Below are positions 1 to 64,000 of a stretch of DNA of 64,000 nucleotides, piece after piece. Location of the stretch: assembly GCF_013112485.1 (NCBI RefSeq), contig NZ_JABFHG010000006.1, forward strand, positions 186,001 to 250,000. Direction: 5' to 3'. How positions within the stretch are numbered: the first letter of the stretch is position 1; each line of letters begins with the position of its first letter. The translations under genes were made by a program, and so were the position numbers. The stretch is from Roseicella sp. DB1501. GTDB taxonomy: Bacteria > Pseudomonadota > Alphaproteobacteria > Acetobacterales > Acetobacteraceae. The notes beneath the pieces were generated by a model, which worked only from the letters and a program-made list of their open reading frames with translations, had not been told where the DNA came from and made no database searches.

Positions 1-1
1 C

Positions 2-271
2 GCGCATTACGGCACCGGCATCGCCTTCGCCGCCCTGGCCGGGGCGGGGCTGCTCGCCTTCGCCCTCGCCCTCCTCGCCATGCCCGAGACCCGGCCGGAG
101 CTGCCGGAGGAGGCGCCCGAGATGCGCGACGGGGAGGCCGCTGCCGGGACGACGCCGGACGCCGCCCCGCCGGAGGACGACGCGGCGGCATGGCCGCGCC
201 GGCCGGCCGCGCGCGGCAGGACCGTCGAGCCGGGCAGCGTCGGGCCGCAGGAGCCGGGCGACAGGGCGTGA
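2..271 (+). CDS. MFS transporter, C-terminal fragment (5' end outside window)
   Basis: The reading frame is open from base 2 and ends at the TGA at 269-271. It begins with a hydrophobic stretch rich in Ala, Leu and Gly, closing with a PET motif, as is common at the end of the last membrane helix of major facilitator transporters. A charged, low-complexity tail of about 60 residues follows. Only helix 12 and the cytoplasmic tail are visible, so the substrate cannot be assigned. The stop overlaps the GTG of the next gene in a GTGA, which suggests translational coupling with a second transporter. The family call rests on one helix and is moderately secure. Confidence 0.6.
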   Translation, partial: AHYGTGIAFAALAGAGLLAFALALLAMPETRPELPEEAPEMRDGEAAAGTTPDAAPPEDDAAAWPRRPAARGRTVEPGSVGPQEPGDRA

Positions 272-1500
272 CCCATCCCTTCCGGCGGCGCAGCCCGCCC
301 ATCGCGCCGCCGACGGCCCGGCCGCGCTACCTGCTGCTCTTCGTCCTGCTCTTCCTCGGCTGGGGCGTCCTCAGCCCGCTGCTGCCGGTGGTGCTGGTCG
401 AGCAGGGCGCCGCGCCCTCGCAGGTCGCGCTGCTGCTCGGCCTCGGCGTCGGCCTGCGGCTGGTGGTGATGCCGCTGGCCGGCGTGCTGGCCGACCGGCT
501 CGGCGCGCCGCGGCAGGTGCTCGCCGCCGCCCTGCTCGGCGCGGCGCTCAGCGTGCTCGGCTATGCCTTCGCCTGTGGGCTGGGGCCGCTGCTGCTCGTC
601 GGCGTCGCGCATGCCCTCGCCACGGCCCCGGTCGGGCCGCTGCCCGATGCGCTGGCGGTGCGGGAAGCGGCGAGGATCGAGGCGGGCCGGCCGCGGCTCA
701 ATTACGGCATGGTGCGCGGCGCCGGCGCGGCCGCCTTCATCCTGGCCAATCTCGGCGCCGGCAAGGCGGCCGAGCTGGCCGGCACGCCGGGCATCGTGCT
801 CTGGCTGAACGCCCTGTTCTTCGGCCTCGCCGCCTTCGCCGCGCTGGGCCTGCCGCGCCCCGCCGCAGCCACCCCCTTGGCCGAAGCCTCCCCAGCGCTG
901 TCCGGGCGGGGCCGCCGCGCCATCGCCGCGGTGCTCGCCCTGCCGGGCTTCCGGCCGCTGCTGCTCGTCTCGGCGCTGATCCAGGGCAGCCACGCCTTCT
1001 ACATCAGCTATGCGGCGCTGAGCTGGCAGGCCGCCGGCCTCGGCCCCTTCGCCGTCAACGCCCTGTGGTCCCTCTCGGTCGTCGCCGAGGTGGCGGTGTT
1101 CTTCCTGTTCGGCCGCTGGCTGCTCGCCGGGCTGGGGCCCGGCGGCGTCTGCGCCCTCGCCGCCCTGGCCGGGGTGCTGCGCTGGTCGGTGCTCGCGCTC
1201 GACGGGCCGCTGCCGGCGATCGCCTTCTCCCAGCTCCTGCACGGGCTGACCTTCGCCGCGCAGCATCTGGCGGCGATGGCGATCCTGACACGGCTGGTGC
1301 CGGATCGGCTGGCGGCGACGGCGCAGTCGCTGCTGGCCTCGCTCGGCAACGGCCTCGCCACCGCGCTGCTGCTGCTCGTCTCCGGCCCGCTGCATGACTG
1401 GCTCGGGATCGGCGGCTTCTGGGCGATGGCGGCGCTCTGCGCCATCGCCCTGCCGCTCTGCTTCGGCCTCGGCGGCGCGGCGCGGGACCGGTCGCCGTGA
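268..1500 (+). CDS. MFS transporter of the MFS_1-like (HcaT/LacY-type) group
   Basis: This is a 410-residue inner-membrane protein with about twelve hydrophobic segments. The loop between helices 2 and 3 carries GVLADRLGAPRQ, the typical MFS motif A position (G-x-L-a-D-r). The proton-linked MFS_1-like group, which includes the phenylpropionate permease HcaT, is the best match from the overall pattern; the substrate is unknown. I place the start at the GTG at 268, which overlaps the preceding stop (GTGA). An upstream ATG at 190 would add an Arg/Gln-rich stretch from within the previous gene and no membrane segment. The gene ends in another GTGA overlap with the flavoprotein downstream, so three genes look co-translated. 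Confidence 0.75.
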   Translation: MTHPFRRRSPPIAPPTARPRYLLLFVLLFLGWGVLSPLLPVVLVEQGAAPSQVALLLGLGVGLRLVVMPLAGVLADRLGAPRQVLAAALLGAALSVLGYAFACGLGPLLLVGVAHALATAPVGPLPDALAVREAARIEAGRPRLNYGMVRGAGAAAFILANLGAGKAAELAGTPGIVLWLNALFFGLAAFAALGLPRPAAATPLAEASPALSGRGRRAIAAVLALPGFRPLLLVSALIQGSHAFYISYAALSWQAAGLGPFAVNALWSLSVVAEVAVFFLFGRWLLAGLGPGGVCALAALAGVLRWSVLALDGPLPAIAFSQLLHGLTFAAQHLAAMAILTRLVPDRLAATAQSLLASLGNGLATALLLLVSGPLHDWLGIGGFWAMAALCAIALPLCFGLGGAARDRSP

Positions 1501-2630
1501 CCGATGCGCGGCACCTGCTGCTGGTCGGCGGCGGCCATGCGCATCTCGGCCTGCTGCATGGCCTCGCCCTGCGGCCCGAGCCGCGGCTGCGCGTCACCCT
1601 GCTGGCGGCGGAGACGGCGCCCCTCTATTCCGGCCGGCTGCCGGCGCTGCTCGCCGGCCTCTATCCGCCCGAGGCCTGCCGCATCGACCTGCGCCGCCTC
1701 GCCGCCGCGGCGGGGGCGCGGCTGCTGCCGGGGCGCGCCGTCAGCCTCGATGCCGGGATGCGCCGCCTGCTCTGCGCCGACGGGGCGATCCTGTCCTACG
1801 ACCTGCTCTCGCTCGATATCGGCTCGGTCGCGCGGCCGCCGCCGCCCGGCGGCGGCGAGGTGCTGCCGGTGCGGCCGATCGGCAGCCTGCCGGCGCGGCT
1901 GGGCGCGGCCCTGGCCGGCCTGCCGCCCGGGCCGGCGCGGCTGGCGGTGATCGGCGGCGGGGCGGCGGGCATCGAGCTGGCCTTCGCGCTGCGCCGCCGC
2001 CTTCGCCGCGCCGGCCCGGCGCCGGAGGTGCTGCTGCTGCCCGGCGCGGCGCTGCTGCCCGAGGCGGGCGGCCAGGCGCGCCGGCTGGTCGCCCGCGCCC
2101 TGGCGGCGCGCGGCATCGCGGTGATCGCCGGGGCCGAGGTGATCGCCAGCGGGTTCGACGGCCTGCTGCTCGCCGATGGCCGGCGAATCCCGGCCAGCCT
2201 GGCATTGCTGGCGACCGGGGCGGCGGCGCCGGCCTGGCTGGGCGGCAGCGGGCTTGCCCTCGACCCGCAGGGCTTCGTCGCCGTGGATGCGGCGCTGCGC
2301 TCGGTCTCGCATCCGGAGGTCTTCGCGGCCGGCGACATCGCCGCGGTGCTGCCGCATCCCCGGCCGAAGGCCGGCGTCTTCGCCGTCCGCCAGGGGGCGC
2401 CGCTGCTCGCCAATCTCCGCCGCGTGGCGCGGGGCGCGGCGCCGCGGCCCTTCCATCCGCAGCGGCGCGCCCTGGCGCTGATCGGCACCTATGACGGCGT
2501 GGCGATCGCGCTGCGCGGCCGCCTCGCCATCGAGGGCCGCTGGCTGTGGTGGCTGAAGCACTGGCTCGACGGGCGCTGGATCGCCCGCTTCCGGGCGCTG
2601 CCGGCCGGGCTGCCCCGCGCGACCGGATAG
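1497..2630 (+). CDS. FAD-dependent pyridine nucleotide-disulfide oxidoreductase family protein (SelD N-terminal-like)
   Basis: A 377-residue two-dinucleotide-fold flavoprotein. An N-terminal FAD-binding motif reads VGGGHAHL (residues 10-17), which is the signature of the family found fused to the N terminus of selenide water dikinase (SelD) or encoded alone. A second Rossmann motif, VIGGGAAGIE, sits at about residues 151-160, and a C-terminal AAGDIA motif contacts FAD. The redox CxxC pair of classical disulfide reductases is absent, so an NDH-2-like NAD(P)H:quinone role is possible. No SelD domain or selenium gene is nearby. The GTG start overlaps the MFS stop (GTGA), linking it to the transporter. 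The physiological substrate is unknown. Confidence 0.75.
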   Translation: MTDARHLLLVGGGHAHLGLLHGLALRPEPRLRVTLLAAETAPLYSGRLPALLAGLYPPEACRIDLRRLAAAAGARLLPGRAVSLDAGMRRLLCADGAILSYDLLSLDIGSVARPPPPGGGEVLPVRPIGSLPARLGAALAGLPPGPARLAVIGGGAAGIELAFALRRRLRRAGPAPEVLLLPGAALLPEAGGQARRLVARALAARGIAVIAGAEVIASGFDGLLLADGRRIPASLALLATGAAAPAWLGGSGLALDPQGFVAVDAALRSVSHPEVFAAGDIAAVLPHPRPKAGVFAVRQGAPLLANLRRVARGAAPRPFHPQRRALALIGTYDGVAIALRGRLAIEGRWLWWLKHWLDGRWIARFRALPAGLPRATG

Positions 2631-2706
2631 GGCGGCGTTCCCCAGGGGCCGGCAACCCCGCGGCCGCATCGGGTGTTCGGGGCCAGGACAGGCAAGGGTT
2701 CCGGCC

Positions 2707-3747
2707 ATGGCGTCCCGCATCCACCACCGCACCGCCCCCGGCGCGGTTGTCATCACCGGCGCCTCGGCCGGCGTCGGGCGGGCGACGGCGCGCGCCTTCG
2801 CGCGGCGCGGCGCCAACCTGGCGCTGATCGCCCGCAGCACCGAGGGGCTGGAGGCCGCGCGGCGCGAGGCCGAGGCCGCGGGGGTCCGCGCCATCGCCCT
2901 GCCGACCGACACCGCGGATGCCGAGGGCGTCTTCGCCGCCGCCGACCGCGCCGCCGCGCATTTCGGCGGCATCGGCACCTGGGTGAACGCCGCCATGGCG
3001 ACGACCTTCGCCCCGGTGCACGCCACCTCGCCCGAGGAATACCGGCGGGTCACCGAGGTGACCTATCTCGGCTATGTGCACGGCACGCTGGCGGCGCTGC
3101 GGCACATGCGGCCGCGCGATGCCGGGACCATCGTGCAGGTGGGCTCGGCCCTGGCCTATCGGGCGATCCCGCTGCAATCCGCCTATTGCGCGGCGAAATT
3201 CGCCATCCGCGGCTTCACCGATTCCCTGCGCTCCGAGCTGCGGCACGAGGGCAGCGGGATCCGCCTCACCATGGTGCAGCTGCCGGCGGTGAACACGCCG
3301 CAATTCAACTGGGCGCGCAGCCACATGCCGCGCCGGGCGCAGCCCGTGCCGCCGATCCACCAGCCCGAGCCGGTGGCGGAGCGGATCGTCCAGGCGGCGC
3401 TGGCGGCGCCGCGCGAGCTCTGGGTGGGCGGCGCGACGGTGAAGGCGATCCTCGGCACCATGGTGGCGCCGGGACTGGTCGACCGCATCCTCGCCCGCCA
3501 GGGCTATGACGGGCAGATGACGCAGGAGCCGGAGCCGCCGGACCGGCCCGACAACCTGATGACGCCCTGGCCCGGCGACCAGGGGGCGCATGGCCGCTTC
3601 GATGCCCGGGCGCGGCGCCACGCCGCCGCGATCGATCCGGGCTGGCTGCGCGCCACGGCGGGTCTGGCGATCGGCCTGCTGCTGCCGCTGGCTTGGCGCG
3701 GGCTCACCGCGCCCGACGAGCCGGGGGCCAGGCCACGGATGAGGTAG
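2707..3747 (+). CDS. SDR family oxidoreductase with C-terminal extension
   Basis: This is a classical short-chain dehydrogenase of 346 residues, longer than the usual 250. The cofactor motif TGASAGVG is at residues 17-24, and the catalytic set is Ser147, Tyr160 and Lys164 (SAYCAAK). The NNAG structural motif is altered to VNAA near residue 94. After the core, about 80 extra residues include a hydrophobic segment near residues 310-335, which may anchor the protein to the membrane. It reduces or oxidises an unidentified alcohol/carbonyl with NAD(P)H. It lies 76 bases after the flavoprotein and 32 bases before an FMN reductase on the same strand, so a common transcript is plausible. Confidence 0.85.
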   Translation: MASRIHHRTAPGAVVITGASAGVGRATARAFARRGANLALIARSTEGLEAARREAEAAGVRAIALPTDTADAEGVFAAADRAAAHFGGIGTWVNAAMATTFAPVHATSPEEYRRVTEVTYLGYVHGTLAALRHMRPRDAGTIVQVGSALAYRAIPLQSAYCAAKFAIRGFTDSLRSELRHEGSGIRLTMVQLPAVNTPQFNWARSHMPRRAQPVPPIHQPEPVAERIVQAALAAPRELWVGGATVKAILGTMVAPGLVDRILARQGYDGQMTQEPEPPDRPDNLMTPWPGDQGAHGRFDARARRHAAAIDPGWLRATAGLAIGLLLPLAWRGLTAPDEPGARPRMR

Positions 3748-3779
3748 GACGGCTGCCGCAGCGAAGGAGAACCGGCATC

Positions 3780-4346
3780 ATGGCGACCACCCCGAGCATC
3801 AAGGTCTTCGGCCTCTGCGGCAGCCTGCGCCGCGGCTCGCTGAACGCCGCCGCCCTGCGCGCGGCCCGCGAGCTGGCGCCGCCCGGCATGGAGATCGCCA
3901 TCTTCGAGGGGCTGCGCGAGATCCCGCCCTATGACGACGATCTCCGCCAGCAGGGCTATCCGCCGCCGGTGCAGGCGCTGCGCGACGCCATCAAGGCCGC
4001 GGATGCGGTGCTGATCGCCACGCCGGAATACAATTACTCGGTGCCGGGCGTGCTGAAGAACGCCATCGACTGGGCCTCCCGCCCGCCGGAGCAGCCCTTC
4101 GACGGCAAGCCGGTGGCCATCATGGGGGCGAGCCCCGGCGCCATCGGCACGGCGCGGGCGCAGTACCACCTGCGCCAGAGCTTCGTCTTCCTCAACGCCT
4201 TCGTGCTGAACCGCCCCGAGGTGATGATCGGTCAGGCGACCAGCCGCTTCGATGCCGAGGGCCGCCTGACCGACGAGAAGACGCGCGACTTCGTGCAGTC
4301 GCAGCTGGTCGCGCTGAAGGACTGGACCGAGCGGCTGCGGGGGTGA
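3780..4346 (+). CDS. NADPH-dependent FMN reductase family protein
   Basis: A 188-residue flavodoxin-like reductase. The FMN phosphate-binding loop is GSLRRGSLN (near residue 14). The signature PEYNYSVPGVLKNAIDW lies near residues 82-98, as in chromate reductase ChrR, azoreductase and SsuE-like proteins. It likely reduces FMN or quinones with NAD(P)H in the cytoplasm. The ATG at 3780 follows a GAAGGAGA ribosome-binding site about 11 bases upstream. An in-frame start further upstream would run into the end of the SDR gene and lacks such a site. The gene is convergent with the ornithine aminotransferase gene. Confidence 0.88.
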   Translation: MATTPSIKVFGLCGSLRRGSLNAAALRAARELAPPGMEIAIFEGLREIPPYDDDLRQQGYPPPVQALRDAIKAADAVLIATPEYNYSVPGVLKNAIDWASRPPEQPFDGKPVAIMGASPGAIGTARAQYHLRQSFVFLNAFVLNRPEVMIGQATSRFDAEGRLTDEKTRDFVQSQLVALKDWTERLRG

Positions 4347-4401
4347 TCCGCGGCGACCAGCCCCCCCGACGCTCAGTGCCCCGACCTCAGCCTACCGGCG
4401 C

Positions 4402-5643
4402 TCAGCCCGCGGCAAGGTCCGGCGTCGGGCCGCGCAGCACGCCCTCGATCCGCTCCAGCGCCCAATCCGCCTGGTCCCGCGTCAGGATCAGCGGCGGCGA
4501 GACGCGGATGGTATGGCCATGCGTGTCCTTGCAGAGCAGCCCGGCGCGGCGCAGCGCCTCGCACCAGCGGCGGGCGCCGCCGGCCTCGGGGTGCAGCTCG
4601 ACCGCCAGCATCAGGCCGCGGCCGCGCGCCTCCCGCACCGGGCCGCCGATGCCGCGCAGGCCCGCCAGCAGATGCGCGCCGATCCGCGCCGCATTGCCCG
4701 GCATGTCCTCCTCGACCAGCACGCGCAGCGCGGCGCGCGCCACGGCGCAGGCGAGCGGGTTGCCGCCGAAGGTGCTGCCATGCTGCCCCGGCTGCAGCAC
4801 GCCGAGCACCTCGCCGTTCGAGAGCACGGCGGAGACCGGGTAGAAGCCGCCCGACAGCGCCTTGCCGACCAGCGTCACATCCGCCTCGATCCCCTCATGC
4901 TCCTCCGCCAGCAGCCGGCCGGTGCGGCCGAGGCCGGTCTGGATCTCGTCCAGGATCAGCGTCACCCCATGCCGCGTGCAGAGCGCGCGCACCGCCGGCA
5001 GGTAGCCGGGCGGCGGGATGATGACGCCGGCCTCGCCCTGGATCGGCTCGATCAGCACGCCGACCGTGTTGGGCGTGATCGCGGCTTCCAGCGCCGCGGC
5101 GTCGCCGAAGGGCACGGCGCGGAAGCCGGGCGCGAAGGGGCCGAAGCCGCCCCGCGCCTCCGGATCGCTGCTGAAGCCGATGACGGCGGTGGTGCGGCCG
5201 TGGAAATTCCCGGTGCAGACGATGATCTCGGCCGCGCCCTCCGGGATGCCGCGCCGCTCGTAGCCCCATTTGCGCACCGCCTTGATGGCGGTCTCCACCG
5301 CCTCGGCGCCGGTGTTCATCGGCAGCACGAGATGCGAGCGGGTCAGCGCGCAGAGCTCCTCGAAATAGGGCGCGAGCTGGTCGTTGCGGAAGGCCCGCGA
5401 GGTGAGGGTGAGCCGGCCGGACTGCGCGACCAGCGCCTCGCGGATGCGCGGATGGCAATGCCCCTGGTTCACCGCCGAATAGCCGGCGAGGCAATCGAGA
5501 TAGCGGTTGCCCTCCACGTCCCAGACCCAGACGCCCTCGCCGCGGGTGAGGACGACGTCGAGCGGGTGGTAGTTGTGCGCGCCGAGACGCTCCTCGACGC
5601 CGATATGGTCGTAGCGGAAGCTGGGCATGATGCTGTCGGGCAT
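4402..5643 (-). CDS. rocD: ornithine--oxo-acid aminotransferase
   Basis: A 413-residue class III PLP aminotransferase that converts ornithine and 2-oxoglutarate to glutamate-5-semialdehyde and glutamate. The PLP lysine is Lys261 in [15 protein letters not shown] and the pyridine-nitrogen Asp is Asp232 in LILDEIQTG. The N-terminal NYHPLDVVL and the substrate loop around residues 45-60 match ornithine aminotransferases rather than acetylornithine or GABA enzymes. It is the second gene of a two-gene minus-strand operon, 34 bases after an amidinotransferase-fold enzyme that could supply ornithine from arginine. The function call is strong; the link to arginine degradation is inferred from context. 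Confidence 0.9.
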
Positions 5644-5677
5644 GGTGTCGTTTCCAGGGATTGGGGGCGCGGCGGGT

Positions 5678-6568
5678 TCAGCCCGCCGGCAGGGTGGCGA
5701 GCGCCTGCGGCGGCAGCGCCGGGGCGGTGCTGCGGTCGAGCCGCAGCGTCATGCAGAAGGCGGCGCCGCCGGAGAGGATGAAGGGCGCGAGGTCGAGCTC
5801 GGCCAGGCGGTAGCCACGCTCGGCGAGCACCGCCCGCAGCCGCGGCGAGGTGCGCGCCATCACCAGGTCGCGGCCGAGGGCGACGGCGTTGAGGCAGAGC
5901 AGCCCGGCCTCCTCCGCATCCGCCGCGATGCGCTGCGCCGGCGGGATACGCTCATGGATCGCGGCGAGGGAGGCCGGGGCGAAGGCGCCGGGATGATAGA
6001 GCAGCTCGCCGCCCGGCAACGGGCAGAAGCAGACATCGAGGTGGTAGAAGCGCGGCGAGACCAGCTCGAGCGGCACGACCTCCTGGCCGAAGAAGGCCGC
6101 GAGATGCGGGATGGCGGCGCGCAGCGAGCGCTGGCCATGGCCGGCCCAGAAATGCCCGCGCCCGGCATCCCAGAGGCAGTCGCCGGCGCCCTCCTGGTAG
6201 AGCCCCTCCGGCAGCTCGGCGACCTCGTCTAGCAGGCCACGCGCCTGCAGGCCGCGGAAGCCGGCGCGGAACCGCGCCTCCTCCGGCCGGCGCTCGGCGC
6301 AGGCGAAGCGGGCGAGCAGCGCCCGGCGGTCGAGCACCACGGCGGCGTTGGCGGGAAAGACCATGTCCGGCAGGCCGGGCGCGCCCGGCAGCACCTCCAG
6401 CCGGGCGCCGGCCGCGCGCAGCGCCGCGGCAAGGCCGGTCCAGGCGGCGCGGGCGGCGGCACGGTTCGCCACCGCGTCGCGGTGCCAATCCTCCGGCCGC
6501 ATCCAGGGGTTGATAACATAATCGACCTCGAAATGCGCCGGGTCGGTCATGAGGATCGTCGGGGCCAT
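5678..6568 (-). CDS. amidinotransferase-fold hydrolase, arginine dihydrolase/dimethylargininase-like
   Basis: A 296-residue pentein (guanidine-modifying) enzyme. The N terminus carries VINPWM (residues 18-23), shared with cyanobacterial arginine dihydrolase ArgZ/AgrE. Asn74 in DMVFPANAA aligns with the Asn associated with full conversion of arginine to ornithine in that family. His176 in FYHLD and Cys272 in GGAAFC are the expected catalytic pair. Dimethylargininase is the alternative. The ATG at 6568 has an AGGAG about 7 bases upstream; a longer start at 6670 lacks family similarity. It precedes rocD and diverges from an Lrp/AsnC regulator, suggesting an arginine to ornithine to glutamate semialdehyde route. 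Confidence 0.75.
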
Positions 6569-6732
6569 GCGCTCTCCTGGCCCCAAGGGTCGGAAACGGG
6601 ATCCGAAGCGGGCCGTCAGGCGACTATCCTGGCAAGCGGGAGCGCCAGCATTCCGCTCGACAATTGGCAATCCGCCGCCTCGAATCGGGCAGAATGCCAG
6701 GCCGGGCCGGCACTTCGCCAGGATGGAGGGGC
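6569..6732. promoter_or_regulatory. divergent control region between amidinotransferase-like gene and lrp-type gene
   Basis: These 164 bases separate two divergent starts. They contain an inverted pair, CCTGGCA at 6628-6634 and TGCCAGG at 6695-6701, plus the more AT-rich core CAATTGGCAAT at 6661-6671. Lrp/AsnC proteins commonly bind several weak palindromic sites in such regions and respond to an amino acid. Binding here, and arginine or ornithine as effector, are inference from the gene arrangement. Confidence 0.4.
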
Positions 6733-7167
6733 ATGGAGCTCGACGACACCGACCGCCGGTTGATCGCCCTGCTGCGCGACGATGCGCGCCGGCCGGCTTC
6801 CAGCCTGGCGGCGATGCTCGGCGTCTCCCGCGGCACGGTGCAGAACCGCATCGCCCGGCTGCTGCGGGGCGGCGTGATCCAAGGCTTCACGCTGCGGCTC
6901 GGCGCCGAGGCGGAGCGGGTGGGCGGCGGGGTGCGGGCCATCACCGCCATCGAGATCCGCGGCCGCAGCACGGCGGGGGTGCTGCGGGCGCTGCGCGGCT
7001 TCCCGGAGGTGCGGGCGCTGCACATGACCAATGGCCGCTGGGACGTGATCGCCGAGCTCGGCGCGGAGGGCCTGGAGGCGTTGGACGGGGCGCTCAACCG
7101 CATCCGGATGCTGGAAGGCGTGGCCAATACCGAGACCAGCATCCTGCTCTCGACCCAGAAAGGCTAA
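6733..7167 (+). CDS. Lrp/AsnC family transcriptional regulator
   Basis: A 144-residue DNA-binding protein. The N-terminal winged helix-turn-helix includes LAAMLGVSRGTVQNRIARL (about residues 24-42). A RAM/AsnC ligand-binding domain with the expected beta-alpha-beta pattern occupies residues 68-144. The ATG at 6733 follows a strong GGAGGGG site, so the in-frame extension starting at 6664 is unlikely. It is transcribed away from the amidinotransferase-rocD pair, the usual layout for a local amino-acid-responsive regulator. BkdR-like Lrp proteins control branched-chain catabolism elsewhere, so the bkd operon 4 kb away is a second possible target. Confidence 0.88.
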   Translation: MELDDTDRRLIALLRDDARRPASSLAAMLGVSRGTVQNRIARLLRGGVIQGFTLRLGAEAERVGGGVRAITAIEIRGRSTAGVLRALRGFPEVRALHMTNGRWDVIAELGAEGLEALDGALNRIRMLEGVANTETSILLSTQKG

Positions 7168-7209
7168 GCGCGCCGCCCACCCCGTCGAGGGCTCGCCGAA
7201 GCAGGCGGT

Positions 7210-7240
7210 CCCCAGGACGCCGCGAGCCGGCGTCCTGGGG
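7210..7240. terminator. bidirectional hairpin between convergent genes
   Basis: A perfect 12-bp stem (CCCCAGGACGCC with its complement GGCGTCCTGGGG) encloses a 7-base loop. It lies between the stop of the Lrp gene at 7167 and the stop of the molybdenum hydroxylase large subunit at 7247. There is no T-tract on either strand, so termination efficiency is uncertain, but position and strength fit a shared terminator. Confidence 0.6.
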
Positions 7241-7246
7241 AATGGG

Positions 7247-9496
7247 TCAGCCTTCGAGCTTCTCCAGCACCCGCGGCGGCGACATCGGCAGGGCGTAGAA
7301 GCGCTTGCCGAGCGCGTCGTAAACGGCGTTGGCGACCGCGGCGAGGGGCGGCACCAGCGGCACCTCGCCGACGCCGCGCACGCCCTGCGGGTGCTTCGGG
7401 TTGGGCACCTCGATCATCACCGTGTCCAGCATCGGCAGGTCGGAGCAGACCGGCATCCGGTAGTCGAGGAAGCCGGCATTCTCCACCCGGCCCTGCCGGT
7501 CGTAGATGTACTCCTCGTTCAGCGCCCAGCCGATGCCCTGCGCCGCGCCGCCCTGCATCTGGCCTTCCACGTAGCTCGGATGCACCGCCCGGCCGACATC
7601 CTGGAAGGAGGTGTAGCGCAGCACCCGGACGATCCCGAGATCGACATCCACCTCGACATCGCAGAGATGGGTGGCGAAGCCGCCTTCCGCGCCGGTGGTA
7701 TTGAGCTGCACGCCCGCGCCGATCGGACCGCCCGTCTCGGTCGCCCGCGCGGCGAGCTCGGCCAGGCTGAGCGGCGGGAAGCGGCCGGCATTGTCGCTGA
7801 CCGGCCGCGCCTCGCCATCCTCCCAGGCGACCGCCTCGGGGTCGATCTTCCAGATCTTCGCCGCCCGCTCCCTCAGGCTGGCGATGACCTTCTCGGTCGA
7901 CTGCGTCACCACCATGGCCGAGGCGAAGAGCACGCGGCTGCCGCCCGTCAGGTTGCTGTAGCCGATCGTCGCCGTGTCGCCGATCAGCACCGAGATGCGC
8001 TTGTAGTCGATGCCCAGCAGCTCGGCGGTGATGTTGGCGATGGATGCGCGGGAGCCGCCGATATCCGGATGGCCGGTGGTGACGACGACGTTGCCGTCCT
8101 CGGTGATGTTCACCTGGGCGCTGCTCTCGCCGCCGGCATTGAACCAGAAGCCGCTGGCGACGCCGCGGCCGCGCCGCTTGCCGGGCGGCGCCTCGCCGAG
8201 CGGGGTCTTGTAGTGCGGATGCGCCAGCGCCGCCTCGATCGTCTCCATGAAGCCGATGCGGGGATAGACCGGGCCATGCGCCGCCTTGGTGCCCTGGCGC
8301 GCGGCGTTCTTCAGCCGCAGCTCCAGCGGGTCCATGCCCAGCGCCTCGGCGACCTCGTCGATCACGCACTCCACCGCATAGGCGCCGATCGGCGCGCCGG
8401 GGGCGCGGTAGGCCGCGACCTTGGAGCGGTTGCTGACCACGTCGAAGCCGGTCGAGACCACGTTCGGGATGGTGTAGGGCGCGAAGCCGCAGCCGGCGGC
8501 GCCGCGGATCGGCGAGCCGGGCAGCGCGCCTGCCTGCAGCCAGAAGGTGCCCTGCGCCGCGACCAGCCGGCCATCCTTCGTCGCGCCGATCTTCACCGTG
8601 CTCTTCGAGCCGGAGGTCGGGCCGGAGGCGCGCATCACCTCCTCGCGCGACATCACCATCTTCACCGGCCGGCCGGACTTCTTCGACAGGACCGTCGCTA
8701 GCGGCTCGAGATAGATGATGGTCTTGCCGCCGAAGCCGCCGCCGATCTCGGCCGGGATGGCGCGGATGTCGCTCTGCGGGATGCCCGTCAGCAGCGAGGT
8801 CATGGCGCGGACCATGAACTGGCCCTGGGAGGAGGACCAGATGGTGGTCTTGCCGTCGGCCGCGACGCTGACCAGGCAGGCATGCGGCTCGATATAGCCC
8901 TGATGCACCGGGCGGGTGGTGAAGCTGCGCTCGATGACGACGTCCGCCTCGGCGAAGCCGGCCTCGATGTCGCCCAGCCTGTGCTCCAGCTTGCCGGCGA
9001 TGTTCGAGGGCTTGCCCTCGAAGCTGAGGAAGTCGTGCAGGATCGGCGCGTCGGGCTTCAGCGCGTCATCGATCTCGATGACATGCGGCAGCACCTCATA
9101 CTCCACCTCGATCAGCCGCAGCGCCTCGGCGGCGATGGTCTCCGAGGTCGCCGCGACGGCCGCGATCGGGTGGCCGTGGAACAGCGCCTTCTCCCGCGCC
9201 ATCACGTTGCGGCACATCCAGCGCATGTCCTGGATGCCGAGCATGACCGACTTGTCGAGCGGGAACTCGACGAGGTCCCTGTGCGTCACCACCGCCTTCA
9301 CGCCCGGCAGCGCCTCGGCCTTCGCGGTGTCGATCGAGCGGATGACGGCATGGGCGTGCGGGCTGCGCAGCACCTTGCCCCAGATCATCCCGGGCATGGT
9401 GGTGTCGGCGGCATAGGCGGCGCGGCCGGTGACCTTCTCGGCGCCGTCGGGGCGGATCGTGCGCTGGCCGATCCACTTGTTCGTCATGTCGTTCAT
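7247..9496 (-). CDS. molybdenum hydroxylase large (molybdopterin-binding) subunit, xanthine dehydrogenase family
   Basis: The 749-residue catalytic subunit of a molybdopterin-cytosine-dinucleotide type hydroxylase. Cofactor motifs are QGQF (224-227), GGGFGGK (252-258), AYRAPGAP (362-369) and GVGE (708-711), the last supplying the catalytic glutamate. The active-site loop is AYRAPG, not the AYRCSFR of true CO dehydrogenase, so hydroxylation of an N-heterocycle, purine, aldehyde or aromatic acyl-CoA is more likely than CO oxidation. The ATG at 9496 overlaps the stop of the 2Fe-2S subunit (ATGA). Transcription order FAD, Fe-S, Mo subunit matches coxMSL-like clusters. No XdhC or Mo insertion gene is adjacent. 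Confidence 0.88.
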   Translation of the reverse strand: MNDMTNKWIGQRTIRPDGAEKVTGRAAYAADTTMPGMIWGKVLRSPHAHAVIRSIDTAKAEALPGVKAVVTHRDLVEFPLDKSVMLGIQDMRWMCRNVMAREKALFHGHPIAAVAATSETIAAEALRLIEVEYEVLPHVIEIDDALKPDAPILHDFLSFEGKPSNIAGKLEHRLGDIEAGFAEADVVIERSFTTRPVHQGYIEPHACLVSVAADGKTTIWSSSQGQFMVRAMTSLLTGIPQSDIRAIPAEIGGGFGGKTIIYLEPLATVLSKKSGRPVKMVMSREEVMRASGPTSGSKSTVKIGATKDGRLVAAQGTFWLQAGALPGSPIRGAAGCGFAPYTIPNVVSTGFDVVSNRSKVAAYRAPGAPIGAYAVECVIDEVAEALGMDPLELRLKNAARQGTKAAHGPVYPRIGFMETIEAALAHPHYKTPLGEAPPGKRRGRGVASGFWFNAGGESSAQVNITEDGNVVVTTGHPDIGGSRASIANITAELLGIDYKRISVLIGDTATIGYSNLTGGSRVLFASAMVVTQSTEKVIASLRERAAKIWKIDPEAVAWEDGEARPVSDNAGRFPPLSLAELAARATETGGPIGAGVQLNTTGAEGGFATHLCDVEVDVDLGIVRVLRYTSFQDVGRAVHPSYVEGQMQGGAAQGIGWALNEEYIYDRQGRVENAGFLDYRMPVCSDLPMLDTVMIEVPNPKHPQGVRGVGEVPLVPPLAAVANAVYDALGKRFYALPMSPPRVLEKLEG

Positions 9497-9996
9497 CGCA
9501 CGGCCTCCGGCATCTCCGCTTTCGCCCCGCGCATCTCCGCCGCCGTCTCCAGCACCGCGCGGACGATCTTGTCGTAACCGGTGCAGCGGCAGAGGTTGCC
9601 GGCCAGGCCGAAGCGCACCTCGGTCTCGGTCGGGTCGGGGTTCTTGTCGAGCAGCGCCTTGGCGGCGACCAGCACGCCGGGCGTGCAGATGCCGCATTGC
9701 AGCGCCGCCATCTCGAGGAATTTCTGCTGCAGCGGGTGCAGCCCGTCGCCGCTCGCCATGCCCTCGATGGTGCCGATCTCGTGCCCCTCGGCCTCCACGG
9801 CCAGCATCAGGCAGGAGCAGACGAGGCGGCCGTCCAGCGTGATGCTGCAGGCGCCGCAATCGCCGGAGCCGCAGCCCTCCTTGCTGCCGGTGAGGCCGAG
9901 CGGGCCACGCAGCACGTCGAGCATGCTCTGCTGCGGCTCGCACAGGAACTCGACCGGCTCGCCGTTGACGGTGGTGGTGACGTGGATCTTCGCCAT
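9493..9996 (-). CDS. molybdenum hydroxylase small subunit, (2Fe-2S)-binding
   Basis: A 167-residue electron-transfer subunit with two 2Fe-2S clusters. The plant-ferredoxin-type cluster uses Cys42, Cys47, Cys50 and Cys62 (CGSGDCGAC then SC). The C-terminal helical cluster uses Cys101, Cys104, Cys136 and Cys138 (CGIC and CRC), all present. It passes electrons from the molybdenum site to FAD. Its start lies 3 bases past the stop of the FAD subunit and its stop overlaps the ATG of the large subunit, so the three are tightly coupled. Length and motifs are standard for the family. Confidence 0.93.
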   Translation of the reverse strand: MAKIHVTTTVNGEPVEFLCEPQQSMLDVLRGPLGLTGSKEGCGSGDCGACSITLDGRLVCSCLMLAVEAEGHEIGTIEGMASGDGLHPLQQKFLEMAALQCGICTPGVLVAAKALLDKNPDPTETEVRFGLAGNLCRCTGYDKIVRAVLETAAEMRGAKAEMPEAVR

Positions 9997-9999
9997 GGC

Positions 10000-10869
10000 T
10001 CAGGCCCTCCCGGCGCGTTCGGCGGCGATGGCGGCGGTGCGCCTGAGCAGCACGCCCGCCACCTTGGTGCGATAGGCGATGGTGCCGCGCTTGTCGTCGA
10101 TCGGGCGGCAGGCGGCGCTGCAGGCGGCGGCGGCGGCGGCGAGCGCCTCCTCCTCCAGCCGGCTGCCGATCAGCGCCTCGGCGGCGGGCCCGACCAGCAG
10201 CGGCGTCGGCGCGACGGCGCCGAGGCCGACCCGGGCCGCCGTGACCTTGCCCCCCTCCAGCGTCAGGCTGACGCCGCAGCCAACCACCGCGATGTCCATC
10301 TCGGTCCGCGGGATCATGCGGAGATAGGCGTCGCCCGAGCCCGCCGGTCGCGGCGGCAGGGTGAAGCTCACCAGGATCTCGCCCGGCGTCAGGTTGGTCC
10401 GCCCCGGCCCGGCCGGCACCGCCTCGACCGGCATCTGCCGCCGCCCGTGCGGGCCCTGGACGGTCACCACCGCGCCGGCCGCGATCATCGCCGGCACGCT
10501 GTCCCCGGCCGGGGAGGCGTTGCAGAGGTTGCCGCCCGGCGAGGCGCGGCCCTGCACCTGCTTCGAGCCGATGAGGTTCACCGCCTCCAGCACGCCCGGC
10601 CAGGCCTTGCCGAAGCGGGGATGCTCGGCCAGCCGCGCGCCGGAGACGGCGGCGCCGATGCGGAAGCCGCCCTCCGGCGTCTCCTCGATCGTGGTCATCT
10701 CGGCGATCTTCTTGATGTCGACGATCACGCCGGGCCGCACCACGCCGGCGCGCATCTGCACGAGCAAATCGGTGCCGCCGGCCAGGATGCGGGCCGCCCC
10801 CGCAGCGGCGGCGAAGGCGTTCACCGCCTCGTCCAGCGTGCCCGGCGCCAGATATCGTATGTCCGTCAT
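10000..10869 (-). CDS. molybdenum hydroxylase FAD-binding (medium) subunit
   Basis: A 289-residue FAD-PCMH type subunit that receives electrons from the 2Fe-2S clusters. AGGTDLLVQM (near residues 30-39) and a second loop, SPGGNLCNASPAGDS (near residues 106-120), are the FAD-binding motifs; a CO-dehydrogenase C-terminal domain follows. The ATG at 10869 has GGAAG upstream and matches the usual start of the family. An ATG at 10893 would add eight residues and cannot be excluded. It is the first gene of a three-gene minus-strand operon and diverges from the bkd operon. Confidence 0.88.
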   Translation of the reverse strand: MTDIRYLAPGTLDEAVNAFAAAAGAARILAGGTDLLVQMRAGVVRPGVIVDIKKIAEMTTIEETPEGGFRIGAAVSGARLAEHPRFGKAWPGVLEAVNLIGSKQVQGRASPGGNLCNASPAGDSVPAMIAAGAVVTVQGPHGRRQMPVEAVPAGPGRTNLTPGEILVSFTLPPRPAGSGDAYLRMIPRTEMDIAVVGCGVSLTLEGGKVTAARVGLGAVAPTPLLVGPAAEALIGSRLEEEALAAAAAACSAACRPIDDKRGTIAYRTKVAGVLLRRTAAIAAERAGRA

Positions 10870-12383
<1,514 letters not shown>

Positions 12384-12385
12384 CC

Positions 12386-13399
12386 ATGCCGCGCCGCACC
12401 ATGGTGGAGGCCATCCGCGACGCGCTCGACGTGATGATGGCGCGCGATCCCCGCGTCGTCGTCTTCGGCGAGGATGTCGGCTATTTCGGCGGCGTCTTCC
12501 GCTGCACCGAGGGGCTGCAGCGGAAATACGGCGCCTCGCGCTGCTTCGACGCGCCGATCTCGGAGACCGGAATCATCGGCGTCGCCGTCGGCATGGGCGC
12601 CTATGGGCTGCGCCCGGTCGCCGAGATCCAGTTCGCCGACTACATGTATCCCGGCTACGACCAGATCGTCTCCGAGGCGGCGCGGCTGCGCTACCGCTCG
12701 GCCGGCGAGTTCACCGCCCCGATGGTGGTGCGCATGCCCTGCGGCGGCGGCATCTTCGGCGGCCAGACCCACAGCCAAAGCCCGGAGGCGCTCTTCACCC
12801 ATGTCGCCGGGCTGAAGACCGTCATCCCCTCCAACCCCTACGACGCCAAGGGGCTGCTGATCGCCGCGATCGAGGACGACGACCCGGTCATCTTCCTCGA
12901 GCCGAAGCGGGTCTACAACGGCCCCTTCAACGGCCATCACGACCAGCCCATCGTGCCCTGGGCGCGCCACCCGCTCGGCGAGACGCCGGACGGCCACTAC
13001 GCCATCCCGCTCGGCCAAGCGGCGGTGCGGCGGGAGGGCGCGGCGGTGACGGTGCTCGCCTACGGCACCATGGTGCATGTCGCCGAGGCGGCGGCGGAGG
13101 AGACGGGCGTGGATGCCGAGATCATCGACCTGCGCAGCCTGGTGCCGCTCGATGTCGAGACCATCGTGCGGTCGGTGATGAAGACCGGCCGCTGCGTCAT
13201 CCTGCACGAGGCAACGCGCACCTCGGGCTTCGGCGCCGAGCTCTCGGCGCAGGTGCAGGAACGCTGCTTCCACCATCTGGAGGCGCCGATCCTGCGCGTC
13301 ACCGGCTGGGACACGCCCTATCCGCACGCCCAGGAATGGGACTACTTCCCGGGCCCGGACCGCGTCGGCCGGGCGCTCCGCGCCGTGCTGGAGGAGTGA
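12386..13399 (+). CDS. bkdA2: branched-chain 2-oxoacid dehydrogenase E1 component, beta subunit
   Basis: A 337-residue transketolase-like beta chain that pairs with BkdA1 to complete the ThDP site. The segment FGEDVGYFGGVFR (about residues 28-40) and the later ISETGIIGVAVGMGAYG are typical of BCKDH E1 beta. A transketolase C-terminal domain begins near residue 205. The gene starts 2 bases after the alpha stop and ends 1 base before the E2 gene, so equimolar expression through coupling is likely. No unusual residues were noted. Confidence 0.93.
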   Translation: MPRRTMVEAIRDALDVMMARDPRVVVFGEDVGYFGGVFRCTEGLQRKYGASRCFDAPISETGIIGVAVGMGAYGLRPVAEIQFADYMYPGYDQIVSEAARLRYRSAGEFTAPMVVRMPCGGGIFGGQTHSQSPEALFTHVAGLKTVIPSNPYDAKGLLIAAIEDDDPVIFLEPKRVYNGPFNGHHDQPIVPWARHPLGETPDGHYAIPLGQAAVRREGAAVTVLAYGTMVHVAEAAAEETGVDAEIIDLRSLVPLDVETIVRSVMKTGRCVILHEATRTSGFGAELSAQVQERCFHHLEAPILRVTGWDTPYPHAQEWDYFPGPDRVGRALRAVLEE

Positions 13400-13400
13400 G

Positions 13401-14735
13401 ATGGGCACGCGCGTGGTCAAGATGCCGGATATCGGCGAGGGCGTGGCCGAGGCCGAGCTGGTCGGCTGGCACGTCAAGGTGGGCGACGTGGTGCAGGAGG
13501 AGCAGCCGCTCGCCGAGGTGATGACCGACAAGGCGACGGTCGAGATCCCCTCGCCGGTCGGCGGCACCGTCCTCGCCCTCGGCGGCGAGGTCGGCAGCCG
13601 GCTCGCGGTCGGCGGCGAGCTGCTGCGGATCGAGGTGCCGGGGGCGCCGGACAGTGCCGCCCCGGCGCCCGCCCAGGCGCCCCCCGAACGCCCCCGGGAG
13701 CCCCCTCGGGAGCGCCCCCAGGAACCCAGGACCGAGAGCCCCGCGAAGTCCCCCGAGGCGACGCCGGCCCGGCCGGCCGCGCCCGAGCCGCGTCCCGCGG
13801 CGCCGCCGTCCCCGCCGCGCCGGCCCGCCCCGGCGCCCCGCCCCGCCGGCCCGCCGCGGCCGCCGGGCGAGCGGCCCATCGCCTCGCCCGCCGTGCGGCA
13901 GCGGGCGCGGGAGGCGGGCATCGACCTGCGCCAGCTCCGCGGCAGCGGCCCGGCCGGGCGCATCCTGCACGAGGATATCGAGGCCTGGCTGCGCGACGGC
14001 GGCGCCGGCCCGGCGCCGGCCGGCCGCGCCGCCGATACCCGCATCGAGGAGATCCGCGTCACCGGCCTGCGCCGCCGCATCGCCGAGCGCATGGCCGAGG
14101 CGAAGCGCCGCGTCGCGCATTTCTCCTATGTCGAGGAGATCGACCTGACGGCGCTGGAGACGCTGCGGGCCTCGCTCAATGCCGAGGCCGGGGAGCGGCC
14201 GAAGCTCACCCTGCTGCCCTTCCTGATCCAGGCCCTGGTGCGCGCCGTCGGCGAGTTCCCGCAGATGAACGCGCATTACGACGACGAGGCGGAGGTGATC
14301 CGGCGGCATGGCGGCGTGCATGTCGGCATCGCCACGCAGACGCCGGGTGGCCTCGTCGTGCCGGTGCTGCGGCATGCCGAGGCGCGCGACCTCTGGGATT
14401 GCGCGGCGGAGCTGAAGCGGCTGGCCGATGCGGCGCGCGCCGGCCTCGCGGCACGGGAGGAGCTGAGCGGCTCGACCATCACCGTCACCAGCCTCGGCGC
14501 GCTGGGCGGCATCGTCAGCACGCCGGTGGTGAACCGGCCGGAGGTGGCGATCATCGGCGTCAACCGCATGGCCGTGCGACCGATGTGGATGGGCAACGCC
14601 GTGGTGCCGCGCACCATGATGAATCTCTCCTCCTCCTTCGATCACCGCGTCGTCGACGGCTATGACGCGGCGGTCTTCATCCAGCGCATCAAGGGGCTGC
14701 TCGAGATGCCCGCGCGCATCTTCATCGGGGGCTGA
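13401..14735 (+). CDS. bkdB: dihydrolipoamide acyltransferase (E2) of the branched-chain 2-oxoacid dehydrogenase
   Basis: A 444-residue E2 core protein that carries acyl groups on lipoate and transfers them to CoA. Domains in order are a lipoyl domain with Lys44 in TDKATVE; a long Pro/Ala/Arg linker (about residues 78-155) unusually rich in proline; an E3-binding domain (about 155-195, ASPAVRQRAREAGIDL); and the catalytic domain ending in HRVVDG with His415 and Asp419. Only one lipoyl domain is present. The SSSFDHRVVDG active site is intact. It sits between E1 beta and E3 in the operon. Confidence 0.93.
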   Translation: MGTRVVKMPDIGEGVAEAELVGWHVKVGDVVQEEQPLAEVMTDKATVEIPSPVGGTVLALGGEVGSRLAVGGELLRIEVPGAPDSAAPAPAQAPPERPREPPRERPQEPRTESPAKSPEATPARPAAPEPRPAAPPSPPRRPAPAPRPAGPPRPPGERPIASPAVRQRAREAGIDLRQLRGSGPAGRILHEDIEAWLRDGGAGPAPAGRAADTRIEEIRVTGLRRRIAERMAEAKRRVAHFSYVEEIDLTALETLRASLNAEAGERPKLTLLPFLIQALVRAVGEFPQMNAHYDDEAEVIRRHGGVHVGIATQTPGGLVVPVLRHAEARDLWDCAAELKRLADAARAGLAAREELSGSTITVTSLGALGGIVSTPVVNRPEVAIIGVNRMAVRPMWMGNAVVPRTMMNLSSSFDHRVVDGYDAAVFIQRIKGLLEMPARIFIGG

Positions 14736-14736
14736 G

Positions 14737-16134
14737 ATGGGCGACCTGACCGCGAAGCTCCTCGTCCTCGGCGGCGGGCCGGGCGGCTACACCGCCGCCG
14801 TGCGCGCCGGGCAACTTGGCGTGGACACCATCCTGGTCGAGCAGGGCAGCCTCGGCGGCACCTGCCTCAACATCGGCTGCATCCCGTCGAAGGCGCTGAT
14901 CCATGTCGCGGCGGAATACGCCGCAGCGGCGGAGGCGGCGAAGGCCTCGCCCTTCGGGCTGCGCCTCGGCGCGCCGAGCCTCGACCTCGACGCGACCATG
15001 GCCTGGAAGGATGGCATCGTCGGCCGGCTGAATGCCGGCGTCGCCACCCTGCTGAAGGGCGCCGGCGTGCGCAGCCTGCAGGGGCGCGGCCGCATGCTCG
15101 ACGGCAAGACCTGCCGGGTCGAGACCGATACCGGGCCGCAGACCATCCGCGCCGAGCACGTGCTGCTGGCCACCGGCTCGGAGCCGGTGGAGCTGCCCGC
15201 CCTGCCCTTCGGCGGCCGCGTCCTCTCCTCGACCGGGGCGCTCTCCCTCGCCGCGCTGCCGGAGCGCCTCGCCGTGGTCGGCGCCGGCTATATCGGCCTC
15301 GAGCTCGGCATGGCCTTCGCCCGGCTCGGCGTCCAGGTGACGATGGTGGAGGCGGCCGACCGTATCCTGCCCGGCTGGGATGCCGAGCTCACCCGGCCGG
15401 TGCTGCGCGCCATGGACCGGCTCGGCATGGCGCTGCTGACCGGCGCCGCGGCGCGCGGCCTCACCCCGGACGGCACGGCGCTGCGCGTCGCCACGGGCGA
15501 TGGCGGCGAGCAGGTTGTGCCGACGGAGCTCGTGCTGGTCGCGGTCGGGCGGCGACCGCGGACGCAGGGTTTCGGTCTGGAGGGGCTGGACCTGACGATG
15601 GACGGCGCCTTCCTCCGCATCGATGCCCGCTGCGCCACCTCCATGCGCAATGTCTGGGCGGTGGGCGACATCACGCCCGGGCCGATGCTGGCGCATCGCG
15701 CCATGGCGCAGGGACATATGGTCGCCGAGATCGTCGCCGGGGCGCGCCGCGCCTTCGACGCGGTGGCGATCCCAGCCATCTGCTTCACCGGCCCGGAGGT
15801 GGTCTCGGTCGGCCTCGCCCCGGCCGAGGCGCGGCGGGCGGTGCCGGAGGTCCGGATCGGGCAGTACCCCTTCTCCGCCAATGGCCGGGCGCTGACGGAG
15901 GCGGAGGAGGAGGGCTTCGTCCGCGTCGTGGCGCGCGCCGACAGCCATCTGGTGCTCGGCATCCAGGCGGTCGGGGCCGGCGTCTCGGAGCTCGCCGCCG
16001 GCTTCGCCCTGGCGCTTGAGATGGGGGCGCGGCTGGAGGACATCGCCGCCACGGTGCATGCGCATCCGACGCGCGGCGAGGCGCTGCAGGAGGCGGCGCT
16101 GCGAGCGCTCGGCCAGTCGGCGCACGGCGTCTAG
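14737..16134 (+). CDS. lpdV: dihydrolipoyl dehydrogenase (E3) of the bkd operon
   Basis: A 465-residue FAD-dependent disulfide reductase that reoxidises dihydrolipoyl groups with NAD+. The FAD motif GGGPGG is at residues 12-17, and the redox disulfide is Cys43 and Cys48 (GGTCLNIGCIPSK). The second Rossmann fold is VVGAGYIGLELG, and the C-terminal His-Glu pair is in HAHPTRGE. It begins 1 base after the E2 stop and ends the bkd operon. Its TAG stop is followed almost immediately by a dispersed repeat element that also folds into a hairpin. Confidence 0.93.
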   Translation: MGDLTAKLLVLGGGPGGYTAAVRAGQLGVDTILVEQGSLGGTCLNIGCIPSKALIHVAAEYAAAAEAAKASPFGLRLGAPSLDLDATMAWKDGIVGRLNAGVATLLKGAGVRSLQGRGRMLDGKTCRVETDTGPQTIRAEHVLLATGSEPVELPALPFGGRVLSSTGALSLAALPERLAVVGAGYIGLELGMAFARLGVQVTMVEAADRILPGWDAELTRPVLRAMDRLGMALLTGAAARGLTPDGTALRVATGDGGEQVVPTELVLVAVGRRPRTQGFGLEGLDLTMDGAFLRIDARCATSMRNVWAVGDITPGPMLAHRAMAQGHMVAEIVAGARRAFDAVAIPAICFTGPEVVSVGLAPAEARRAVPEVRIGQYPFSANGRALTEAEEEGFVRVVARADSHLVLGIQAVGAGVSELAAGFALALEMGARLEDIAATVHAHPTRGEALQEAALRALGQSAHGV

Positions 16135-16270
16135 TAATCCCCACGAAGCCGCTGCGCGTCTTCGCGGGGGCCCCGCTCATTCGCTTCTGATCCCGGGCGC
16201 GTCACAGCCTGCCGCGGCGAAGCCGCGACAGGGCAACGAGCAGCGACGGCTTCGATGGGCGTTCCTGGCG
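16135..16270 (+). repeat. dispersed stop-adjacent repeat, copy A1
   Basis: Directly after the lpdV TAG the sequence reads TCCCCACGAAGCCGC, then TCACAGCCTGCCG, then CAGGGCAACG and a CGACGG..TTCGATGGGCG end. The same blocks occur in the same order after the stop codon of the ribonucleotide reductase gene. The 3' half recurs after the Bug-type gene and, in degenerate form, after tyrA. The 5' part can fold (CCCC..GAA against TTC..GGGG). It may act as a terminator or be a REP/MITE-like element. Confidence 0.6.
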
Positions 16271-16335
16271 CGGATCGCCCGGCGGTGTCCCATACCGGGC
16301 CGCCTTCCGGCCCGCTCCCCTCCCGCCGCCACGAT

Positions 16336-16352
16336 TTGCGAATCATTCGCAA
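16336..16352. promoter_or_regulatory. Fur box
   Basis: TTGCGAATCATTCGCAA is a perfect 8-1-8 palindrome with the AAT-N-ATT core of ferric uptake regulator sites in high-GC proteobacteria. It lies about 65 bases upstream of the FecI-type sigma factor start, where a Fur repressor would be expected to block transcription when iron is plentiful. Recognition is by sequence and context only. Confidence 0.85.
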
Positions 16353-16416
16353 CAAGTCTAGGTTGTCACCGGGCTGGGCGCGGGGCGCGCCGGCGTGCCG
16401 CCTGGGAGGACTTCGC

Positions 16417-16932
16417 TTGGGGGAGAAGGATAAGCTGTCGCTCCTCCAATACCTGGCCCGACGCCATGCGGCGCTGCTGGATCGCCTCAGCCGCCGCCTC
16501 GGCTCCACGGCGCGCGCCGCGGATGCCCTGCAGGATACCTGGCTGCGCGTCGGCCAGGTCGCCACCCTGCCGGAGGTGCGCGACCCGGATGCCTTCCTGC
16601 TCCAGGTCGCGGCCAATGTCGCGGCCGACCAGAGTCGGCGCGAGCAGCGCCGCCGGCTGGAGCCGCTGGAGATCGAAGCCCTGCTGGCCATCCCGGACGC
16701 GACCCCGGCGCCGGATGCGGTGCTGGAGGGCCGGGCCGAGCTGGCGCGGCTGCAGGAGGCGCTGGCGGCGATGCCGGCCCGGCGGCGCAGGATCCTGACG
16801 GCGGCCCGGCTCGAGGGCCTGCCGCATGCGGAGATCGCCGCCCGCCTCGGCATCTCGGTGCGCACCGTGGCCTATGAGATCGAGCGGGCCCTCGATCACT
16901 GTTCCGTGTATCTGGAGCGAAAGCCACGCTGA
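16417..16932 (+). CDS. FecI-type ECF RNA polymerase sigma factor
   Basis: A 171-residue ECF sigma factor. Region 2 includes ALQDTWLRV (near residues 37-45). Region 4 ends in a helix-turn-helix, EIAARLGISVRTVAYEIERAL (residues about 140-160, quoted without its first residues). I choose the TTG at 16417 because GGGAGGA lies 6 bases upstream and the resulting length fits FecI proteins; the in-frame ATG-type start at 16255 would add 54 residues from the repeat and Fur-box region. It is followed by fecR and a TonB receptor. The set is the classic cell-surface signalling circuit for ferric siderophores, switched on under iron starvation through the Fur box. Confidence 0.88.
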   Translation: MGEKDKLSLLQYLARRHAALLDRLSRRLGSTARAADALQDTWLRVGQVATLPEVRDPDAFLLQVAANVAADQSRREQRRRLEPLEIEALLAIPDATPAPDAVLEGRAELARLQEALAAMPARRRRILTAARLEGLPHAEIAARLGISVRTVAYEIERALDHCSVYLERKPR

Positions 16933-17024
16933 ATTTGCAGTCCGCTTCGTGTCGCCGCGTCTTCCCGGTATGAGGCGGGTGGAACAGCAATCACCTTCGG
17001 GCTGCAGCATCTGGTTGTCCAGCC

Positions 17025-17981
17025 ATGACTGACATGCCCGCATCGCCGGACGAGCTTCGCCGCGTGGCCCAGGCCTGGGTCGCCCGGCTCGCCTCCGGCG
17101 AGGCGACGGATGCCGATGCCTGGCAGGTCGCGGCCTGGCGGGCGCGCAGCCCGGCGCATGAGGCCGCCTTCCAGGAGGCGGCGCGGCTCTGGTCGCGCTT
17201 GGCCCCGGCGCTGCGGACGGGCGGCGCCCCGGCCCCCTTGCCGCTGCGGCGCAGCCTGGCGAACCGGCGCGGCCTCGTCATCGGCGCCAGCCTCGCCGCC
17301 TCGGTCGGCGGCAGCCTGGTGGTGGGGCGGCGGCAGGGCTGGCTGCCGGGCCTCGAGGAGCTGGACGCGGATCATCGCACCGGCACCGGGGAACGGCGGG
17401 TCCTCGCCTTGCCGGATGGCAGCCGGGTGGCGATGAACACCCGCACCAGCCTCTCCCTGCGCTTCACCGCGGAGGAGCGGCGGGTGCTGCTGCTCGGCGG
17501 CGAGGCGAGCTTCGCGGTGACGGCCGATCCGGGGCGGCCCTTCGTCGTCGCCTCCGCGGGGGGCGAGACGCAGGTCCTCGGCACGGTCTTCAACATCCTC
17601 ATGGAGCCCGGCGCCGTCTCGGTGACCGATCTGGAAGGCCGGGTCGAGGTCCGCTCCTCGGGCGGTATGCAGCTCGGCCCGGGAGAGCAGGTCAGCTACG
17701 ACGCGGCTGGCCTCGGGCCGCGGCGGCGGGTGGATCCGGTGGCCGTGTCCGGCTGGCAGCAGGGCCTGCTGGTCTTCCGCGACCGCAGCATCCGGTCGGT
17801 GGTGGCCGAGATCAACCGCTACCGGCCCGGCCATATCCTGCTGCTGAACGAGGCGGCGGCGGAGCGCCAGGTCAGCGGCGTGTTCCATCTCGACCGGCTC
17901 GACCAGGTGGTGACGCATCTGCTGCAGACGGCCGGGCTGAAGGCGCGCGCCCTGCCGGGCGACATCCTGATCCTGCGATAG
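17025..17981 (+). CDS. FecR family anti-sigma/sigma regulator
   Basis: A 318-residue single-pass membrane protein. Residues 1-60 form the DUF4880-type cytoplasmic domain (SPAHEAAFQEAARLWSRL) that contacts the sigma factor. A hydrophobic helix spans about 84-101, preceded by an Arg-rich stretch (LRRSLANRR) that resembles a Tat signal. The periplasmic FecR domain (RVLALPDGSRVAMNTRTSL onward) and a C-terminal STN-like segment follow. It would relay the signal from the receptor plug domain to FecI. It lies 92 bases after fecI and 198 bases before the receptor gene. Confidence 0.88.
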   Translation: MTDMPASPDELRRVAQAWVARLASGEATDADAWQVAAWRARSPAHEAAFQEAARLWSRLAPALRTGGAPAPLPLRRSLANRRGLVIGASLAASVGGSLVVGRRQGWLPGLEELDADHRTGTGERRVLALPDGSRVAMNTRTSLSLRFTAEERRVLLLGGEASFAVTADPGRPFVVASAGGETQVLGTVFNILMEPGAVSVTDLEGRVEVRSSGGMQLGPGEQVSYDAAGLGPRRRVDPVAVSGWQQGLLVFRDRSIRSVVAEINRYRPGHILLLNEAAAERQVSGVFHLDRLDQVVTHLLQTAGLKARALPGDILILR

Positions 17982-18005
17982 TGTCCTGAGTGTCCTGCCC
18001 GCGAA

Positions 18006-18027
18006 GGTCGTGGGATGACCCACGACC
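18006..18027. terminator. hairpin between fecR and the receptor gene
   Basis: A perfect 9-bp stem (GGTCGTGGG / CCCACGACC) with a 4-base ATGA loop begins 24 bases after the fecR stop. No T-tract follows. It could attenuate transcription between the regulatory genes and the receptor, or stabilise the 3' end of the fecIR message. Confidence 0.45.
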
Positions 18028-18179
18028 GCGGCGGACCAGCAGGCCAATGAACACAGAGGCAAGCACCCCGCGAAAATCTTTCCCGACGGCTTGCAGTCCG
18101 GCTCAGCGGGAAACGTCCCCCCAATGGAAGGGTGCCGCTTCCACTCCGCAGCTTGGGACGGGTCGAGGGCTGAACTGTC

Positions 18180-20624
18180 GTGCCGATACGAATGATGCAA
18201 GGACGCTGCCGCCTGATGGCGGCATTGCTGGGCGGGATGGCGTGGTGCGCGCAGCACGGCGCCACGGCGCAGCCCGCCGCACCGGCCGCCGAACAGGGCG
18301 CGCAGATCCGCTTCAGCATCCCGGCCGGGCCCTTGGATCAAGCATTGACCGGCTTCGCCGCGGCAAGCGGCATCCAGCTCCTCTACGACAGCAGCCTGAC
18401 GCATGGCCGCCAGAGCCCCGGCGCCTCGGGCGCGCTGCCGCCGCGCGAGGCGCTGCGGCGCCTGCTCGCCGGCTCCGGGCTGGAAGGGCAGTTCACCTCG
18501 CCGCAGGCGGTGATGCTGCGGCCGGTGCCGCAGCAGGGCTCGGCCGCGGACGGGTCCGTCATCCTGCCGGAGGTCAACGTCACGGCGGGGCTGCAGCAGC
18601 GCGCCTGGCAGCCAGTTCGCGGCTATGTGGCGGATGTCGCCGCCACCGCCACCAAGACCGACACGCCGATCCTGGAGACGCCGCAATCCATCTCCGTCGT
18701 GACGCGCGACCAGATGGACGACCAGCAGGTGCAGAATGTCGGCCAGGCGCTGCGCTACTCGGCGGGGCTCGAGGGCGAGTATCTCGGCGCCTATGGCAGC
18801 AATGACGAGGCCTATAGCCGCGGCTTCGCCATGGACTACTACCTGGACGGCATGCGCGTGCTGCACAATGCCGGGCCGGGCGCGGGCACCCAGATCGAGT
18901 CCTTCAACCTCGAGCGGATCGAAGTGCTGCGGGGGCCGTCCTCGGTGCTCTACGGCGCCGGCTCGCCCGCCGGCATCATCAACCTGGTGAGCCGGCGGCC
19001 CTCCGACCAGGCGGGCGGCGAGGTGCGGCTGCAGGCCGGCAGCCATGACCGGCTGCTCGGCGGCTTCACCTCGACGGGCCCGCTGAACGCCGACAAGACG
19101 CTGCTCTACCGCATGACCGGGGTCGGCTGGCAGGGCGGGACGCAGGTGGATGGGTCCCGGCAGCAGCGCCTCTCGATCTCGCCGGCCCTCACCTGGAGGC
19201 CGGACGACCGGACGAGCTGGACCATCATCGGCCAGTATGCCTACGACCCGGAAGGCGGCCTCTACAGCTACATCCCGGCGAGCGGCACCATCCTGCCGAA
19301 CCCGAACGGCACGCTCGACCTGCGCCGCAACTACGGCGACCAGAACAGCTACAACAACACCCGCCGGCAATACGGCATCACCTCGCTGTTCGAGCACCAG
19401 TTCAACGACACCTGGACGGTCCGGCAGAATTTCCGGTACTACCACACGCGCAGCGTGCTGGACGGATATTACCCGCAGTTCTTCGCCGCCAACCAACGCA
19501 ATCTACTGGGCGTCTACACGCGTCGGGGCATGGAGTATGACGGCTACACGGCCGACACGCATGCCCAGGCTCGCTTCCGCACCGGGCCGGTCAACCACAC
19601 GGTGGTGGGCGGCTTCGATTACCAGGGCGCGAGTGGCGAGAACACCTGGTATTCCGACCGGACCCTCTATTCCTGCGACGTCTTCACCTACAATCCCTGC
19701 CCGCCGACGGGCGGCCCGCGCTACGGCAACCCCGTGCTGCGCAACACCCAGTCGCTGAATCGCTACGGCCTCTACCTGCAGGACCAGATCGCCTGGGGCG
19801 GCTGGCGGCTGCTGCTCGGCGGCCGGCAGGACTGGGCCGATTCGACGACGCGCAACCTGCTGAACAACGCCACGACCAAGATGGACGACAGCGCCTTCAC
19901 CGGTCGTGTCGGCCTGCTCTACGCCTTCGATGTCGGCCTCTCGCCCTATGTCAGCTACGCGGAATCCTTCAATCCGCAGAGCGGCACCGATGCCGGCGGC
20001 AGCCCGTTCAAGCCGACGACCGGCCGGCAATACGAGCTCGGCGTCAAGTACCAGCCGCCGGGCTGGAACATGCTGCTCACCGCGGCGGTCTATGACCTGC
20101 GGCAACAGAACGTGCTGACGCCCGATCCCAACAACACGCTGTTCAGCGTGCAGACCGGCGAGATCCGCTCGCGCGGCGTCGACCTGGAGGCCAAGGCCAG
20201 CCTCAACCGCAACATCAACCTGCTGGCCTCCTACAGCTATCTCGACAACACGGTCACCCGCGCCAACGACGCGACGCAGGGCAAGCATCCGGTCTTGTTC
20301 TCGGCCCACCGCGCCTCGGCCTGGCTCGACTACGGCTTCCTGGAGGGCCCGGCGGAAGGGCTGCGGCTCGGTGCCGGCATGCGCTATCTGGGCCCGAGCT
20401 GGGGCGACACGGCGAACACGCTGCGCGTGCCCTCGGCCACGCTGTTCGATGCCCGGATCTCCTACGATCTCGGCGCATTGGGGCCGAGCCTGCAGGGGCT
20501 GACGGCGGTGGTGAACGCCACCAACCTGGCCGACAAGCAGTATATCCGCGGCTGCTACACCGAGGGGCAGTGCTTCGTCGGCCTCGGCCGCACCATCATC
20601 GGCACGCTGAGCTACCGCTGGTGA
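18180..20624 (+). CDS. TonB-dependent siderophore receptor with N-terminal signalling (STN) domain
   Basis: An 814-residue outer-membrane receptor for a ferric siderophore. In order it has a signal peptide (to about residue 35), an STN signalling domain (about 43-117, starting IRFSIPAGPLDQAL), a TonB box-like EVNVTA, a plug domain (ETPQSISVVTRDQMDDQ) and a 22-strand-type barrel with a late NATNLADKQYI motif. It ends in SYRW, an aromatic last residue as required by the BAM machinery. The GTG at 18180 has GAGGG upstream; ATG at 18192 is the alternative. STN together with FecI and FecR implies transcriptional self-activation. The ligand is not predictable. Confidence 0.9.
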   Translation: MPIRMMQGRCRLMAALLGGMAWCAQHGATAQPAAPAAEQGAQIRFSIPAGPLDQALTGFAAASGIQLLYDSSLTHGRQSPGASGALPPREALRRLLAGSGLEGQFTSPQAVMLRPVPQQGSAADGSVILPEVNVTAGLQQRAWQPVRGYVADVAATATKTDTPILETPQSISVVTRDQMDDQQVQNVGQALRYSAGLEGEYLGAYGSNDEAYSRGFAMDYYLDGMRVLHNAGPGAGTQIESFNLERIEVLRGPSSVLYGAGSPAGIINLVSRRPSDQAGGEVRLQAGSHDRLLGGFTSTGPLNADKTLLYRMTGVGWQGGTQVDGSRQQRLSISPALTWRPDDRTSWTIIGQYAYDPEGGLYSYIPASGTILPNPNGTLDLRRNYGDQNSYNNTRRQYGITSLFEHQFNDTWTVRQNFRYYHTRSVLDGYYPQFFAANQRNLLGVYTRRGMEYDGYTADTHAQARFRTGPVNHTVVGGFDYQGASGENTWYSDRTLYSCDVFTYNPCPPTGGPRYGNPVLRNTQSLNRYGLYLQDQIAWGGWRLLLGGRQDWADSTTRNLLNNATTKMDDSAFTGRVGLLYAFDVGLSPYVSYAESFNPQSGTDAGGSPFKPTTGRQYELGVKYQPPGWNMLLTAAVYDLRQQNVLTPDPNNTLFSVQTGEIRSRGVDLEAKASLNRNINLLASYSYLDNTVTRANDATQGKHPVLFSAHRASAWLDYGFLEGPAEGLRLGAGMRYLGPSWGDTANTLRVPSATLFDARISYDLGALGPSLQGLTAVVNATNLADKQYIRGCYTEGQCFVGLGRTIIGTLSYRW

Positions 20625-20631
20625 CGCCGCC

Positions 20632-20658
20632 GCGCCCGGGGCCGGCAGCCCCGGGCGC
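20632..20658. terminator. bidirectional GC-rich hairpin
   Basis: A perfect 11-bp stem (GCGCCCGGGGC / GCCCCGGGCGC) with a 5-base loop lies in the 41 bases between the convergent stops of the siderophore receptor (20624) and the VOC gene (20666). It is well placed to end both transcripts, though no U-tract is present. Confidence 0.65.
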
Positions 20659-20665
20659 CTGGCCG

Positions 20666-21085
20666 CTACTCCGCCTTGCCGGAGCGGTCCTCATGCACCT
20701 CCACGACATTGCCCTCGGGGTCGTGGAAGAAGATCTGCGCCCAGCCATTCATTGCCCAGGCCCCGTAATCCGAGAACTGGATGCCCTGCTGCCGCAGATG
20801 CGCCTTGAAGGCCTCGATGTCGTCGGTGCGAAAGGCGATGTGGCCGCGCTCGAGCGGGTTGATGACATGGCCGGTGCGGAAGCCGACATCGAGGTCGCGC
20901 TCCGCGAGATGCAGCTGCGTCGTGCCGTCGGTGACGAAGGCGACCTTGCCGGCATAGCCCTCCTGCGTCACCCGCGAGGCCTGCAGGCTGGGCTCCGTCT
21001 CCAGGCCGAGCACGGAGCGGTAGAAGGCGTCCATCTCGGCGACGCGTGTCGAGCAGAAATTCACGTGGTGCAGCTTGAGCTTCAT
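20666..21085 (-). CDS. VOC family (glyoxalase/dioxygenase fold) protein
   Basis: A 139-residue vicinal-oxygen-chelate protein with paired beta-alpha-beta-beta-beta modules. Candidate metal ligands are His7 in LHHVNF, a second His in GHIAFRTDD and the Glu in GNVVEVHE near the C terminus. The family includes glyoxalase I, extradiol dioxygenases and fosfomycin-resistance enzymes; the substrate here is unknown. The ATG at 21085 follows AGGAGCGCCAGGAC, better than the upstream start at 21166. It lies 91 bases downstream of the FMO-like gene on the same strand and may share its transcript. Confidence 0.82.
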   Translation of the reverse strand: MKLKLHHVNFCSTRVAEMDAFYRSVLGLETEPSLQASRVTQEGYAGKVAFVTDGTTQLHLAERDLDVGFRTGHVINPLERGHIAFRTDDIEAFKAHLRQQGIQFSDYGAWAMNGWAQIFFHDPEGNVVEVHEDRSGKAE

Positions 21086-21176
21086 GTCCTGGCGCTCCTC
21101 TCCCCCGGTGCCCGCGCCGGGCTGGCGCGGCTGCGGGAGGCAGTAGAGCGGATCGCCGCCGCGCATGCACGCCGGC

Positions 21177-22640
21177 TTACGGCGCGCCCTTGCCGCCCGC
21201 CGCCAGCGCCGCGTCGAAGAAGGGCGTGCCCTGCAATTCCGGCTCGGCGAAGGCCTCCAGCCGGGCGCGCATCACCGCGATGTCCTCGGCGAAGAGCCGC
21301 GCCGCGATGCGGTGCGCCAGCCGCTCCGCACCGACCGACACCCCCGGGATGTCGGAGGCGATGGCGCCGAGGCTGGCGAAGGCGGCATGGCTGAAGAGGT
21401 GGATGCGCGCGAGCGGCGCGGCATCGATCGGCTCGCGCGCCGTCAGCTCGAAGCCCTCGCCCAGCCAGGGGAAGGCCGCGAGATCGGGCCGCTCCAGCCC
21501 CGGCGGCGGCCGGTAGCGATCGCTCCAGCGGGCGATGCGCGGCGCCAGCGCCGCGATCTCCGGCATGGCGCCGGGATCGACCGCATAGCCGGTGCCGAGG
21601 ATGAGGAAATCCGCCTCAGCCGCCCATCCCTCGCCGAGATCGAGCCGCACCGCGGCGCCGTCGCGCCGCGCCCCCAGCACCGGCGTGCCGAGATGGATGG
21701 CGAAGCCCGGCAGCCGCAGGGCGCGATGCACTGATTCATGCGGCGGCGGCGCCTGCAGGTCCTGCATATAGGCGAGGATCCGCCACTTCTCCTCAGGCGG
21801 CAGGCCGGCCCAGCCCTCGAAGAAGCCGGGATGCGCCGAGCCGCGCCCCTTGTTGACCTGCGGCAGCACCTTGCGGCGGACATACATGTCCACCCGCGCG
21901 GCTCCCTGCTCCAGCGCCGTCGCGGCATGGTCCCAGGCCGTGGGGCCGCCGCCGATCACCGCGATCCGCCGGCCGCGCAGGGCGGCGACATCGATCGGCG
22001 CGCCGCCATCCGCGGCGAGGTCGGGCCAGAGCGCGGGGTCCATCCCGGCCGGCCGGGCCGGGCCGCCGGTGCCGGCGCGGCCGGTGGCCAGCACGAGATG
22101 CCGGCAGAGCTGCACGCGCTCGGCGCCGCCCTCCTCGAGCACCGCCGCCAGCAGCCCCTCGCGCGGCTCGACGCGGCGCAGCGCGACCCCGTTCGCCGCC
22201 GGCAGGCGCAGCACGGCGCGGAGCCAGAGCAGGTAGTCCTGCCAGTCGGCATTCGGGATCTTGTACAGCCGCTCCCAGGCCGCCGTGCCGGAACGCGCCT
22301 CGTACCAGGCGCGGAAGGTGAGCGAGGGGATGCCGAGCGCGACGCCCGGCAGGTGCTTGGGCGAGCGCAGCGTCTGCATGCGCGCCGTCGTCACCCAGGG
22401 TCCCTCCTGCCCCGCCGGGGCGCGGTCCAGCATCCGGATGTTGCGCACGCCCTTGAAGGAGAGCGCGGCGGTGGCGGCGAGGCCGTACATGCCGGCGCCG
22501 ATGACGAGCACGTCGAGCACCGGCTCGCCGGCGGGGCCGGTCAGCGTGGCGGGCCAATTGGCCGGCGGCAGGCCCAACAGGTTGAGGTCGCGGGCGACAC
22601 ACGCCGCATGCGCCGCGAGCCCCTCGGCATGGTCCGGCAT
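21177..22640 (-). CDS. FAD/NAD(P)-binding protein, flavin monooxygenase-like
   Basis: A 487-residue flavoprotein. An FAD-binding motif, VIGAGMYG, lies at residues 46-53 after a 40-residue N-terminal extension. A second dinucleotide motif, VIGGGPTAWDHA, lies near residue 225, and a LILGTGYAVDP motif near residue 340 is typical of the FMO/SidA/Baeyer-Villiger group. It probably activates O2 on a small nucleophilic substrate using NADPH. Whether it is an N-hydroxylase for siderophore synthesis (a receptor gene is next door) is speculative, as no biosynthetic partner is present. The ATG follows GGGGAG. Confidence 0.75.
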   Translation of the reverse strand: MPDHAEGLAAHAACVARDLNLLGLPPANWPATLTGPAGEPVLDVLVIGAGMYGLAATAALSFKGVRNIRMLDRAPAGQEGPWVTTARMQTLRSPKHLPGVALGIPSLTFRAWYEARSGTAAWERLYKIPNADWQDYLLWLRAVLRLPAANGVALRRVEPREGLLAAVLEEGGAERVQLCRHLVLATGRAGTGGPARPAGMDPALWPDLAADGGAPIDVAALRGRRIAVIGGGPTAWDHAATALEQGAARVDMYVRRKVLPQVNKGRGSAHPGFFEGWAGLPPEEKWRILAYMQDLQAPPPHESVHRALRLPGFAIHLGTPVLGARRDGAAVRLDLGEGWAAEADFLILGTGYAVDPGAMPEIAALAPRIARWSDRYRPPPGLERPDLAAFPWLGEGFELTAREPIDAAPLARIHLFSHAAFASLGAIASDIPGVSVGAERLAHRIAARLFAEDIAVMRARLEAFAEPELQGTPFFDAALAAGGKGAP

Positions 22641-22716
22641 GGTCAGCTCCCCGCGGCACGTCCGGTCCGCAGCATCGGCCGGATCGACAGGGGCGCAAGG
22701 GCCGCGTCGTCAAAAG

Positions 22717-22831
22717 CGCCCATCAGAACCGTCTCCGCCCGTTGCCCTGCCACGGCAGGCTGTGACCGGCCCTGGGCAGGAGGGGACTCCACGGCCCCCC
22801 GCAATGCCGCGAAGCGGTTTTGTGGGGAATG
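22717..22831 (-). repeat. dispersed stop-adjacent repeat, copy A2
   Basis: On the minus strand, three bases after the ribonucleotide reductase TAG come TCCCCACAAAACCGC, then CACAGCCTGCCG, then CAGGGCAACG and an ATGGGCG end. Order and spacing match copy A1 after lpdV. An internal CCGCTTCGCGG hairpin and the CCCC/GGGG pairing of the outer arms suggest a structured RNA. Confidence 0.6.
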
Positions 22832-25252
22832 CTAAATCGGGCAGACGCCCGCGGCGCATTGCAGATGCGCGAGGTCGATCGCCTCGTGCAGCGCCGGGTC
22901 GCGCACACCCTCGACCAGGGCGGCGAAGCGGCCGGGCGAGACCTCCTCCTCCGGCAGGTACTCGTAGCCCAGCGCATGGTCCGGCCGGCTGGGCAGGATG
23001 GCGCAGCAGCGGATGCGCGGCTGGTGCTCCAACAGCATGGCGCGGAAGGCCTCGAGGTCGTGCCGGTCGGTATAGAGCTTCAGCGTGTAGGAGACCTGGT
23101 TGCCGCGCTCGGCGCCGATCCAGTGCCGCTCGAGCAGGGCCAGCCAGCGATACTGGTCCTCCGGCGCGGCCTCCGGCGCCGTCACCAGCCGCTTGCCGAG
23201 GCCGAGGCGCTGGATCAGCGGCAGGGTCGGGAAGCCCACCACCGCCATGCCGGGGAAGCTCTGCAGGCCGCGCACCGGATAGCCGCGCGCCTCGTACTCG
23301 GTCAGCAGCGGATCGCTGTCGGCGGCCCAGCCACCGCCCTCGCGGCTGCCCTTGAACTGCACCCAGCGGAGATATTGTCGCCGCGCCGGCAGATGCGCGC
23401 CCTCGGTCAGGCCGAAGAGCTTGCTGGTGGTGCCGGCCGGCTTCACCGTGGTGACGGTGGCCGGGGCGGCGAGGCCAAGCTCCTCGGCATAGGCCATCGC
23501 CTCCGCCTTGGCCGCCTCGGACAGGCGCCCGAGCATGGCCCAGAAGGGCGCTGAGCGCGCCTCGTCCAGCAGCTCGGCGAAGCCGAGGCCCCAGCGCATC
23601 CAGGCCCATTCATGCAGCCCGGTCGGACCGATGCCCATGCGGTTGGTTCGACGGACCTCCTCGGCATAGAGCGCGTCCATCAGGTTCGCCCGCATCAGGA
23701 AGCGGACGCCGAGGCGGATGCTGTCCTCCACCCGCGCATCCCAGACGGCGGCGAGATCCGGCGGCACCTGGCCGGGCGTGACCTCGGCGAGATCGACCGG
23801 GCAGGCCAGCAGCGGCGCGACATCGGCGATGACGCAATAGCCGCCGGTGACGTGCAGGGTGATCTCGCCGCAGGGATTGGTCGTCGCCGGGAACTGCGCG
23901 CCCTGCGCGCGGCGGGAGAGCTCGGCGAGCAACGGCACGGCATGGTCCGCCTGGTAGCGGGCGGAACGGACGTCGCGCCCGTCCTCGTGCACCGGCTTGG
24001 CCCAGGCGCTGCCGGTGCGATGGTCTTCCAGCCGGTCGCCATTGATGAAGCCGGGCTCGCCGTTGATGAAGGCGCAGCGCGTCGCCTCCTCGAAGACGGT
24101 GAGGGCGTGGCGGTGCAGCGGCGCCTCGCTGCCGGCGCGGGCGGCGCGCACGCCCTCCCAGAAGGCGGCATCGACCATGACGGAGTTGTTCGCCGTCCAC
24201 AGCCCGCCCTCGGCCTTGGCGCGGATGAAGCGGAGGATGCCCGGGTCGCGCCAGGATTTGGTCGCCATGCGCGCCGCCCGCCGGGCGCCCCCCACCTGCA
24301 CCTCGACCGAGAGGTAATGGTCGACCAGCAGCGCCTGCTCCCAGGGCGCCAGCGCCGCATCCCCCGCCGCGCCGCGCCGCGCCGGCTCGATCACCTGCCG
24401 CCGCAGATTGGCGAAGCCGCGGATCAGCGAGAGGGGCCCCGAGGCCGGCCGCCCCTGCATGCCGCCGATCGGCGCGCCGCGCGGCCGGATGGCGCCGAAG
24501 TCGAGCAGCAGGGTGCGGTCGGCGGCGCCGGCGAAGGCAAGGCTCTCCAGCAGCTCGACCGCCTTGCCCCAGCCCTCGCGGCTGTCCTCGATCCGGTGCC
24601 GGATCGCATCCGGCGGCAGCGCAGCGCCGCTCCAGAACTCGCGCGCGATCCAGGACCGAACATCCGCCTCCTGATCGGCGGTGAACTCTTCCAGTCGGCT
24701 GCCCCAGGGCAGCAGCGCGAATTCCAGGCCGAGGCGGTGCAGCGCGGCGCGGTCCCGTGGCCAGTCGGGATGCGCGGGGTCGAGATGCAGCAGCAGCCGC
24801 GGTGCCCGGCCCCAATCGACGGCGATCAGCTCGTCGTCATAGGCGCGGCCAACGCCGCTGCCGTTCAGCAGCAGGTAGAAGAGCGTGAAGGAGGCATTGG
24901 CCGTGGCGCAATTGGTGAAGACCTCCATGTTCCGCCCCGGCTGCGTGGCATCGCCGTGCTGCAGGTGCCGGCCAGAGGTCAGCAGGGCGCCGGTGGCGAT
25001 GGCGTTGCGCAGCCGCGCCCGCTCCACCGGATCGGCCGCCTCGCCCAGCAGCGCCATGTTGCCCGCCGCCACCCGATCCGCGACGCGGCCGAAATCCTCG
25101 CCATCCCCGGGGCGGAAGACGGTGCGGCGCGCCACGGCGAGGCCCATGCCGGGATCGAGCGCGCGCGCCGGCAGCGGCGCCGTGCCGAAGCTGGCGCCGG
25201 GGGCCGGGGCGTGGCGGGCCCGCAAGGGGCCGGGCAGGGAACCATCCATCAT
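22832..25252 (-). CDS. nrdJ: adenosylcobalamin-dependent (class II) ribonucleoside-triphosphate reductase
   Basis: An 806-residue monomeric-type B12-dependent reductase that makes dNTPs with or without oxygen. Visible active-site elements are the N-terminal redox cysteine in TNCATAN, the thiyl-radical cysteine and Glu in NPCGEI, its partner Cys 12 residues on (GGYC), and the C-terminal CAAGVC pair that receives electrons from thioredoxin. The ATG at 25252 (tandem ATGATG) has GGAAGG upstream. A likely NrdR box sits about 40 bases before the start. No class I or III genes are in the window. The gene diverges from a globin gene. Confidence 0.9.
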   Translation of the reverse strand: MMDGSLPGPLRARHAPAPGASFGTAPLPARALDPGMGLAVARRTVFRPGDGEDFGRVADRVAAGNMALLGEAADPVERARLRNAIATGALLTSGRHLQHGDATQPGRNMEVFTNCATANASFTLFYLLLNGSGVGRAYDDELIAVDWGRAPRLLLHLDPAHPDWPRDRAALHRLGLEFALLPWGSRLEEFTADQEADVRSWIAREFWSGAALPPDAIRHRIEDSREGWGKAVELLESLAFAGAADRTLLLDFGAIRPRGAPIGGMQGRPASGPLSLIRGFANLRRQVIEPARRGAAGDAALAPWEQALLVDHYLSVEVQVGGARRAARMATKSWRDPGILRFIRAKAEGGLWTANNSVMVDAAFWEGVRAARAGSEAPLHRHALTVFEEATRCAFINGEPGFINGDRLEDHRTGSAWAKPVHEDGRDVRSARYQADHAVPLLAELSRRAQGAQFPATTNPCGEITLHVTGGYCVIADVAPLLACPVDLAEVTPGQVPPDLAAVWDARVEDSIRLGVRFLMRANLMDALYAEEVRRTNRMGIGPTGLHEWAWMRWGLGFAELLDEARSAPFWAMLGRLSEAAKAEAMAYAEELGLAAPATVTTVKPAGTTSKLFGLTEGAHLPARRQYLRWVQFKGSREGGGWAADSDPLLTEYEARGYPVRGLQSFPGMAVVGFPTLPLIQRLGLGKRLVTAPEAAPEDQYRWLALLERHWIGAERGNQVSYTLKLYTDRHDLEAFRAMLLEHQPRIRCCAILPSRPDHALGYEYLPEEEVSPGRFAALVEGVRDPALHEAIDLAHLQCAAGVCPI

Positions 25253-25291
25253 CGCGCCTTCCAGGTGGCCGGCGGCAGGTCCGGCCCAGGG

Positions 25292-25307
25292 ACACCATAT
25301 ATAGGGT
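25292..25307. promoter_or_regulatory. NrdR box (candidate)
   Basis: ACACCATATATAGGGT matches 14 of 16 positions of the NrdR consensus acaCwAtATaTwGtgt. It lies 40 bases upstream of nrdJ. NrdR represses ribonucleotide reductase genes when ATP/dATP is bound, normally through two boxes 15-16 or 31-32 bases apart. A degenerate second half around 25322-25337 (AACCACCAGATACGGA) is possible but weak. Confidence 0.65.
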
Positions 25308-25372
25308 TTCCCGGCTGGCCAAACCACCAGATACGGAAAATTCCAAGGCCATCCAGGCCGCCCGGGTGAATA

Positions 25373-25387
25373 GGTATTTTCAATACC
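25373..25387. promoter_or_regulatory. palindromic operator candidate upstream of globin gene
   Basis: GGTATTTTCAATACC is a 6-3-6 perfect inverted repeat in a locally AT-rich stretch 37 bases before the globin ATG. Its size and sequence are reminiscent of Rrf2-family (NsrR-like) or other redox/NO-sensing operators, which often control truncated hemoglobins. No regulator gene is adjacent, so the assignment is inference. Confidence 0.45.
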
Positions 25388-25424
25388 ATTTCACTGCGCT
25401 ACATCCTCGCCTGGAGATCCCGCC

Positions 25425-25877
25425 ATGCCTCCCATCCCCGAAACCGCCGAACGCCGCGCCGCCCTCTCCCACGCCATCACCGAGGAGACCGGGCTCGACA
25501 CGGCGGCGATCGAGGACTTCCTGCGGGCCTTCTACGGCGCCGCGCGGGAGGACCCTCTGCTCGGCCCGGCCTTCGCCGGGGTCGCGGATTGGGAGGCGCA
25601 TATCGCCACCCTCGCCCGCTTCTGGGGCTCGGTCGCACTGATGCAGGGCGGCTATCACGGCCAGCCGATGCAGGCCCATGCCCGGCTCGGCCTGACCCCG
25701 GCGCATTTCGCCCGCTGGCTGGCGCTGTTCGAGGCGGTGGCGCGGGCCCGGCTGAACCCGGCCGGGGCGGCGCATATGCTGGAACGGGCGCGGCGCATCG
25801 CCCGCAGCCTGGAGATGGGGCTAATCCCCCTCCCCCTGCCGCCACGGCCGGAAGCCCGCCCCGTTCCCGCCGGCTGA
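25425..25877 (+). CDS. group III truncated hemoglobin
   Basis: A 150-residue 2/2 globin. FYGAAREDPLLGPAF (about residues 30-44) and FWGSVALMQGGYHGQPMQAH (about 66-85) are typical of group III (trHbP). His85 in the following HARL is the probable proximal heme ligand, and AHFARWLALFE lies in the G helix. Group III proteins are linked to microaerobic growth and NO/ROS handling. The ATG at 25425 follows a GGAGATCCC site. A proline-rich tail of about 15 residues ends the protein. It is convergent with the downstream aminotransferase and divergent from nrdJ. Confidence 0.85.
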   Translation: MPPIPETAERRAALSHAITEETGLDTAAIEDFLRAFYGAAREDPLLGPAFAGVADWEAHIATLARFWGSVALMQGGYHGQPMQAHARLGLTPAHFARWLALFEAVARARLNPAGAAHMLERARRIARSLEMGLIPLPLPPRPEARPVPAG

Positions 25878-25889
25878 GGCCCCCGAAGC

Positions 25890-27125
25890 CTACCCCCCGT
25901 GGCGGATGTTGCCGCTCTGGGCCGGGATGCCGGTCTGCTCGAAGCAGACCCGGGCGAAGGCGGCGACGCCCTCGCGGATCTGCTCCTTGGAGGGCAGGGC
26001 GAAGCAGAGGCGGAGCTGGGAAGCCGCCGCATCCGGCACTACCGCCCATTCCGGCCCGGGGTTGAAGGCGATCCCCGCATCCGCCGCCGGCTTCACCAGC
26101 TTGCGGACATCCACCTGCTCCGGCAGGCGCAGCCAGAGGAAGATGCCGCCCTTCGGCACGAAGCATTCGGCGGCGCTGCCGAACTCCCGCGCCACCGCCT
26201 CCAGCATGACGTCGAGCTTCTCCTTCAGCACGCCGGAGAGCGCCTCGACATGCTCGTCGAAATGCCGGGAGAAATACTCGGCCACCAGCATCTGCTCGAG
26301 CGAGGCGCTGCCGGCATCGGTCTTCAGCGCCACCAGCCGCGACAGGATCGGCCAGGGCGCGACAGCATAGGCCGAGCGCAGCGCCGGCGCGAGGGTCTTG
26401 GAGAAGCTGCCGATATGGATCACCTGCTCCGGGTCGAGCCCGTAGAGCGCCGGCGGCGACTGCGTGCCGGCCCAGACCAGGTCGGCATAGCACTCGTCCT
26501 CGAAGACCGGCACGCCATGCGCCCGGGCCAGCCGCAGCAGCGCCTCCCGCCGCTCCAGCGGCATGATGGAGCCGGTCGGGTTCTGCACCGTCGGGATGGT
26601 GTAGATGTATTTCGGCCGGACGCCCTTGGCCTTCAGCCCGTCGAGCGCGTTGCCGAGCGCGTCGGTGCGGATGCCATCGGCATCCAGCGGCATCGGCTCC
26701 ACGCTGACGCCGAGGGTCCGCAGGCGGGTGATCGCGCCGCCATAGGAGAGTTCCTCGACCAGCACCGTGTCGCCGCGCTCGAGCAGCAGGCTGTTCACCA
26801 GGTCGAGCCCCTGCAGCGAGCCGGAGGTGAGCAGCACGTCCTCCGGCGTCACCGAGATGCCGCGGTGGCGCTTCAGCTTGTCCGCCACCAGCTCGCGCAG
26901 CCCGCGATGGCCGAGCGGCCCCTGGCCGAGGTTGTAGAGGGCGAGCTTCGCCCCGTCGCGCCGCAGCAGCTCGGCGGTGCAGTCCGCCAGCCGCTCGGCG
27001 GGGATGCGCGTCGGGTCGTTGTGGCCGCCGATGAAGTTGTATTTCGGCAGGCCGGTGAAGCGCGCCGCGGCCGCGGGCACGTCCTTGCGGAAGAGCGGAG
27101 TGAAGTCGGTCGCTGTCGTGGACAT
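25890..27125 (-). CDS. PLP-dependent aminotransferase, 2-aminoadipate/MocR-domain type
   Basis: A 411-residue fold-type I class I/II aminotransferase. The PLP lysine lies in IGSFSKTLAPALR, with IPTVQNPTG and FEDECYADL upstream supplying Asn and Asp contacts. YNLGQGPLGHRGLRE matches LysN/2-aminoadipate transaminase-like proteins, which act on hydrophobic or dicarboxylic amino acids. There is no helix-turn-helix domain, so it is an enzyme and not a MocR/GntR regulator. I start at 27125 (MSTTATD); the frame continues far upstream but without similarity. It diverges from a Liv-type importer operon and may process an imported amino acid. Confidence 0.85.
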   Translation of the reverse strand: MSTTATDFTPLFRKDVPAAAARFTGLPKYNFIGGHNDPTRIPAERLADCTAELLRRDGAKLALYNLGQGPLGHRGLRELVADKLKRHRGISVTPEDVLLTSGSLQGLDLVNSLLLERGDTVLVEELSYGGAITRLRTLGVSVEPMPLDADGIRTDALGNALDGLKAKGVRPKYIYTIPTVQNPTGSIMPLERREALLRLARAHGVPVFEDECYADLVWAGTQSPPALYGLDPEQVIHIGSFSKTLAPALRSAYAVAPWPILSRLVALKTDAGSASLEQMLVAEYFSRHFDEHVEALSGVLKEKLDVMLEAVAREFGSAAECFVPKGGIFLWLRLPEQVDVRKLVKPAADAGIAFNPGPEWAVVPDAAASQLRLCFALPSKEQIREGVAAFARVCFEQTGIPAQSGNIRHGG

Positions 27126-27498
27126 GGGCGTCTGCGGTCCCTCAGGCTCGGTTCTTCTTGGGGGCGCCGCCCCTCCGCCCCACTCTGCCGAGGCGCGGGC
27201 GCGCGGGCAATCCGGGGCCCCGCCTCGCCCGCATCCCACCCCTCGCGCGCCCCACTGGGGCAGCGTTGACAACCCGGGCCTTCCCCGCAGGATAGGCGGG
27301 CACGGCGCCGCAGGAGCCGCGGCCCGAAGGGCCCGCCCGGTCCGGTCTCGGCCAGGCCGGGTGCGATGGCCGGTCCCCGCCCCAGCGAGAGCGATGCCCC
27401 GAGGCCGCGGCCGGCGGCCCGAGGGAGCGCCCCGGCGCCGTGCCAGGAAGAATGTGGCGGGCCCCGTCCAAAGCGGGGCCCGCGCCAGGAGGAACGAG
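27126..27498. promoter_or_regulatory. 373-base divergent intergenic region with candidate promoter and leader hairpin
   Basis: No gene is supported here. A consensus -35 TTGACA is at 27266-27271 on the plus strand, with a weak -10-like AGGATA 17 bases downstream (27289-27294). A perfect 10-bp hairpin (GCGGGCCCCG / CGGGGCCCGC, 7-base loop) occupies 27457-27483, 15 bases before the ATG of the binding-protein gene and just upstream of its AGGAGGAA site. Such a leader stem could protect the mRNA of this abundant periplasmic protein. Promoter activity is inferred. Confidence 0.4.
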
Positions 27499-28698
27499 AT
27501 GTCCAGGATGATCACGCGCCGGGGCTTCGCCCTCGGCGGCACCGGGCTGGCCGCCGCATCGGGCCTCGGCCTCGCCGCGCCCGCCCTCGCCCAGTCCGAG
27601 CCGATCCGCATCGGCTGGCTCGCCGCCCTGACCGGGCCGAGCTCGGCGCCGGCCATCGGCTTCAACCGAGGCGTCGTCTGGGCGGCCGAGACGATCAATG
27701 CCGCGGGCGGCATCAAGGGGCGCAAGGTGGAGATCGTCACCCGCGACACCCAGGGCGACCCGACCAAGGCGGTGAACGCGACGCAGGAGATGATCAGCCA
27801 GCTCAAGGTGCACGCCATCTGGGGGCCGACGAATTCGGGCGAGAGCCTGGCCACCACCGCCATAATGGCGCGCGGCAAGATGCCGAACATCCATCCCTGC
27901 GTGGTCAACAGCCTGATCGACCCGAAGAAGTACCCGAACGCCTTCCGCATCGCGCCGAGCAACACCCAGTGGGACGACGCGGTGCGCAACTACACGACCA
28001 AGGTCGCCAAGGCGAAGAAGGTCGCGGTCATCGGCGACACCACCGGCTACGGCGTGACGGCGGCCAATGACAGCGCCGCCGGCTTCCAGAAGGACGGCGC
28101 CGAGGTGGTCTACAAGGCCAATATCGACGCTACCCAGCCGGACATGACGCCCGACATGCTGCGCGCCCGCAATGCCGGGGCGGAGGCGATCGTGATCTGG
28201 TCGGTCTCCACCGGCATGATCGCGCGGATGCTGAACACCCGCGCCAAGATGGGCTGGGACGTGCCCTTCATCGGCCATCCCTCGCTCTCCTCCGGCGAGG
28301 TGGGGCAGCTCATCGACCGGCCGGAGAACTGGAAGAAGGTCTATGCGATCGGCTACCGGAGCTGCAGCTACGGCGCCGACGGCAAGCTGCCGCCGCGCAG
28401 CGAGGAGCTGGTGCAGAAGCTGCAGGGCAAGGTGAACCTGCAGGACACGCTGTTCTGGTGGATCGCCTGCGCGATCGACGCGGTGAACCTCGTCGCCGAC
28501 GCGGTGAAGGAGACGGGCAGCACGGCGAACGACGCCATCATCAAGCGCTGGAACGGGCTGCAGGCCTGGCCCGGCTACTACGGCGACTACAGCTACAGCG
28601 CCGAGGACCACAACGGCTATCCCGGCCAGGACGTGGTGATGTCGGATGCCAGCTCCGGCCGCAACGGCACCTTCGCCCTCGCCCCGGGCTACGGCTGA
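27499..28698 (+). CDS. Liv-type ABC transporter substrate-binding protein
   Basis: A 399-residue periplasmic binding protein of the Leu/Ile/Val (type I) family. The signal sequence carries a twin-arginine motif (TRRGFALGG, residues 6-14) and ends at ALAQ near residue 32. The start of the mature protein, IRIGWLAALTGPSSA, and INAAGGIKGRKVEIV are family hallmarks. AGGAGGAA lies just before the ATG at 27499. It leads a four-gene operon of binding protein, LivH, LivM-LivG fusion and LivF. Ligands of this family range from branched-chain amino acids to urea, amides and aromatic acids; the ligand cannot be told here. Confidence 0.88.
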   Translation: MSRMITRRGFALGGTGLAAASGLGLAAPALAQSEPIRIGWLAALTGPSSAPAIGFNRGVVWAAETINAAGGIKGRKVEIVTRDTQGDPTKAVNATQEMISQLKVHAIWGPTNSGESLATTAIMARGKMPNIHPCVVNSLIDPKKYPNAFRIAPSNTQWDDAVRNYTTKVAKAKKVAVIGDTTGYGVTAANDSAAGFQKDGAEVVYKANIDATQPDMTPDMLRARNAGAEAIVIWSVSTGMIARMLNTRAKMGWDVPFIGHPSLSSGEVGQLIDRPENWKKVYAIGYRSCSYGADGKLPPRSEELVQKLQGKVNLQDTLFWWIACAIDAVNLVADAVKETGSTANDAIIKRWNGLQAWPGYYGDYSYSAEDHNGYPGQDVVMSDASSGRNGTFALAPGYG

Positions 28699-28722
28699 TC
28701 CGGGCGCGCGGGAGGATCGCCG

Positions 28723-29580
28723 ATGCTCGCTTCCATCCTGGCCTCGGGCCTCGCCGTCGGCGCGATCTACGCGCTGATCGGCATCACCTACAACACGATG
28801 TTCGCGACCTCCCGCGTCATGAGCTTCACCGCCGGGCAGCTCGGCATGCTCGGCGGGGTGCTGGGCTCGTTCTTCGCGCTCCGCCTCGGCCTGCCCATCC
28901 TGCTGGCCCTGCCGCTGACGCTGGCCGCCTGCGCCCTGGTCGGCGTGATCACCGAATACGTCGCGGTGCGGCCGGTGCTGAAGAGCCTCGACCAGCATCT
29001 CTACGTGCTCTCCACCCTGGCGCTAGCGCTGATGATCCAGCAGGTCACGGCGCTCACCTGGAGCACCGAGCCGCAGCCCTTCCCGCGCCTGCTCGGGATC
29101 GGCGAAGGGGTGTGGGACGAGAAATACTGGCTGCCGGTGCTGGCCTGCGCCGTGACCATCATCGGCCTCGAATGGCTCTATCGCCACACGCTGGTCGGCC
29201 GCGCCTTCCTCGCCGTCGCCGAGGATAATTTCGCCGCCCGCGCGCTCGGCCTGCCGGAGCGGAACCTGCGCATCGCCAGCTACGCCCTGGCCGGGGCGAT
29301 CGGCGCCCTGGCGGGCTTCGCCGGCGGGCAGCTGCTGCTCGCCTTCTTCGCCAACGGGCCGCTGCTGAACTTCTACGGCTTCGTGCCGGTCGCGCTCGGC
29401 GGCCTCGGCAACAACCGCGGCGCGGTCATCGGCGGCATCCTGCTCGGCCTGTTCCAGCAGGCGGCGAATTTCATGGTGGGCGGCATCTTCTCCTCGGTCG
29501 CGGTCTTCGCCCTCTTCATCATCGTCCTGCTGGCGGCGCCGCAGGGCATGTTCGGCGCCCCCGCGGCGCGGAGGGTGTGA
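28723..29580 (+). CDS. livH: branched-chain amino acid-type ABC transporter permease (LivH)
   Basis: A 285-residue inner-membrane permease with about eight hydrophobic segments. It opens with LASGLAVGAIYALIGITYNT, the usual LivH N terminus. The conserved coupling region reads VAEDNFAARALGL, and GGLGNNRGAVIGGILLG is the typical late motif. It pairs with the permease half of the next gene. GGAGGATC precedes the ATG. The stop overlaps the start of the fusion gene by one base (TGATG), so translation is coupled. Confidence 0.88.
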   Translation: MLASILASGLAVGAIYALIGITYNTMFATSRVMSFTAGQLGMLGGVLGSFFALRLGLPILLALPLTLAACALVGVITEYVAVRPVLKSLDQHLYVLSTLALALMIQQVTALTWSTEPQPFPRLLGIGEGVWDEKYWLPVLACAVTIIGLEWLYRHTLVGRAFLAVAEDNFAARALGLPERNLRIASYALAGAIGALAGFAGGQLLLAFFANGPLLNFYGFVPVALGGLGNNRGAVIGGILLGLFQQAANFMVGGIFSSVAVFALFIIVLLAAPQGMFGAPAARRV

Positions 29581-31368
29581 TGGCGGCGATCCACGAGGCC
29601 GCACCGACGGCGGCCGCCGGCGCGATGCCGGCACGGCCGGGACTGCTCCCGCAGCTCTGGCCCTTCGCCGCGCTGCTCGCCCTCGCCCTGCTGCTGCCGC
29701 TGACCGGCAACGAGTACTGGGCGCTGATCGCGACCCGGGCCTGCATCTACTGGGTGCTGGTCTCCGGCCTCAACCTCATCGTCGGCTTTGCCGGGCAGCT
29801 CGCCATCGGCTATGTCTCGCTGCTGACGGTGGGCGCCTACACCGCCAGCGTGCTCGCGGCCGGCAACCTGCTGGAGCCGCTGCATCCGGCGCTCGCCCTG
29901 GCCGCGGCGGCGGCGCTCGGCGCCGTCTTCGGCGTGGTGGTCGGCCTGCCGGCGCTGCGGCTGCGCACCTTCTACTTCGCCATGACGACGCTCGGCTTCG
30001 CCACCATCGTCACCCAGGTGGCACTGGCCTGGCAGGACGTGACCGGCGGCGGCATCGGCATCACCGGCCCCAGCCTGCCCGCCCCCTTCGACACCGCCTG
30101 GGGCTTCTACTACCTGTGCCTGGCGCTCGCCGCGCTCTGCACCTGGATCACCGGCAACGTCGCGCGCAGCCGCTTCGGTCGCGCCCTGGTCACCACGCGG
30201 GATGCCGAGGTGGCGGCGGAGGCGAGCGGCATCGCCAAGCCGCGGCTGCTGATCCTCGTCTTCCTCCTGGCCGGGGCGCTGGCGGGCTTCGCCGGCGGGC
30301 TCTTCGCCACGCTGCAGACCTACATCACGCCCGACGCCTTCACCTTCGACCTCTCGCTGCTCTTCTTCATCGCGGTGCTGATCGGCGGCCGCGGCTCCAT
30401 CCTCGGGCCGCTGCTCGGCACCCTGCTGCTGACCCTGCTGCCGGAGGTGGCGGCACCGCTCGCCGCCTGGTCGACCTTCCTCTATGCGGCGCTGCTGCTG
30501 GTGATCGTGCTGGCCATCCCGGGCGGCATCGCCTCGCTCATCGATGCGCGCAACCGGCGCAAGCTGCCGGAGAACCGGGCGGTGATCCCCCGGCCGGAGC
30601 TGCTGCCCGCCCTGCTCGGGCAGCAGCCCAAGCATGCCGGCCTCACGCTCCGCGACATCGTGCTGTCCTTCGGCGGCGTCCGCGCCATCGACGGTCTCGA
30701 CCTCGATCTCCGCCCCGGCGAGGTGCACGGGCTGATCGGGCCGAACGGCAGCGGCAAGACGACGACGCTCAACGTCATCTCCGGCTACTACCGGCCGGAG
30801 ACCGGCGCCATGACCTGCGATGGCGGTCCGCTGCCCGCCGGCGACGCGGTCGGCCGCGCCGCGCGCGGCATCGCCCGCACCTTCCAGACGCCGCGGGTGG
30901 TCGGCGAGGCCTCGGTGATCGAGAACGTCATGGTCGGCGCCACCATCGAGGGCCGCACCGGCTTCCTCGAGGCGCTGCTCTCCCTGCCGCGGCAGCGGCG
31001 GGAGGAGCGGATGCTCGAGGACCGGGCCCGGCAGGCGCTGCAGGCCGTCGGCCTCGGGGCGCTGGCCGATATCCGCGCCGACCGGCTGCAGCACAGCGAG
31101 CTCCGCTTCATGGAGATCGCCCGCGCCCTGATGCTGCGCCCGGCCTTCCTGATGCTGGACGAGCCGGCCGCCGGCCTCTCGACCGACGAGATCAAGCGGC
31201 TCGACCAGCTCATCCGCGGCGTCAGCCGCCAGGGCATCGGCGTGCTGCTGGTCGAGCACCATGCCGACCTGATCTTCGAGATCTGCGACCGGATCACCGT
31301 GCTCAACCTGGGCAAGGTGCTGGCCGCCGGCACCCCGGAGGAAATCCGCAGCCACAAGGAGGTGGTCA

Positions 31369-31388
<20 letters not shown>
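29580..31388 (+). CDS. LivM-LivG fusion: ABC permease and ATPase in one protein
   Basis: A 602-residue two-domain protein. Residues 1-320 form a LivM permease (SGLNLIVGFAGQLAIGY and FGRALVTTRDAEVAAEASG). Residues about 345-602 form a LivG ATPase with Walker A GPNGSGKTTTLN, Walker B AFLMLDEPAAGLS and the switch His in LLVEHHADL. The ABC signature, normally LSGGQ or LSYGQ, reads LQHSE in DRLQHSELRFMEIARAL, a marked departure at the helix that contacts the partner ATP. LivF, encoded next, has a canonical signature, so the ATPase dimer would be asymmetric. A GTG at 29577 is an alternative start one codon earlier. Confidence 0.87.
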
Positions 31389-32154
<766 letters not shown>

Positions 32155-32155
32155 T

Positions 32156-32200
32156 ACGGCGCCGGCTACCAGCAGACCAGCAACTGGTAGCCGGCGCCGT
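32156..32200. terminator. 17-bp perfect inverted repeat, bidirectional terminator candidate
   Basis: ACGGCGCCGGCTACCAG (32156-32172) and its exact complement CTGGTAGCCGGCGCCGT (32184-32200) flank an 11-base spacer. The structure begins one base after the livF stop and covers the stop and last ten or so codons of the convergent metallo-hydrolase gene. It is the longest perfect stem I found in the window. It would end both transcripts, and it also constrains the C-terminal codons of the hydrolase. Confidence 0.65.
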
Positions 32201-33029
32201 CCCGCACCACGCGGCCGGCGCTCGGCCCCGCGAAATGCGTGCCGACCACCAGCACCGGCCGCCCCGCCAGCCCGCCGAAGATGGCGTGGCGCGTCGCCTC
32301 GGCCTGGCGCGGGTCGCTGTCGGCGGTCGAACTCCACTCCGGCCGGGCGAGCTGGCAGGGATGGTGCGCGATGTCGCCGGTGATCAGCGCCTCCTCCCCG
32401 GCGGACTGGATCAGCACGCTGACATGCCCCGGCGTGTGGCCGAAGCTCGGCACCAGCCGCACCTCCTCGCAGAGGCGGTGATCCGCCTCTACCAGCTCGG
32501 CGAGGCCGGCATCGAGGATGGGCTGCACGGAATCCGCGAAGACGGCGCGCTGGCTGTCATCCCCCGCCTCCGGCCGCGACCAGTGCTCGAATTCCCGCCG
32601 GCCGAAGATGTAGCGCGCCCGCGGGAAGCTCGGCACCCAGCGCCCGTCCAGCAGCCGCGTGTTCCACCCCACATGGTCCACGTGCAGATGGGTGCAGAGC
32701 ACGGTGTCGATGCTCTCCACCGGATAGCCGGCCTCGACCAGGTCGGCGAGGAAGCGTCCCTGCCGGCCGTTCCAGTGCGGGATCCTGCGGCCCTGCTTGT
32801 CGTTGCCGAGGCAGGTATCGACCAGGATGCGCCGGCCCGCCGGCGTCTCGATGATGAGGGCATGGATGCTGAGGCGCAGCCGCCCCGCCTCGTCGGCGAA
32901 ATGCGGCGCCAGCCAGGGGATGCCGCGCACCGCCTCCGGCGTCGCCTGCGGCAGCAGGAAGCGGCTGCCGCCGGCCATTTCCAGCTCCACGACCTTGGTG
33001 ATCGTGACCCCGCCTATCGTCCAGCGCAT
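32166..33029 (-). CDS. MBL-fold metallo-hydrolase
   Basis: A 287-residue metallo-beta-lactamase-fold hydrolase. The zinc motif HLHVDH is at residues 114-119 (H114, H116, D118, H119). A third-ligand region GHTPGH and the metal-bridging Asp in ITGDIAHH follow, and a late His in VVGTHF completes the site. The family includes lactonases (AHL and other lactones), glyoxalase II and phosphodiesterase-type enzymes. It begins 5 bases after the stop of a serine hydrolase gene, as the last gene of a three-gene minus-strand operon with an LLM flavoenzyme. A lactone or ester breakdown role is plausible but unproven. Confidence 0.85.
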   Translation of the reverse strand: MRWTIGGVTITKVVELEMAGGSRFLLPQATPEAVRGIPWLAPHFADEAGRLRLSIHALIIETPAGRRILVDTCLGNDKQGRRIPHWNGRQGRFLADLVEAGYPVESIDTVLCTHLHVDHVGWNTRLLDGRWVPSFPRARYIFGRREFEHWSRPEAGDDSQRAVFADSVQPILDAGLAELVEADHRLCEEVRLVPSFGHTPGHVSVLIQSAGEEALITGDIAHHPCQLARPEWSSTADSDPRQAEATRHAIFGGLAGRPVLVVGTHFAGPSAGRVVRDGAGYQLLVCW

Positions 33030-33034
33030 GCCGC

Positions 33035-34207
33035 TCAATCCACGATCGCCGCATAGACCATGTCGCGCATCAGGCCGCGGTAGTATTCCCGCTGACCCGG
33101 CCCCTGCATCATGAAGACGGCGAAGAGCCGCTCCGCCGGATCGACCCAGAAGGTCGTGCCGGCCAGCCCGCTCCAGTAATAGAGGCCGACCGAGCCGGGC
33201 GTCACCGCCAGGCCGCGGTCGCGCCGCACGGCGAAGCCGAGGCCGAAGCCGAAGCCCGGCGGCAGCAGGTCGGGGTTGCCCGGGATGGCGCCGAGATGGT
33301 CGGCGGTCATCAGCTCGATGGTCTTGCGGGACAGCAGCCGCCCGCCCTCGGCCGCGCCGCCGGCCGCCAGCATCTGCAGGAAGCGGGCATAGTCGGCGCT
33401 GGTCGAGACCATGCCGCCGCCTCCGGATTCGAATTGCGGCGCCTCGCGCACCTCGAGCAGGGCGACCTCGGCGCCGCTTTCCGGGTCGCGCGCGAAGCCG
33501 CCGGCGAGGCGGTCCTGCTTGCCCGTCGGCACATGGAAGCCGGTATCGACCATGCCGAGCGGCGCGCAGATGCGCTCGGTCAGGAAGGCGCCGAGGGATT
33601 GCCCGGCCACCACCTCGATCAGCCGGCCGAGCACATCGGTCGAGCGGCTGTACTCCCAGCGCGTGCCGGGCTGATGCAGCAGGGGCAGGGTGGCGAGCGT
33701 CGCCACTTGGTCGGCATTGCTCTGCGCCCGGCGGGCGACCCGCGCCGCCGCATAGGCCTGATGGACCGGCCCGGTGCCGAGGAATTCGTAGGTGAGGCCG
33801 GAGGTGTGGCGCAGCAGGTCCTGGATGGTGACCGGCGCCGCGGCCGGCACCGTGCCGCCGCCGGGCGCCGCCACGCGCAGCCCGGCGAGATCGGGCAGGT
33901 AGCGGCTGACCGGCTCGCCGAGCTGCAGCCGTCCCTCCTCCATCAGCATCATGACGCCGACCGAGACCAGCGGCTTGGTCATGGAATAGATGCGGAAGAT
34001 CGCATCCGTCCGCATCGGGTCCTCCGCGGCCGGGTCCCGCCGGCCATGGGCCCGGTGCCAGGCGATACGGCCCTGCCGCCCGACCAGCACCACCGCGCCC
34101 GGCAGGTGGCCGGCAGCGACGCGCTCCTCCAGCACCGCGCCCAGCCGCTCCAGCCGGGCCGTCGAGAGGCCGACCTCCTCCGGCCGTGCCGTCGGCAGCG
34201 GGTTCAT
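33035..34207 (-). CDS. serine hydrolase, class C beta-lactamase/family VIII esterase type
   Basis: A 390-residue enzyme with the beta-lactamase/DD-peptidase fold. The nucleophile motif S-x-x-K is Ser75 to Lys78 (SMTK), and Tyr186 in WEYSRSTDVLGRL occupies the general-base position. No signal peptide is evident, which argues for a cytoplasmic family VIII carboxylesterase and against a periplasmic penicillin-binding protein. Its start overlaps the stop of the LLM gene (ATGA), and the MBL gene follows 5 bases after its stop. The trio could hydrolyse and oxidise an ester or lactone. Confidence 0.85.
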   Translation of the reverse strand: MNPLPTARPEEVGLSTARLERLGAVLEERVAAGHLPGAVVLVGRQGRIAWHRAHGRRDPAAEDPMRTDAIFRIYSMTKPLVSVGVMMLMEEGRLQLGEPVSRYLPDLAGLRVAAPGGGTVPAAAPVTIQDLLRHTSGLTYEFLGTGPVHQAYAAARVARRAQSNADQVATLATLPLLHQPGTRWEYSRSTDVLGRLIEVVAGQSLGAFLTERICAPLGMVDTGFHVPTGKQDRLAGGFARDPESGAEVALLEVREAPQFESGGGGMVSTSADYARFLQMLAAGGAAEGGRLLSRKTIELMTADHLGAIPGNPDLLPPGFGFGLGFAVRRDRGLAVTPGSVGLYYWSGLAGTTFWVDPAERLFAVFMMQGPGQREYYRGLMRDMVYAAIVD

Positions 34208-35397
34208 TCCGCCGCCGCCCGCACCGCATTCGGCCCGAAGCGCTCGCGGAAGGGCTCGGTGTCGATCTCCTCCAACTCGATCTCGCCCGCCAGCACCCGG
34301 CGCTTCCAGTCCTGGTGCGCCGGCTCGCGGGCATGGAATTCCGGCATCACCTCGCGGGCGAAGAGCTCCAGGCTTTCGCTAATATGCTCATGCGTGTTCT
34401 TGCCGGCCTGATTGAGCAGGATCACCTGGTCGATGTTCGAGGCCTCGAATTTCCTGAGCTTGCGCCGCAGCGTCTCGGGCGAGCCGATCAGCCCGCCCGA
34501 GAGGGCACGTTGCAGCGCCTCGGGGTTGGCGCGCTTCCAGGCCTCGTACTCCTCCCAGAGGCTGACCGTGCCGGGCCTCGCCCGCTCCCGCCCCTTGGCG
34601 GCGTTGTAGTAGCGCAGCGCGAACTGGAAGAAGGTGACGCCATCGGCGCGGCGCCGCGCCTCCTCATCCGTCTCGGCGCACATGAAGTAGCTGACGATGG
34701 CGATGTTCGGGTTGGTCTCGTATTCCGCCAGCTTCTCCTGCCGCTTGACGAAGCTGTTGTAGTAGGCGTGCACCCAGGCATGCGCCGCATCGGCCGAGAG
34801 GAACTGGAAGCCGAGCGCCCCCATGCCGCGGCGGCCCGCCATCTCGATCGTCTCGAGCTGCGAGCAGGCGACCCAGAGCGGCGGGTGCGGCCGCTGCAGC
34901 GGCTTGGGCAGCACGTTGCGCAGCGGGAACTTGAAATAGGGGCCGTCGTATTCCCAGCCCTCCTGCGTGAACATCGGCAGGACGCAGCGCACCGCATCCT
35001 CCCAGACCGCGCGCTTCTCCTCCATGCTGCGGTCGAAGGGGCCGAGCTCGGTGATGCTGGCGCCCTCGCCGAGGCCGAGTTCGACCCGGCCGTCGCTCAG
35101 CAGGTCGAGGCAGGCGACGCGCTCGGCGACCCGGGCGGGATGGTTGGTGGTGAGCTGGATGATGCCATGGCCGAGGCGGATCCGCTTGGTCCGCTGGCTG
35201 GCGGCGCCGAGGAAGACCTCCGGCGCCGGGGAGTGCGAATACTCCTCGAGGAAATGGTGCTCCACCTCCCAGGCGTAGTCGTAGCCGAGCCGGTCCGCCA
35301 GCTCGAGCTGCGACAGCGCGTCGTGGTACAGGTCTCGCTCGCTGCGCGGCCCCCAGGGCTTGGGCAGTTGCAGCTCGTAGAAGACGCCGAATTTCAT
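34204..35397 (-). CDS. LLM class flavin-dependent oxidoreductase
   Basis: A 397-residue luciferase-like TIM-barrel protein that uses reduced FMN or F420-type flavin. MKFGVFYELQLP at the N terminus, the VEHHFLEEYSHSPAPEVFLG segment (about residues 46-65) and RVELGLGEGAS are characteristic of bacterial-luciferase-related monooxygenases. A C-terminal stretch (ETLRRKLRKFEASNIDQVILL) is also typical. It is the first gene of the LLM/serine hydrolase/MBL operon and diverges from eutB. A flavin reductase partner is not adjacent, although an FMN reductase gene occurs near the start of the window. Confidence 0.87.
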   Translation of the reverse strand: MKFGVFYELQLPKPWGPRSERDLYHDALSQLELADRLGYDYAWEVEHHFLEEYSHSPAPEVFLGAASQRTKRIRLGHGIIQLTTNHPARVAERVACLDLLSDGRVELGLGEGASITELGPFDRSMEEKRAVWEDAVRCVLPMFTQEGWEYDGPYFKFPLRNVLPKPLQRPHPPLWVACSQLETIEMAGRRGMGALGFQFLSADAAHAWVHAYYNSFVKRQEKLAEYETNPNIAIVSYFMCAETDEEARRRADGVTFFQFALRYYNAAKGRERARPGTVSLWEEYEAWKRANPEALQRALSGGLIGSPETLRRKLRKFEASNIDQVILLNQAGKNTHEHISESLELFAREVMPEFHAREPAHQDWKRRVLAGEIELEEIDTEPFRERFGPNAVRAAAE

Positions 35398-35422
35398 GCG
35401 CGTTCCCTCCAGGGCGGACAGC

Positions 35423-35447
35423 CCTTGCCGGGCCCTTCCCGGCAAGG
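35423..35447. promoter_or_regulatory. hairpin in the LLM/eutB divergent region
   Basis: A perfect 10-bp stem (CCTTGCCGGG / CCCGGCAAGG) with a 5-base loop lies 26 bases upstream of the LLM start in the 169-base divergent gap. It would fall in the leader of the LLM transcript, or could be a protein-binding site. No canonical promoter hexamers were recognised. Confidence 0.35.
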
Positions 35448-35566
35448 CTGGTCCCGCCCGGCCCGCAGCGTCAAGCCGCATGGACCTGCCGCCCTGCTTG
35501 GCGTCACCGGGGGCGCCCTCCCCGCAGCGGGGAAATCCGCGTAAAGGAGAGGGGCAGGAGGGTCCC

Positions 35567-36943
35567 ATGGGCTTCGCGCAGGCGGTCGGCGGCACGCGCT
35601 ACCTCTTCCCCGATCTCCGCACCCTGCTGGCGCGGGCGACGCCGCTGCGCTCCGGCGACGTGCTCGCCGGCCTCGCCGCCGGCAGCGCGCAGGAGCGGGT
35701 GGCGGCGCAGCGGGCGCTGGCCGACCTGCCGCTGCGGCATTTCCTCGACGAGGCGGTCATCCCCTATGAGGAGGACGAGGTCACCCGCCTCATCCTCGAC
35801 CGGCACGATGCCGGCGCCTTCGCCCCGGTCGCGCCTCTGACGGTGGGTGGCTTCCGCGACTGGCTGCTCTCCGAGGCCGCCTCCCCCGCCGTGCTGGCCG
35901 CGCTGCGCCCCGGCCTGACGCCGGAGATGGTGGCCGCCGTCAGCAAGATCTGCCGGCTGCAGGACCTGGTGGCGATCGCCGCGAAATGCCGCGTCACCAC
36001 GCGCTTCCGCAACACGCTCGGCCTCCCGGGCTGCCTCTCCATCCGCCTGCAGCCCAACGACCCGGTGGACGACCCGCGCGGCGTCGCCGCCGCCATCCTG
36101 GACGGGCTGCTGCTCGGGGCCGGCGATGCCGTCATCGGCGTCAACCCGGCGACCGACAGCATCGAGACCACCATCCGCCTCATCGAGCTGCTGGATGCGG
36201 TGCGGGACCGCTACGCCATCCCGACCCAGAGCTGCGTGCTGGCGCATGTCACCACCACCCTGCTCGCCATCGAGCGCGGCGCGCCGGTCGATCTCGTCTT
36301 CCAGTCGATCGGCGGCACCGAGGCGGCGAATCGCAGCTTCGGCGTCAGCCTCGCCCTGCTGCGCGAGGCGCGGGAAGCGGCGCTGGGCCTCCGCCGCGGC
36401 AGCCTCGGCAACGACCTGATGTATTTCGAGACCGGCCAGGGCAGCGCCCTCTCGGCCGAGGCGCATCACGGCTGCGACCAGCAGACGGTGGAGGCCCGGG
36501 CCTATGCCGTCGCGCGGGAATTCTCGCCCCTGCTGGTGAACTCGGTCGTCGGCTTCATCGGCCCGGAATACCTGTTCGACGGCAAGCAGATCACCCGCGC
36601 CGGGCTGGAGGACCATTGCTGCGGCAAGCTGCTCGGCCTGCCGATGGGGGTGGATGTCTGCTACACCAACCATGCCGAGGCCGATCAGGACGACGTGGAC
36701 GCGCTGCTCACCCTGCTCGGCGTCGCCGGCGTTACCTACATCATGGGCGTGCCCGGCGCGGATGACGTGATGCTCGCCTACCAGTCCAGCTCCTTCCATG
36801 ACGGCCGCTATCTCCGCGCCGCGCTCGGCAAGCGGCCGGCGCCGGAATTCGCCGCCTGGATGGAGCGGATGGGGCTGGAGGCGGCGAGCGGCGCCGGCGA
36901 GCTGCCGCCGCGCCTCGCCCCGGCGCTGGCGGGGCTGGCATGA
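35567..36943 (+). CDS. eutB: ethanolamine ammonia-lyase, large (heavy) subunit
   Basis: A 458-residue TIM-barrel subunit of the adenosylcobalamin-dependent lyase that turns ethanolamine into acetaldehyde and ammonia. Segments GVNPATDSIETT, ANRSFGVSLALL and YFETGQGSALSAEAHHGCDQQT match the substrate and B12-facing barrel of EutB, and the length is near the usual 453. GGAGGG precedes the ATG at 35567. eutC follows with an ATGA overlap. No microcompartment or reactivase (eutA) gene is adjacent, so the acetaldehyde would be handled elsewhere. Together with nrdJ it shows a real B12 demand in this organism. Confidence 0.92.
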   Translation: MGFAQAVGGTRYLFPDLRTLLARATPLRSGDVLAGLAAGSAQERVAAQRALADLPLRHFLDEAVIPYEEDEVTRLILDRHDAGAFAPVAPLTVGGFRDWLLSEAASPAVLAALRPGLTPEMVAAVSKICRLQDLVAIAAKCRVTTRFRNTLGLPGCLSIRLQPNDPVDDPRGVAAAILDGLLLGAGDAVIGVNPATDSIETTIRLIELLDAVRDRYAIPTQSCVLAHVTTTLLAIERGAPVDLVFQSIGGTEAANRSFGVSLALLREAREAALGLRRGSLGNDLMYFETGQGSALSAEAHHGCDQQTVEARAYAVAREFSPLLVNSVVGFIGPEYLFDGKQITRAGLEDHCCGKLLGLPMGVDVCYTNHAEADQDDVDALLTLLGVAGVTYIMGVPGADDVMLAYQSSSFHDGRYLRAALGKRPAPEFAAWMERMGLEAASGAGELPPRLAPALAGLA

Positions 36944-37701
36944 GTGCCGCCGATCCGCCGGTGACGCCGGCACGATGGAGCGAGCTGCGCCGCTTCACCG
37001 CGGCGCGCGTCGCCCTCGGCCGCGCCGGCAACGGGTTGCCCACCGCGGCGCATCTCGATTTCCAGGAGGCGCATGCGCGGGCGCGGGACGCGGTGCATTC
37101 CGCCCTCGACCCGGCGGCGCTGGAAGCCGCGTTGGCGCCGCTCGGCCTGCCGGTGCTGCGCGTCGCCAGCCAGGCACCGGACCGGCGCAGCTACCTGCTG
37201 CGCCCCGATCTCGGCCGCAGGCTGCGCGCGGGCGATCGCGCCCTGCTGCCTGCGGCGCCGGGCAGCCTGCTCTTCGTCATCGCCGACGGGCTCTGCGCCA
37301 GCGGCGTGCAGGCCCAGGCCCCGGCGGTGATCGGCCATGCCCTGCCGCCTCTCCGCCAGGCCGGCATCCCGGTGGCGCCCATCGTGCTGGCCGAGCAGGC
37401 ACGGGTCGCGCTCGGGGACGAGATCGGCGGCGCCATGGGGGCGCGGCTGGTTGCCATGCTGATCGGCGAGCGGCCGGGGCTGACGGCGCTCGACTCGCTC
37501 GGCCTCTACCTCACCTATGCGCCGCGGCCGGGCCGCAGCGATGCCGAGCGGAATTGCATCTCCAACATCCGCCCCGGCGGGCTCTCCCCCGGGCAGGGCG
37601 CCGGCAAGCTGGTCTGGCTGGTGCGGGCGGCGCTCGGCCAGGGAATGACCGGCGTCGCGCTCAAGGACGAGCAGCCGCTGCCCGGGCGATTGCCGCCATG
37701 A
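36940..37701 (+). CDS. eutC: ethanolamine ammonia-lyase, small (light) subunit
   Basis: A 253-residue partner of EutB that binds the lower side of cobalamin. TAARVALGRAGNGLPTAAHL (residues 15-34) is a typical N-terminal stretch. SERPGLTALDSLG-like and YAPRPGRSDAERNCISNIR segments near the C terminus are diagnostic of EutC. It overlaps eutB by 4 bases (ATGA) and is itself overlapped by the arfB start in the same manner. The subunit length is slightly under the enteric one (about 295) because the N-terminal extension needed for polyhedral organelle targeting is missing, consistent with a non-microcompartment enzyme. Confidence 0.9.
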   Translation: MSAADPPVTPARWSELRRFTAARVALGRAGNGLPTAAHLDFQEAHARARDAVHSALDPAALEAALAPLGLPVLRVASQAPDRRSYLLRPDLGRRLRAGDRALLPAAPGSLLFVIADGLCASGVQAQAPAVIGHALPPLRQAGIPVAPIVLAEQARVALGDEIGGAMGARLVAMLIGERPGLTALDSLGLYLTYAPRPGRSDAERNCISNIRPGGLSPGQGAGKLVWLVRAALGQGMTGVALKDEQPLPGRLPP

Positions 37702-38120
37702 TCCGCGTCACCAACCGCATCAGCCTCGATGAGTCTGAATTGCAGGAGGAGTTCCTGCGCGCCTCCGGCGCCGGCGGGCAGAACATCCAGAAGGTGGAGA
37801 CGGCGGTGCAGCTCCGCTTCGATGTCCTCCGCAGCCCCTCCCTGCCCGAGCCGGTGCGGCAGCGCCTGCTGCGGCTCGGCGGGCGGCGCGTCACCGGCGA
37901 GGGCGTGCTGGTCATCACCGCGCAGCGGCACCGCACGCAGCTCCGCAACCGCGAGGACGCGCGCGAGCGCCTGCTCGCCCTGATCCGCGAGGCGGCGACG
38001 CCGCCCCCGCCGCCGCGCCGGCCGACCAGGCCGACGCTCGGCGCGAAGACGCGCCGGCTGGAGGGCAAGGCGAAGCGGGGCGACGTCAAGCGGCTGCGCG
38101 GCCGCCCGGATGCCGAGTGA
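37698..38120 (+). CDS. arfB: alternative ribosome-rescue peptidyl-tRNA hydrolase ArfB (YaeJ)
   Basis: A 140-residue protein with the release-factor catalytic loop GAGGQN (GGQ at residues 26-28). A basic, flexible C-terminal tail (TRRLEGKAKRGDVKRLRG) inserts into the empty mRNA channel. ArfB frees ribosomes stalled on non-stop messages. Lacking codon-recognition domains, it is not a standard release factor. Its ATG overlaps the eutC stop (ATGA), an unexpected coupling of ethanolamine use to ribosome rescue that is probably chance operon placement. It ends 16 bases before the convergent BMP-family gene. Confidence 0.92.
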   Translation: MIRVTNRISLDESELQEEFLRASGAGGQNIQKVETAVQLRFDVLRSPSLPEPVRQRLLRLGGRRVTGEGVLVITAQRHRTQLRNREDARERLLALIREAATPPPPPRRPTRPTLGAKTRRLEGKAKRGDVKRLRGRPDAE

Positions 38121-38136
38121 GTCGCGGCGCGCGGGC

Positions 38137-39210
38137 TCACAGCTTGCCCTGCACGCCCTCCAGGAACCAGTTCATCGACAGGATCTCGGGATCCGTCAGC
38201 GCCTTGCCCTCCGGCACCTTCACCGCGCCGGACTGGTCCCGGAGCGGGCCGGCGAAGACCACCAGCCGGCCGGACTTGATCGCCTCGGTCTTCGCCGCGA
38301 CCTCCTCGAGCAGCGGCGCCGGCAGGGCCGGGTTGACGCGGGAGAGCCGCACCATGCCGCTCGCCAGGCCGCCCCAGACATCGCCGCTGGTCCAGCTGCC
38401 GTCGATCGCCTTGCGCACCCGCTCGATGTAGTAGTCGTCCCAGTGCATCTCGACCGCGGTGGTGTGGGTCTTCGGGGCGTATTTCAGCATGTCGCTGTCA
38501 TAGCCGCTGCACCAGACGCCCTTCTCCTCGGCCGCCTGCACCACGGCGGTGCTGTCCGTGTGCTGCGTCAGGTAGTCGGCGCCCTGCGCCACCAGCGTGT
38601 CCGCCGCCGCGCGCTCCTTGCCCGGATCGAACCAGGAGCTGGTGAAGATCACGCGGATGACGGCCTGCGGATTGACGCTGCGGGCGCCGAGCAGCATGGC
38701 GTTGATCCCCTGGATCACCTCGGGGATCGGGAAGGCGGCGACATAGCCGATGGTGCCGGATTTCGAGAGCCGGCCGGCGATGAGGCCGGTGAGATAGCGC
38801 GGCTCGTAGTAGCGGCCGGAATAGGTGGCGAGGTTGACGGCGCGCTTGTAGCCCGTCGCATGCTCGAACTTCGCCTTGGGAAAGGCACGCGCCACCTTCT
38901 CCACCGGGTTCATGTAGCCGAAGGAGGTGGCGAAGACGAGCTGGTTGCCGTCCTGCGCCAGGCGGCGGATGACGCGCTCGGCATCGGCTCCCTCCGGCAC
39001 GTTCTCGACATAGGCGGTCTTCACCGCCGGGCCGAGCGCCGCCTCCACCGCCCGCCGGCCAAGCTCGTGCTGGAAGGTCCAGCCGGCATCGCCGATCGGC
39101 GAGACATAGACGAAGCCGACCCGGAAGGGATCGGCGGCGCTGGCCGGGCGCAGCGCGGCGGCGCCGAGCAGCGCGGGCAGGGCGAGGAGCGGGCGGCGGT
39201 GCAGGCTCAT
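38137..39210 (-). CDS. BMP family ABC transporter substrate-binding protein
   Basis: A 357-residue periplasmic binding protein of the Bmp/Med/PnrA family. The Sec-type signal peptide ends at ASA near residue 25, with no lipobox cysteine. FRVGFVYVSPIGDAGWTFQHELG is close to the family start (only part is quoted as motif), and FATSFGYMNPV and YVAAFPIPEVIQGINA are conserved. Proteins of this family bind nucleosides, purines or related compounds. The ATG at 39210 is preferred; a TTG at 39246 is possible. It is the last of four genes (ATPase, two permeases, binding protein) in a minus-strand operon. Confidence 0.87.
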   Translation of the reverse strand: MSLHRRPLLALPALLGAAALRPASAADPFRVGFVYVSPIGDAGWTFQHELGRRAVEAALGPAVKTAYVENVPEGADAERVIRRLAQDGNQLVFATSFGYMNPVEKVARAFPKAKFEHATGYKRAVNLATYSGRYYEPRYLTGLIAGRLSKSGTIGYVAAFPIPEVIQGINAMLLGARSVNPQAVIRVIFTSSWFDPGKERAAADTLVAQGADYLTQHTDSTAVVQAAEEKGVWCSGYDSDMLKYAPKTHTTAVEMHWDDYYIERVRKAIDGSWTSGDVWGGLASGMVRLSRVNPALPAPLLEEVAAKTEAIKSGRLVVFAGPLRDQSGAVKVPEGKALTDPEILSMNWFLEGVQGKL

Positions 39211-39242
39211 GCGGCGCGGTATCCCATCGTGGTGCGGCGGTA

Positions 39243-40172
39243 TCAACCGGCGGCGGTGAAAGGCTTGCCCAGGGCGGCGGGCGCGTTGAGCTTCCGCCGC
39301 GTCTCGTCACGCGAGATCAGCACCAGGACGACCACGGTGGCGAGGTAGGGCAGCATCGAGAGGAGATGCGGCGACACCTCCAGCCCGAAGGCCCCGGCCT
39401 GGAATTGCGCGATGGTGACGAAGCCGAAGAAGAGCGCGCCGAGGGCGAGCCAGCCCGGCTTCCAGGCGGAGAAGACCACCAGGGCCAGCGCGATCCAGCC
39501 GCGGCCGGCGACCATGTTCTCCGTCCACATCGGCGTGTAGACCAGGGAGAGATAGGCCCCGCCCAGCCCGGCCATGGCGCCGCCGAACAGCACCGCCGCA
39601 TAGCGCACGCGCAGCACGCCGTAGCCGAGCGCATGCGCTGCCTCGTGGCTCTCGCCCACCGCCCGCAGGATCAGGCCGGCGCGGCTGCGGTAGAGGAAGG
39701 CGCCCACCAGCGCCGGCAGCAGCAGGGCCAGCCAGAGCACCGGGTCGAGCAGCATGAGCTGCTGCGCCACCGGCCCGGCGGCATCGAGCCCGGGCCAGAT
39801 CACGCTGGCCAGGCCGGCGATCGGCGTGCCCTGCCAGGGCAGCCCGATCAGCGCCGAGAGGCCGATGCCGAAGATGGTCAGCGCCAAGCCGCAGGCGACC
39901 TGGTTGGCGCCGAGCGTCAGGGTCAGCAGGCCGAAGAGCAGCGCCATCAGCATCCCCGCCAGCGCCGCGACCAGCAGGCCGAGCAGCGGCTGGCCGGTGG
40001 CGGCGGTGGCGATGAAGCCGGCGGCGGCGCCCACCAGCATCATCCCCTCGACGCCGAGGTTCAGCACGCCCGAGCGCTCCGCCACCAGCTCCCCGAAGCC
40101 GGCGAGCAGCAGCGGCGTCGCGGCCCTCAGCGTGGCGACGAGAAGAGCGAGGAGGACGAAGGCGTCAGGCAT
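39243..40172 (-). CDS. ABC transporter permease, nucleoside-type (second permease)
   Basis: A 309-residue permease of the BPD_transp_2 (RbsC/LivH-like) fold with about nine hydrophobic stretches. VAERSGVLNLGVEGMMLVGA near the N terminus is the signature of the NupQ/YufQ-like member of BMP-linked importers. It overlaps the other permease gene by 8 bases. With the ATPase and the BMP protein it forms a complete importer, plausibly for purine nucleosides or nucleobases. Confidence 0.88.
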   Translation of the reverse strand: MPDAFVLLALLVATLRAATPLLLAGFGELVAERSGVLNLGVEGMMLVGAAAGFIATAATGQPLLGLLVAALAGMLMALLFGLLTLTLGANQVACGLALTIFGIGLSALIGLPWQGTPIAGLASVIWPGLDAAGPVAQQLMLLDPVLWLALLLPALVGAFLYRSRAGLILRAVGESHEAAHALGYGVLRVRYAAVLFGGAMAGLGGAYLSLVYTPMWTENMVAGRGWIALALVVFSAWKPGWLALGALFFGFVTIAQFQAGAFGLEVSPHLLSMLPYLATVVVLVLISRDETRRKLNAPAALGKPFTAAG

Positions 40173-41235
40173 GCCGGCGCGCCACCCGGACCAGCCGCCG
40201 GTCGATGAAGACGTCGCTGGCGAGCAGGAAGAACAGCAGCATGCCCTGGATGGTCCCGGTCGCGGCGATCGGCAGCTGCATCGAGACCTGCAGTTGCTCG
40301 CCGCCGAGATAGATCAGCGCCATCAGCAGCGCCGCGAGCAGGATGCCGAAGGGCTGCAGCCGGCCGAGGAAGGCGACGATGATGGCGGCGAAGCCGTAGC
40401 CGGGCGACATCAGCGGCTGCAGCTGCCCGACCGGTCCCGCCGCCTCGCAGAGGCCGGCGAGCCCGGCCAGGGCGCCGGCGAGGCAGAGGCCGAGCCAGGT
40501 GCCGCGCGCGGCGGAGAAGCCGGCATAGCGCGCGGCGCGCGGCGCCAGGCCGATGGTGCGCAGCCGGTAGCCGGCGACGGTGCGGGCGAGCAGCGCCCAG
40601 GCGAGCGGCACGGCCAGCAGCGCCAGCAGCACGCCGGCATGCAGCCGCGTGCCCTCGACCAGCACCGGCAGCAGCGCATCCGCCTCGAACATCCGGCTCT
40701 GCGGGAAATTGAATCCCTCCGGGTCGATCCAGGGGCCATGCACCAGCCAGCCGAGGAACTGCACCGCGACATAGCTCAGCATCAGCGTGGTCAGGATCTC
40801 ATGCGCGTGGAAGCGCGTCTTCAGCAGCGCCGGGATCGCCGCCCAGGCGGCGCCGCCCGCGGCCCCCGCCAGCAGCATCGCCGGCAGGATCCACCAATGT
40901 CCCTCGCCGCCGAAGGCCAGCGCGATGCCGCCGCCGGCGATCGCCCCCATGGTGAGCTGCCCCTCGGCGCCGATGTTCCAGAGGCCGGCCTGCACCGCGA
41001 CGGCGATGCCGATGGCGCAGAGCAGCAGCGGCGTCGCCTTCAGGCCGAGCTCGGTCAGCCCATCGAGCGTCGAGAGCGGGTCGAGGAAGAGGGTCCGCAG
41101 CGCCACCAGCGGATCGTAGCCCAGGGCGGCGAAGACCAGGCCACCGCCCGCCGCGGCCAGGACCGCCGCCAGCACCGGCGACAGCCAGAGCATGGCGCGC
41201 GAGGGCTCCGGCCGCGCCTCAAGCCGCAGCGGCAT
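40165..41235 (-). CDS. ABC transporter permease, nucleoside-type (first permease)
   Basis: A 356-residue permease of the NupP/YufP type. AGLWNIGAEGQLTMGAIAG (about residues 82-100) is the family signature, and HAHEILTTLMLSYVA lies in the cytoplasmic coupling region. The start at 41235 has AGAGGA upstream and overlaps the end of the ATPase gene by 17 bases; a start at 41265 is less likely. About ten membrane segments are visible. It pairs with the second permease to form the channel of the BMP-type importer. Confidence 0.87.
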   Translation of the reverse strand: MPLRLEARPEPSRAMLWLSPVLAAVLAAAGGGLVFAALGYDPLVALRTLFLDPLSTLDGLTELGLKATPLLLCAIGIAVAVQAGLWNIGAEGQLTMGAIAGGGIALAFGGEGHWWILPAMLLAGAAGGAAWAAIPALLKTRFHAHEILTTLMLSYVAVQFLGWLVHGPWIDPEGFNFPQSRMFEADALLPVLVEGTRLHAGVLLALLAVPLAWALLARTVAGYRLRTIGLAPRAARYAGFSAARGTWLGLCLAGALAGLAGLCEAAGPVGQLQPLMSPGYGFAAIIVAFLGRLQPFGILLAALLMALIYLGGEQLQVSMQLPIAATGTIQGMLLFFLLASDVFIDRRLVRVARRHA

Positions 41236-42754
41236 CGGCCATCCTCTGGGCATCCCCGGGGGCACTGCCCATCAGCAGGCCGATCGCCTCGGCGCCGGTT
41301 TCCGCCACCGGCACGGGCGGGGAGAGGCGGCCGCCGGCCAGCACCGCGATGCGGTCGGCGAGGCCGAGCAGCTCGTCCAGATCCTCGCTCACCACCAGGA
41401 TGCCGGCCCCGGCCGCCGCCAGGTCTAGCAGCGCCTGATGGATGGCGACCGCCGCGCCGATATCGACGCCCCAGGTCGGATGCGCCGCCAGCAGCACGCG
41501 CGGGCCGGCATCGATCTCCCGCCCGACGATGAACTTCTGCATGTTGCCGCCCGAGAGGCTGCGGCCGCGGGCCGCGATGCCGGCGGCCCGCACGCCGAAG
41601 CGCGCGATCAGCCGCGTCGCCAGCGCCCTGACCGCGCCGGGATCGAGCAGGCCGCGCGGCGCCGTGCGGGCATCGAGCCGCGTCAGCAGCGCATTCTCGG
41701 CCAGGCTGTAATCGGCGATGGCGCCGCGGCCGAGGCGTTCCTCCGGGATGAAGGCGAGGCCGCGCGCCCGCCGCGCCGCCGGGCCGAGATGGCCGACCGG
41801 CCGCCCGTCGAGCGCGATGCGCGCCGCCGCGCTGCGGCGCTCGCCGGCCAGCGCGGCCAGTAGCTCCGCCTGGCCGTTGCCGGCAACCCCGGCGATGCCG
41901 AGGATCTCGCCGGCGCGCAGCTCGAGCGCGATGTCGCGCAGCGTCGTGCCGAAGGGCTCCTCCGGCGCCAGGGTCAGCCGATCGACCACCAGGCAGGGCG
42001 GGCCGGGCTGCCGGGCGGCGCGCGTGGTGCGGACGACGCGGCCGCCGATCATCATCTCGGCGAGGGATTCCGCCGTCTCGGCGCGCGGGTCGCAGCGCGC
42101 CGCCACGCGCCCGGCCCGCAGCACGGTGGCGGCGCTGCACAGCGCCCGGATCTCCTCCAGCTTGTGGCTGATGTAGAGGACCGAGCAGCCCTCCGCCGCC
42201 AGCCGCCGCAGCATGGCGAAGAGGCCTTCCACCTCCTGCGGCGTCAGCACGCTGGTCGGCTCGTCCAGGATCAGCAGCCGGGGCTGCTGCAGCAGGCAGC
42301 GCAGGATCTCGATCCGCTGCCGCTCGCCGACCGAGAGGTGGTGCACATGCCGTCCGGGATCGACCGCGAGGCCGTAGCGCGCCGCGACCTGCCGGATCTC
42401 CGCCGCGAGCGCCTCCAGGGGCCGCGTGCTGCCGAGGCCAAGGGCGATGTTCTCCGCGACGGTCAGGGTCTCAAAGAGCGAGAAATGCTGGAACACCATG
42501 CCGATGCCGAGGCGCCGCGCGGCATTCGGATCGGCGATGGCGACCGGGCGGCCGTCCCAGGCGATCTCCCCCGCATCGGGGGCGACGACGCCGTAGACGA
42601 TCTTCATCAGCGTGGACTTGCCGGCGCCATTCTCGCCGAGAAGGGCGTGGATCTCGCCCGGCGCGACGCTCAGCGCGACCTCGTCATTCGCCAGCGTGGC
42701 GCCGTAGCGCTTGACGATGCCGGTCAGGGCCAGACGCGGCGGCGTCGGGCTCAT
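41219..42754 (-). CDS. ABC transporter ATP-binding protein with two ATPase domains (BMP-type importer)
   Basis: A 511-residue tandem ATPase. Domain 1 (residues 1-240) has Walker A GENGAGKSTLM, signature LSVGERQRIE and Walker B LLILDEPTSVL. Domain 2 (about 260-511) has the degenerate P-loop GVAGNGQAE and signature LSGGNMQK, which is normal for the RbsA/NupO class where only one site is fully active. Its Walker B region reads VLLAAHPTWGVD, lacking the usual DEPT, again family-typical. It is the first gene of the importer operon, preceded by a hairpin that ends the upstream PepSY gene. Confidence 0.9.
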   Translation of the reverse strand: MSPTPPRLALTGIVKRYGATLANDEVALSVAPGEIHALLGENGAGKSTLMKIVYGVVAPDAGEIAWDGRPVAIADPNAARRLGIGMVFQHFSLFETLTVAENIALGLGSTRPLEALAAEIRQVAARYGLAVDPGRHVHHLSVGERQRIEILRCLLQQPRLLILDEPTSVLTPQEVEGLFAMLRRLAAEGCSVLYISHKLEEIRALCSAATVLRAGRVAARCDPRAETAESLAEMMIGGRVVRTTRAARQPGPPCLVVDRLTLAPEEPFGTTLRDIALELRAGEILGIAGVAGNGQAELLAALAGERRSAAARIALDGRPVGHLGPAARRARGLAFIPEERLGRGAIADYSLAENALLTRLDARTAPRGLLDPGAVRALATRLIARFGVRAAGIAARGRSLSGGNMQKFIVGREIDAGPRVLLAAHPTWGVDIGAAVAIHQALLDLAAAGAGILVVSEDLDELLGLADRIAVLAGGRLSPPVPVAETGAEAIGLLMGSAPGDAQRMADAAAA

Positions 42755-42867
42755 GCCGGGCGCCGCCCTGCCGATGGCATGGACTCCTGCAATGGCCTGC
42801 CTCTTCCCTGTCCGTCCGCGCCACGCGCGATATCGGCCCCGAGCGACTCCGGACGGAAAGAGACCAC

Positions 42868-42886
42868 TGCCGGGGCGGTCCCGGCA
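42868..42886 (-). terminator. hairpin after the PepSY-like gene
   Basis: A 7-bp stem (TGCCGGG / CCCGGCA) with a 5-base loop starts 4 bases after the minus-strand stop of the PepSY-like gene and is followed by GTGGTCTCTTT, a T-enriched tail. This is the most classical intrinsic-terminator arrangement seen in the window. It would insulate the BMP importer operon from read-through. Confidence 0.6.
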
Positions 42887-42890
42887 ATGC

Positions 42891-43334
42891 TCAGCGAATG
42901 ACCGCCCCGGTGCGGGCATTGACCCGCACCTCCACCGGCGTGTCGCCCTGGCGGGCGCGGAGATGGATCACCTCGCCCTCCCGGCTGGCCTCCTCGACAC
43001 CGGTATAGCCGCGTTCCTGCAGCAGGCTGCGGGCCTGGCTTTCGGTGAGCAGCGGGGCGTCGCGCGGCGCGCCGGTCAGCGCATCGATGCGCAGCTCCGG
43101 CACCTTCTCGCCATAGCGGGTCGCATCCAAGACCTTGTAGGTGTCGCCTTCGCGCTCCACCTCGCCGATCTCGTTGTAGCCGCGCGCCCGCAGCACGGTG
43201 CGCACCTGATCGACGGTCAGCCAGGCGGGATTGACCTGCTGCGGCTGCGGATCCTGCGCCGAGGCCGGGCAGGTCGCCGCGGCCAGGGCGAGGAGAACGG
43301 ACAGGATTGGGGCAACAGAGTGCCGCACGGGCAT
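42891..43334 (-). CDS. secreted PepSY-like protein
   Basis: A 147-residue exported protein. A Sec signal peptide ends at ASA near residue 26. Two repeats of about 55 residues follow, each with a helix (VDQVRTVLRARGYNEIGEVE and ESQARSLLQERGYTGVEEAS) and then beta strands ending in VRVNARTG or a related sequence, the pattern of the PepSY fold. PepSY proteins are proposed to inhibit or chaperone proteases or bind periplasmic targets. The longer frame starting at 43565 has no signal. It is a single-gene unit with its own terminator, and the exact role is unknown. Confidence 0.75.
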   Translation of the reverse strand: MPVRHSVAPILSVLLALAAATCPASAQDPQPQQVNPAWLTVDQVRTVLRARGYNEIGEVEREGDTYKVLDATRYGEKVPELRIDALTGAPRDAPLLTESQARSLLQERGYTGVEEASREGEVIHLRARQGDTPVEVRVNARTGAVIR

Positions 43335-43651
43335 GGCGCTGGCTCCGACATGGCCCGTCCCCGGGCAGAATTGCCGGACTAACCGCGCCGGCCGGAGAAG
43401 GTTCATGCGGCCGAAGCTAGCGCCTCGCCTCCCGCTCGTGAACCTCCCGGCCTTGCCGGGATGCCATCGCGGGCGCGCGCCATGACCGGCGCTTGCACTC
43501 GAAGTCGAATTGCAGCGCGGATTGTTCGAGGCTTGGGGCAAGGCCCTGACGCGGCGGGCCGCCATTCCTCGCCGGCGCTCCCGCGATCCGCTCCCAGGCG
43601 CCGATCGAAACCGCCGCTGCCCGTTGTCCTGCTGCGGCTTCGCGGGGAGTT
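43335..43651. other. 317-base intergenic region without a gene
   Basis: Between the PepSY-like gene and the Bug-type gene, both on the minus strand, I see no convincing coding sequence. The right-hand part (about 43580-43651) is a copy of the stop-adjacent dispersed repeat. The left part should hold the promoter of the PepSY-like gene, but no clear hexamers were recognised. Confidence 0.5.
43580..43651 (-). repeat. dispersed stop-adjacent repeat, copy A3 (3' half)
   Basis: Reading the minus strand after the Bug-type TAG come CTCCCCGCGAAGCCGC, CAGGACAACGGGCAGCGGCGG and TTTCGATCGGCG, then CTGGGAGCGGATCGC. It matches the GCGAAGCCGC-CAGGGCAACG-TTCGATGGGCG half of copy A1 and, beyond it, the CTGGCGCGGATCGC that follows A1, while the middle block with TCACAGCCTGCCG is missing. 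Confidence 0.5.
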
Positions 43652-44626
43652 CTAATCCGCATAGGCACCGGCCGCCTGGATGACCGGCCGCCAGCGCTTC
43701 ACCTCATCCGCGAGGAATTGGCGATGGAAGGCAATCGTCTGGCGCTCCGGCGCGGGGATGTCGGTCAGTAGCTCGGCATAGCGTTGGCGCAGCTTCGGCT
43801 CCTGCAAGGCGGCGCGCATGGCGGCGGAGATCTTCTCCTGGATCGGCTCCGGCGTGCCGGCCGGCGCATAGAGGCCGTGCCAGGTGCTCATCGCGATGCC
43901 GCCGAAGCCGGCCTCCGCCGTCGTCGGCACCTTGGGCAGGCCGGGCAGCCGCTCCGGGCTGCTGACGCCCCAGGCCCGCACGCGGTCGTCGCGGATATAG
44001 GGGATGGTGTTGGTCGCCTGGTCGCAGAGCAGGTCGATGCGGCCCGCCATCAGCTCGGCGATTGCCGGCGCCGTGCCGCGGAAGACGACGATGGTGGCGC
44101 GGTTGCCGGCCGATTGCTGCACCAGCAGGGCGCAGAGATTGGCCGCCGAGCCGAGGCCCGCGGTCGCCATGTTCAGCGCGTCGCCGCGCTGCGTCAGCGC
44201 GCCCATCACCCCAGCCAGGTCCTTCGCCTCGAAATTCGGGCGGGTGACGATGGTCATCGCGGCGTCCGAGACCAGGCCGAGCGGCGCGAAGCTGCCCGGC
44301 ACGTCATAAGGCAGGGAGCGGTAGAGCGTGGCGCTCGCCGCCATGCCGATGTTGTTGATCAGCAGCGTGTAGCCGTCGGGCTTCGACTGCACCATGCGCT
44401 GCGGCCCGACGATCGAGCCGCCGATGCTCTCGACCACCACCGGCTGGCCCATATGCCGGCCCATGCTGTCGGCGACGATGCGGGTGACGGTGTCGGTCGG
44501 GCCGCCCGCCGCGCCGGCGGCGATGATGGTGACGGGGCGGCTCGGGTAATCGGTCTCCTGCGCCCGCGCCGCGGCGCCGGCGAGGACGAGCGGGGCGGCG
44601 AGCAGGCCGCGTCGCGTCGGGTGCAT
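43652..44626 (-). CDS. tripartite tricarboxylate transporter (Bug family) substrate-binding protein
   Basis: A 324-residue periplasmic receptor of the TctC/Bug family. The signal peptide begins MHPTRRGLLAAPLVLAGAAA, with a twin-Arg element, and ends at ARAQ. YPSRPVTIIAAGAAGGPTD and MVQSKPDGYTLLI (about residue 80) are family signatures, and GTPEPIQEKISAAM is the usual C-terminal motif. No TctA/TctB membrane genes are adjacent, so it is an orphan, as is common for the expanded Bug families. It sits downstream of a ketopantoate-reductase-type gene with a 60-base gap that contains a repeat hairpin. Confidence 0.87.
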   Translation of the reverse strand: MHPTRRGLLAAPLVLAGAAARAQETDYPSRPVTIIAAGAAGGPTDTVTRIVADSMGRHMGQPVVVESIGGSIVGPQRMVQSKPDGYTLLINNIGMAASATLYRSLPYDVPGSFAPLGLVSDAAMTIVTRPNFEAKDLAGVMGALTQRGDALNMATAGLGSAANLCALLVQQSAGNRATIVVFRGTAPAIAELMAGRIDLLCDQATNTIPYIRDDRVRAWGVSSPERLPGLPKVPTTAEAGFGGIAMSTWHGLYAPAGTPEPIQEKISAAMRAALQEPKLRQRYAELLTDIPAPERQTIAFHRQFLADEVKRWRPVIQAAGAYAD

Positions 44627-44657
44627 CCTGGATCTCCCTGGTGGGGCGGCGGGCCTC

Positions 44658-44679
44658 GGACCGGTCAGACGACCGGTCC
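44658..44679 (-). repeat. GACCGGTCC hairpin repeat, copy B1
   Basis: A perfect 9-bp stem (GGACCGGTC / GACCGGTCC) with loop AGAC lies 8 bases past the stop of the ketopantoate-reductase-like gene. On the minus strand the context TTGATGC..ACGGACCGGTC..GACC.GTCCGAGG recurs after the amidase gene near 63.36 kb. It may serve as a terminator or be a mobile REP-like unit. Confidence 0.55.
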
Positions 44680-44686
44680 GTCAGCA

Positions 44687-45751
44687 TCAATTCAGCCGCA
44701 GCGCCTTGATGTGCTGCGGGTCGGGCTGCAGCTCGCCCTTCTCGACCCGCTTCACGACTTCGGTCAGCGCCGCATTGGCCGGCGTGGCGAGGCCGATCTC
44801 CTGCGCCCGGTCGGTGATGAAGCCGTTCAGGAACTCGATCTCGGTGCGGCGCCCCTTCACCATGTCCTGGCCCATGGAGGGCCGGTGCGCGCCGCCGCCA
44901 GGCTTGTTCGCCTCCTTGATGCGGTGCTCGTCATAGGCGCGGCGCGCCTCGGCATCGCCCTCGCCGGCCCGGGCGATGATCTCGGGGTCGAGGTGGTGCA
45001 CCTCCTCGAGCGAGTAGCCAAGCGCCTGGCCGACCCGGATCGCCTCGCTGCCGAGGCGGGCGGTGAACTGCCGCAGCGTGTCGTCGAGCAGGATGTCGCG
45101 GCTGATGAGGCCGGTGCAGGCGGACATGCCGTTGGCCATGGCGTTGGTGACCAGCTTCGACCAGCGCTCGCCCCAGAGATTGGCGGTGACCACGCAGCTG
45201 TCCGAGAGGGCGCAGAGCCGGCCGATCTCCTTCGCCCGGTCGGTGATGCGGCCATGCACCTCGCCGACCCGGAAGACGGTATGCGCCGCCCCGCCCTTGC
45301 CGGAGGCGCGCCGCACATGCCCGGGCTCGCAGAGCTCGACGGTGATGGAGGAGGCGATGGCGCCGAGGGTGCGGCCCCAGCCGACGATGCCGGCGATGGT
45401 CTCCTCGTTCATGCAGTTCTGCAGCGAGACGCAGAAGCCGCCTGGCGCCAGGTACTGCTTCACCATCATGGTGGCCCAGGCCGTGTCGTAGGACTTCACG
45501 CAGATGAAGGCGATGTCGAAGGGCCGCTGCTTGGAGACCTGCTGCAACTCCGTCAGGTGCAGCGCCTGCACGGGCACGGTGAACTCCGGCACATCGCGGA
45601 TATGGGTGATTCGCAGCCCGTCCCGCCGCATCGTCTCGACATGCTCCGGCCACATGTCGACGAAGGTGACGTCCTCGCCCGCCTGGACCATATGCGCCCC
45701 GGCATAGCCCCCGACCGCGCCGGCGCCGATGATGGCGATGCGATTGCCCAT
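44687..45751 (-). CDS. ketopantoate reductase family protein (2-dehydropantoate 2-reductase-like)
   Basis: A 354-residue NADP-dependent reductase of the PanE/ApbA fold. The cofactor motif GAGAVGG is at residues 9-15. CVKSYDT near residue 90 carries a conserved catalytic Lys region, and WSKLVTNAMANGMSACTG matches the K-L-x-x-N-x-x-x-N motif. At 354 residues it is longer than PanE (about 300) with inserts near the C terminus, so it may be a paralogue acting on another 2-oxoacid. GGAAGG precedes the ATG at 45751. It diverges from the SOS-controlled operon and is followed by the Bug-type receptor gene. Confidence 0.82.
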   Translation of the reverse strand: MGNRIAIIGAGAVGGYAGAHMVQAGEDVTFVDMWPEHVETMRRDGLRITHIRDVPEFTVPVQALHLTELQQVSKQRPFDIAFICVKSYDTAWATMMVKQYLAPGGFCVSLQNCMNEETIAGIVGWGRTLGAIASSITVELCEPGHVRRASGKGGAAHTVFRVGEVHGRITDRAKEIGRLCALSDSCVVTANLWGERWSKLVTNAMANGMSACTGLISRDILLDDTLRQFTARLGSEAIRVGQALGYSLEEVHHLDPEIIARAGEGDAEARRAYDEHRIKEANKPGGGAHRPSMGQDMVKGRRTEIEFLNGFITDRAQEIGLATPANAALTEVVKRVEKGELQPDPQHIKALRLN

Positions 45752-45844
45752 GAAGGTTTCCTTCCCGAACTCCCGGCGATGATGCCCGGCACCCGCGGGC
45801 GCCGCAATCTGCGGGCCGGCCGGCGGCGATGGGCCGGGCGGGGC

Positions 45845-45878
45845 TTGCCATGCGGCCAAAAAAGAACATATAGTGAAC
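45845..45878 (+). promoter_or_regulatory. SOS promoter: -35/-10 elements overlapped by a LexA box
   Basis: TTGCCA at 45845-45850 and TATAGT at 45869-45874, 18 bases apart, form a good sigma-70-type promoter. GAACATATAGTGAAC at 45864-45878 is GAAC-N7-GAAC, the direct-repeat LexA operator of alphaproteobacteria, and lies across the -10 element. LexA bound here would block RNA polymerase until DNA damage. The downstream gene begins at 45916. Confidence 0.85.
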
Positions 45879-45915
45879 AAATAGCGGGGCCGGCCGCTGC
45901 GGGCCGGATCGATCC

Positions 45916-47172
45916 ATGGAATTGCGCCGCAAGCTCGAGATCCTCGCCGACGCCGCGAAATACGACGCCTCCTGCGCCTCCTCGGGCACCGAGACGCGCG
46001 ACAGCCGCCAGGGCGGGATCGGCAGCACCGAGGGCATGGGCATCTGCCATGCCTATGCGCCGGACGGGCGCTGCATCTCCCTGCTCAAGGTGCTGCTGAC
46101 CAATGCCTGCCAGTTCGACTGCGCCTATTGCATCAACCGCGCCTCCTCGCAGGTGCCGCGCGCCCGCTTCACGGTGCGCGAGCTGGTGACGCTGGTCCTG
46201 CACTTCTACCGCCGCAATTACATCGAGGGGCTGTTCCTCTCCTCCGGCATCATCCGCTCGCCCGACTACACGATGGAGCAGATCACCGAGGTCGCGCGGC
46301 AGCTGCGGGAGGAGCATGGCTTCCGCGGCTACATCCACCTCAAGACCATCCCGGATGCGGCGCCGGAGCTGCTGGCCCGCGCCGGGCAGCTCGCCGACCG
46401 GCTCTCGATCAACATCGAGCTGCCGCAGGATGCCAGCCTGCGGCAGCTCGCGCCCGAGAAGGACGGTCCCGGCATCCGCCGCGCCATGGCCGGGCTGCGA
46501 CTCAGGATCGACGAGGCGCGCGAGGCCGGCCGCGGCGCCGGCCGCGCCGCGCCGCCACGCTTCGCCCCCGCCGGGCAGAGCACGCAGATGATGGTCGGCG
46601 CCGATGCCGCCGACGACCGGGCCGTGCTCGGCACCAGCGCCGGCCTCTACGCCGCCTATGGTCTGCGCCGCGTCTACTACTCGGCCTATTCGCCGATCCC
46701 CGACGCCTCCCGCCGGCTGCCGCCGCAGGCCCCGCCCCTCCTGCGCGAGCACCGGCTCTACCAGGCCGACTGGCTGCTGCGCTTCTACGATTTCGAGCTG
46801 GACGAGATCCTGGCGGGTGGCGAGGGCGGCATGCTCGATCTCGCCCTCGACCCGAAGCTGGCCTGGGCGCTGAAGCATCGCGGGCGGTTCCCCGTGGACG
46901 TCAACCGCGCGCCGCGCGAGATGCTGCTGCGCGTCCCTGGCCTCGGCGCCCGCACGGTGGACCGGCTGCTCTCGACCCGGCGGCAGCGGGCGATCCGCAC
47001 CGACGACCTGGCGCGGCTGCGGCTGCCGCTGGCGAAGCTGCTGCCCTTCCTCGTCACCGCCGATCGGCATCCGCGCGCCGGCCTGCTCGACCGCACCGAT
47101 CTGCGGCAGATGCTGGCGCCGCGGGCCGGCCTGGCCGCGGCGGCGCGGCCGCGCCAGATGGTGCTGCTGTGA
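45916..47172 (+). CDS. putative DNA modification/repair radical SAM protein
   Basis: A 418-residue radical S-adenosylmethionine enzyme of the TIGR03916 type. The 4Fe-4S motif is C-x3-C-x2-C at Cys65, Cys69 and Cys72 (CQFDCAYC). GLFLSSGIIRSPDYTMEQ and LKTIPDA follow in the barrel. The C terminus has a helix-hairpin-helix (LRVPGLGARTVDRLLSTR, about residues 337-354), a DNA-binding element. It is distantly related to spore photoproduct lyase. It shares an SOS promoter and a GTGA overlap with the UdgX fusion gene, pointing to repair of a damaged or modified base. The substrate is unknown. Confidence 0.87.
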   Translation: MELRRKLEILADAAKYDASCASSGTETRDSRQGGIGSTEGMGICHAYAPDGRCISLLKVLLTNACQFDCAYCINRASSQVPRARFTVRELVTLVLHFYRRNYIEGLFLSSGIIRSPDYTMEQITEVARQLREEHGFRGYIHLKTIPDAAPELLARAGQLADRLSINIELPQDASLRQLAPEKDGPGIRRAMAGLRLRIDEAREAGRGAGRAAPPRFAPAGQSTQMMVGADAADDRAVLGTSAGLYAAYGLRRVYYSAYSPIPDASRRLPPQAPPLLREHRLYQADWLLRFYDFELDEILAGGEGGMLDLALDPKLAWALKHRGRFPVDVNRAPREMLLRVPGLGARTVDRLLSTRRQRAIRTDDLARLRLPLAKLLPFLVTADRHPRAGLLDRTDLRQMLAPRAGLAAAARPRQMVLL

Positions 47173-48731
47173 CCGGCGTTTCCGTCACCGGCGAGATCGA
47201 CGCGCCGCTGCCGGGACCGGCCGACTTCGCCGCCTGGCGGGGACAGGCACGCCGCTTCCTCGCCGCCGGCCTGCCGCCGGCGCTCGTGTCCTGGCGGGTC
47301 GCCGGCGAGGCGCCGGGCCTCTTCGCCTCGGCCGCCCCGCCGGAGACGGTGGCGCCCCTCTCGGCCAGCGTCCCGGCCAGCGTGCCCCGCAGCTTTCTCG
47401 AGGCGGCCGAGACCGCCATCCGGCACCGCGACCCGCAGCGCTTCGCCCTGCTCTACCGGCTGCTCTGGCGGCTGGCGCATGACGAGCCGGGTCTGATGCA
47501 GGTGGCGACCGATCCGGATGTCCTGCGCCTCCACGCCATGGCCAAATCCGTGCGGCGCGACGCCCACAAGATGCACGCCTTTGTCCGATTCCGCTGCGTC
47601 GAGATGGCGGACGCGCCGGACGAGGACAGCGGCGCCGATCCGGTCGGCGCGCACTACGTTGCCTGGTTCGAGCCGGAGCATCATATCCTGGAAGCCGAGG
47701 CCGGCTTCTTCATTCGGCGCTTCGCCGGGCTGCGCTGGTCCATCCTGACGCCGGAGGCGAGCGCGCACTGGGACGGCGCCACCCTCCGCATGGGGCCCGG
47801 CGGCACGCGGCGCGAGGCGCCGGCCGAGGATGCGCATGAGGCGCTCTGGCGCGCCTATTACCGCAGCGTCTTCAACCCCGCCCGCCTGAAGCCGGCGGCG
47901 ATGCGGGCGGAGATGCCGGTGAAGTACTGGCGCAACCTGCCGGAGGCGCGCGAGATCCGCGGCCTGATCGCCGATGCGCCGCGGCGCACGGCCGAGATGC
48001 TGGCCCGCGGCGTCTCCGCGCCGATTCTCCGGCGCCAGCGCCCGCCGCCGGCGGCGGTGCAGCCAACCGCCCTCCCGGACGTTGCGGAGACCATGCCAGC
48101 CGATCTCTTCTCCCGCGTCGAAGACCCGGCCGCCGCGCTCGCCGCGCTCCGGGCCGGTCTCATGGGACGCAACGACCTGCCCCCCTGGACGGCGGCCAGC
48201 ACGCAGCCGGTCTTCGGCGAGGGGCCGCTCGGCGCGCCGCTGATGTTCGTCGGCGAGCAGCCGGGTGACGAGGAGGATCTCGCCGGCCGGCCCTTCGTCG
48301 GCCCTGCCGGCCGTCTCTTCGACCGCGCGGCCGCGGAGGCGGGGATCGACCGCAGCGCCACCTACGTCACCAATGCGGTGAAGCATTTCAAGTTCAAGCC
48401 GACCGGCCGGCGCCGCCTGCACCAGTCGCCCGATGCCGGCGACATCACCTACTACCGCCCCTTCCTGAAGCGGGAGATCGAGTTGGTTACGCCGGGCCTC
48501 GTCGTCTCGCTCGGCGCCACGGCGCTGCGGGCGCTGACCGGCAAGCCGCTGCCGATCACCCGGGTGCGCGGCGAGATGATCGAGGCGCCGGAAGGCTTCC
48601 GCATCTTCCCGACCGTGCATCCCTCCTACCTGCTGCGCCTGCCCGACCCGGCCAGCAAGGAGCGCGAATACGCCCGCTTCGTCGCCGACCTGGTCGCGGC
48701 GCGGGAGGCGGCGGATCGTCTCGGCAGCTAG
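47169..48731 (+). CDS. DUF4130 domain-UdgX fusion: uracil-DNA glycosylase family protein
   Basis: A 520-residue two-domain protein. Residues about 60-290 match the DUF4130 (TIGR03915) domain, with KSVRRDAHKMHAFVRFR and FIRRFAGLRWSILTPE. Residues about 320-520 are UdgX, with motif GEQPGDEEDLAGRPFVGPAG, the R-loop GRRRLHQSP with His418, and VHPSYLLR. In mycobacterial UdgX the equivalent His becomes covalently joined to the abasic site after uracil removal. The GTG at 47169 overlaps the radical SAM stop (GTGA); longer frames lack similarity. SOS control and coupling suggest a joint damage-response pathway. Confidence 0.88.
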   Translation: MTGVSVTGEIDAPLPGPADFAAWRGQARRFLAAGLPPALVSWRVAGEAPGLFASAAPPETVAPLSASVPASVPRSFLEAAETAIRHRDPQRFALLYRLLWRLAHDEPGLMQVATDPDVLRLHAMAKSVRRDAHKMHAFVRFRCVEMADAPDEDSGADPVGAHYVAWFEPEHHILEAEAGFFIRRFAGLRWSILTPEASAHWDGATLRMGPGGTRREAPAEDAHEALWRAYYRSVFNPARLKPAAMRAEMPVKYWRNLPEAREIRGLIADAPRRTAEMLARGVSAPILRRQRPPPAAVQPTALPDVAETMPADLFSRVEDPAAALAALRAGLMGRNDLPPWTAASTQPVFGEGPLGAPLMFVGEQPGDEEDLAGRPFVGPAGRLFDRAAAEAGIDRSATYVTNAVKHFKFKPTGRRRLHQSPDAGDITYYRPFLKREIELVTPGLVVSLGATALRALTGKPLPITRVRGEMIEAPEGFRIFPTVHPSYLLRLPDPASKEREYARFVADLVAAREAADRLGS

Positions 48732-48739
48732 GGCGGACC

Positions 48740-48773
48740 ATGCGCCGGCCTTTCCCCGGCATTGCCGGCGCAT
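48740..48773 (+). terminator. hairpin after the UdgX fusion gene
   Basis: A perfect 10-bp stem (ATGCGCCGGC / GCCGGCGCAT) with a 14-base loop begins 9 bases after the stop. No U-tract follows. Position at the end of the SOS operon and before the dehydrogenase gene favours a terminator or 3' stabiliser. Confidence 0.5.
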
Positions 48774-48903
48774 GACGGAAGGGTGCGGCGCGAGGCTTCC
48801 CGGAGTCGGTGTCGTGCGAGGTGCTTGCGCGGCGCCGAGCCGGCATGGTCTCGTGAAACAAGCGGCACCGGTACGGTGACGTGCAAAGAACGGGGGACCG
48901 TCC

Positions 48904-50163
48904 ATGTCCGGCACATCATTGCGGAAACGGGGAATCGCCTTCGCCGCGATCGCCGCGGCGGGCCTGGCGCTCGGCGCCGGCCCGGCCGCCGCGCAGCTCA
49001 AGAGCTACGACAGCAGCAAGCCCAGCTTCTGGAAGAACCCGCCGCCCGACTGGTTCCTCGGCGACGAGACCGAGGCGCAGAAGGGCCTGGCGCCGCCGGT
49101 CGGCCCGGCCCTGCCGACGCCGCTCTCGGAGCTGCAGGACAACCTGAAGAAGATCAAGCTGCCGCCGGGCTTCAAGATCGAGGTCTATGCCTCCGGCCTG
49201 CCCGAGGCGCGGCAGATGGCCTGGGGCGACAAGGGCACGCTCTTCGTCGGCTCCTTCGGCGCGGGCAATGTCTATGCGGTCACCGAATCGGGCGGCAAGC
49301 GCGAGGTCAAGACGATCCTGAAGGGGCTGAACATGCCCACCGGCGTCGCCTTCCGCGACGGCGCGCTCTACGTCGTGGCCATCGACAAGCTACTCCGCTA
49401 CGACAACGCCGAAGCGAAGCTCGGCGCCATGCCGGAGCCGGCGGTGGTCTATGACGACATGCCGCCCTTCGTGGCGCATGGCTGGAAGTACATCGTCATG
49501 GACAAGGAGGGCGCGATGTACCTGCCCTTCGGCCCGCCCTTCAACATCGGCATCCCGCCGACCAGCCTGTCGCAGATCCGCCGCGTGCATCCGAACGGCC
49601 TGGCCGAGCTCGTCGCGCTCGGCGTGCGCAACAGCGTCGGCGGCGACATCGATCCGCGCACCGGGCAGTACTGGTTCACCGAGAACGCCCGGGACTGGGT
49701 GAGCGACGACATGCCGAGCGACAAGCTGAACCGCATCAGCCGGCTCGGCGAGCATTTCGGCTATCCCTACTGCCACCAGGGCGACATGCCGGATCCGAAA
49801 TTCGCCATGGGCCATAAATGCGACGAGTTCACCCCGCCGGTGCTGAACCTCGGCGCCCATGTCGCGCCGCTCGGGATGAAGTTCTACACCGGCAGCCAAT
49901 TCCCGGCCGAGTACCGCAACAACATCTTCATCGCCGAGCACGGCTCCTGGAACCGGCACAAGTATCAGGGCGGCCGGATCATGCGCGTCACCGTCGACCC
50001 CGACGGCAAGAACGCCAAGCAGGAGGTCTTCGCCGAGGGCTGGCTGACCGGGGCGCAGGAATATTCCGGCCGTCCGGCCGATGTTGTCATCGCCCAGGAC
50101 GGCTCGCTGCTGGTCGCGGATGACTGGGCCGGCGCCGTCTACCGCATCAGCTATTCCCGCTGA
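48904..50163 (+). CDS. PQQ-dependent sugar dehydrogenase-like protein (L-sorbosone dehydrogenase family)
   Basis: A 419-residue periplasmic six-bladed beta-propeller. The signal peptide ends at AAA near residue 30. LPPGFKIEVYASGLPEARQMAWG (about residues 83-105; quoted in part here) and GVRNSVGGDIDPRTGQYWFTE are typical of sorbosone/glucose dehydrogenase-like propellers. It also carries FIAEHGSWNR, a segment with the conserved His of the PQQ site. It probably oxidises a sugar or aldehyde in the periplasm. A diheme cytochrome c gene follows 64 bases later and is a natural electron acceptor. No PQQ biosynthesis genes are in the window. Confidence 0.82.
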   Translation: MSGTSLRKRGIAFAAIAAAGLALGAGPAAAQLKSYDSSKPSFWKNPPPDWFLGDETEAQKGLAPPVGPALPTPLSELQDNLKKIKLPPGFKIEVYASGLPEARQMAWGDKGTLFVGSFGAGNVYAVTESGGKREVKTILKGLNMPTGVAFRDGALYVVAIDKLLRYDNAEAKLGAMPEPAVVYDDMPPFVAHGWKYIVMDKEGAMYLPFGPPFNIGIPPTSLSQIRRVHPNGLAELVALGVRNSVGGDIDPRTGQYWFTENARDWVSDDMPSDKLNRISRLGEHFGYPYCHQGDMPDPKFAMGHKCDEFTPPVLNLGAHVAPLGMKFYTGSQFPAEYRNNIFIAEHGSWNRHKYQGGRIMRVTVDPDGKNAKQEVFAEGWLTGAQEYSGRPADVVIAQDGSLLVADDWAGAVYRISYSR

Positions 50164-50227
50164 GGCGACGCAACCGCCCGGCCCTCCCGGCCGGGCGGCA
50201 CATCTGCAGACCTGGACGAAACCGCGC

Positions 50228-50812
50228 ATGCGTCCCTTCCTCGCCGCCGTCGCGGCCGCCGCCTGCCTCGCCCTCCCTGCCGCCGAGGCCGCCGATATCG
50301 AGGCCGGACGCGCCCGCGCCGAGCCCTGCATGGCCTGCCACGGCACGGACGGCATCACCGCCGACCGCTCCATCCCCTCCCTCGCCGGGCAGAAGGAGCG
50401 CTACCTGCAATGGCAGCTCGTCTTCTTCCGCTCCGGCCGACGGCAGAGCGAGATCATGCAGCCGCAGGCGGCGGAGCTCTCGGATGAGGAGCTGCGCAAT
50501 CTCGGCGCCTATTTCGCCTCCCTCCCCCGCATCGTCCTGCCGCCCGGGCCGCCCGATCCGGCGTTGCACGAGAAGGGCAAGCTGGCCGCGGCGCGGCACC
50601 GCTGCGCCTCCTGCCACATGGACAACTACGCCGGCAGCCAGGCGGCGCCGGCGATCGCGCATCAGACGCGTGAATACACCACCAAGGCGCTGGAGGATTA
50701 CCGCAACAACGCCCGCCCGAGCGTCGGCGTCGCGGCGATGAACGAGGTCGCCGGCGGGCTGACGGACGAGGACATCGCCGCCATCGCGCTCTACATGGAA
50801 AACCCGGAATGA
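50228..50812 (+). CDS. diheme cytochrome c (c4-like)
   Basis: A 194-residue periplasmic cytochrome. The signal peptide ends at AEA near residue 22. Two heme-binding motifs are present: CMACH at residues 34-38 and CASCH near residues 125-129, each at the start of a cytochrome-c fold. MQPQAAELSDEE and MNEVAGGLTDED supply candidate Met axial ligands and the conserved C-terminal helix of each half. It would carry electrons from the sugar dehydrogenase to a terminal oxidase. The stop overlaps the start of the next small gene (ATGA). Confidence 0.88.
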   Translation: MRPFLAAVAAAACLALPAAEAADIEAGRARAEPCMACHGTDGITADRSIPSLAGQKERYLQWQLVFFRSGRRQSEIMQPQAAELSDEELRNLGAYFASLPRIVLPPGPPDPALHEKGKLAAARHRCASCHMDNYAGSQAAPAIAHQTREYTTKALEDYRNNARPSVGVAAMNEVAGGLTDEDIAAIALYMENPE

Positions 50813-51264
50813 GGCGTCTGCCGCTGCTCGCCGCCGCGCTGCTGCTCGTCGCCGCCGGCCCGGCGCAGGAGGCGCCGTTGCAGGATACGGAAGCCTTCGA
50901 GCGCGGCTTCGCCATCTCGCTCTACCAGTTCGATGCCTGCGGCGACCCGCTGGCCGGGCGCATGTTCCGCAGGGCCCTTACCGACCGCTTCGACCATTGC
51001 CCCTTCTCGCCCGAGGCCAGGAGCCGCTACCGCGACCGCACGCGCGCCGAACTCGCCCGCGTGCGGGAGCGGATGCAGCGTCTGGTCGAGGAGAATGGCG
51101 GCCTGCCGCGCGAGCTGGCCGGCATGTCCACCACCTGCCATGCGCAGCAGGCCAGCGCGCCCTACCGGGAGTTCCGCGCCCTGCTCGAGCGCTATGCCGG
51201 GGGCATGGTGCCGGCGGAGGCGGTGATCCCCGCCTCCTGCGACGCAGCCGACATCATGCCCTGA
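50809..51264 (+). CDS. small secreted protein with four cysteines, unknown function
   Basis: A 151-residue protein I do not recognise. A clear signal peptide (MRRLPLLAAALLLVAAGPAQ) is followed by a mainly helical mature part with four cysteines, in DACGDP, DHCPFS, TTCHAQ and ASCDAA, consistent with two disulfides in the periplasm. It contains no CxxCH heme motif. It overlaps the cytochrome gene by 4 bases, so it is probably made with it. A structural or assembly factor for the dehydrogenase-cytochrome pair is one possibility, but that is inference from position alone. Confidence 0.65.
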   Translation: MRRLPLLAAALLLVAAGPAQEAPLQDTEAFERGFAISLYQFDACGDPLAGRMFRRALTDRFDHCPFSPEARSRYRDRTRAELARVRERMQRLVEENGGLPRELAGMSTTCHAQQASAPYREFRALLERYAGGMVPAEAVIPASCDAADIMP

Positions 51265-51294
51265 GACCGGCCGCCGCCCGGCCTCGAGACCTGC

Positions 51295-52290
51295 CTATTT
51301 CGGCTGCGCCACCGCGATCGCCCGGAAAGGCGGCGGCGTCTGCGATTTCAGCTTGGGGTCGAAGAGGTATTTCAGCGACACGTCGAGCACGTAAATGGTG
51401 TCGCCGTGCCGGGCGAGCGAGACCGGGGACTGGAAGCCGTCGCGGATCGTCCGGACCTCCGCCGCCTCGCCGCGGATGGTGATCAGGTCGAGCGTGCCGC
51501 GGCCCTCGCCCTCGACCATCAGCAGCGTGTTGGGCCCCGCCGGCCGCAGCCCGTCGGCATGGACGAGCGGGCGGGATGTCTTCAGCTTGGTCACCGCGCC
51601 GGCGCTGCCATCGGGCTGCATCGCCACCCGGAACAGTCCGTCGCCCTCGAAGAAATTCACGTAGACCGCGCCGTCGCCGATGGCGATGCCGTCGAGCCGG
51701 GGCCCCTTGCCCTCCCATTGCGGATCGCGCGCCCAGACCTCGAGCGCCGCGGCACCCGGGCGCAGCCGGAGGATCCGCGCGGAGAGCGTGTCGGTCGCAT
51801 AGGCCGTGCCATCCTCCGCGACCGCGATGTCGTTGCAGAAGGGCGACTGCCCGGCGATCGTCCCGGGCGGGAAGGGGAAGCGCCCCTTCGGCGCCCCCGT
51901 CTTCAGGTCGAACAGCACCAGCGCGGTCGGCGTGTTGCCGCTCGGCACGCGCACGCCCGCACCCGTCATGTCGGAGGAGCAGGCGTAGAGCGTCCCGGAT
52001 CGCTCGTCGGCGAGCAGGCCGACCACCGAGGAGAGGCCGTTCGTCCCCGCGGGGATCCACTCCTTCGCCTCCGCGGCGCCGGGCGCGGCGCGGAGGATCC
52101 GCCCGCCGGCCATGCTGCTGAAATAGAGCGTGCCGTCGGCGGTGGCGTGCAGGCTCTCGGGGAAGTCGGCATGGCCGGGGACCAGGACATCGTCCCGCGC
52201 GGCGGCCGGCGCCGCGGCGAGGGCCGGCAGGCCGGCCGCCAGGACGGCGCAGCGCAGCCCGTGCAGGGCGCGTCGGATCTTCCTTCGCAT
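51295..52290 (-). CDS. secreted SMP-30/gluconolactonase-like beta-propeller protein
   Basis: A 331-residue exported protein with a signal peptide ending AAARD near residue 33. Repeated propeller strands include FPESLHATADGTLYFSSMAGG, DIAVAEDGTAYATDTLSARI and GIAIGDGAVYVNFFEGDGL, resembling SMP-30/gluconolactonase or NHL proteins. Acidic and Asn residues in these loops could bind calcium. It faces the PQQ-type dehydrogenase cassette in convergent orientation. Oxidation of a sugar by the dehydrogenase would give a lactone, so a lactonase role fits, although non-enzymatic propellers look similar. Confidence 0.7.
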   Translation of the reverse strand: MRRKIRRALHGLRCAVLAAGLPALAAAPAAARDDVLVPGHADFPESLHATADGTLYFSSMAGGRILRAAPGAAEAKEWIPAGTNGLSSVVGLLADERSGTLYACSSDMTGAGVRVPSGNTPTALVLFDLKTGAPKGRFPFPPGTIAGQSPFCNDIAVAEDGTAYATDTLSARILRLRPGAAALEVWARDPQWEGKGPRLDGIAIGDGAVYVNFFEGDGLFRVAMQPDGSAGAVTKLKTSRPLVHADGLRPAGPNTLLMVEGEGRGTLDLITIRGEAAEVRTIRDGFQSPVSLARHGDTIYVLDVSLKYLFDPKLKSQTPPPFRAIAVAQPK

Positions 52291-52331
52291 GGTGTCCTCC
52301 CGTTCCGGGGCGGATCGCGCCGGATGCCCCT

Positions 52332-52351
52332 CTATATTCCATTAAATATAG
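52332..52351. promoter_or_regulatory. AT-rich inverted repeat upstream of the secreted propeller gene
   Basis: CTATATT (52332-52338) and AATATAG (52345-52351) flank a 6-base spacer, an island of A/T in a region otherwise above 65% GC. It lies 42 bases upstream of the propeller start, where an operator or the core promoter would be. No cognate regulator is adjacent. Confidence 0.45.
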
Positions 52352-52404
52352 CGAAGCGGCCTGCCGCAACCGCGATCGCAGCGGCAGCGCCACAGCCCGG
52401 CAGG

Positions 52405-52474
52405 GTAGTCCTTCTCCACCGGCCCATCGAGTGCCGCCTGGCGCGAAGCCCGGTCGCGGCTTCGCCAGGCCTGG
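52405..52474 (-). repeat. dispersed stop-adjacent repeat, copy A4 (degenerate 3' half)
   Basis: On the minus strand after the tyrA TGA comes GGCGAAGCCGCGACCGGGC, and about 20 bases later CTCGATGGGCCGG. These align with GGCGAAGCCGCGACAGGGC and TTCGATGGGCG of copy A1. The middle has diverged (CTTCGCGCC in place of AACGAGCAG). It is the weakest of the four copies but keeps the same position relative to a stop codon. Confidence 0.4.
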
Positions 52475-53416
52475 TCAGGCCTGCCGGCGCTCGATCAGCC
52501 CGCGGCGGATGCGGCGGCCGCGGCGGATGCGGTCCTCGATGAACTCCGCCTGCCCCCAGCGCACGGCGCGGGCCAGGGCATGGCTGTCCTCGGTGAAGCG
52601 GGCCAGCATCTCGAGCAGCGCGTCGCGGTTGTTGAGGAAGATATCGCGCCACATGTCGACGTCGCTGGCCGCGATGCGGGTGAAGTCGCGGAAGCCGGAG
52701 GCGGCGAATTTCAGCACCGCCTCGCGCGTTTCCTCGGCCAGGTCGTCCGCGGTGCCGCAGATGGTGAAGGCGATGAGGTGCGGCAGGTGCGAGACGATCG
52801 CCACCACCTTGTCATGCGTCTCGGCATCCATCCGCTCGACCATGGAGCCGCAGCGGCGCCACAGCTCCGCCACCCGCTCCGTCGCCGCCGGGTCGCCCTC
52901 GCGCAGCGGCGTCAGGATGCAGTAGCGCCCCTCGAAGAGCTCGGCGAAGCCGGCATCCGGACCGCTATGCTCGGTGCCCGCCATCGGATGCGCCGGCACC
53001 AGATGCACGCCCGGCGGCAACAGCGGCCGCAGGTCGCGGATCACGCTGCCCTTGGTCGAGCCAACATCGGAGAGGACGCAGCCCGGCGCCAGATGCGGCG
53101 CGATCTCGCGCATCACCCCGGCATAGGCGCCGACCGGCACGCAGAGGATGACGCCATCCGCCCCCGCCACGGCCCGCCCGGCCTCCGCCTCCACCGTATC
53201 GGCGAAGCCGAGGGCGCGGATGCGGTCCAGCGTCTCCGACCGGCGGCTATGGACGACGATGCTGCGCGCGATGCCGCCCTTGGCTCGCGCCGCGCGGGCG
53301 ATGGAGCCGCCGATCAACCCGGCGCCAATCAGGCAGAGCCGGTCGAAGAGCGGCGCCGCCTGCGTCCGCACCTGCTCCGGCGTCGCCGCGCCGCGCCCGA
53401 AGAACTGCTCAGCCAT
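52475..53416 (-). CDS. tyrA: prephenate/arogenate dehydrogenase family protein
   Basis: A 313-residue NAD(P)-dependent enzyme that makes 4-hydroxyphenylpyruvate or tyrosine from prephenate or arogenate. The Rossmann motif GAGLIGGS is at residues 31-38. DVGSTKGSV and [12 protein letters not shown] (about residues 140-160) carry the conserved substrate-binding His and the segment typical of cyclohexadienyl dehydrogenases (TyrC). No ACT regulatory domain is present at the C terminus. The gene overlaps the HisC-like gene by 8 bases and ends the CM-HisC-TyrA operon, an arrangement resembling the hisHb-tyrC pair of Zymomonas. Confidence 0.9.
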
Positions 53417-54503
53417 TCGCGCCGCGCATGAAGCCCGTCAGCGCGTCCAGCACCATGTTGCATTCCTCGGCCGTGCCGATGGTGATGCGCAGCGCCTGCG
53501 GCAGGGCATAGGCGCCCATCATGCGCACGATCAGGCCGCGCTGCTTCAGCGCCGCATCCGCCGCCTTGGCCCGCTCCGCCGTGCCGAAATCGGCCAGGAT
53601 GAAATTGCCCTCGCTCGGATGCACCACGATGCCGGCGGCGCGCAGCCCGTCCGACAGCCGCCCCCGCCACTCCGTGTTGTGCGCGACCGAGCTCTCGACC
53701 CAGCCCGGCTCGGCCAGCGCCGCGACGCCGGCGGCCATGGCGGGGGCGTTCACGTTGAAGGGGCCGCGGACACGGTTGAGGATGTCCGCCACATGCGCCG
53801 GGGCGTAGCACCAGCCGAGGCGCACGCCGCCGAGCCCGAAGATCTTGCTGAAGGTCCGCGTCATCACCGTGTTGGTGCCGGCCTCGACCAGCGCCGTGCC
53901 AGGGTCGTAATCCGGCCGGGTGACATATTCGGCATAGGCGCTGTCCAGCACCAGCAGCACGTCCTCGCGCAGCCCGGCGCGCAGCCGCGCCACCTCGGCG
54001 GCCGGCAGCATGGAGCCGGTCGGGTTGTTCGGGTTGGCGAGGAAGACCAGCCGCGTGCGCGGGCCGACCGCGGCCAGCATGGCATCGACATCGGCGGTGA
54101 GGTCGCGCTCCGGCACCTTGATCACCCGGCAGCCGGCATAGCGGCCGGCGATGTCGTACATGACGAAGCCATGCGCGCTCATCACCAGCTCGGTGCCCTC
54201 GCCGCCATAGGCGAGGATCAGCGCGCCGATCAGCTCGTCCGAGCCGTTGCCGCAGACGATCCGCGCCGGGTCGAGGCCGAAGCGGGCGCCGATCGCCTCG
54301 CGCAGCGCCGTGGCGCCGCCATCGGGGTAGCGGTGCAGCTCGGCGGCGAGCTTCGCATAGGCGGCCTGGGCGCCCGGCGGCACCCCGAAGGCGCCCTCGT
54401 TGGAGGACAGCTTCACGATGCGGTTGACGCCCGGGATCTTCGACTCGCCGCCCACATAGGGCTCGATCGAGAGGATGGAGGGGCGGGGCAGCAGGGTCGG
54501 CAT
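53409..54503 (-). CDS. hisC: histidinol-phosphate aminotransferase family protein (probable aromatic aminotransferase)
   Basis: A 364-residue fold-type I PLP enzyme. Lys220 in [17 protein letters not shown] binds PLP, with ANPNNPTGS (about residues 156-164) and DSAYAEY upstream. HisC-family enzymes often also transaminate aromatic amino acids. Its position between chorismate mutase and TyrA, with overlapping ends on both sides, suggests it completes tyrosine and phenylalanine synthesis here. Whether it also serves histidine depends on a second hisC elsewhere. The ATG at 54503 shares one base with the chorismate mutase stop. Confidence 0.88.
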
Positions 54504-55363
54504 CAGCCAAGGTCTCCACTCGCCGGCACGGCATGGAAGCCGAGCGGCAGCACATGGGCAAAGGGCAGCTGGGCCAGGCGCGGATCGCCGGCCTCGACCA
54601 CCCCCTCGATCTCGGCGAGGGCCAGGGCATGGCCGGCCTCGCGGCGCAGCAGCAGGCTCAGCGCCGGCAGGCCGGCGGCCTCGAGCCCGGCGAGCAGCGC
54701 CGCCCGCCCGGCCTCGGCGGCGGCCTCGATCCGCAGCAGCGAGCGGTCCGCGCCGCTCGGGTCCGGCGCGCCGAGGATGACCACCAGGGCCTCCGGCCCC
54801 GCATAGCCGGCCGGCCGCCAGAAGGGCAGCCGTGCCGCCACCTGCAGCCGCGGCGCATCGAGCGCCGTCCACCAGGCGCGCTCGGGGGCCTCGCCCTCCT
54901 CGGGCAGCGGCAGCACCGCCACCTGCGCCTCGCCGGCCGAGAGGGCCGAGAGCGCCGCCGCCAGGCTCGGCAGCGGGCGGAGCGTGATGGCGCCGCCGAA
55001 ATGGTCGCGGGCCAGCAGCAGGCCGGCCTCGTCGCGCGCATGCAGGGCGACGGTGTAGCCCCCCTGCAGGCCGCTGCTGGCGCTGATGATCTCGTGCCAG
55101 ATCTGCACCACCGCGCCGGCCGGCAGCGGACCGCCATGCCGGGCGAGCAGCCGGCGCAGGATCATCGCCTCCCGCCCCGGGCGCAGCGGCCCGGTCCCGC
55201 GCTTGATGCGGCTGCTGGCGAGGGTGGCGACCACCTCGGCACGGCGCTGCAGCAGGTCGTGGATGGCATCGTCCAGCCGGTCGATCTCGTCGCGCAGCGC
55301 GGCGAGCGCGGCGTCCGGCGAGCCAGTCGTCGAGAGGGGGGCGGGTTCGGCGGCTGCGGTCAT
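54503..55363 (-). CDS. chorismate mutase (AroQ) with degenerate prephenate dehydratase-like C-terminal domain
   Basis: A 286-residue protein. Residues 16-105 form an AroQ chorismate mutase ([19 protein letters not shown], then SSRIKR and IWHEIISAS), which turns chorismate into prephenate. The rest resembles the prephenate dehydratase/periplasmic-binding fold ([30 protein letters not shown]). However, the catalytic Thr-Arg-Phe motif expected before the ACT-like strand reads ALVVILG, so dehydratase activity is doubtful. The final part keeps ACT-like helices. It leads the CM-HisC-TyrA operon and diverges from metX. Phenylalanine would need a dehydratase elsewhere. Confidence 0.8.
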
Positions 55364-55637
55364 CGTCCGGTGTCTTCCCGCCCTAAGTTCGAGCGCCTGT
55401 CACAAGGAGCGCCTGCCATAACCCGCCGCCACCCTGCCCTGGCAGGCCCGGCGCCCGGAGACGACGCGCCGGGACCGATGGGCGGCTCCCTCGGGCCCGG
55501 CCTCGTCGCGCGGCGGTTATGGGGGCGTTCTTAGACGCCACCGGCCCCGACGCCAAGCCGATCGCCCAGACCAAGCCCCAGGGCCAAATAGGAGGCCGGT
55601 CGCGCGCCGGCGGTTCCGGTGGCGGGCGATCTGCTCT
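55364..55637. other. 274-base divergent region between chorismate mutase and metX genes
   Basis: I see no gene here. A short direct repeat (GAGCGCCTGTC at 55391 and GAGCGCCTGCC at 55408) lies near the chorismate mutase start. The metX side is GC-rich, with a small CTGC/GCAG hairpin over the first possible metX ATG. No SAM-II riboswitch core could be matched. Confidence 0.35.
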
Positions 55638-56822
55638 ATGCAGGCCAGCCTGAGAAAGCCCCCGAGCATGTCAGCCCCCGTCGCCCCCTTCCCGCAGGTC
55701 GACCACCAGCGCGCGGTCTTCGCCGATGGCCTGGCGCTCGACTGCGGCATGGCGATCGCGCCGCTGGCGGTGGCCTACCGCACCTATGGGCAGCTCAACG
55801 CGGCGCGGAGCAATGCCGTGCTGGTCTGCCACGCCCTGACCGGCGACCAGTACGTGGCCGAGCCGCATCCGCTGACCGGCAAGCCGGGCTGGTGGGAGAG
55901 CATCGTCGGCCCGGGCAAGCCGCTCGACACCGACCGCTACTTCCTGGTCTGCGCCAACGTCCTCGGCGGCTGCATGGGCAGCACGGGGCCGCAGGAGGAG
56001 ATGACGGATGCGGCGGGGCGCGGCCTCGGCCGGCCCTGGGGAACGGATTTCCCCAACATCACCATCCGCGACATGGTCCGCGCCCAGAAGCGCCTGGTCG
56101 AGCATCTCGGCATCGGCCGGCTGCTCGCCGTGGTCGGCGGCTCGATGGGCGGCATGCAGGCGCTGGAATGGGCGGCGACCTTCCCCGATGCGGTCTTCGC
56201 CGCCGCCCCCATCGCCACCGCCGCCTATCACAGCGCCCAGAACATCGCCTTCCACGAGGTCGGCCGCGCCGCCATCCATTCCGACCCCGCCTGGCGGGGC
56301 GGCCGCTACTGGGAGGAGGGACGGGTACCGGCGCAGGGCCTCTCGGTCGCCCGCATGGTGGCGCACATCACCTATCTCTCGGAGCAGGCGCTGACGCGGA
56401 AATTCGGCCGCCGGCTGCGCGGCGCCCCCACCCTCACCTTCCTCGAGGATGTCTTCGAGGTGGAGAGCTACCTGCGCCACCAGGGCAGCACCTTCGTCCG
56501 CCGCTTCGACGCGAATTCCTACCTCACCATCACCCGGGCGATGGACTATTTCGACCTCGCCGCCGAGCATGACGGCGACCTCGCCGCCGCCTTCCGCGGC
56601 ACGGCGACGCGCTTCTTCATCGCCTCCTTCAGCAGCGACTGGCTGTTCCCGACGGCGGAGAGCCGCGCCATCGTGCGCGCCCTCAACGCGGCGGCGGCCA
56701 ATGTCTCCTTCGTCGAGATCACCTCGGACAAGGGACACGACGCCTTCCTGCTGGACGAGCCGGATTTCCACCGCGCCCTCGGCGGCTTCCTCGCCGGCTG
56801 CGCCGACCGGCTGGGAGTGTGA
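55638..56822 (+). CDS. metX: homoserine O-acetyltransferase (or O-succinyltransferase) MetX
   Basis: A 394-residue alpha/beta-hydrolase-fold acyltransferase that activates homoserine for methionine synthesis. The nucleophile is Ser169 in [22 protein letters not shown] supplies the Asp and DKGHDAFLL the His of the triad. CHALTGDQY and [13 protein letters not shown] are family signatures. Two starts are possible, 55638 and 55668 (MSAPVAPFP); neither has a strong ribosome-binding site. metW follows with almost no gap, a pairing typical of proteobacteria that use MetX together with MetW. Confidence 0.92.
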
Positions 56823-56824
56823 GC

Positions 56825-57544
56825 ATGCCGGAGGCCCCGACCGACCGCCATCACGACGACGGCCACCCCAATGGGCGCCCCAACGGACGCCCGGGCGGGC
56901 GCCCCGCGCCGCGCGGCGGCGAGATCAAATACGTCGCCAAGAACATGCGGCTCGACCTCCGCCTGATCGCGGAGATGATCCCGTCCGGTGCGACGGTGCT
57001 CGATATCGGCTGCGGCGACGGCGCGCTGCTCGCGCATCTCACCGCCGAGAAGGGCGCCGATGCGCGCGGCATCGAGATCGACATGGCGCAGGCGACGCAG
57101 GCAGTGGCCGCGGGTCTCGCCGTGATCCAGGGCGATGCCGATCACGACCTCGCCTTCTATCCGGACGGCGCCTTCGACTATGTCGTGCTCTCGCGCACCC
57201 TGCAGGCGGTGGAGCGGCCGCGCGAGGTGCTGCGGCAGATGCTGCGCATCGGCCGGCATGCCGTCGTCTCCTTCCCGAATTTCGGCCATTGGCTGCTGCG
57301 CTGGCAACTGCTCAGCAAGGGCCGGATGCCGGTGACCGAGACCTGGCACCGGGAGTGGTACGAGACGCCGAACATCCACCCCTGCACCATCCGGGACTTC
57401 TTCGACCTCTGCCGACTCGACGGCTACGAGGTGGTGCGCTGGCTGGCGGTGGATGATCGCGGGATGCGGGCGCCCTGGACCCGGGCGCCAAGGCTCGCCA
57501 ACCTCTTCGGAGAGCAGGCCCTGTTCCTGCTGCGCCGGGGCTGA
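56825..57544 (+). CDS. metW: methionine biosynthesis protein MetW
   Basis: A 239-residue class I methyltransferase-fold protein. The SAM-binding motif VLDIGCGDGALLAHL is near residues 58-72. SRTLQAVERPREVL and FPNFGHWLLRWQLLSKGRMP are diagnostic of MetW. An N-terminal tail rich in His, Asp, Pro and Gly (first 35 residues) is a lineage-specific addition. MetW is needed with MetX for homoserine acylation in several proteobacteria. The ATG at 56825 has GGGAG 8 bases upstream; a GTG at 56819 overlapping the metX stop is possible but its ribosome-binding site would be too close. Confidence 0.92.
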   Translation: MPEAPTDRHHDDGHPNGRPNGRPGGRPAPRGGEIKYVAKNMRLDLRLIAEMIPSGATVLDIGCGDGALLAHLTAEKGADARGIEIDMAQATQAVAAGLAVIQGDADHDLAFYPDGAFDYVVLSRTLQAVERPREVLRQMLRIGRHAVVSFPNFGHWLLRWQLLSKGRMPVTETWHREWYETPNIHPCTIRDFFDLCRLDGYEVVRWLAVDDRGMRAPWTRAPRLANLFGEQALFLLRRG

Positions 57545-57623
57545 GGCCGGCCCGGATCGCCGGCGATGCCCTCGCTGGCGCCTGGGCGTGGACGATGCGG
57601 CAGAGGGCCCCGCGGGCCAGGCC

Positions 57624-57851
57624 TCAGTGCAGCCGGGCGCCGCGCGGCCGGCGCGCCGTCGTCGCCACGGCCGTGACACCCGCATTGCGCGGCTGTTCCG
57701 GCATGAGGGAGGCGGCGAGCGCCGCATGCCGGGCCGCATCCGTCGCCCCCATGCGCAGGCACTCGGCCTCGACATAGGACAGCATCAGCCGCAAAGCGGA
57801 ATGGTCCGCCGTCTCACTCTCGGTCTCGGCAACCAGAGGCGTGGCACGCAT
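57624..57851 (-). CDS. small protein of unknown function
   Basis: A 75-residue protein I do not recognise. The ATG at 57851 follows CCGGAGCC at good spacing. The middle (HSALRLMLSYVEAECLRMGA then DAARHAALAASLMPE) looks like two amphipathic helices, and the tail is Arg-rich (ARRPRGARLH). No signal peptide or membrane segment is visible. It is a lone gene convergent with metW. Its upstream region is the most AT-rich part of the window. A small regulatory or DNA-associated protein is conceivable but not supported further. Confidence 0.6.
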   Translation of the reverse strand: MRATPLVAETESETADHSALRLMLSYVEAECLRMGATDAARHAALAASLMPEQPRNAGVTAVATTARRPRGARLH

Positions 57852-57859
57852 AAGCGGCT

Positions 57860-58088
57860 CCGGTAATTGTGATCGTCCACAGGACACATACAAGTGACCC
57901 GTTAACGCGGCAAGCCGGAAGTCGTTTCTGGTACCGGTCAATTTTGCACAAACCCCTTGAAAACAATGGGATTCACCATGTTAAAGTTGTCAAACCAAGG
58001 CATTTCTACTTGACGTTTCCGAGACGGTGTCGGCCTGTCCAATCAGCCTCCGAGGGTCAAACTCCCGTGACTTTCGGCCGCGCCGCCC
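57860..58088. promoter_or_regulatory. AT-rich intergenic block upstream of the small protein gene
   Basis: These 229 bases drop to roughly 50% GC against about 70% around them. On the minus strand a consensus TTGACA lies within GGTTTGACAACTTT (complement of about 57985-57998), and an imperfect hairpin pairs AACAATGG (57962-57969) with CCATGTT (57976-57982). No gene is supported. The composition suggests a strong or specially regulated promoter for the 75-residue protein, or foreign DNA. Confidence 0.45.
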
Positions 58089-58757
58089 TCAGAACCGCTC
58101 CACCCAGGGCCGGATCTCGATCTCCCAGCTCCAGGCGCTCCGCGGCTGCCGGATCAGCGCCAGATAGGTCTCGGCGATCGCATCCGGGTCGAGCAGCGTA
58201 TCCTCCCCCTGCTCTGGCCGCCGAGCGCTGCGGATGCCGCCATCGATGACGACATGCCCGATATGGATGCCCTTCGGGTGCAGCTCCCGCGCTGCCGACT
58301 GCGCCAAGCCGCGCAGCGCGAATTTGCCCATCGCGAAGGCCGCGCTCTGCGCATAGCCCTTCACCCCGGCCGAGGCGCCGGTCAGCAGGATGGTGCCCTG
58401 GCCCCGCGGCAGCATCCGCCGCGCCGCCTCCCGCAGGGCGAGGAAGCCGCCGAAGGCGCAGACCTGCAGGCTCTTCTGCACCTCCGCCGGATCGAGCTCG
58501 GCCACCGGCCCACGGGTCCGGTAGCTCGGATTGTAGACCACCACCTCCGCCTCGCCGGCCGCCTCGAACAGCGCGGCCATCTGGGCCGGATCGGCGGCGT
58601 CGCAGGCATGGGTGCGGGCGCCCGTCTCGGCGGCGAGCGCGGCGAGCTTGGCGGTGTTCCGGGCCGCCAGGGCGACGCCATAGCCCTGCCGCGCCAGCAG
58701 CCGGGTGAGCGAGGCGGACAGGCCATCGCCCGCGCCGATGATGAGAGCCTGGGGCAT
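58089..58757 (-). CDS. SDR family protein lacking the catalytic tyrosine
   Basis: A 222-residue short-chain dehydrogenase-like protein. The cofactor loop is GAGDGLSASL (residues 8-17), an atypical TGxxxGxG. Ser129 in LLTGASAG is kept, but the active-site YxxxK reads FAMGK, with Phe141 in place of Tyr and Lys145 retained. The NNAG motif is also replaced (VVYNPSY). Family logic says normal proton transfer would be impaired, so it may act on an unusual substrate or have a non-catalytic role. GGAGG precedes the ATG at 58757. It stands alone, upstream of a long AT-rich gap. Confidence 0.82.
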   Translation of the reverse strand: MPQALIIGAGDGLSASLTRLLARQGYGVALAARNTAKLAALAAETGARTHACDAADPAQMAALFEAAGEAEVVVYNPSYRTRGPVAELDPAEVQKSLQVCAFGGFLALREAARRMLPRGQGTILLTGASAGVKGYAQSAAFAMGKFALRGLAQSAARELHPKGIHIGHVVIDGGIRSARRPEQGEDTLLDPDAIAETYLALIRQPRSAWSWEIEIRPWVERF

Positions 58758-58849
58758 GCGGTCACCTCCGTTTCGGCGGAGGCTAGCATGCGGCCCGAGG
58801 CGGCAGCCCCGCCCCCTGCGCAGGGCGGACGCTGGTGGCCCCGCTCATT

Positions 58850-58866
58850 CGGCAGGGCGCCTGCCG
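58850..58866 (-). terminator. hairpin after the GT4-FkbM gene
   Basis: A perfect 7-bp stem (CGGCAGG / CCTGCCG) with a 3-base loop lies 3 bases beyond the stop of the glycosyltransferase-methyltransferase gene. The adjacent GGCCCCGCTCATTCG (58837-58851) also occurs inside repeat copy A1, in the other orientation relative to the upstream gene. Confidence 0.45.
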
Positions 58867-58869
58867 GCC

Positions 58870-60534
58870 CTATCGCGGTAGGAACAGCCAGGTCGGGTCG
58901 CGGTTGAAGCAGGCCTCCGGGCGATAGCCGAGGGGGCGGAGGATCGCGTCCACCGCCGCGAAATCGCCCTCGGTTAGCGTCTCGACATACAGCGCCGGGC
59001 GGTGACGGGCGAGAATGCCGCGCGCCCCCTCCAGCACCGCCGGCTCCATGCCCTCGACATCCAGCTTGATGACCGCCGGCGCCTCCTGCAGCACGTCGTC
59101 GAGCCGCACCACCGGCACCGCGCCGGCATCGGCCGACCCCTCCATCGCCAGCCGCGTCCGCCCGGCATTGTGCCCGGGCCCCGGACAGAGGCGGGCCAGG
59201 CCCGGCGCCGCCCCGGCACCCTCGGCCCGCAGGCTGAGCCGCGCCGCCAGGCCGTTCGCCTCAAGCGTCGCCTGGCAATGCGCGGCCAGCGCCGGCGCCG
59301 GTTCGAAGGCCAGCACCCGGGCGCCGCAGACCCCGGCGGCGAAGAGGCTGTGATTGCCGATATTGGCGCCGATATCGACGAAGAGCGCCCCCGGCGGCAG
59401 CCGCCGGCGGAGATCCTCCAGCATCTCCGCCTCGTAGAAGGCGCCGGTGGAGAGGATGGCGTGCTGGATGTGGTCGGCCGGCTCGCGCAGCGGGAACACG
59501 CCGCGCCAGGCGCCGTGCGAGAGCGGCATCAGGCGCTCCCGCAGCGCGGGCGGCCGGCGGTCGGCCAGCATCGCCAGCACGCCGGCCACCTGTCGCTCGA
59601 GCCCGAAGCGCGCCTCGGCCAGGCCGCGCCAGCGTTTGGGCCGGGCGGCGCAGATCAGCCGCACTGCCTCGTCCACCGTCCCGAAGCGCACCGCCTCGGG
59701 CCAGAATTCCTCCGAGCCGCGATGGTCGAGCACGGCGAGGTCGCAGCCCGCCGCGGCCGCCTCGGCGATGGCATAGCCGAAGCTCTCATGCAGGCTGGTC
59801 GAGAGCAGCACGGCGTTGCGGGCATGCCAGTCGGGCATGGCCGCGGCCGGCAGCGTGCCGTCGAAGCGCACCGCCCCGCCGAGGCCCATGCGCGGCACCA
59901 GCCGCAGCACCGCCTCCTCCACCATCCGCTCCCCGGGCGAGGCGGTGATGTGCAGCCGCCAGCGCGCATCCTCCTCCAGCAGCCGAGCCAGCACCTCGAG
60001 CGCCAGGGTCGGGTTCTTGCGCGCGGCCATGCTGCCGCACCAGCCGATGCGGAAGGGATCGGCCGGCGCCGTGGCCGGCACGAAGCGGGCGAGGTCGAGG
60101 CCATTGTGGATCACGTGCAGCCGCGTCGTCCGCTCCAGCCACGGCGCCGCCTGCAGCACGATGCGCGCCATGTCCTCGCTGACGGTGACGAGGTCGTCCA
60201 CCTTCGGCCAGGGGCCTTGCGCCACGTGCAGCGTCTCATAGGCCTCGACGCGGTGGACCCGCAGGATCACCCGCCGGCCGCCGAACTCGGTGCGCGCGAT
60301 CAGCTCGGGGAAGGGCGGCCAGCAGAACTCGAACCACAGCGCGTCGCGCGCCGGGTCGTCCGTCCAGTGCAGGGCCTCGGCCAGCACGGCGGGGCCGGTC
60401 ACGGTGAAGACACGCACCTCCACCGCGCCGGAGGCGGCGAGGCCGGCCACGAGATCCGGCAGGAAATGCTCGAGCCCGCGCAGCTGCAGCACGGCGAGCC
60501 TCGGCGGCCTGCTCTCCCGGAATGCGCCCTGCAT
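58870..60534 (-). CDS. glycosyltransferase (GT4-like) fused to FkbM family methyltransferase
   Basis: A 554-residue cytoplasmic fusion. Residues 10-330 form a GT-B glycosyltransferase: VHRVEAYETLH, IHNGLDLARFVPA, RIGWCGSMAARKNPTLALE and the nucleotide-sugar site SLHESFGYAIAEAAAAG (about residues 247-263). Residues about 370-554 form an FkbM-type SAM methyltransferase, with FVDIGANIGNHS (385-396), AFEPAP and IKLDVEGMEPAVLEGA. It may add and O-methylate a sugar on a surface polysaccharide. AAGGGGGG precedes the ATG at 60534. A GT2-like gene lies 56 bases upstream on the same strand. Confidence 0.85.
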   Translation of the reverse strand: MQGAFRESRPPRLAVLQLRGLEHFLPDLVAGLAASGAVEVRVFTVTGPAVLAEALHWTDDPARDALWFEFCWPPFPELIARTEFGGRRVILRVHRVEAYETLHVAQGPWPKVDDLVTVSEDMARIVLQAAPWLERTTRLHVIHNGLDLARFVPATAPADPFRIGWCGSMAARKNPTLALEVLARLLEEDARWRLHITASPGERMVEEAVLRLVPRMGLGGAVRFDGTLPAAAMPDWHARNAVLLSTSLHESFGYAIAEAAAAGCDLAVLDHRGSEEFWPEAVRFGTVDEAVRLICAARPKRWRGLAEARFGLERQVAGVLAMLADRRPPALRERLMPLSHGAWRGVFPLREPADHIQHAILSTGAFYEAEMLEDLRRRLPPGALFVDIGANIGNHSLFAAGVCGARVLAFEPAPALAAHCQATLEANGLAARLSLRAEGAGAAPGLARLCPGPGHNAGRTRLAMEGSADAGAVPVVRLDDVLQEAPAVIKLDVEGMEPAVLEGARGILARHRPALYVETLTEGDFAAVDAILRPLGYRPEACFNRDPTWLFLPR

Positions 60535-60590
60535 GCGGCCCCCCTTCTGGCTGGCCCTCGCAGGCTGCGGCCGGGCGGGTGAAAGCGCGG

Positions 60591-61394
60591 TTAAGGCGCC
60601 CCGGCCGCGGCGCCGGCCATCGCATCCTGCCAGGCGAAGAGCGGGCGGAGCTGCCGGGCCGGGCGGTCCCCCATGTAGTAGGAATATTCCGCAGCCCGCC
60701 GGTAGAAGGCCTCCTCCTCCGGCGGCAGGCCGGTCTCGCGGTACCAGGGCAGGTGCCGCGCGGTGAAGCGGCCGCCGACGCGGATCCCGCGGAAGGGCTG
60801 CGCCGGGTCGAAATGCTCCTGGTCGTAGAGCGCGAAGATGGTGTCGATCTCGGCCCGGTAGAGCGGCTCGGCGAAGCCCGGCATGGTCAGCCGCTCCTGC
60901 CAGTGCGCCGCTTCGGACTCCCAGATCCGCTTCCAGCCTTCGGCATGCCGGAAGGCGGTGTCCACCATCAGGTGCCGGTCGGCGAGGCTGAGGGCGAAGC
61001 CGGCCTTCCCGCTGCGGAACTGCGCCGCGACCCGGGCGAGCTGCGCTGGGAAATCCGCCGGCAGCGCCGGGTTCAGCTCGAGGTCCGGATCGGTCAGGCA
61101 GAAATGCCGCGGCAGGCGGCGCAGGAAGCCCGCATCCTGCCAGACCGCGCGCGGGCCGAGATTCTGCCCGAGCAGCAGCACCAGCACCCGCCCCGGCGCC
61201 AGCCCCTGCGCCGCCCAGCGCCGGTAGAGCGCGAGCGCCGGCGGGTAGGTCGAGCCGTTGTCCAGCACCACCGGCCGCAGCCCAGGGAAGCGCAGGAGCT
61301 GGCCGACCATGCCGGCGACATAGGTGGGGTTGTTGAAGGCGGGGATGAGGACGGGCATCTGCCCCGCCGCCGCGATATCCGTGCCTGCCGCCAT
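60591..61394 (-). CDS. glycosyltransferase family 2-like protein
   Basis: A 267-residue GT-A-type protein. PVLIPAFNNPTYVAGMV near the N terminus and VVLDNGSTYPPALALY (about residues 41-56) form the nucleotide-binding start. CLTDPDLELNPALPADF holds the DxD-like metal site (Asp97-Pro-Asp99). It contains no membrane segment. It likely acts with the GT4-FkbM fusion downstream in building a surface glycan. AGGAGGGGG precedes the ATG at 61394; the long open frame upstream runs antisense to fabD and fabG and is not coding. It diverges from fabD. Confidence 0.8.
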   Translation of the reverse strand: MAAGTDIAAAGQMPVLIPAFNNPTYVAGMVGQLLRFPGLRPVVLDNGSTYPPALALYRRWAAQGLAPGRVLVLLLGQNLGPRAVWQDAGFLRRLPRHFCLTDPDLELNPALPADFPAQLARVAAQFRSGKAGFALSLADRHLMVDTAFRHAEGWKRIWESEAAHWQERLTMPGFAEPLYRAEIDTIFALYDQEHFDPAQPFRGIRVGGRFTARHLPWYRETGLPPEEEAFYRRAAEYSYYMGDRPARQLRPLFAWQDAMAGAAAGAP

Positions 61395-61426
61395 GTCCGG
61401 CCCCCTCCTGCGGGCGCCAGCCTGCC

Positions 61427-61519
61427 CCGGCATCCCCTTCCAGGCGGTGAAGACCCCGCGCCCGGCGGCGCGGCGCGGGGATGCCGGAACGTTGACAGTC
61501 GGATGACCGACCGTTACCC
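61427..61519. promoter_or_regulatory. competing hairpins and candidate promoter upstream of fabD
   Basis: CCGGCATCCCC (61427-61437) pairs perfectly with GGGGATGCCGG (61477-61487). The inner CCCCGCGCC (61454-61462) pairs with GGCGCGGGG (61472-61480), so the GGGG at 61477-61480 can join only one stem at a time. On the fabD side, TTGACA lies at 61492-61497 with TTACCC 16 bases on. A GTCGG-ATGA-CCGAC palindrome (61498-61511) fills the spacer and could be an operator. The function is inferred. Confidence 0.4.
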
Positions 61520-61562
61520 CGCGCGCCCATCGCTCGGCCACGCCACCAAGGGAAACGCCATC

Positions 61563-62522
61563 ATGGCCCTCGCCTTCGTCTTCCCCGGCCAGGGGAGCCA
61601 GGCCCCCGGCATGGGCCGGGATCTCGCCGCCGCCTTCCCCGTCGCCCGCGAGGTCTTCCAGGAGGTGGACGAGGCGCTGAAGCAGAGCCTCTCGCGCCTG
61701 ATGTTCGAGGGCCCGGCGGAGGAGCTGACCCTCACCGCCAATGCCCAGCCGGCGCTGATGGCGCATTCCGTCGCCGTGCTGCGGGTGCTGGAGAAGGAGG
61801 GCGGCTTCGACCTGCCGGCGCGCGTCGCCCTGGTCGCCGGCCATTCCCTCGGCGAGTACAGCGCGCTGACCGCCGCCCGGGCCTTCGATCTCGCCACCGC
61901 CGCCCGCCTGCTGCGGCTGCGCGGCGAGGCGATGCAGAAGGCGACGCCCGCCGGCATCGGCGCCATGGCGGCGCTGCTCGGCGCCGAGCTGGAGCAGGCT
62001 CAGGCGCTCTGCGAGGCCGCCCGGACCGATCCGGAGACCGGCAAGGCCGAGGTGGCGGAGATCGCCAACGACAATGGCGGCGGCCAGGTGGTGATCTCCG
62101 GCCATAAGGGCGCGATCGACCGCGCCGTCGCCGCCGCGCCCGGCGCCGGCATCAAGCGCGCCATGCCGCTGCCGGTCTCGGCGCCCTTCCATTGCTCGCT
62201 GATGGCGCCCGCCGCCGAGGCGATGGGTGAGGCGCTGGAGCGGGCCGCGATCGCCGCCCCCGTCGTCCCCGTCGTCGCCAATGTCTCGGCCGCGAAGGCC
62301 ACGGACCCGGCCGAGATCCGCGACCTGCTGGTCCGGCAGGTGACCGGCACGGTGCGCTGGCGCGAATGCGTCGCCGCCATGGCCGCGATGGGCTGCGACC
62401 GCTTCGCCGAGCTCGGCGCCGGCAAGGTGCTGACCGGCCTGATGAAGCGCAACGCGCCCGGCGCCACGGCCGTCGCGCTGGGCGCGCCGGGCGATATCGA
62501 AGCCTTCCTGAAGAGCCTCTGA
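61563..62522 (+). CDS. fabD: malonyl-CoA:ACP transacylase
   Basis: A 319-residue acyltransferase that loads malonate onto acyl carrier protein for fatty-acid synthesis. FVFPGQGSQ is at residues 5-13. The nucleophile is Ser95 in GHSLGEYSAL, and the catalytic His lies in PVSAPFHCSLM (near residue 205). AAGGGAAA precedes the ATG at 61563. fabG follows 12 bases after the stop, a typical fab gene pair. The usual next gene, acpP, is not found downstream: a convergent amidase gene lies there instead. Confidence 0.95.
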   Translation: MALAFVFPGQGSQAPGMGRDLAAAFPVAREVFQEVDEALKQSLSRLMFEGPAEELTLTANAQPALMAHSVAVLRVLEKEGGFDLPARVALVAGHSLGEYSALTAARAFDLATAARLLRLRGEAMQKATPAGIGAMAALLGAELEQAQALCEAARTDPETGKAEVAEIANDNGGGQVVISGHKGAIDRAVAAAPGAGIKRAMPLPVSAPFHCSLMAPAAEAMGEALERAAIAAPVVPVVANVSAAKATDPAEIRDLLVRQVTGTVRWRECVAAMAAMGCDRFAELGAGKVLTGLMKRNAPGATAVALGAPGDIEAFLKSL

Positions 62523-62534
62523 GGAGCCCGCGCC

Positions 62535-63272
62535 ATGTTCAGGCTGGATGGCAAGGTCGCGCTGGTCACCGGCGCGACGGGCGGCATCGGCGCCGCGACG
62601 GCGCGGGCGCTGCACGCCCAGGGCGCCCAGGTGGCGCTGACCGGCCGCCGCGCGGCGGAGCTGGAGGCGCTGGCCGCCGAGCTCGGCGAGCGCGTGCTGG
62701 TGGCGCCGGCCGACCTCGCCGAGGCGGCGGCGCCGGCGGCGCTGGTCGAGCAGGTGGAGGGCAAGCTCGGCGGGCTCGACATCCTGGTGAACAATGCCGG
62801 CTTCACCCGCGACATGCTGGCGTTGCGCATGGGCGATGCCGACTGGGCCGCGGTGCTCGAGGTCGACCTGACCGCCCCCTTCCGCCTGGCCCGGGCGGCG
62901 CTGCGTGGCATGATGAAGAAGCGGCATGGCCGCATCGTCTCCATCGCCTCCATCGTCGGCGTCACCGGCAATGCGGGCCAGGCGAATTACGCCGCGGCCA
63001 AGGCCGGACTGATCGGCATGAGCAAGTCGCTGGCGCAGGAGGTCGCGACGCGCGGCGTGACGGTGAACGTCGTCGCCCCGGGTTTCGTGAAGACGGCGAT
63101 GACGGACGCCCTGCCCGAGGCGGCGCGCGGCAAGCTGCTGGAGCGCATCCCGGCGGCGCGCATGGGCCTGCCGGAGGATATCGCCGGCGCGGTGGTCTAC
63201 CTCGCCAGCGCCGAGGCGGGCTGGGTCACCGGCCAGACCCTGCACGTGAATGGCGGGATGGCGATGATCTGA
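62535..63272 (+). CDS. fabG: 3-oxoacyl-[acyl-carrier-protein] reductase
   Basis: A 245-residue NADPH-dependent SDR that reduces beta-ketoacyl-ACP. The cofactor motif TGATGGIG is at residues 12-19, NNAG at 86-89, and the active site Ser139, Tyr152 and Lys156 (NYAAAK) is intact. The IVGVTGNAGQANYAAAKAG region and C-terminal TGQTLHVNGGM are diagnostic of FabG. It is co-transcribed with fabD. A repeat hairpin of family B lies 82 bases after its stop. Confidence 0.95.
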   Translation: MFRLDGKVALVTGATGGIGAATARALHAQGAQVALTGRRAAELEALAAELGERVLVAPADLAEAAAPAALVEQVEGKLGGLDILVNNAGFTRDMLALRMGDADWAAVLEVDLTAPFRLARAALRGMMKKRHGRIVSIASIVGVTGNAGQANYAAAKAGLIGMSKSLAQEVATRGVTVNVVAPGFVKTAMTDALPEAARGKLLERIPAARMGLPEDIAGAVVYLASAEAGWVTGQTLHVNGGMAMI

Positions 63273-63354
63273 TCCACTGGCCCTCAGGCACCGGGCGCCA
63301 ATCTCCGGTTCGCCTGGCTGCGCGACATGGGTCGCGGGCCCCGTTCGGGACCTC

Positions 63355-63376
63355 GGACAGGTCATAAGACCGGTCC
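63355..63376 (-). repeat. GACCGGTCC hairpin repeat, copy B2
   Basis: GGACAGGTC and GACCGGTCC form a 9-bp stem with one mismatch around loop ATAA. On the minus strand the context TTGATGCGAACGGACCGGTC and GTCCGAGG matches copy B1 at 44.66 kb almost base for base. It lies between the convergent fabG and amidase stops, about 43 bases past the latter. Confidence 0.55.
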
Positions 63377-63419
63377 GTTCGCATCAAGTGGCTGGCCGCC
63401 CGCCGGCCTGCCCCTTTTG

Positions 63420-64000
63420 CTACAGGTCGAGCCGGATGCCGGTCTCCGAGAGGAGGAAGCCGGCCAGCCGCGCATCCGCCCCCGGCGCGCCGAAGAGCAG
63501 CGCCCCGACCGGCATCCCGCTCGCCTCGTCCAGCCCGGCGCGCAGCGTGGCGACCGGCCCGCCGAGCGCCGTGGTCGGGATGACGAAGGACGGATCGCCG
63601 GTGGTGCCGTCGGCCGGCGCCACATCCGGGGCCGCGGGCAGCAGCAGCAGCTCCTCGGTGCCGAATTCCGCCCAGAAGCGGCGGCGGATGCCGGCCAGCC
63701 GGTGCAGCGCGTTGAGATACTTCGCCTCGGGCACCGCCAGCCCGGCCTCGATATCGGCGGCCAGGCGCGGAGCCAGGCGCTCCCGCGGCAGCCGGGCATG
63801 GGTGCGGCCGAGCTCGGCGAGCAGCACGATACGATGGGTGGCGAGGATCTCCTCGAGCCCGACCGGCGTCGCGGCGCAGCGGATCGCCAGCCCGGCCACC
63901 GCCAGCCGCTCGGCCAGCGCCGTGATACCGGCGGCGATGCCCGGCGCGACGCGGCGCGCCACCAGCGGGTCCTCCAGCACCATCAGCCGGGGCGGCGGCG
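63420..64000 (-). CDS. amidase-family protein, C-terminal part (5' end outside window)
   Basis: The frame is open to the window edge and ends at 63420, giving at least 193 residues. RLMVLEDPLVARRVAPGIAAGITALAERL and, later, YLNALHRLAGIRRRFWAEF, LLLLPAAPDVAP and GMPVGALLFGAPGADARLAGFLLSE (all cited in part) match the C-terminal lobe of amidase-signature enzymes, where the last motif is typical (G-L-P-x-G-x-Q-x-x-G-x). The Ser-cisSer-Lys catalytic region lies upstream and is not visible. The substrate is unknown. It is convergent with fabG. Confidence 0.7.
   Translation of the reverse strand, partial: PPPRLMVLEDPLVARRVAPGIAAGITALAERLAVAGLAIRCAATPVGLEEILATHRIVLLAELGRTHARLPRERLAPRLAADIEAGLAVPEAKYLNALHRLAGIRRRFWAEFGTEELLLLPAAPDVAPADGTTGDPSFVIPTTALGGPVATLRAGLDEASGMPVGALLFGAPGADARLAGFLLSETGIRLDL

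Follow-up and report, generated by a model that had tools for sequence, protein, structure and literature searches.

The closest described relatives of the locus analyzed here are gene pairs assigned to SOS regulons. A COG1573–COG4277 operon is named in the SOS regulon of Bacteroidetes in a paper that also cites earlier SOS reports of the gene pair from Verrucomicrobia and Alphaproteobacteria (Caulobacter) (PMC8565304), and LexA control was inferred for CAC3343–CAC3344 in C. acetobutylicum (PMC3828012). SOS control of the gene pair is thus not new, having been published for other bacteria. DUF4130 has been linked to SplB-like radical SAM proteins and UDG (PMC3765255), and the UdgX of Mycobacterium smegmatis is described as a 4Fe-4S protein (PMC10359453). 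No reaction is assigned to the gene pair in the literature searched.

The present locus lies on the forward strand of a 64-kb stretch of DNA (the window). It comprises a radical-SAM gene of TIGR03916, which we take to be the same family as COG4277, and a gene in which DUF4130 and UdgX are fused, with the following features.

45845..45874 (+), sigma-70-like promoter TTGCCA-N18-TATAGT (promoter scan of 45300–49200)
45864..45878 (+), putative LexA operator GAACATATAGTGAAC, overlapping the −10 element (sequence; orthologue comparison)
45916..47172 (+), radical-SAM gene, TIGR03916, 418 aa, ORF1 (profile score)
45973..46074 (+), codons of three additional cysteines, C20, C44, and C53 (invariant across loci)
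46108..46131 (+), CX3CX2C radical-SAM motif, C65, C69, and C72 (alignment; Pfam Radical_SAM)
46888..47019 (+), C-terminal helix-hairpin-helix-like region, LLRVPGLG (residue conservation; weak PDB matches)
47169..47172 (+), GTGA start/stop overlap (sequence)
47169..48731 (+), DUF4130–UdgX fusion gene, 520 aa, ORF2 (profile scores)
47220..47948 (+), DUF4130/TIGR03915 domain, residues 18–260 (profile match)
47955..48695 (+), UdgX/TIGR03914 domain, residues 263–509 (profile match)
48165..48182 (+), stretch matching the CxxC cysteines of other UdgX domains, with no Cys here (alignment)
48405..48422 (+), R-loop GRRRLH with the crosslinking-type His418 (alignment to KRRIH of M. smegmatis UdgX)
48453..48455 (+), Tyr429, replacing the third conserved Cys (alignment)

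By its published description, the Bacteroidetes operon shares with this locus the gene pair (UDG and COG4277) and an SOS-type operator; its operators are different, however, and here DUF4130 and UdgX form one protein whose UdgX part lacks the cysteines (PMC8565304). CAC3343–CAC3344 likewise combines a radical-SAM protein of the same product name with a second uncharacterized gene under putative LexA control, but the passage on that pair mentions no UdgX (PMC3828012).

The first-pass annotation had described a GAAC-N7-GAAC box over the −10 element of a good promoter, followed by a two-gene operon, and the analysis bore out each of these elements. A scan of 3.9 kb (45300–49200) returned a single promoter-like match, TTGCCA-18-TATAGT (10/12; mean in shuffles, 0.1), and its TATAGT −10 hexamer (45869–45874) lies inside the box at 45864–45878. 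The GTG start of ORF2 sits within the GTGA overlap with the end of ORF1, an arrangement that predicts translational coupling of the radical-SAM and DUF4130–UdgX genes, and the domain names held at the profile cut-offs. The exact GAACN7GAAC pattern occurs once in the window, where 0.38 copies are expected by chance, and 66 times in the whole 6-Mb genome, compared with 45 for the reversed pattern. Significance from the count was therefore rejected; because a single box is not significant by count, the weight is carried by position and orthology.

Orthologous loci numbered 199, or 192 distinct loci after removal of 7 duplicates, with class taken from record titles for named loci and from the kinship column for the remainder; one 25-locus listing includes two duplicates (L100, L102). 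A direct-repeat box was present within −120 to +5 in 139 of 155 distinct alphaproteobacterial loci, compared with 11 of 7000 background windows, and at the same 155 loci the reversed pattern was found once and CTGTN8ACAG not at all. Among loci of other proteobacterial classes, 18 of 35 carried CTGT-N8-ACAG (background, 2 of 2020 windows), whereas controls with the reversed pattern and with the alphaproteobacterial box each gave 0/35. The window box is thus more than a chance occurrence; a 15-mer identical to it stands upstream of 26 alphaproteobacterial loci, the window counted. Elsewhere in the same genome, the motif is found before lexA, between uvrA and ssb, before umuDC, and before an RNR gene. 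A GTTCN7GTTC-type alphaproteobacterial LexA motif is given in PMC8565304, and the box has the marks of that type: it lies at a promoter, is kept in orthologues, and is common to lexA and uvrA. We predict from the box and its conservation that it is the LexA operator of an SOS-type operon. The first-pass annotation had put forward this control, along with a scan upstream of TIGR03916 homologues in Alphaproteobacteria as its test, and the enrichment found speaks strongly for it. The exact box was absent from 13 of 50 family loci. One-mismatch boxes, seen in 8 of 16 box-less alphaproteobacterial loci, were rejected as evidence, since such boxes also turn up in 423 of 7000 background windows. No LexA box was recognized at the Acinetobacter locus (L190) or at a divergent proteobacterial locus (L226/L269).

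ORF1 scored 542.8 bits against TIGR03916 (cut-off, 343.5), and its CX3CX2C motif (C65/C69/C72) is kept in 192/192 distinct loci. Three further cysteines, which the first-pass annotation had missed, are equally invariant: C20, C44, and C53 are present in all 192 distinct loci and in eight of nine more distant homologues (among the nine, L269 is a duplicate of one of the 192). The one that departs from this, L193, scored 303.3 bits against the cut-off of 343.5, and no DUF4130 was seen adjoining it. These residues suggest an auxiliary cluster in the radical-SAM family, and we propose them as candidate cluster ligands or hydrogen donors. Residues 21–52 of the structural model, C44 included, have pLDDT <50, so the model cannot display a cluster. 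Lipoyl synthase, an auxiliary-cluster enzyme, is among the best structural neighbors of the model (Z 17.2, rmsd 3.5, 231 aligned), and HydE ranks level with it (Z 16.8). The fold is shared with lipoyl synthase, HydE, and biotin synthase (Z about 16–17 over 213–232 residues), but identity is 8–17%, gene context differs, and the protein here is set apart by its helix-hairpin-helix-like tail; the fold match implies no function. A C-terminal helix-hairpin-helix, as previously annotated, is plausible in terms of conservation, P341/G342 being kept in 191/192 loci and G344 in 54/54, but less so in terms of sequence matches, the best in PDB being weak (ComEA and RuvA, E 0.04–0.2). Two alignments took 53 and 54 of 80 contig loci, with the window extra, the 80 being the best 80 of 586.

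The N-terminal part of ORF2 scored 215.2 bits against TIGR03915 (cut-off, 112.25) and 133.7 against Pfam DUF4130 (cut-off, 27). DUF4130 was found by tblastn in 189/192 loci; of the remaining three loci, two are truncated by the contig end and the third carries a DUF4130 that has diverged. Within Proteobacteria, H133 (187/188), D115 (184/188), and T194 (187/188) are near-invariant, a pattern by which DUF4130 may have a catalytic role in that phylum. The position of T194 is Asp in 8/8 distant sequences, however, and when these 8 are compared with the 188 proteobacterial sequences, not one Cys, His, Lys, or Asp position is shared by all; cross-phylum conservation falls on Arg and aromatic residues. 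DUF4130 matched nothing in PDB by sequence (best E 0.21), and a further Pfam family did not emerge convincingly for it. An AlphaFold2 model of the fusion reached a mean pLDDT of 87.2 and a pTM of 0.56, and the structure matches listed for it fall on the UDG domain, none being informative on the DUF4130 fold.

UdgX is fused to DUF4130 in 147/192 proteobacterial loci, and in 36/192 DUF4130 occurs without the fusion. Of these 36, 20 have at least 2 kb of sequence 3′ of DUF4130 and 16 have <2 kb, so that in the latter a separate UdgX just beyond would escape notice; one unfused locus, L124, could be a frameshift. Eighteen of the 36 genomes were checked: 11 have no UdgX over the cut-off, and 7 have UdgX elsewhere, in five cases fused to a DUF4130-like domain. 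Plasmid records from Acinetobacter and [Eubacterium] eligens also hold the radical SAM–DUF4130 pair without UdgX alongside. GC content did not separate fused from unfused loci. In nine gaps read between the halves of the operon, a hemerythrin-domain ORF was found in two loci and a cytidine deaminase-like ORF in one, with otherwise no consistent gene. From the unfused loci and the genomes without UdgX, we propose that the core is radical SAM and DUF4130, not UdgX.

The UdgX part of ORF2 scored 268.6 bits against TIGR03914 (cut-off, 189.95), carries motif A (GEQPG), and has the R-loop His: His418 (RRRLH), previously noted as present, indeed aligns with the His of KRRIH in M. smegmatis UdgX. Its fold matches 6l6s with Z 28.6 (rmsd 1.6, 199 aligned). 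Compared with M. smegmatis UdgX (6ail, 6l6s), which shares this fold, motif A, and the R-loop His but has three cysteines and about 209 residues, the window protein is fused to DUF4130 and has none of the three conserved cysteines, with zero Cys in the 193-residue region compared. It belongs to a class that appears to be new and was missed by the first-pass annotation, in which all three are absent and the crosslinking His is kept (25 of 148 fusions, window included). The absence is all-or-none. The R-loop His is found in 147 of the 148 fusions (exception, L039), 15 of which are cut at their end. The three conserved cysteines are presumed Fe–S ligands, and on this assignment the window protein would be a cluster-less variant rather than a canonical UdgX. 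We infer that the change is a loss, a tree count being compatible with gain as well.

Our preferred reading, which we hold tentatively at somewhat below even likelihood, is a LexA-repressed SOS operon with a lesion-processing core of radical SAM and DUF4130, to which UdgX is fused as a uracil remover and AP-site shield. RecA/LexA signaling would relieve the operator, allowing synthesis of the radical-SAM enzyme together with DUF4130, its constant partner. DUF4130, with its cross-phylum Arg and aromatic residues, would bind damaged DNA rather than act as an enzyme on its own. The radical-SAM protein, equipped with the CX3CX2C cluster, the helix-hairpin-helix-like tail, and, probably, another cluster bound by C20/C44/C53, would direct 5′-deoxyadenosyl-radical chemistry at the damaged pyrimidine itself. 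UdgX, fused in most proteobacterial loci seen, would remove uracil left in the same patch, arising, for example, from cytosines that deaminate once damage saturates the 5,6 bond or from dUTP mis-insertion, and its His418 would then bond covalently to the AP site so formed, shielding it; the UdgX of this lineage would work without an Fe–S cluster. A bolder and quite unlikely scheme would couple conversion to capture: an auxiliary-cluster radical-SAM enzyme, with the lesion presented by DUF4130, would turn the damaged pyrimidine into uracil (or leave uracil), and the tethered Fe–S-free UdgX would excise it and stay covalently bound to the AP site, guarding it until recombination or resynthesis had finished.

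Other readings have to be set against this core. SPL uses a downstream cysteine as hydrogen donor, and no cysteine follows CX3CX2C in 109/192 radical-SAM proteins, the window protein among them; moreover, at E ≤1e-3 ORF1 matched a single NCBIfam model, TIGR03916, and a single Pfam model, Radical_SAM, both libraries presumably containing an SPL model. In these two respects the protein appears to differ from SplB, with which it shares being a radical-SAM protein tied to DNA repair. SPL is not among the 50 structure matches listed for the model, which by itself shows nothing. Gut anaerobes, for example [Eubacterium] eligens, appear to carry the core pair, which makes a UV-specific substrate unlikely. 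Although one paper calls the partners of DUF4130 SplB-like radical SAM photolyases (PMC3765255) and another predicts that a splB is SOS-controlled in alpha- and beta-Proteobacteria (PMC3323433), SplB is filed as COG1533, separate from COG4277, in PMC8565304, and we consider it unlikely that the enzyme is an SplB-like photolyase acting by direct reversal of UV dimers while UdgX clears deaminated cytosines. The first-pass annotation had suggested, as one hypothesis, that covalent UdgX–AP–DNA adducts pass to the radical-SAM enzyme for processing or resolution. The prevalence of the fusion, the near-universal His, and the seven unfused-operon genomes that keep UdgX elsewhere all speak for it; the 36 unfused loci and the 11 of 18 genomes without UdgX over the cut-off argue against it as a general function, as does UdgX standing alone (e.g., L202), and we regard it as rather improbable.

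The extra invariant cysteines and the fold near lipoyl synthase would also suit an auxiliary-cluster enzyme that modifies DNA or inserts sulfur under stress, in the manner of LipA/MiaB, without lesion repair. LexA-type operators shared with repair genes fit repair better, however, the two-gene operon has no sulfur-carrier gene, and the widest conserved neighbor family, read as an ABC-transporter ATPase, extends to 6 genera; we give this reading little credence. Nothing repair-related was recognized among the 12 neighbor families listed. A module for mutagenesis or AP-site tolerance, with DUF4130 as an enzyme aiding error-prone synthesis, would accord with LexA control, with near-invariant H133 and D115, and with the description of DUF4130 as a predicted mutagenesis-related enzyme (PMC3765255). 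It is nonetheless doubtful, given the lack of cross-phylum Cys, His, Lys, or Asp in DUF4130 and of any polymerase recognized by eye among recurrent neighbor ORFs listed for 80 loci. An anti-phage or mobile-element system appears highly improbable: the family is found on 158 plasmid records, two IMG/VR contigs, and 10 records filed as phage, but PADLOC gave 0 matches at E ≤1e-3, control is LexA-type, and the Acinetobacter “phage” record looks like host DNA because its glyS/glyQ surroundings are the same as in a plasmid-filed record.

A Cys-free UdgX that keeps the crosslinking His could serve as an oxygen-robust reagent for uracil mapping and would test what the Fe–S cluster does in UDGs. For the family as a whole, the gene pair is widespread among bacteria and stands under a local SOS-type operator in several lineages, and the question is narrowed: the SplB label is weakly founded, the core would be radical SAM and DUF4130, and the three extra cysteines are prime targets for mutation.

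The operon in the window consists of two overlapping genes preceded by a candidate operator.

45864-45878: candidate LexA box GAACATATAGTGAAC, overlapping the promoter -10
45916-47172: ORF1, radical-SAM protein of 418 aa, TIGR03916, score above the curated cut-off
47169-48731: ORF2, fusion protein of 520 aa, DUF4130 (TIGR03915) joined to UdgX (TIGR03914), both above the curated cut-offs

The start codon of ORF2 is the GTG within the GTGA overlap with ORF1; this overlap, together with the three above-cut-off matches, bears out the operon structure and domain names proposed in the first-pass annotation. Only one promoter-like site was found in 45300-49200, and the box overlaps its -10. Taken alone, the window's box is weak evidence, because 0.38 chance matches of its pattern are expected across the window and the genome contains 66 matches versus 45 of the reversed pattern. 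Elsewhere in this genome, LexA-type motifs are located 57 bp upstream of the longest frame for lexA, in the gap separating uvrA from ssb, just upstream of the Met preceding a UmuD domain (with umuC next), and 125 bp before the gene for the ribonucleotide reductase alpha subunit.

The LexA control read from the window was tested by box enrichment at orthologues. TIGR03916 scored above cut-off in 50 of 120 sampled genomes of the family, 25 of 385 of the class, and 72 of 299 of the phylum. The exact direct repeat (GAACN7GAAC or GTTCN7GTTC) lies upstream of the radical-SAM gene at 37 of the 50 family loci and 24 of the 25 class loci (two duplicates among these); among the matches listed, the reversed pattern occurred in neither set. 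The locus set was enlarged by 80 named loci (the best 80 of 586) and others, with 7 duplicates of 199 removed. The repeat then fell within -120 to +5 of the start at 139/155 alphaproteobacterial loci, versus 11/7000 background windows and 1/155 for the reversed pattern, and the window's 15-mer was identical at 26 loci. CTGTN8ACAG was found at 0/155 of these loci and at 18/35 loci of other proteobacterial classes (background windows, 2/2020; reversed, 0). The direct repeat was present at 0/35 of the latter and GTCTCAN5TGAGAC at 6/35; of the other 11 loci, 8 differ by a single mismatch from one of these patterns. These frequencies uphold the predicted LexA control and point to a real, well-conserved repair operon of SOS type with a LexA-type operator.

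Such control is already known from earlier papers. In the portions available, the COG1573-COG4277 operon is placed in SOS-type networks of Bacteroidetes by PMC8565304, which states that SOS regulation was reported earlier for Verrucomicrobia and Alphaproteobacteria; LexA control was inferred for CAC3343-CAC3344 (PMC3828012), and SOS control was predicted for a splB in alpha- and betaproteobacteria (PMC3323433). The parts seen of three further papers tie DUF4130 to SplB-like radical SAM and UDG (PMC3765255), report up-regulation of such a radical-SAM gene by desiccation in Acinetobacter (PMC13130816), or merely list the radical-SAM gene (PMC9611098). The literature searched (terms including DUF4130, the TIGR names and COG4277) yielded no paper treating UdgX together with radical SAM and no reaction assigned to this gene pair.

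Of six more distant records, two are named Clostridia and four are phage-filed gut contigs that we took for Firmicutes-like. An exact GAACN4GTTC, presumably the Gram-positive LexA box, occurs near the start in 2/6 as a raw count, and one match also lies near an alphaproteobacterial locus (L118). At Xanthomonadaceae-type loci, the palindrome GTCTCA-N5-TGAGAC replaces the LexA box upstream of the operon. It is present in 41/60 genomes from the family to which G511, a Xanthomonas, belongs; its reversed control never is. A DEAH-box helicase (TIGR03817-like) accounts for 14 of the 40 sites read, the radical-SAM gene for 10, and uvrA and recA for 1 each, while 14 have no assigned gene; the palindrome looks like a candidate operator of a DNA-damage regulon.

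An initial proposal was that UdgX-DNA adducts are the substrate of the radical-SAM enzyme. Among 192 distinct loci, 147 encode the DUF4130-UdgX fusion and 36 DUF4130 without it; 2 have both domains but no single clean frame, and 4 are cut. DUF4130 was not found by tblastn in 3/192, two of which stop at contig ends; in the third, L226, the DUF4130 is divergent, as its duplicate L269 shows. Two plasmids, one from Acinetobacter and one from [Eubacterium] eligens, carry radical SAM and TIGR03915 only. Across 18 genomes checked, which cover 18 of the 36 unfused loci, UdgX scored above cut-off elsewhere in 7 (5 of these copies fused to a DUF4130-like domain) and was absent above cut-off from 11. The unfused loci and these 11 genomes disfavor UdgX adducts as a general substrate. 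The link between UdgX and DUF4130 is nonetheless real. L196-L200 are second UdgX copies in unfused-operon genomes, joined to a strongly diverged DUF4130-like domain.

A hemerythrin-domain gene (Pfam match; L168:6309-6788) and a cytidine-deaminase-like ORF (Pfam dCMP_cyt_deam_1; L157:6856-7494, one locus) each lie between the radical-SAM gene and DUF4130, and at L088 a similar hemerythrin-type gene, judged by eye, follows the radical-SAM gene. In L195, filed as Acinetobacter phage MD-2021a, the operon is beside glyS/glyQ; since its neighbors are those of the A. baumannii plasmid-filed L190, the assignment to a phage appears mistaken in this region.

All 192 radical-SAM proteins (192/192) have C20, C44, and C53 in addition to C65/C69/C72, and no Cys follows the CX3CX2C motif in 109/192. 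The first three are kept in 8/9 more distant homologues, one of which (L269) is a duplicate from within the 192. The ninth, from Gemmatirosa (L193:4001-5263), is TIGR03916-like, below the family cut-off, and lacks the three N-terminal cysteines; no DUF4130 was seen next to its gene. This single record is too little to carry a correlation between the cysteines and DUF4130, and its protein possibly represents a sister family. The AlphaFold2 model (pLDDT 82.3, pTM 0.82) has as its nearest fold neighbors, among the matches listed, lipoyl synthase (Z 17.2), HydE (16.8), and biotin synthase (16.1).

Alignment of 188 proteobacterial and 8 distant DUF4130 sequences showed F138, R140, F141, P169, F181, R184, I192, W227, R239, P250, and E259 retained in nearly all, with no Cys, His, Lys, or Asp common to both sets; within Proteobacteria, H133 (187/188) and D115 (184/188) are nearly invariant. 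From this pattern, DUF4130 is predicted to bind DNA or lesions.

The crosslinking R-loop His of UdgX is kept in 147/148 fused proteins. Three conserved UdgX cysteines are all present in 123 of these proteins, all absent from 25, and partial in none; the His is retained in 25/25 of the cysteine-less class, and 22/25, the window's included, have no Cys whatever in the available UdgX region. The minimum number of changes on the tree is 3 with the UdgX columns and likewise with the DUF4130 columns. The cysteine columns align with Cys of Mycobacterium smegmatis UdgX, whereas the window's UdgX has no Cys there. The M. smegmatis enzyme is described as a 4Fe-4S protein (PMC10359453), and we infer that the conserved cysteines are cluster ligands. 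The available portions of a narrow set of UdgX papers, PMC10359453 included, make no mention of a cysteine-less class. The operon is of a known kind, with a variant glycosylase, and our best candidate explanation is that radical SAM and DUF4130 would form its lesion-processing core, with UdgX as an accessory glycosylase.
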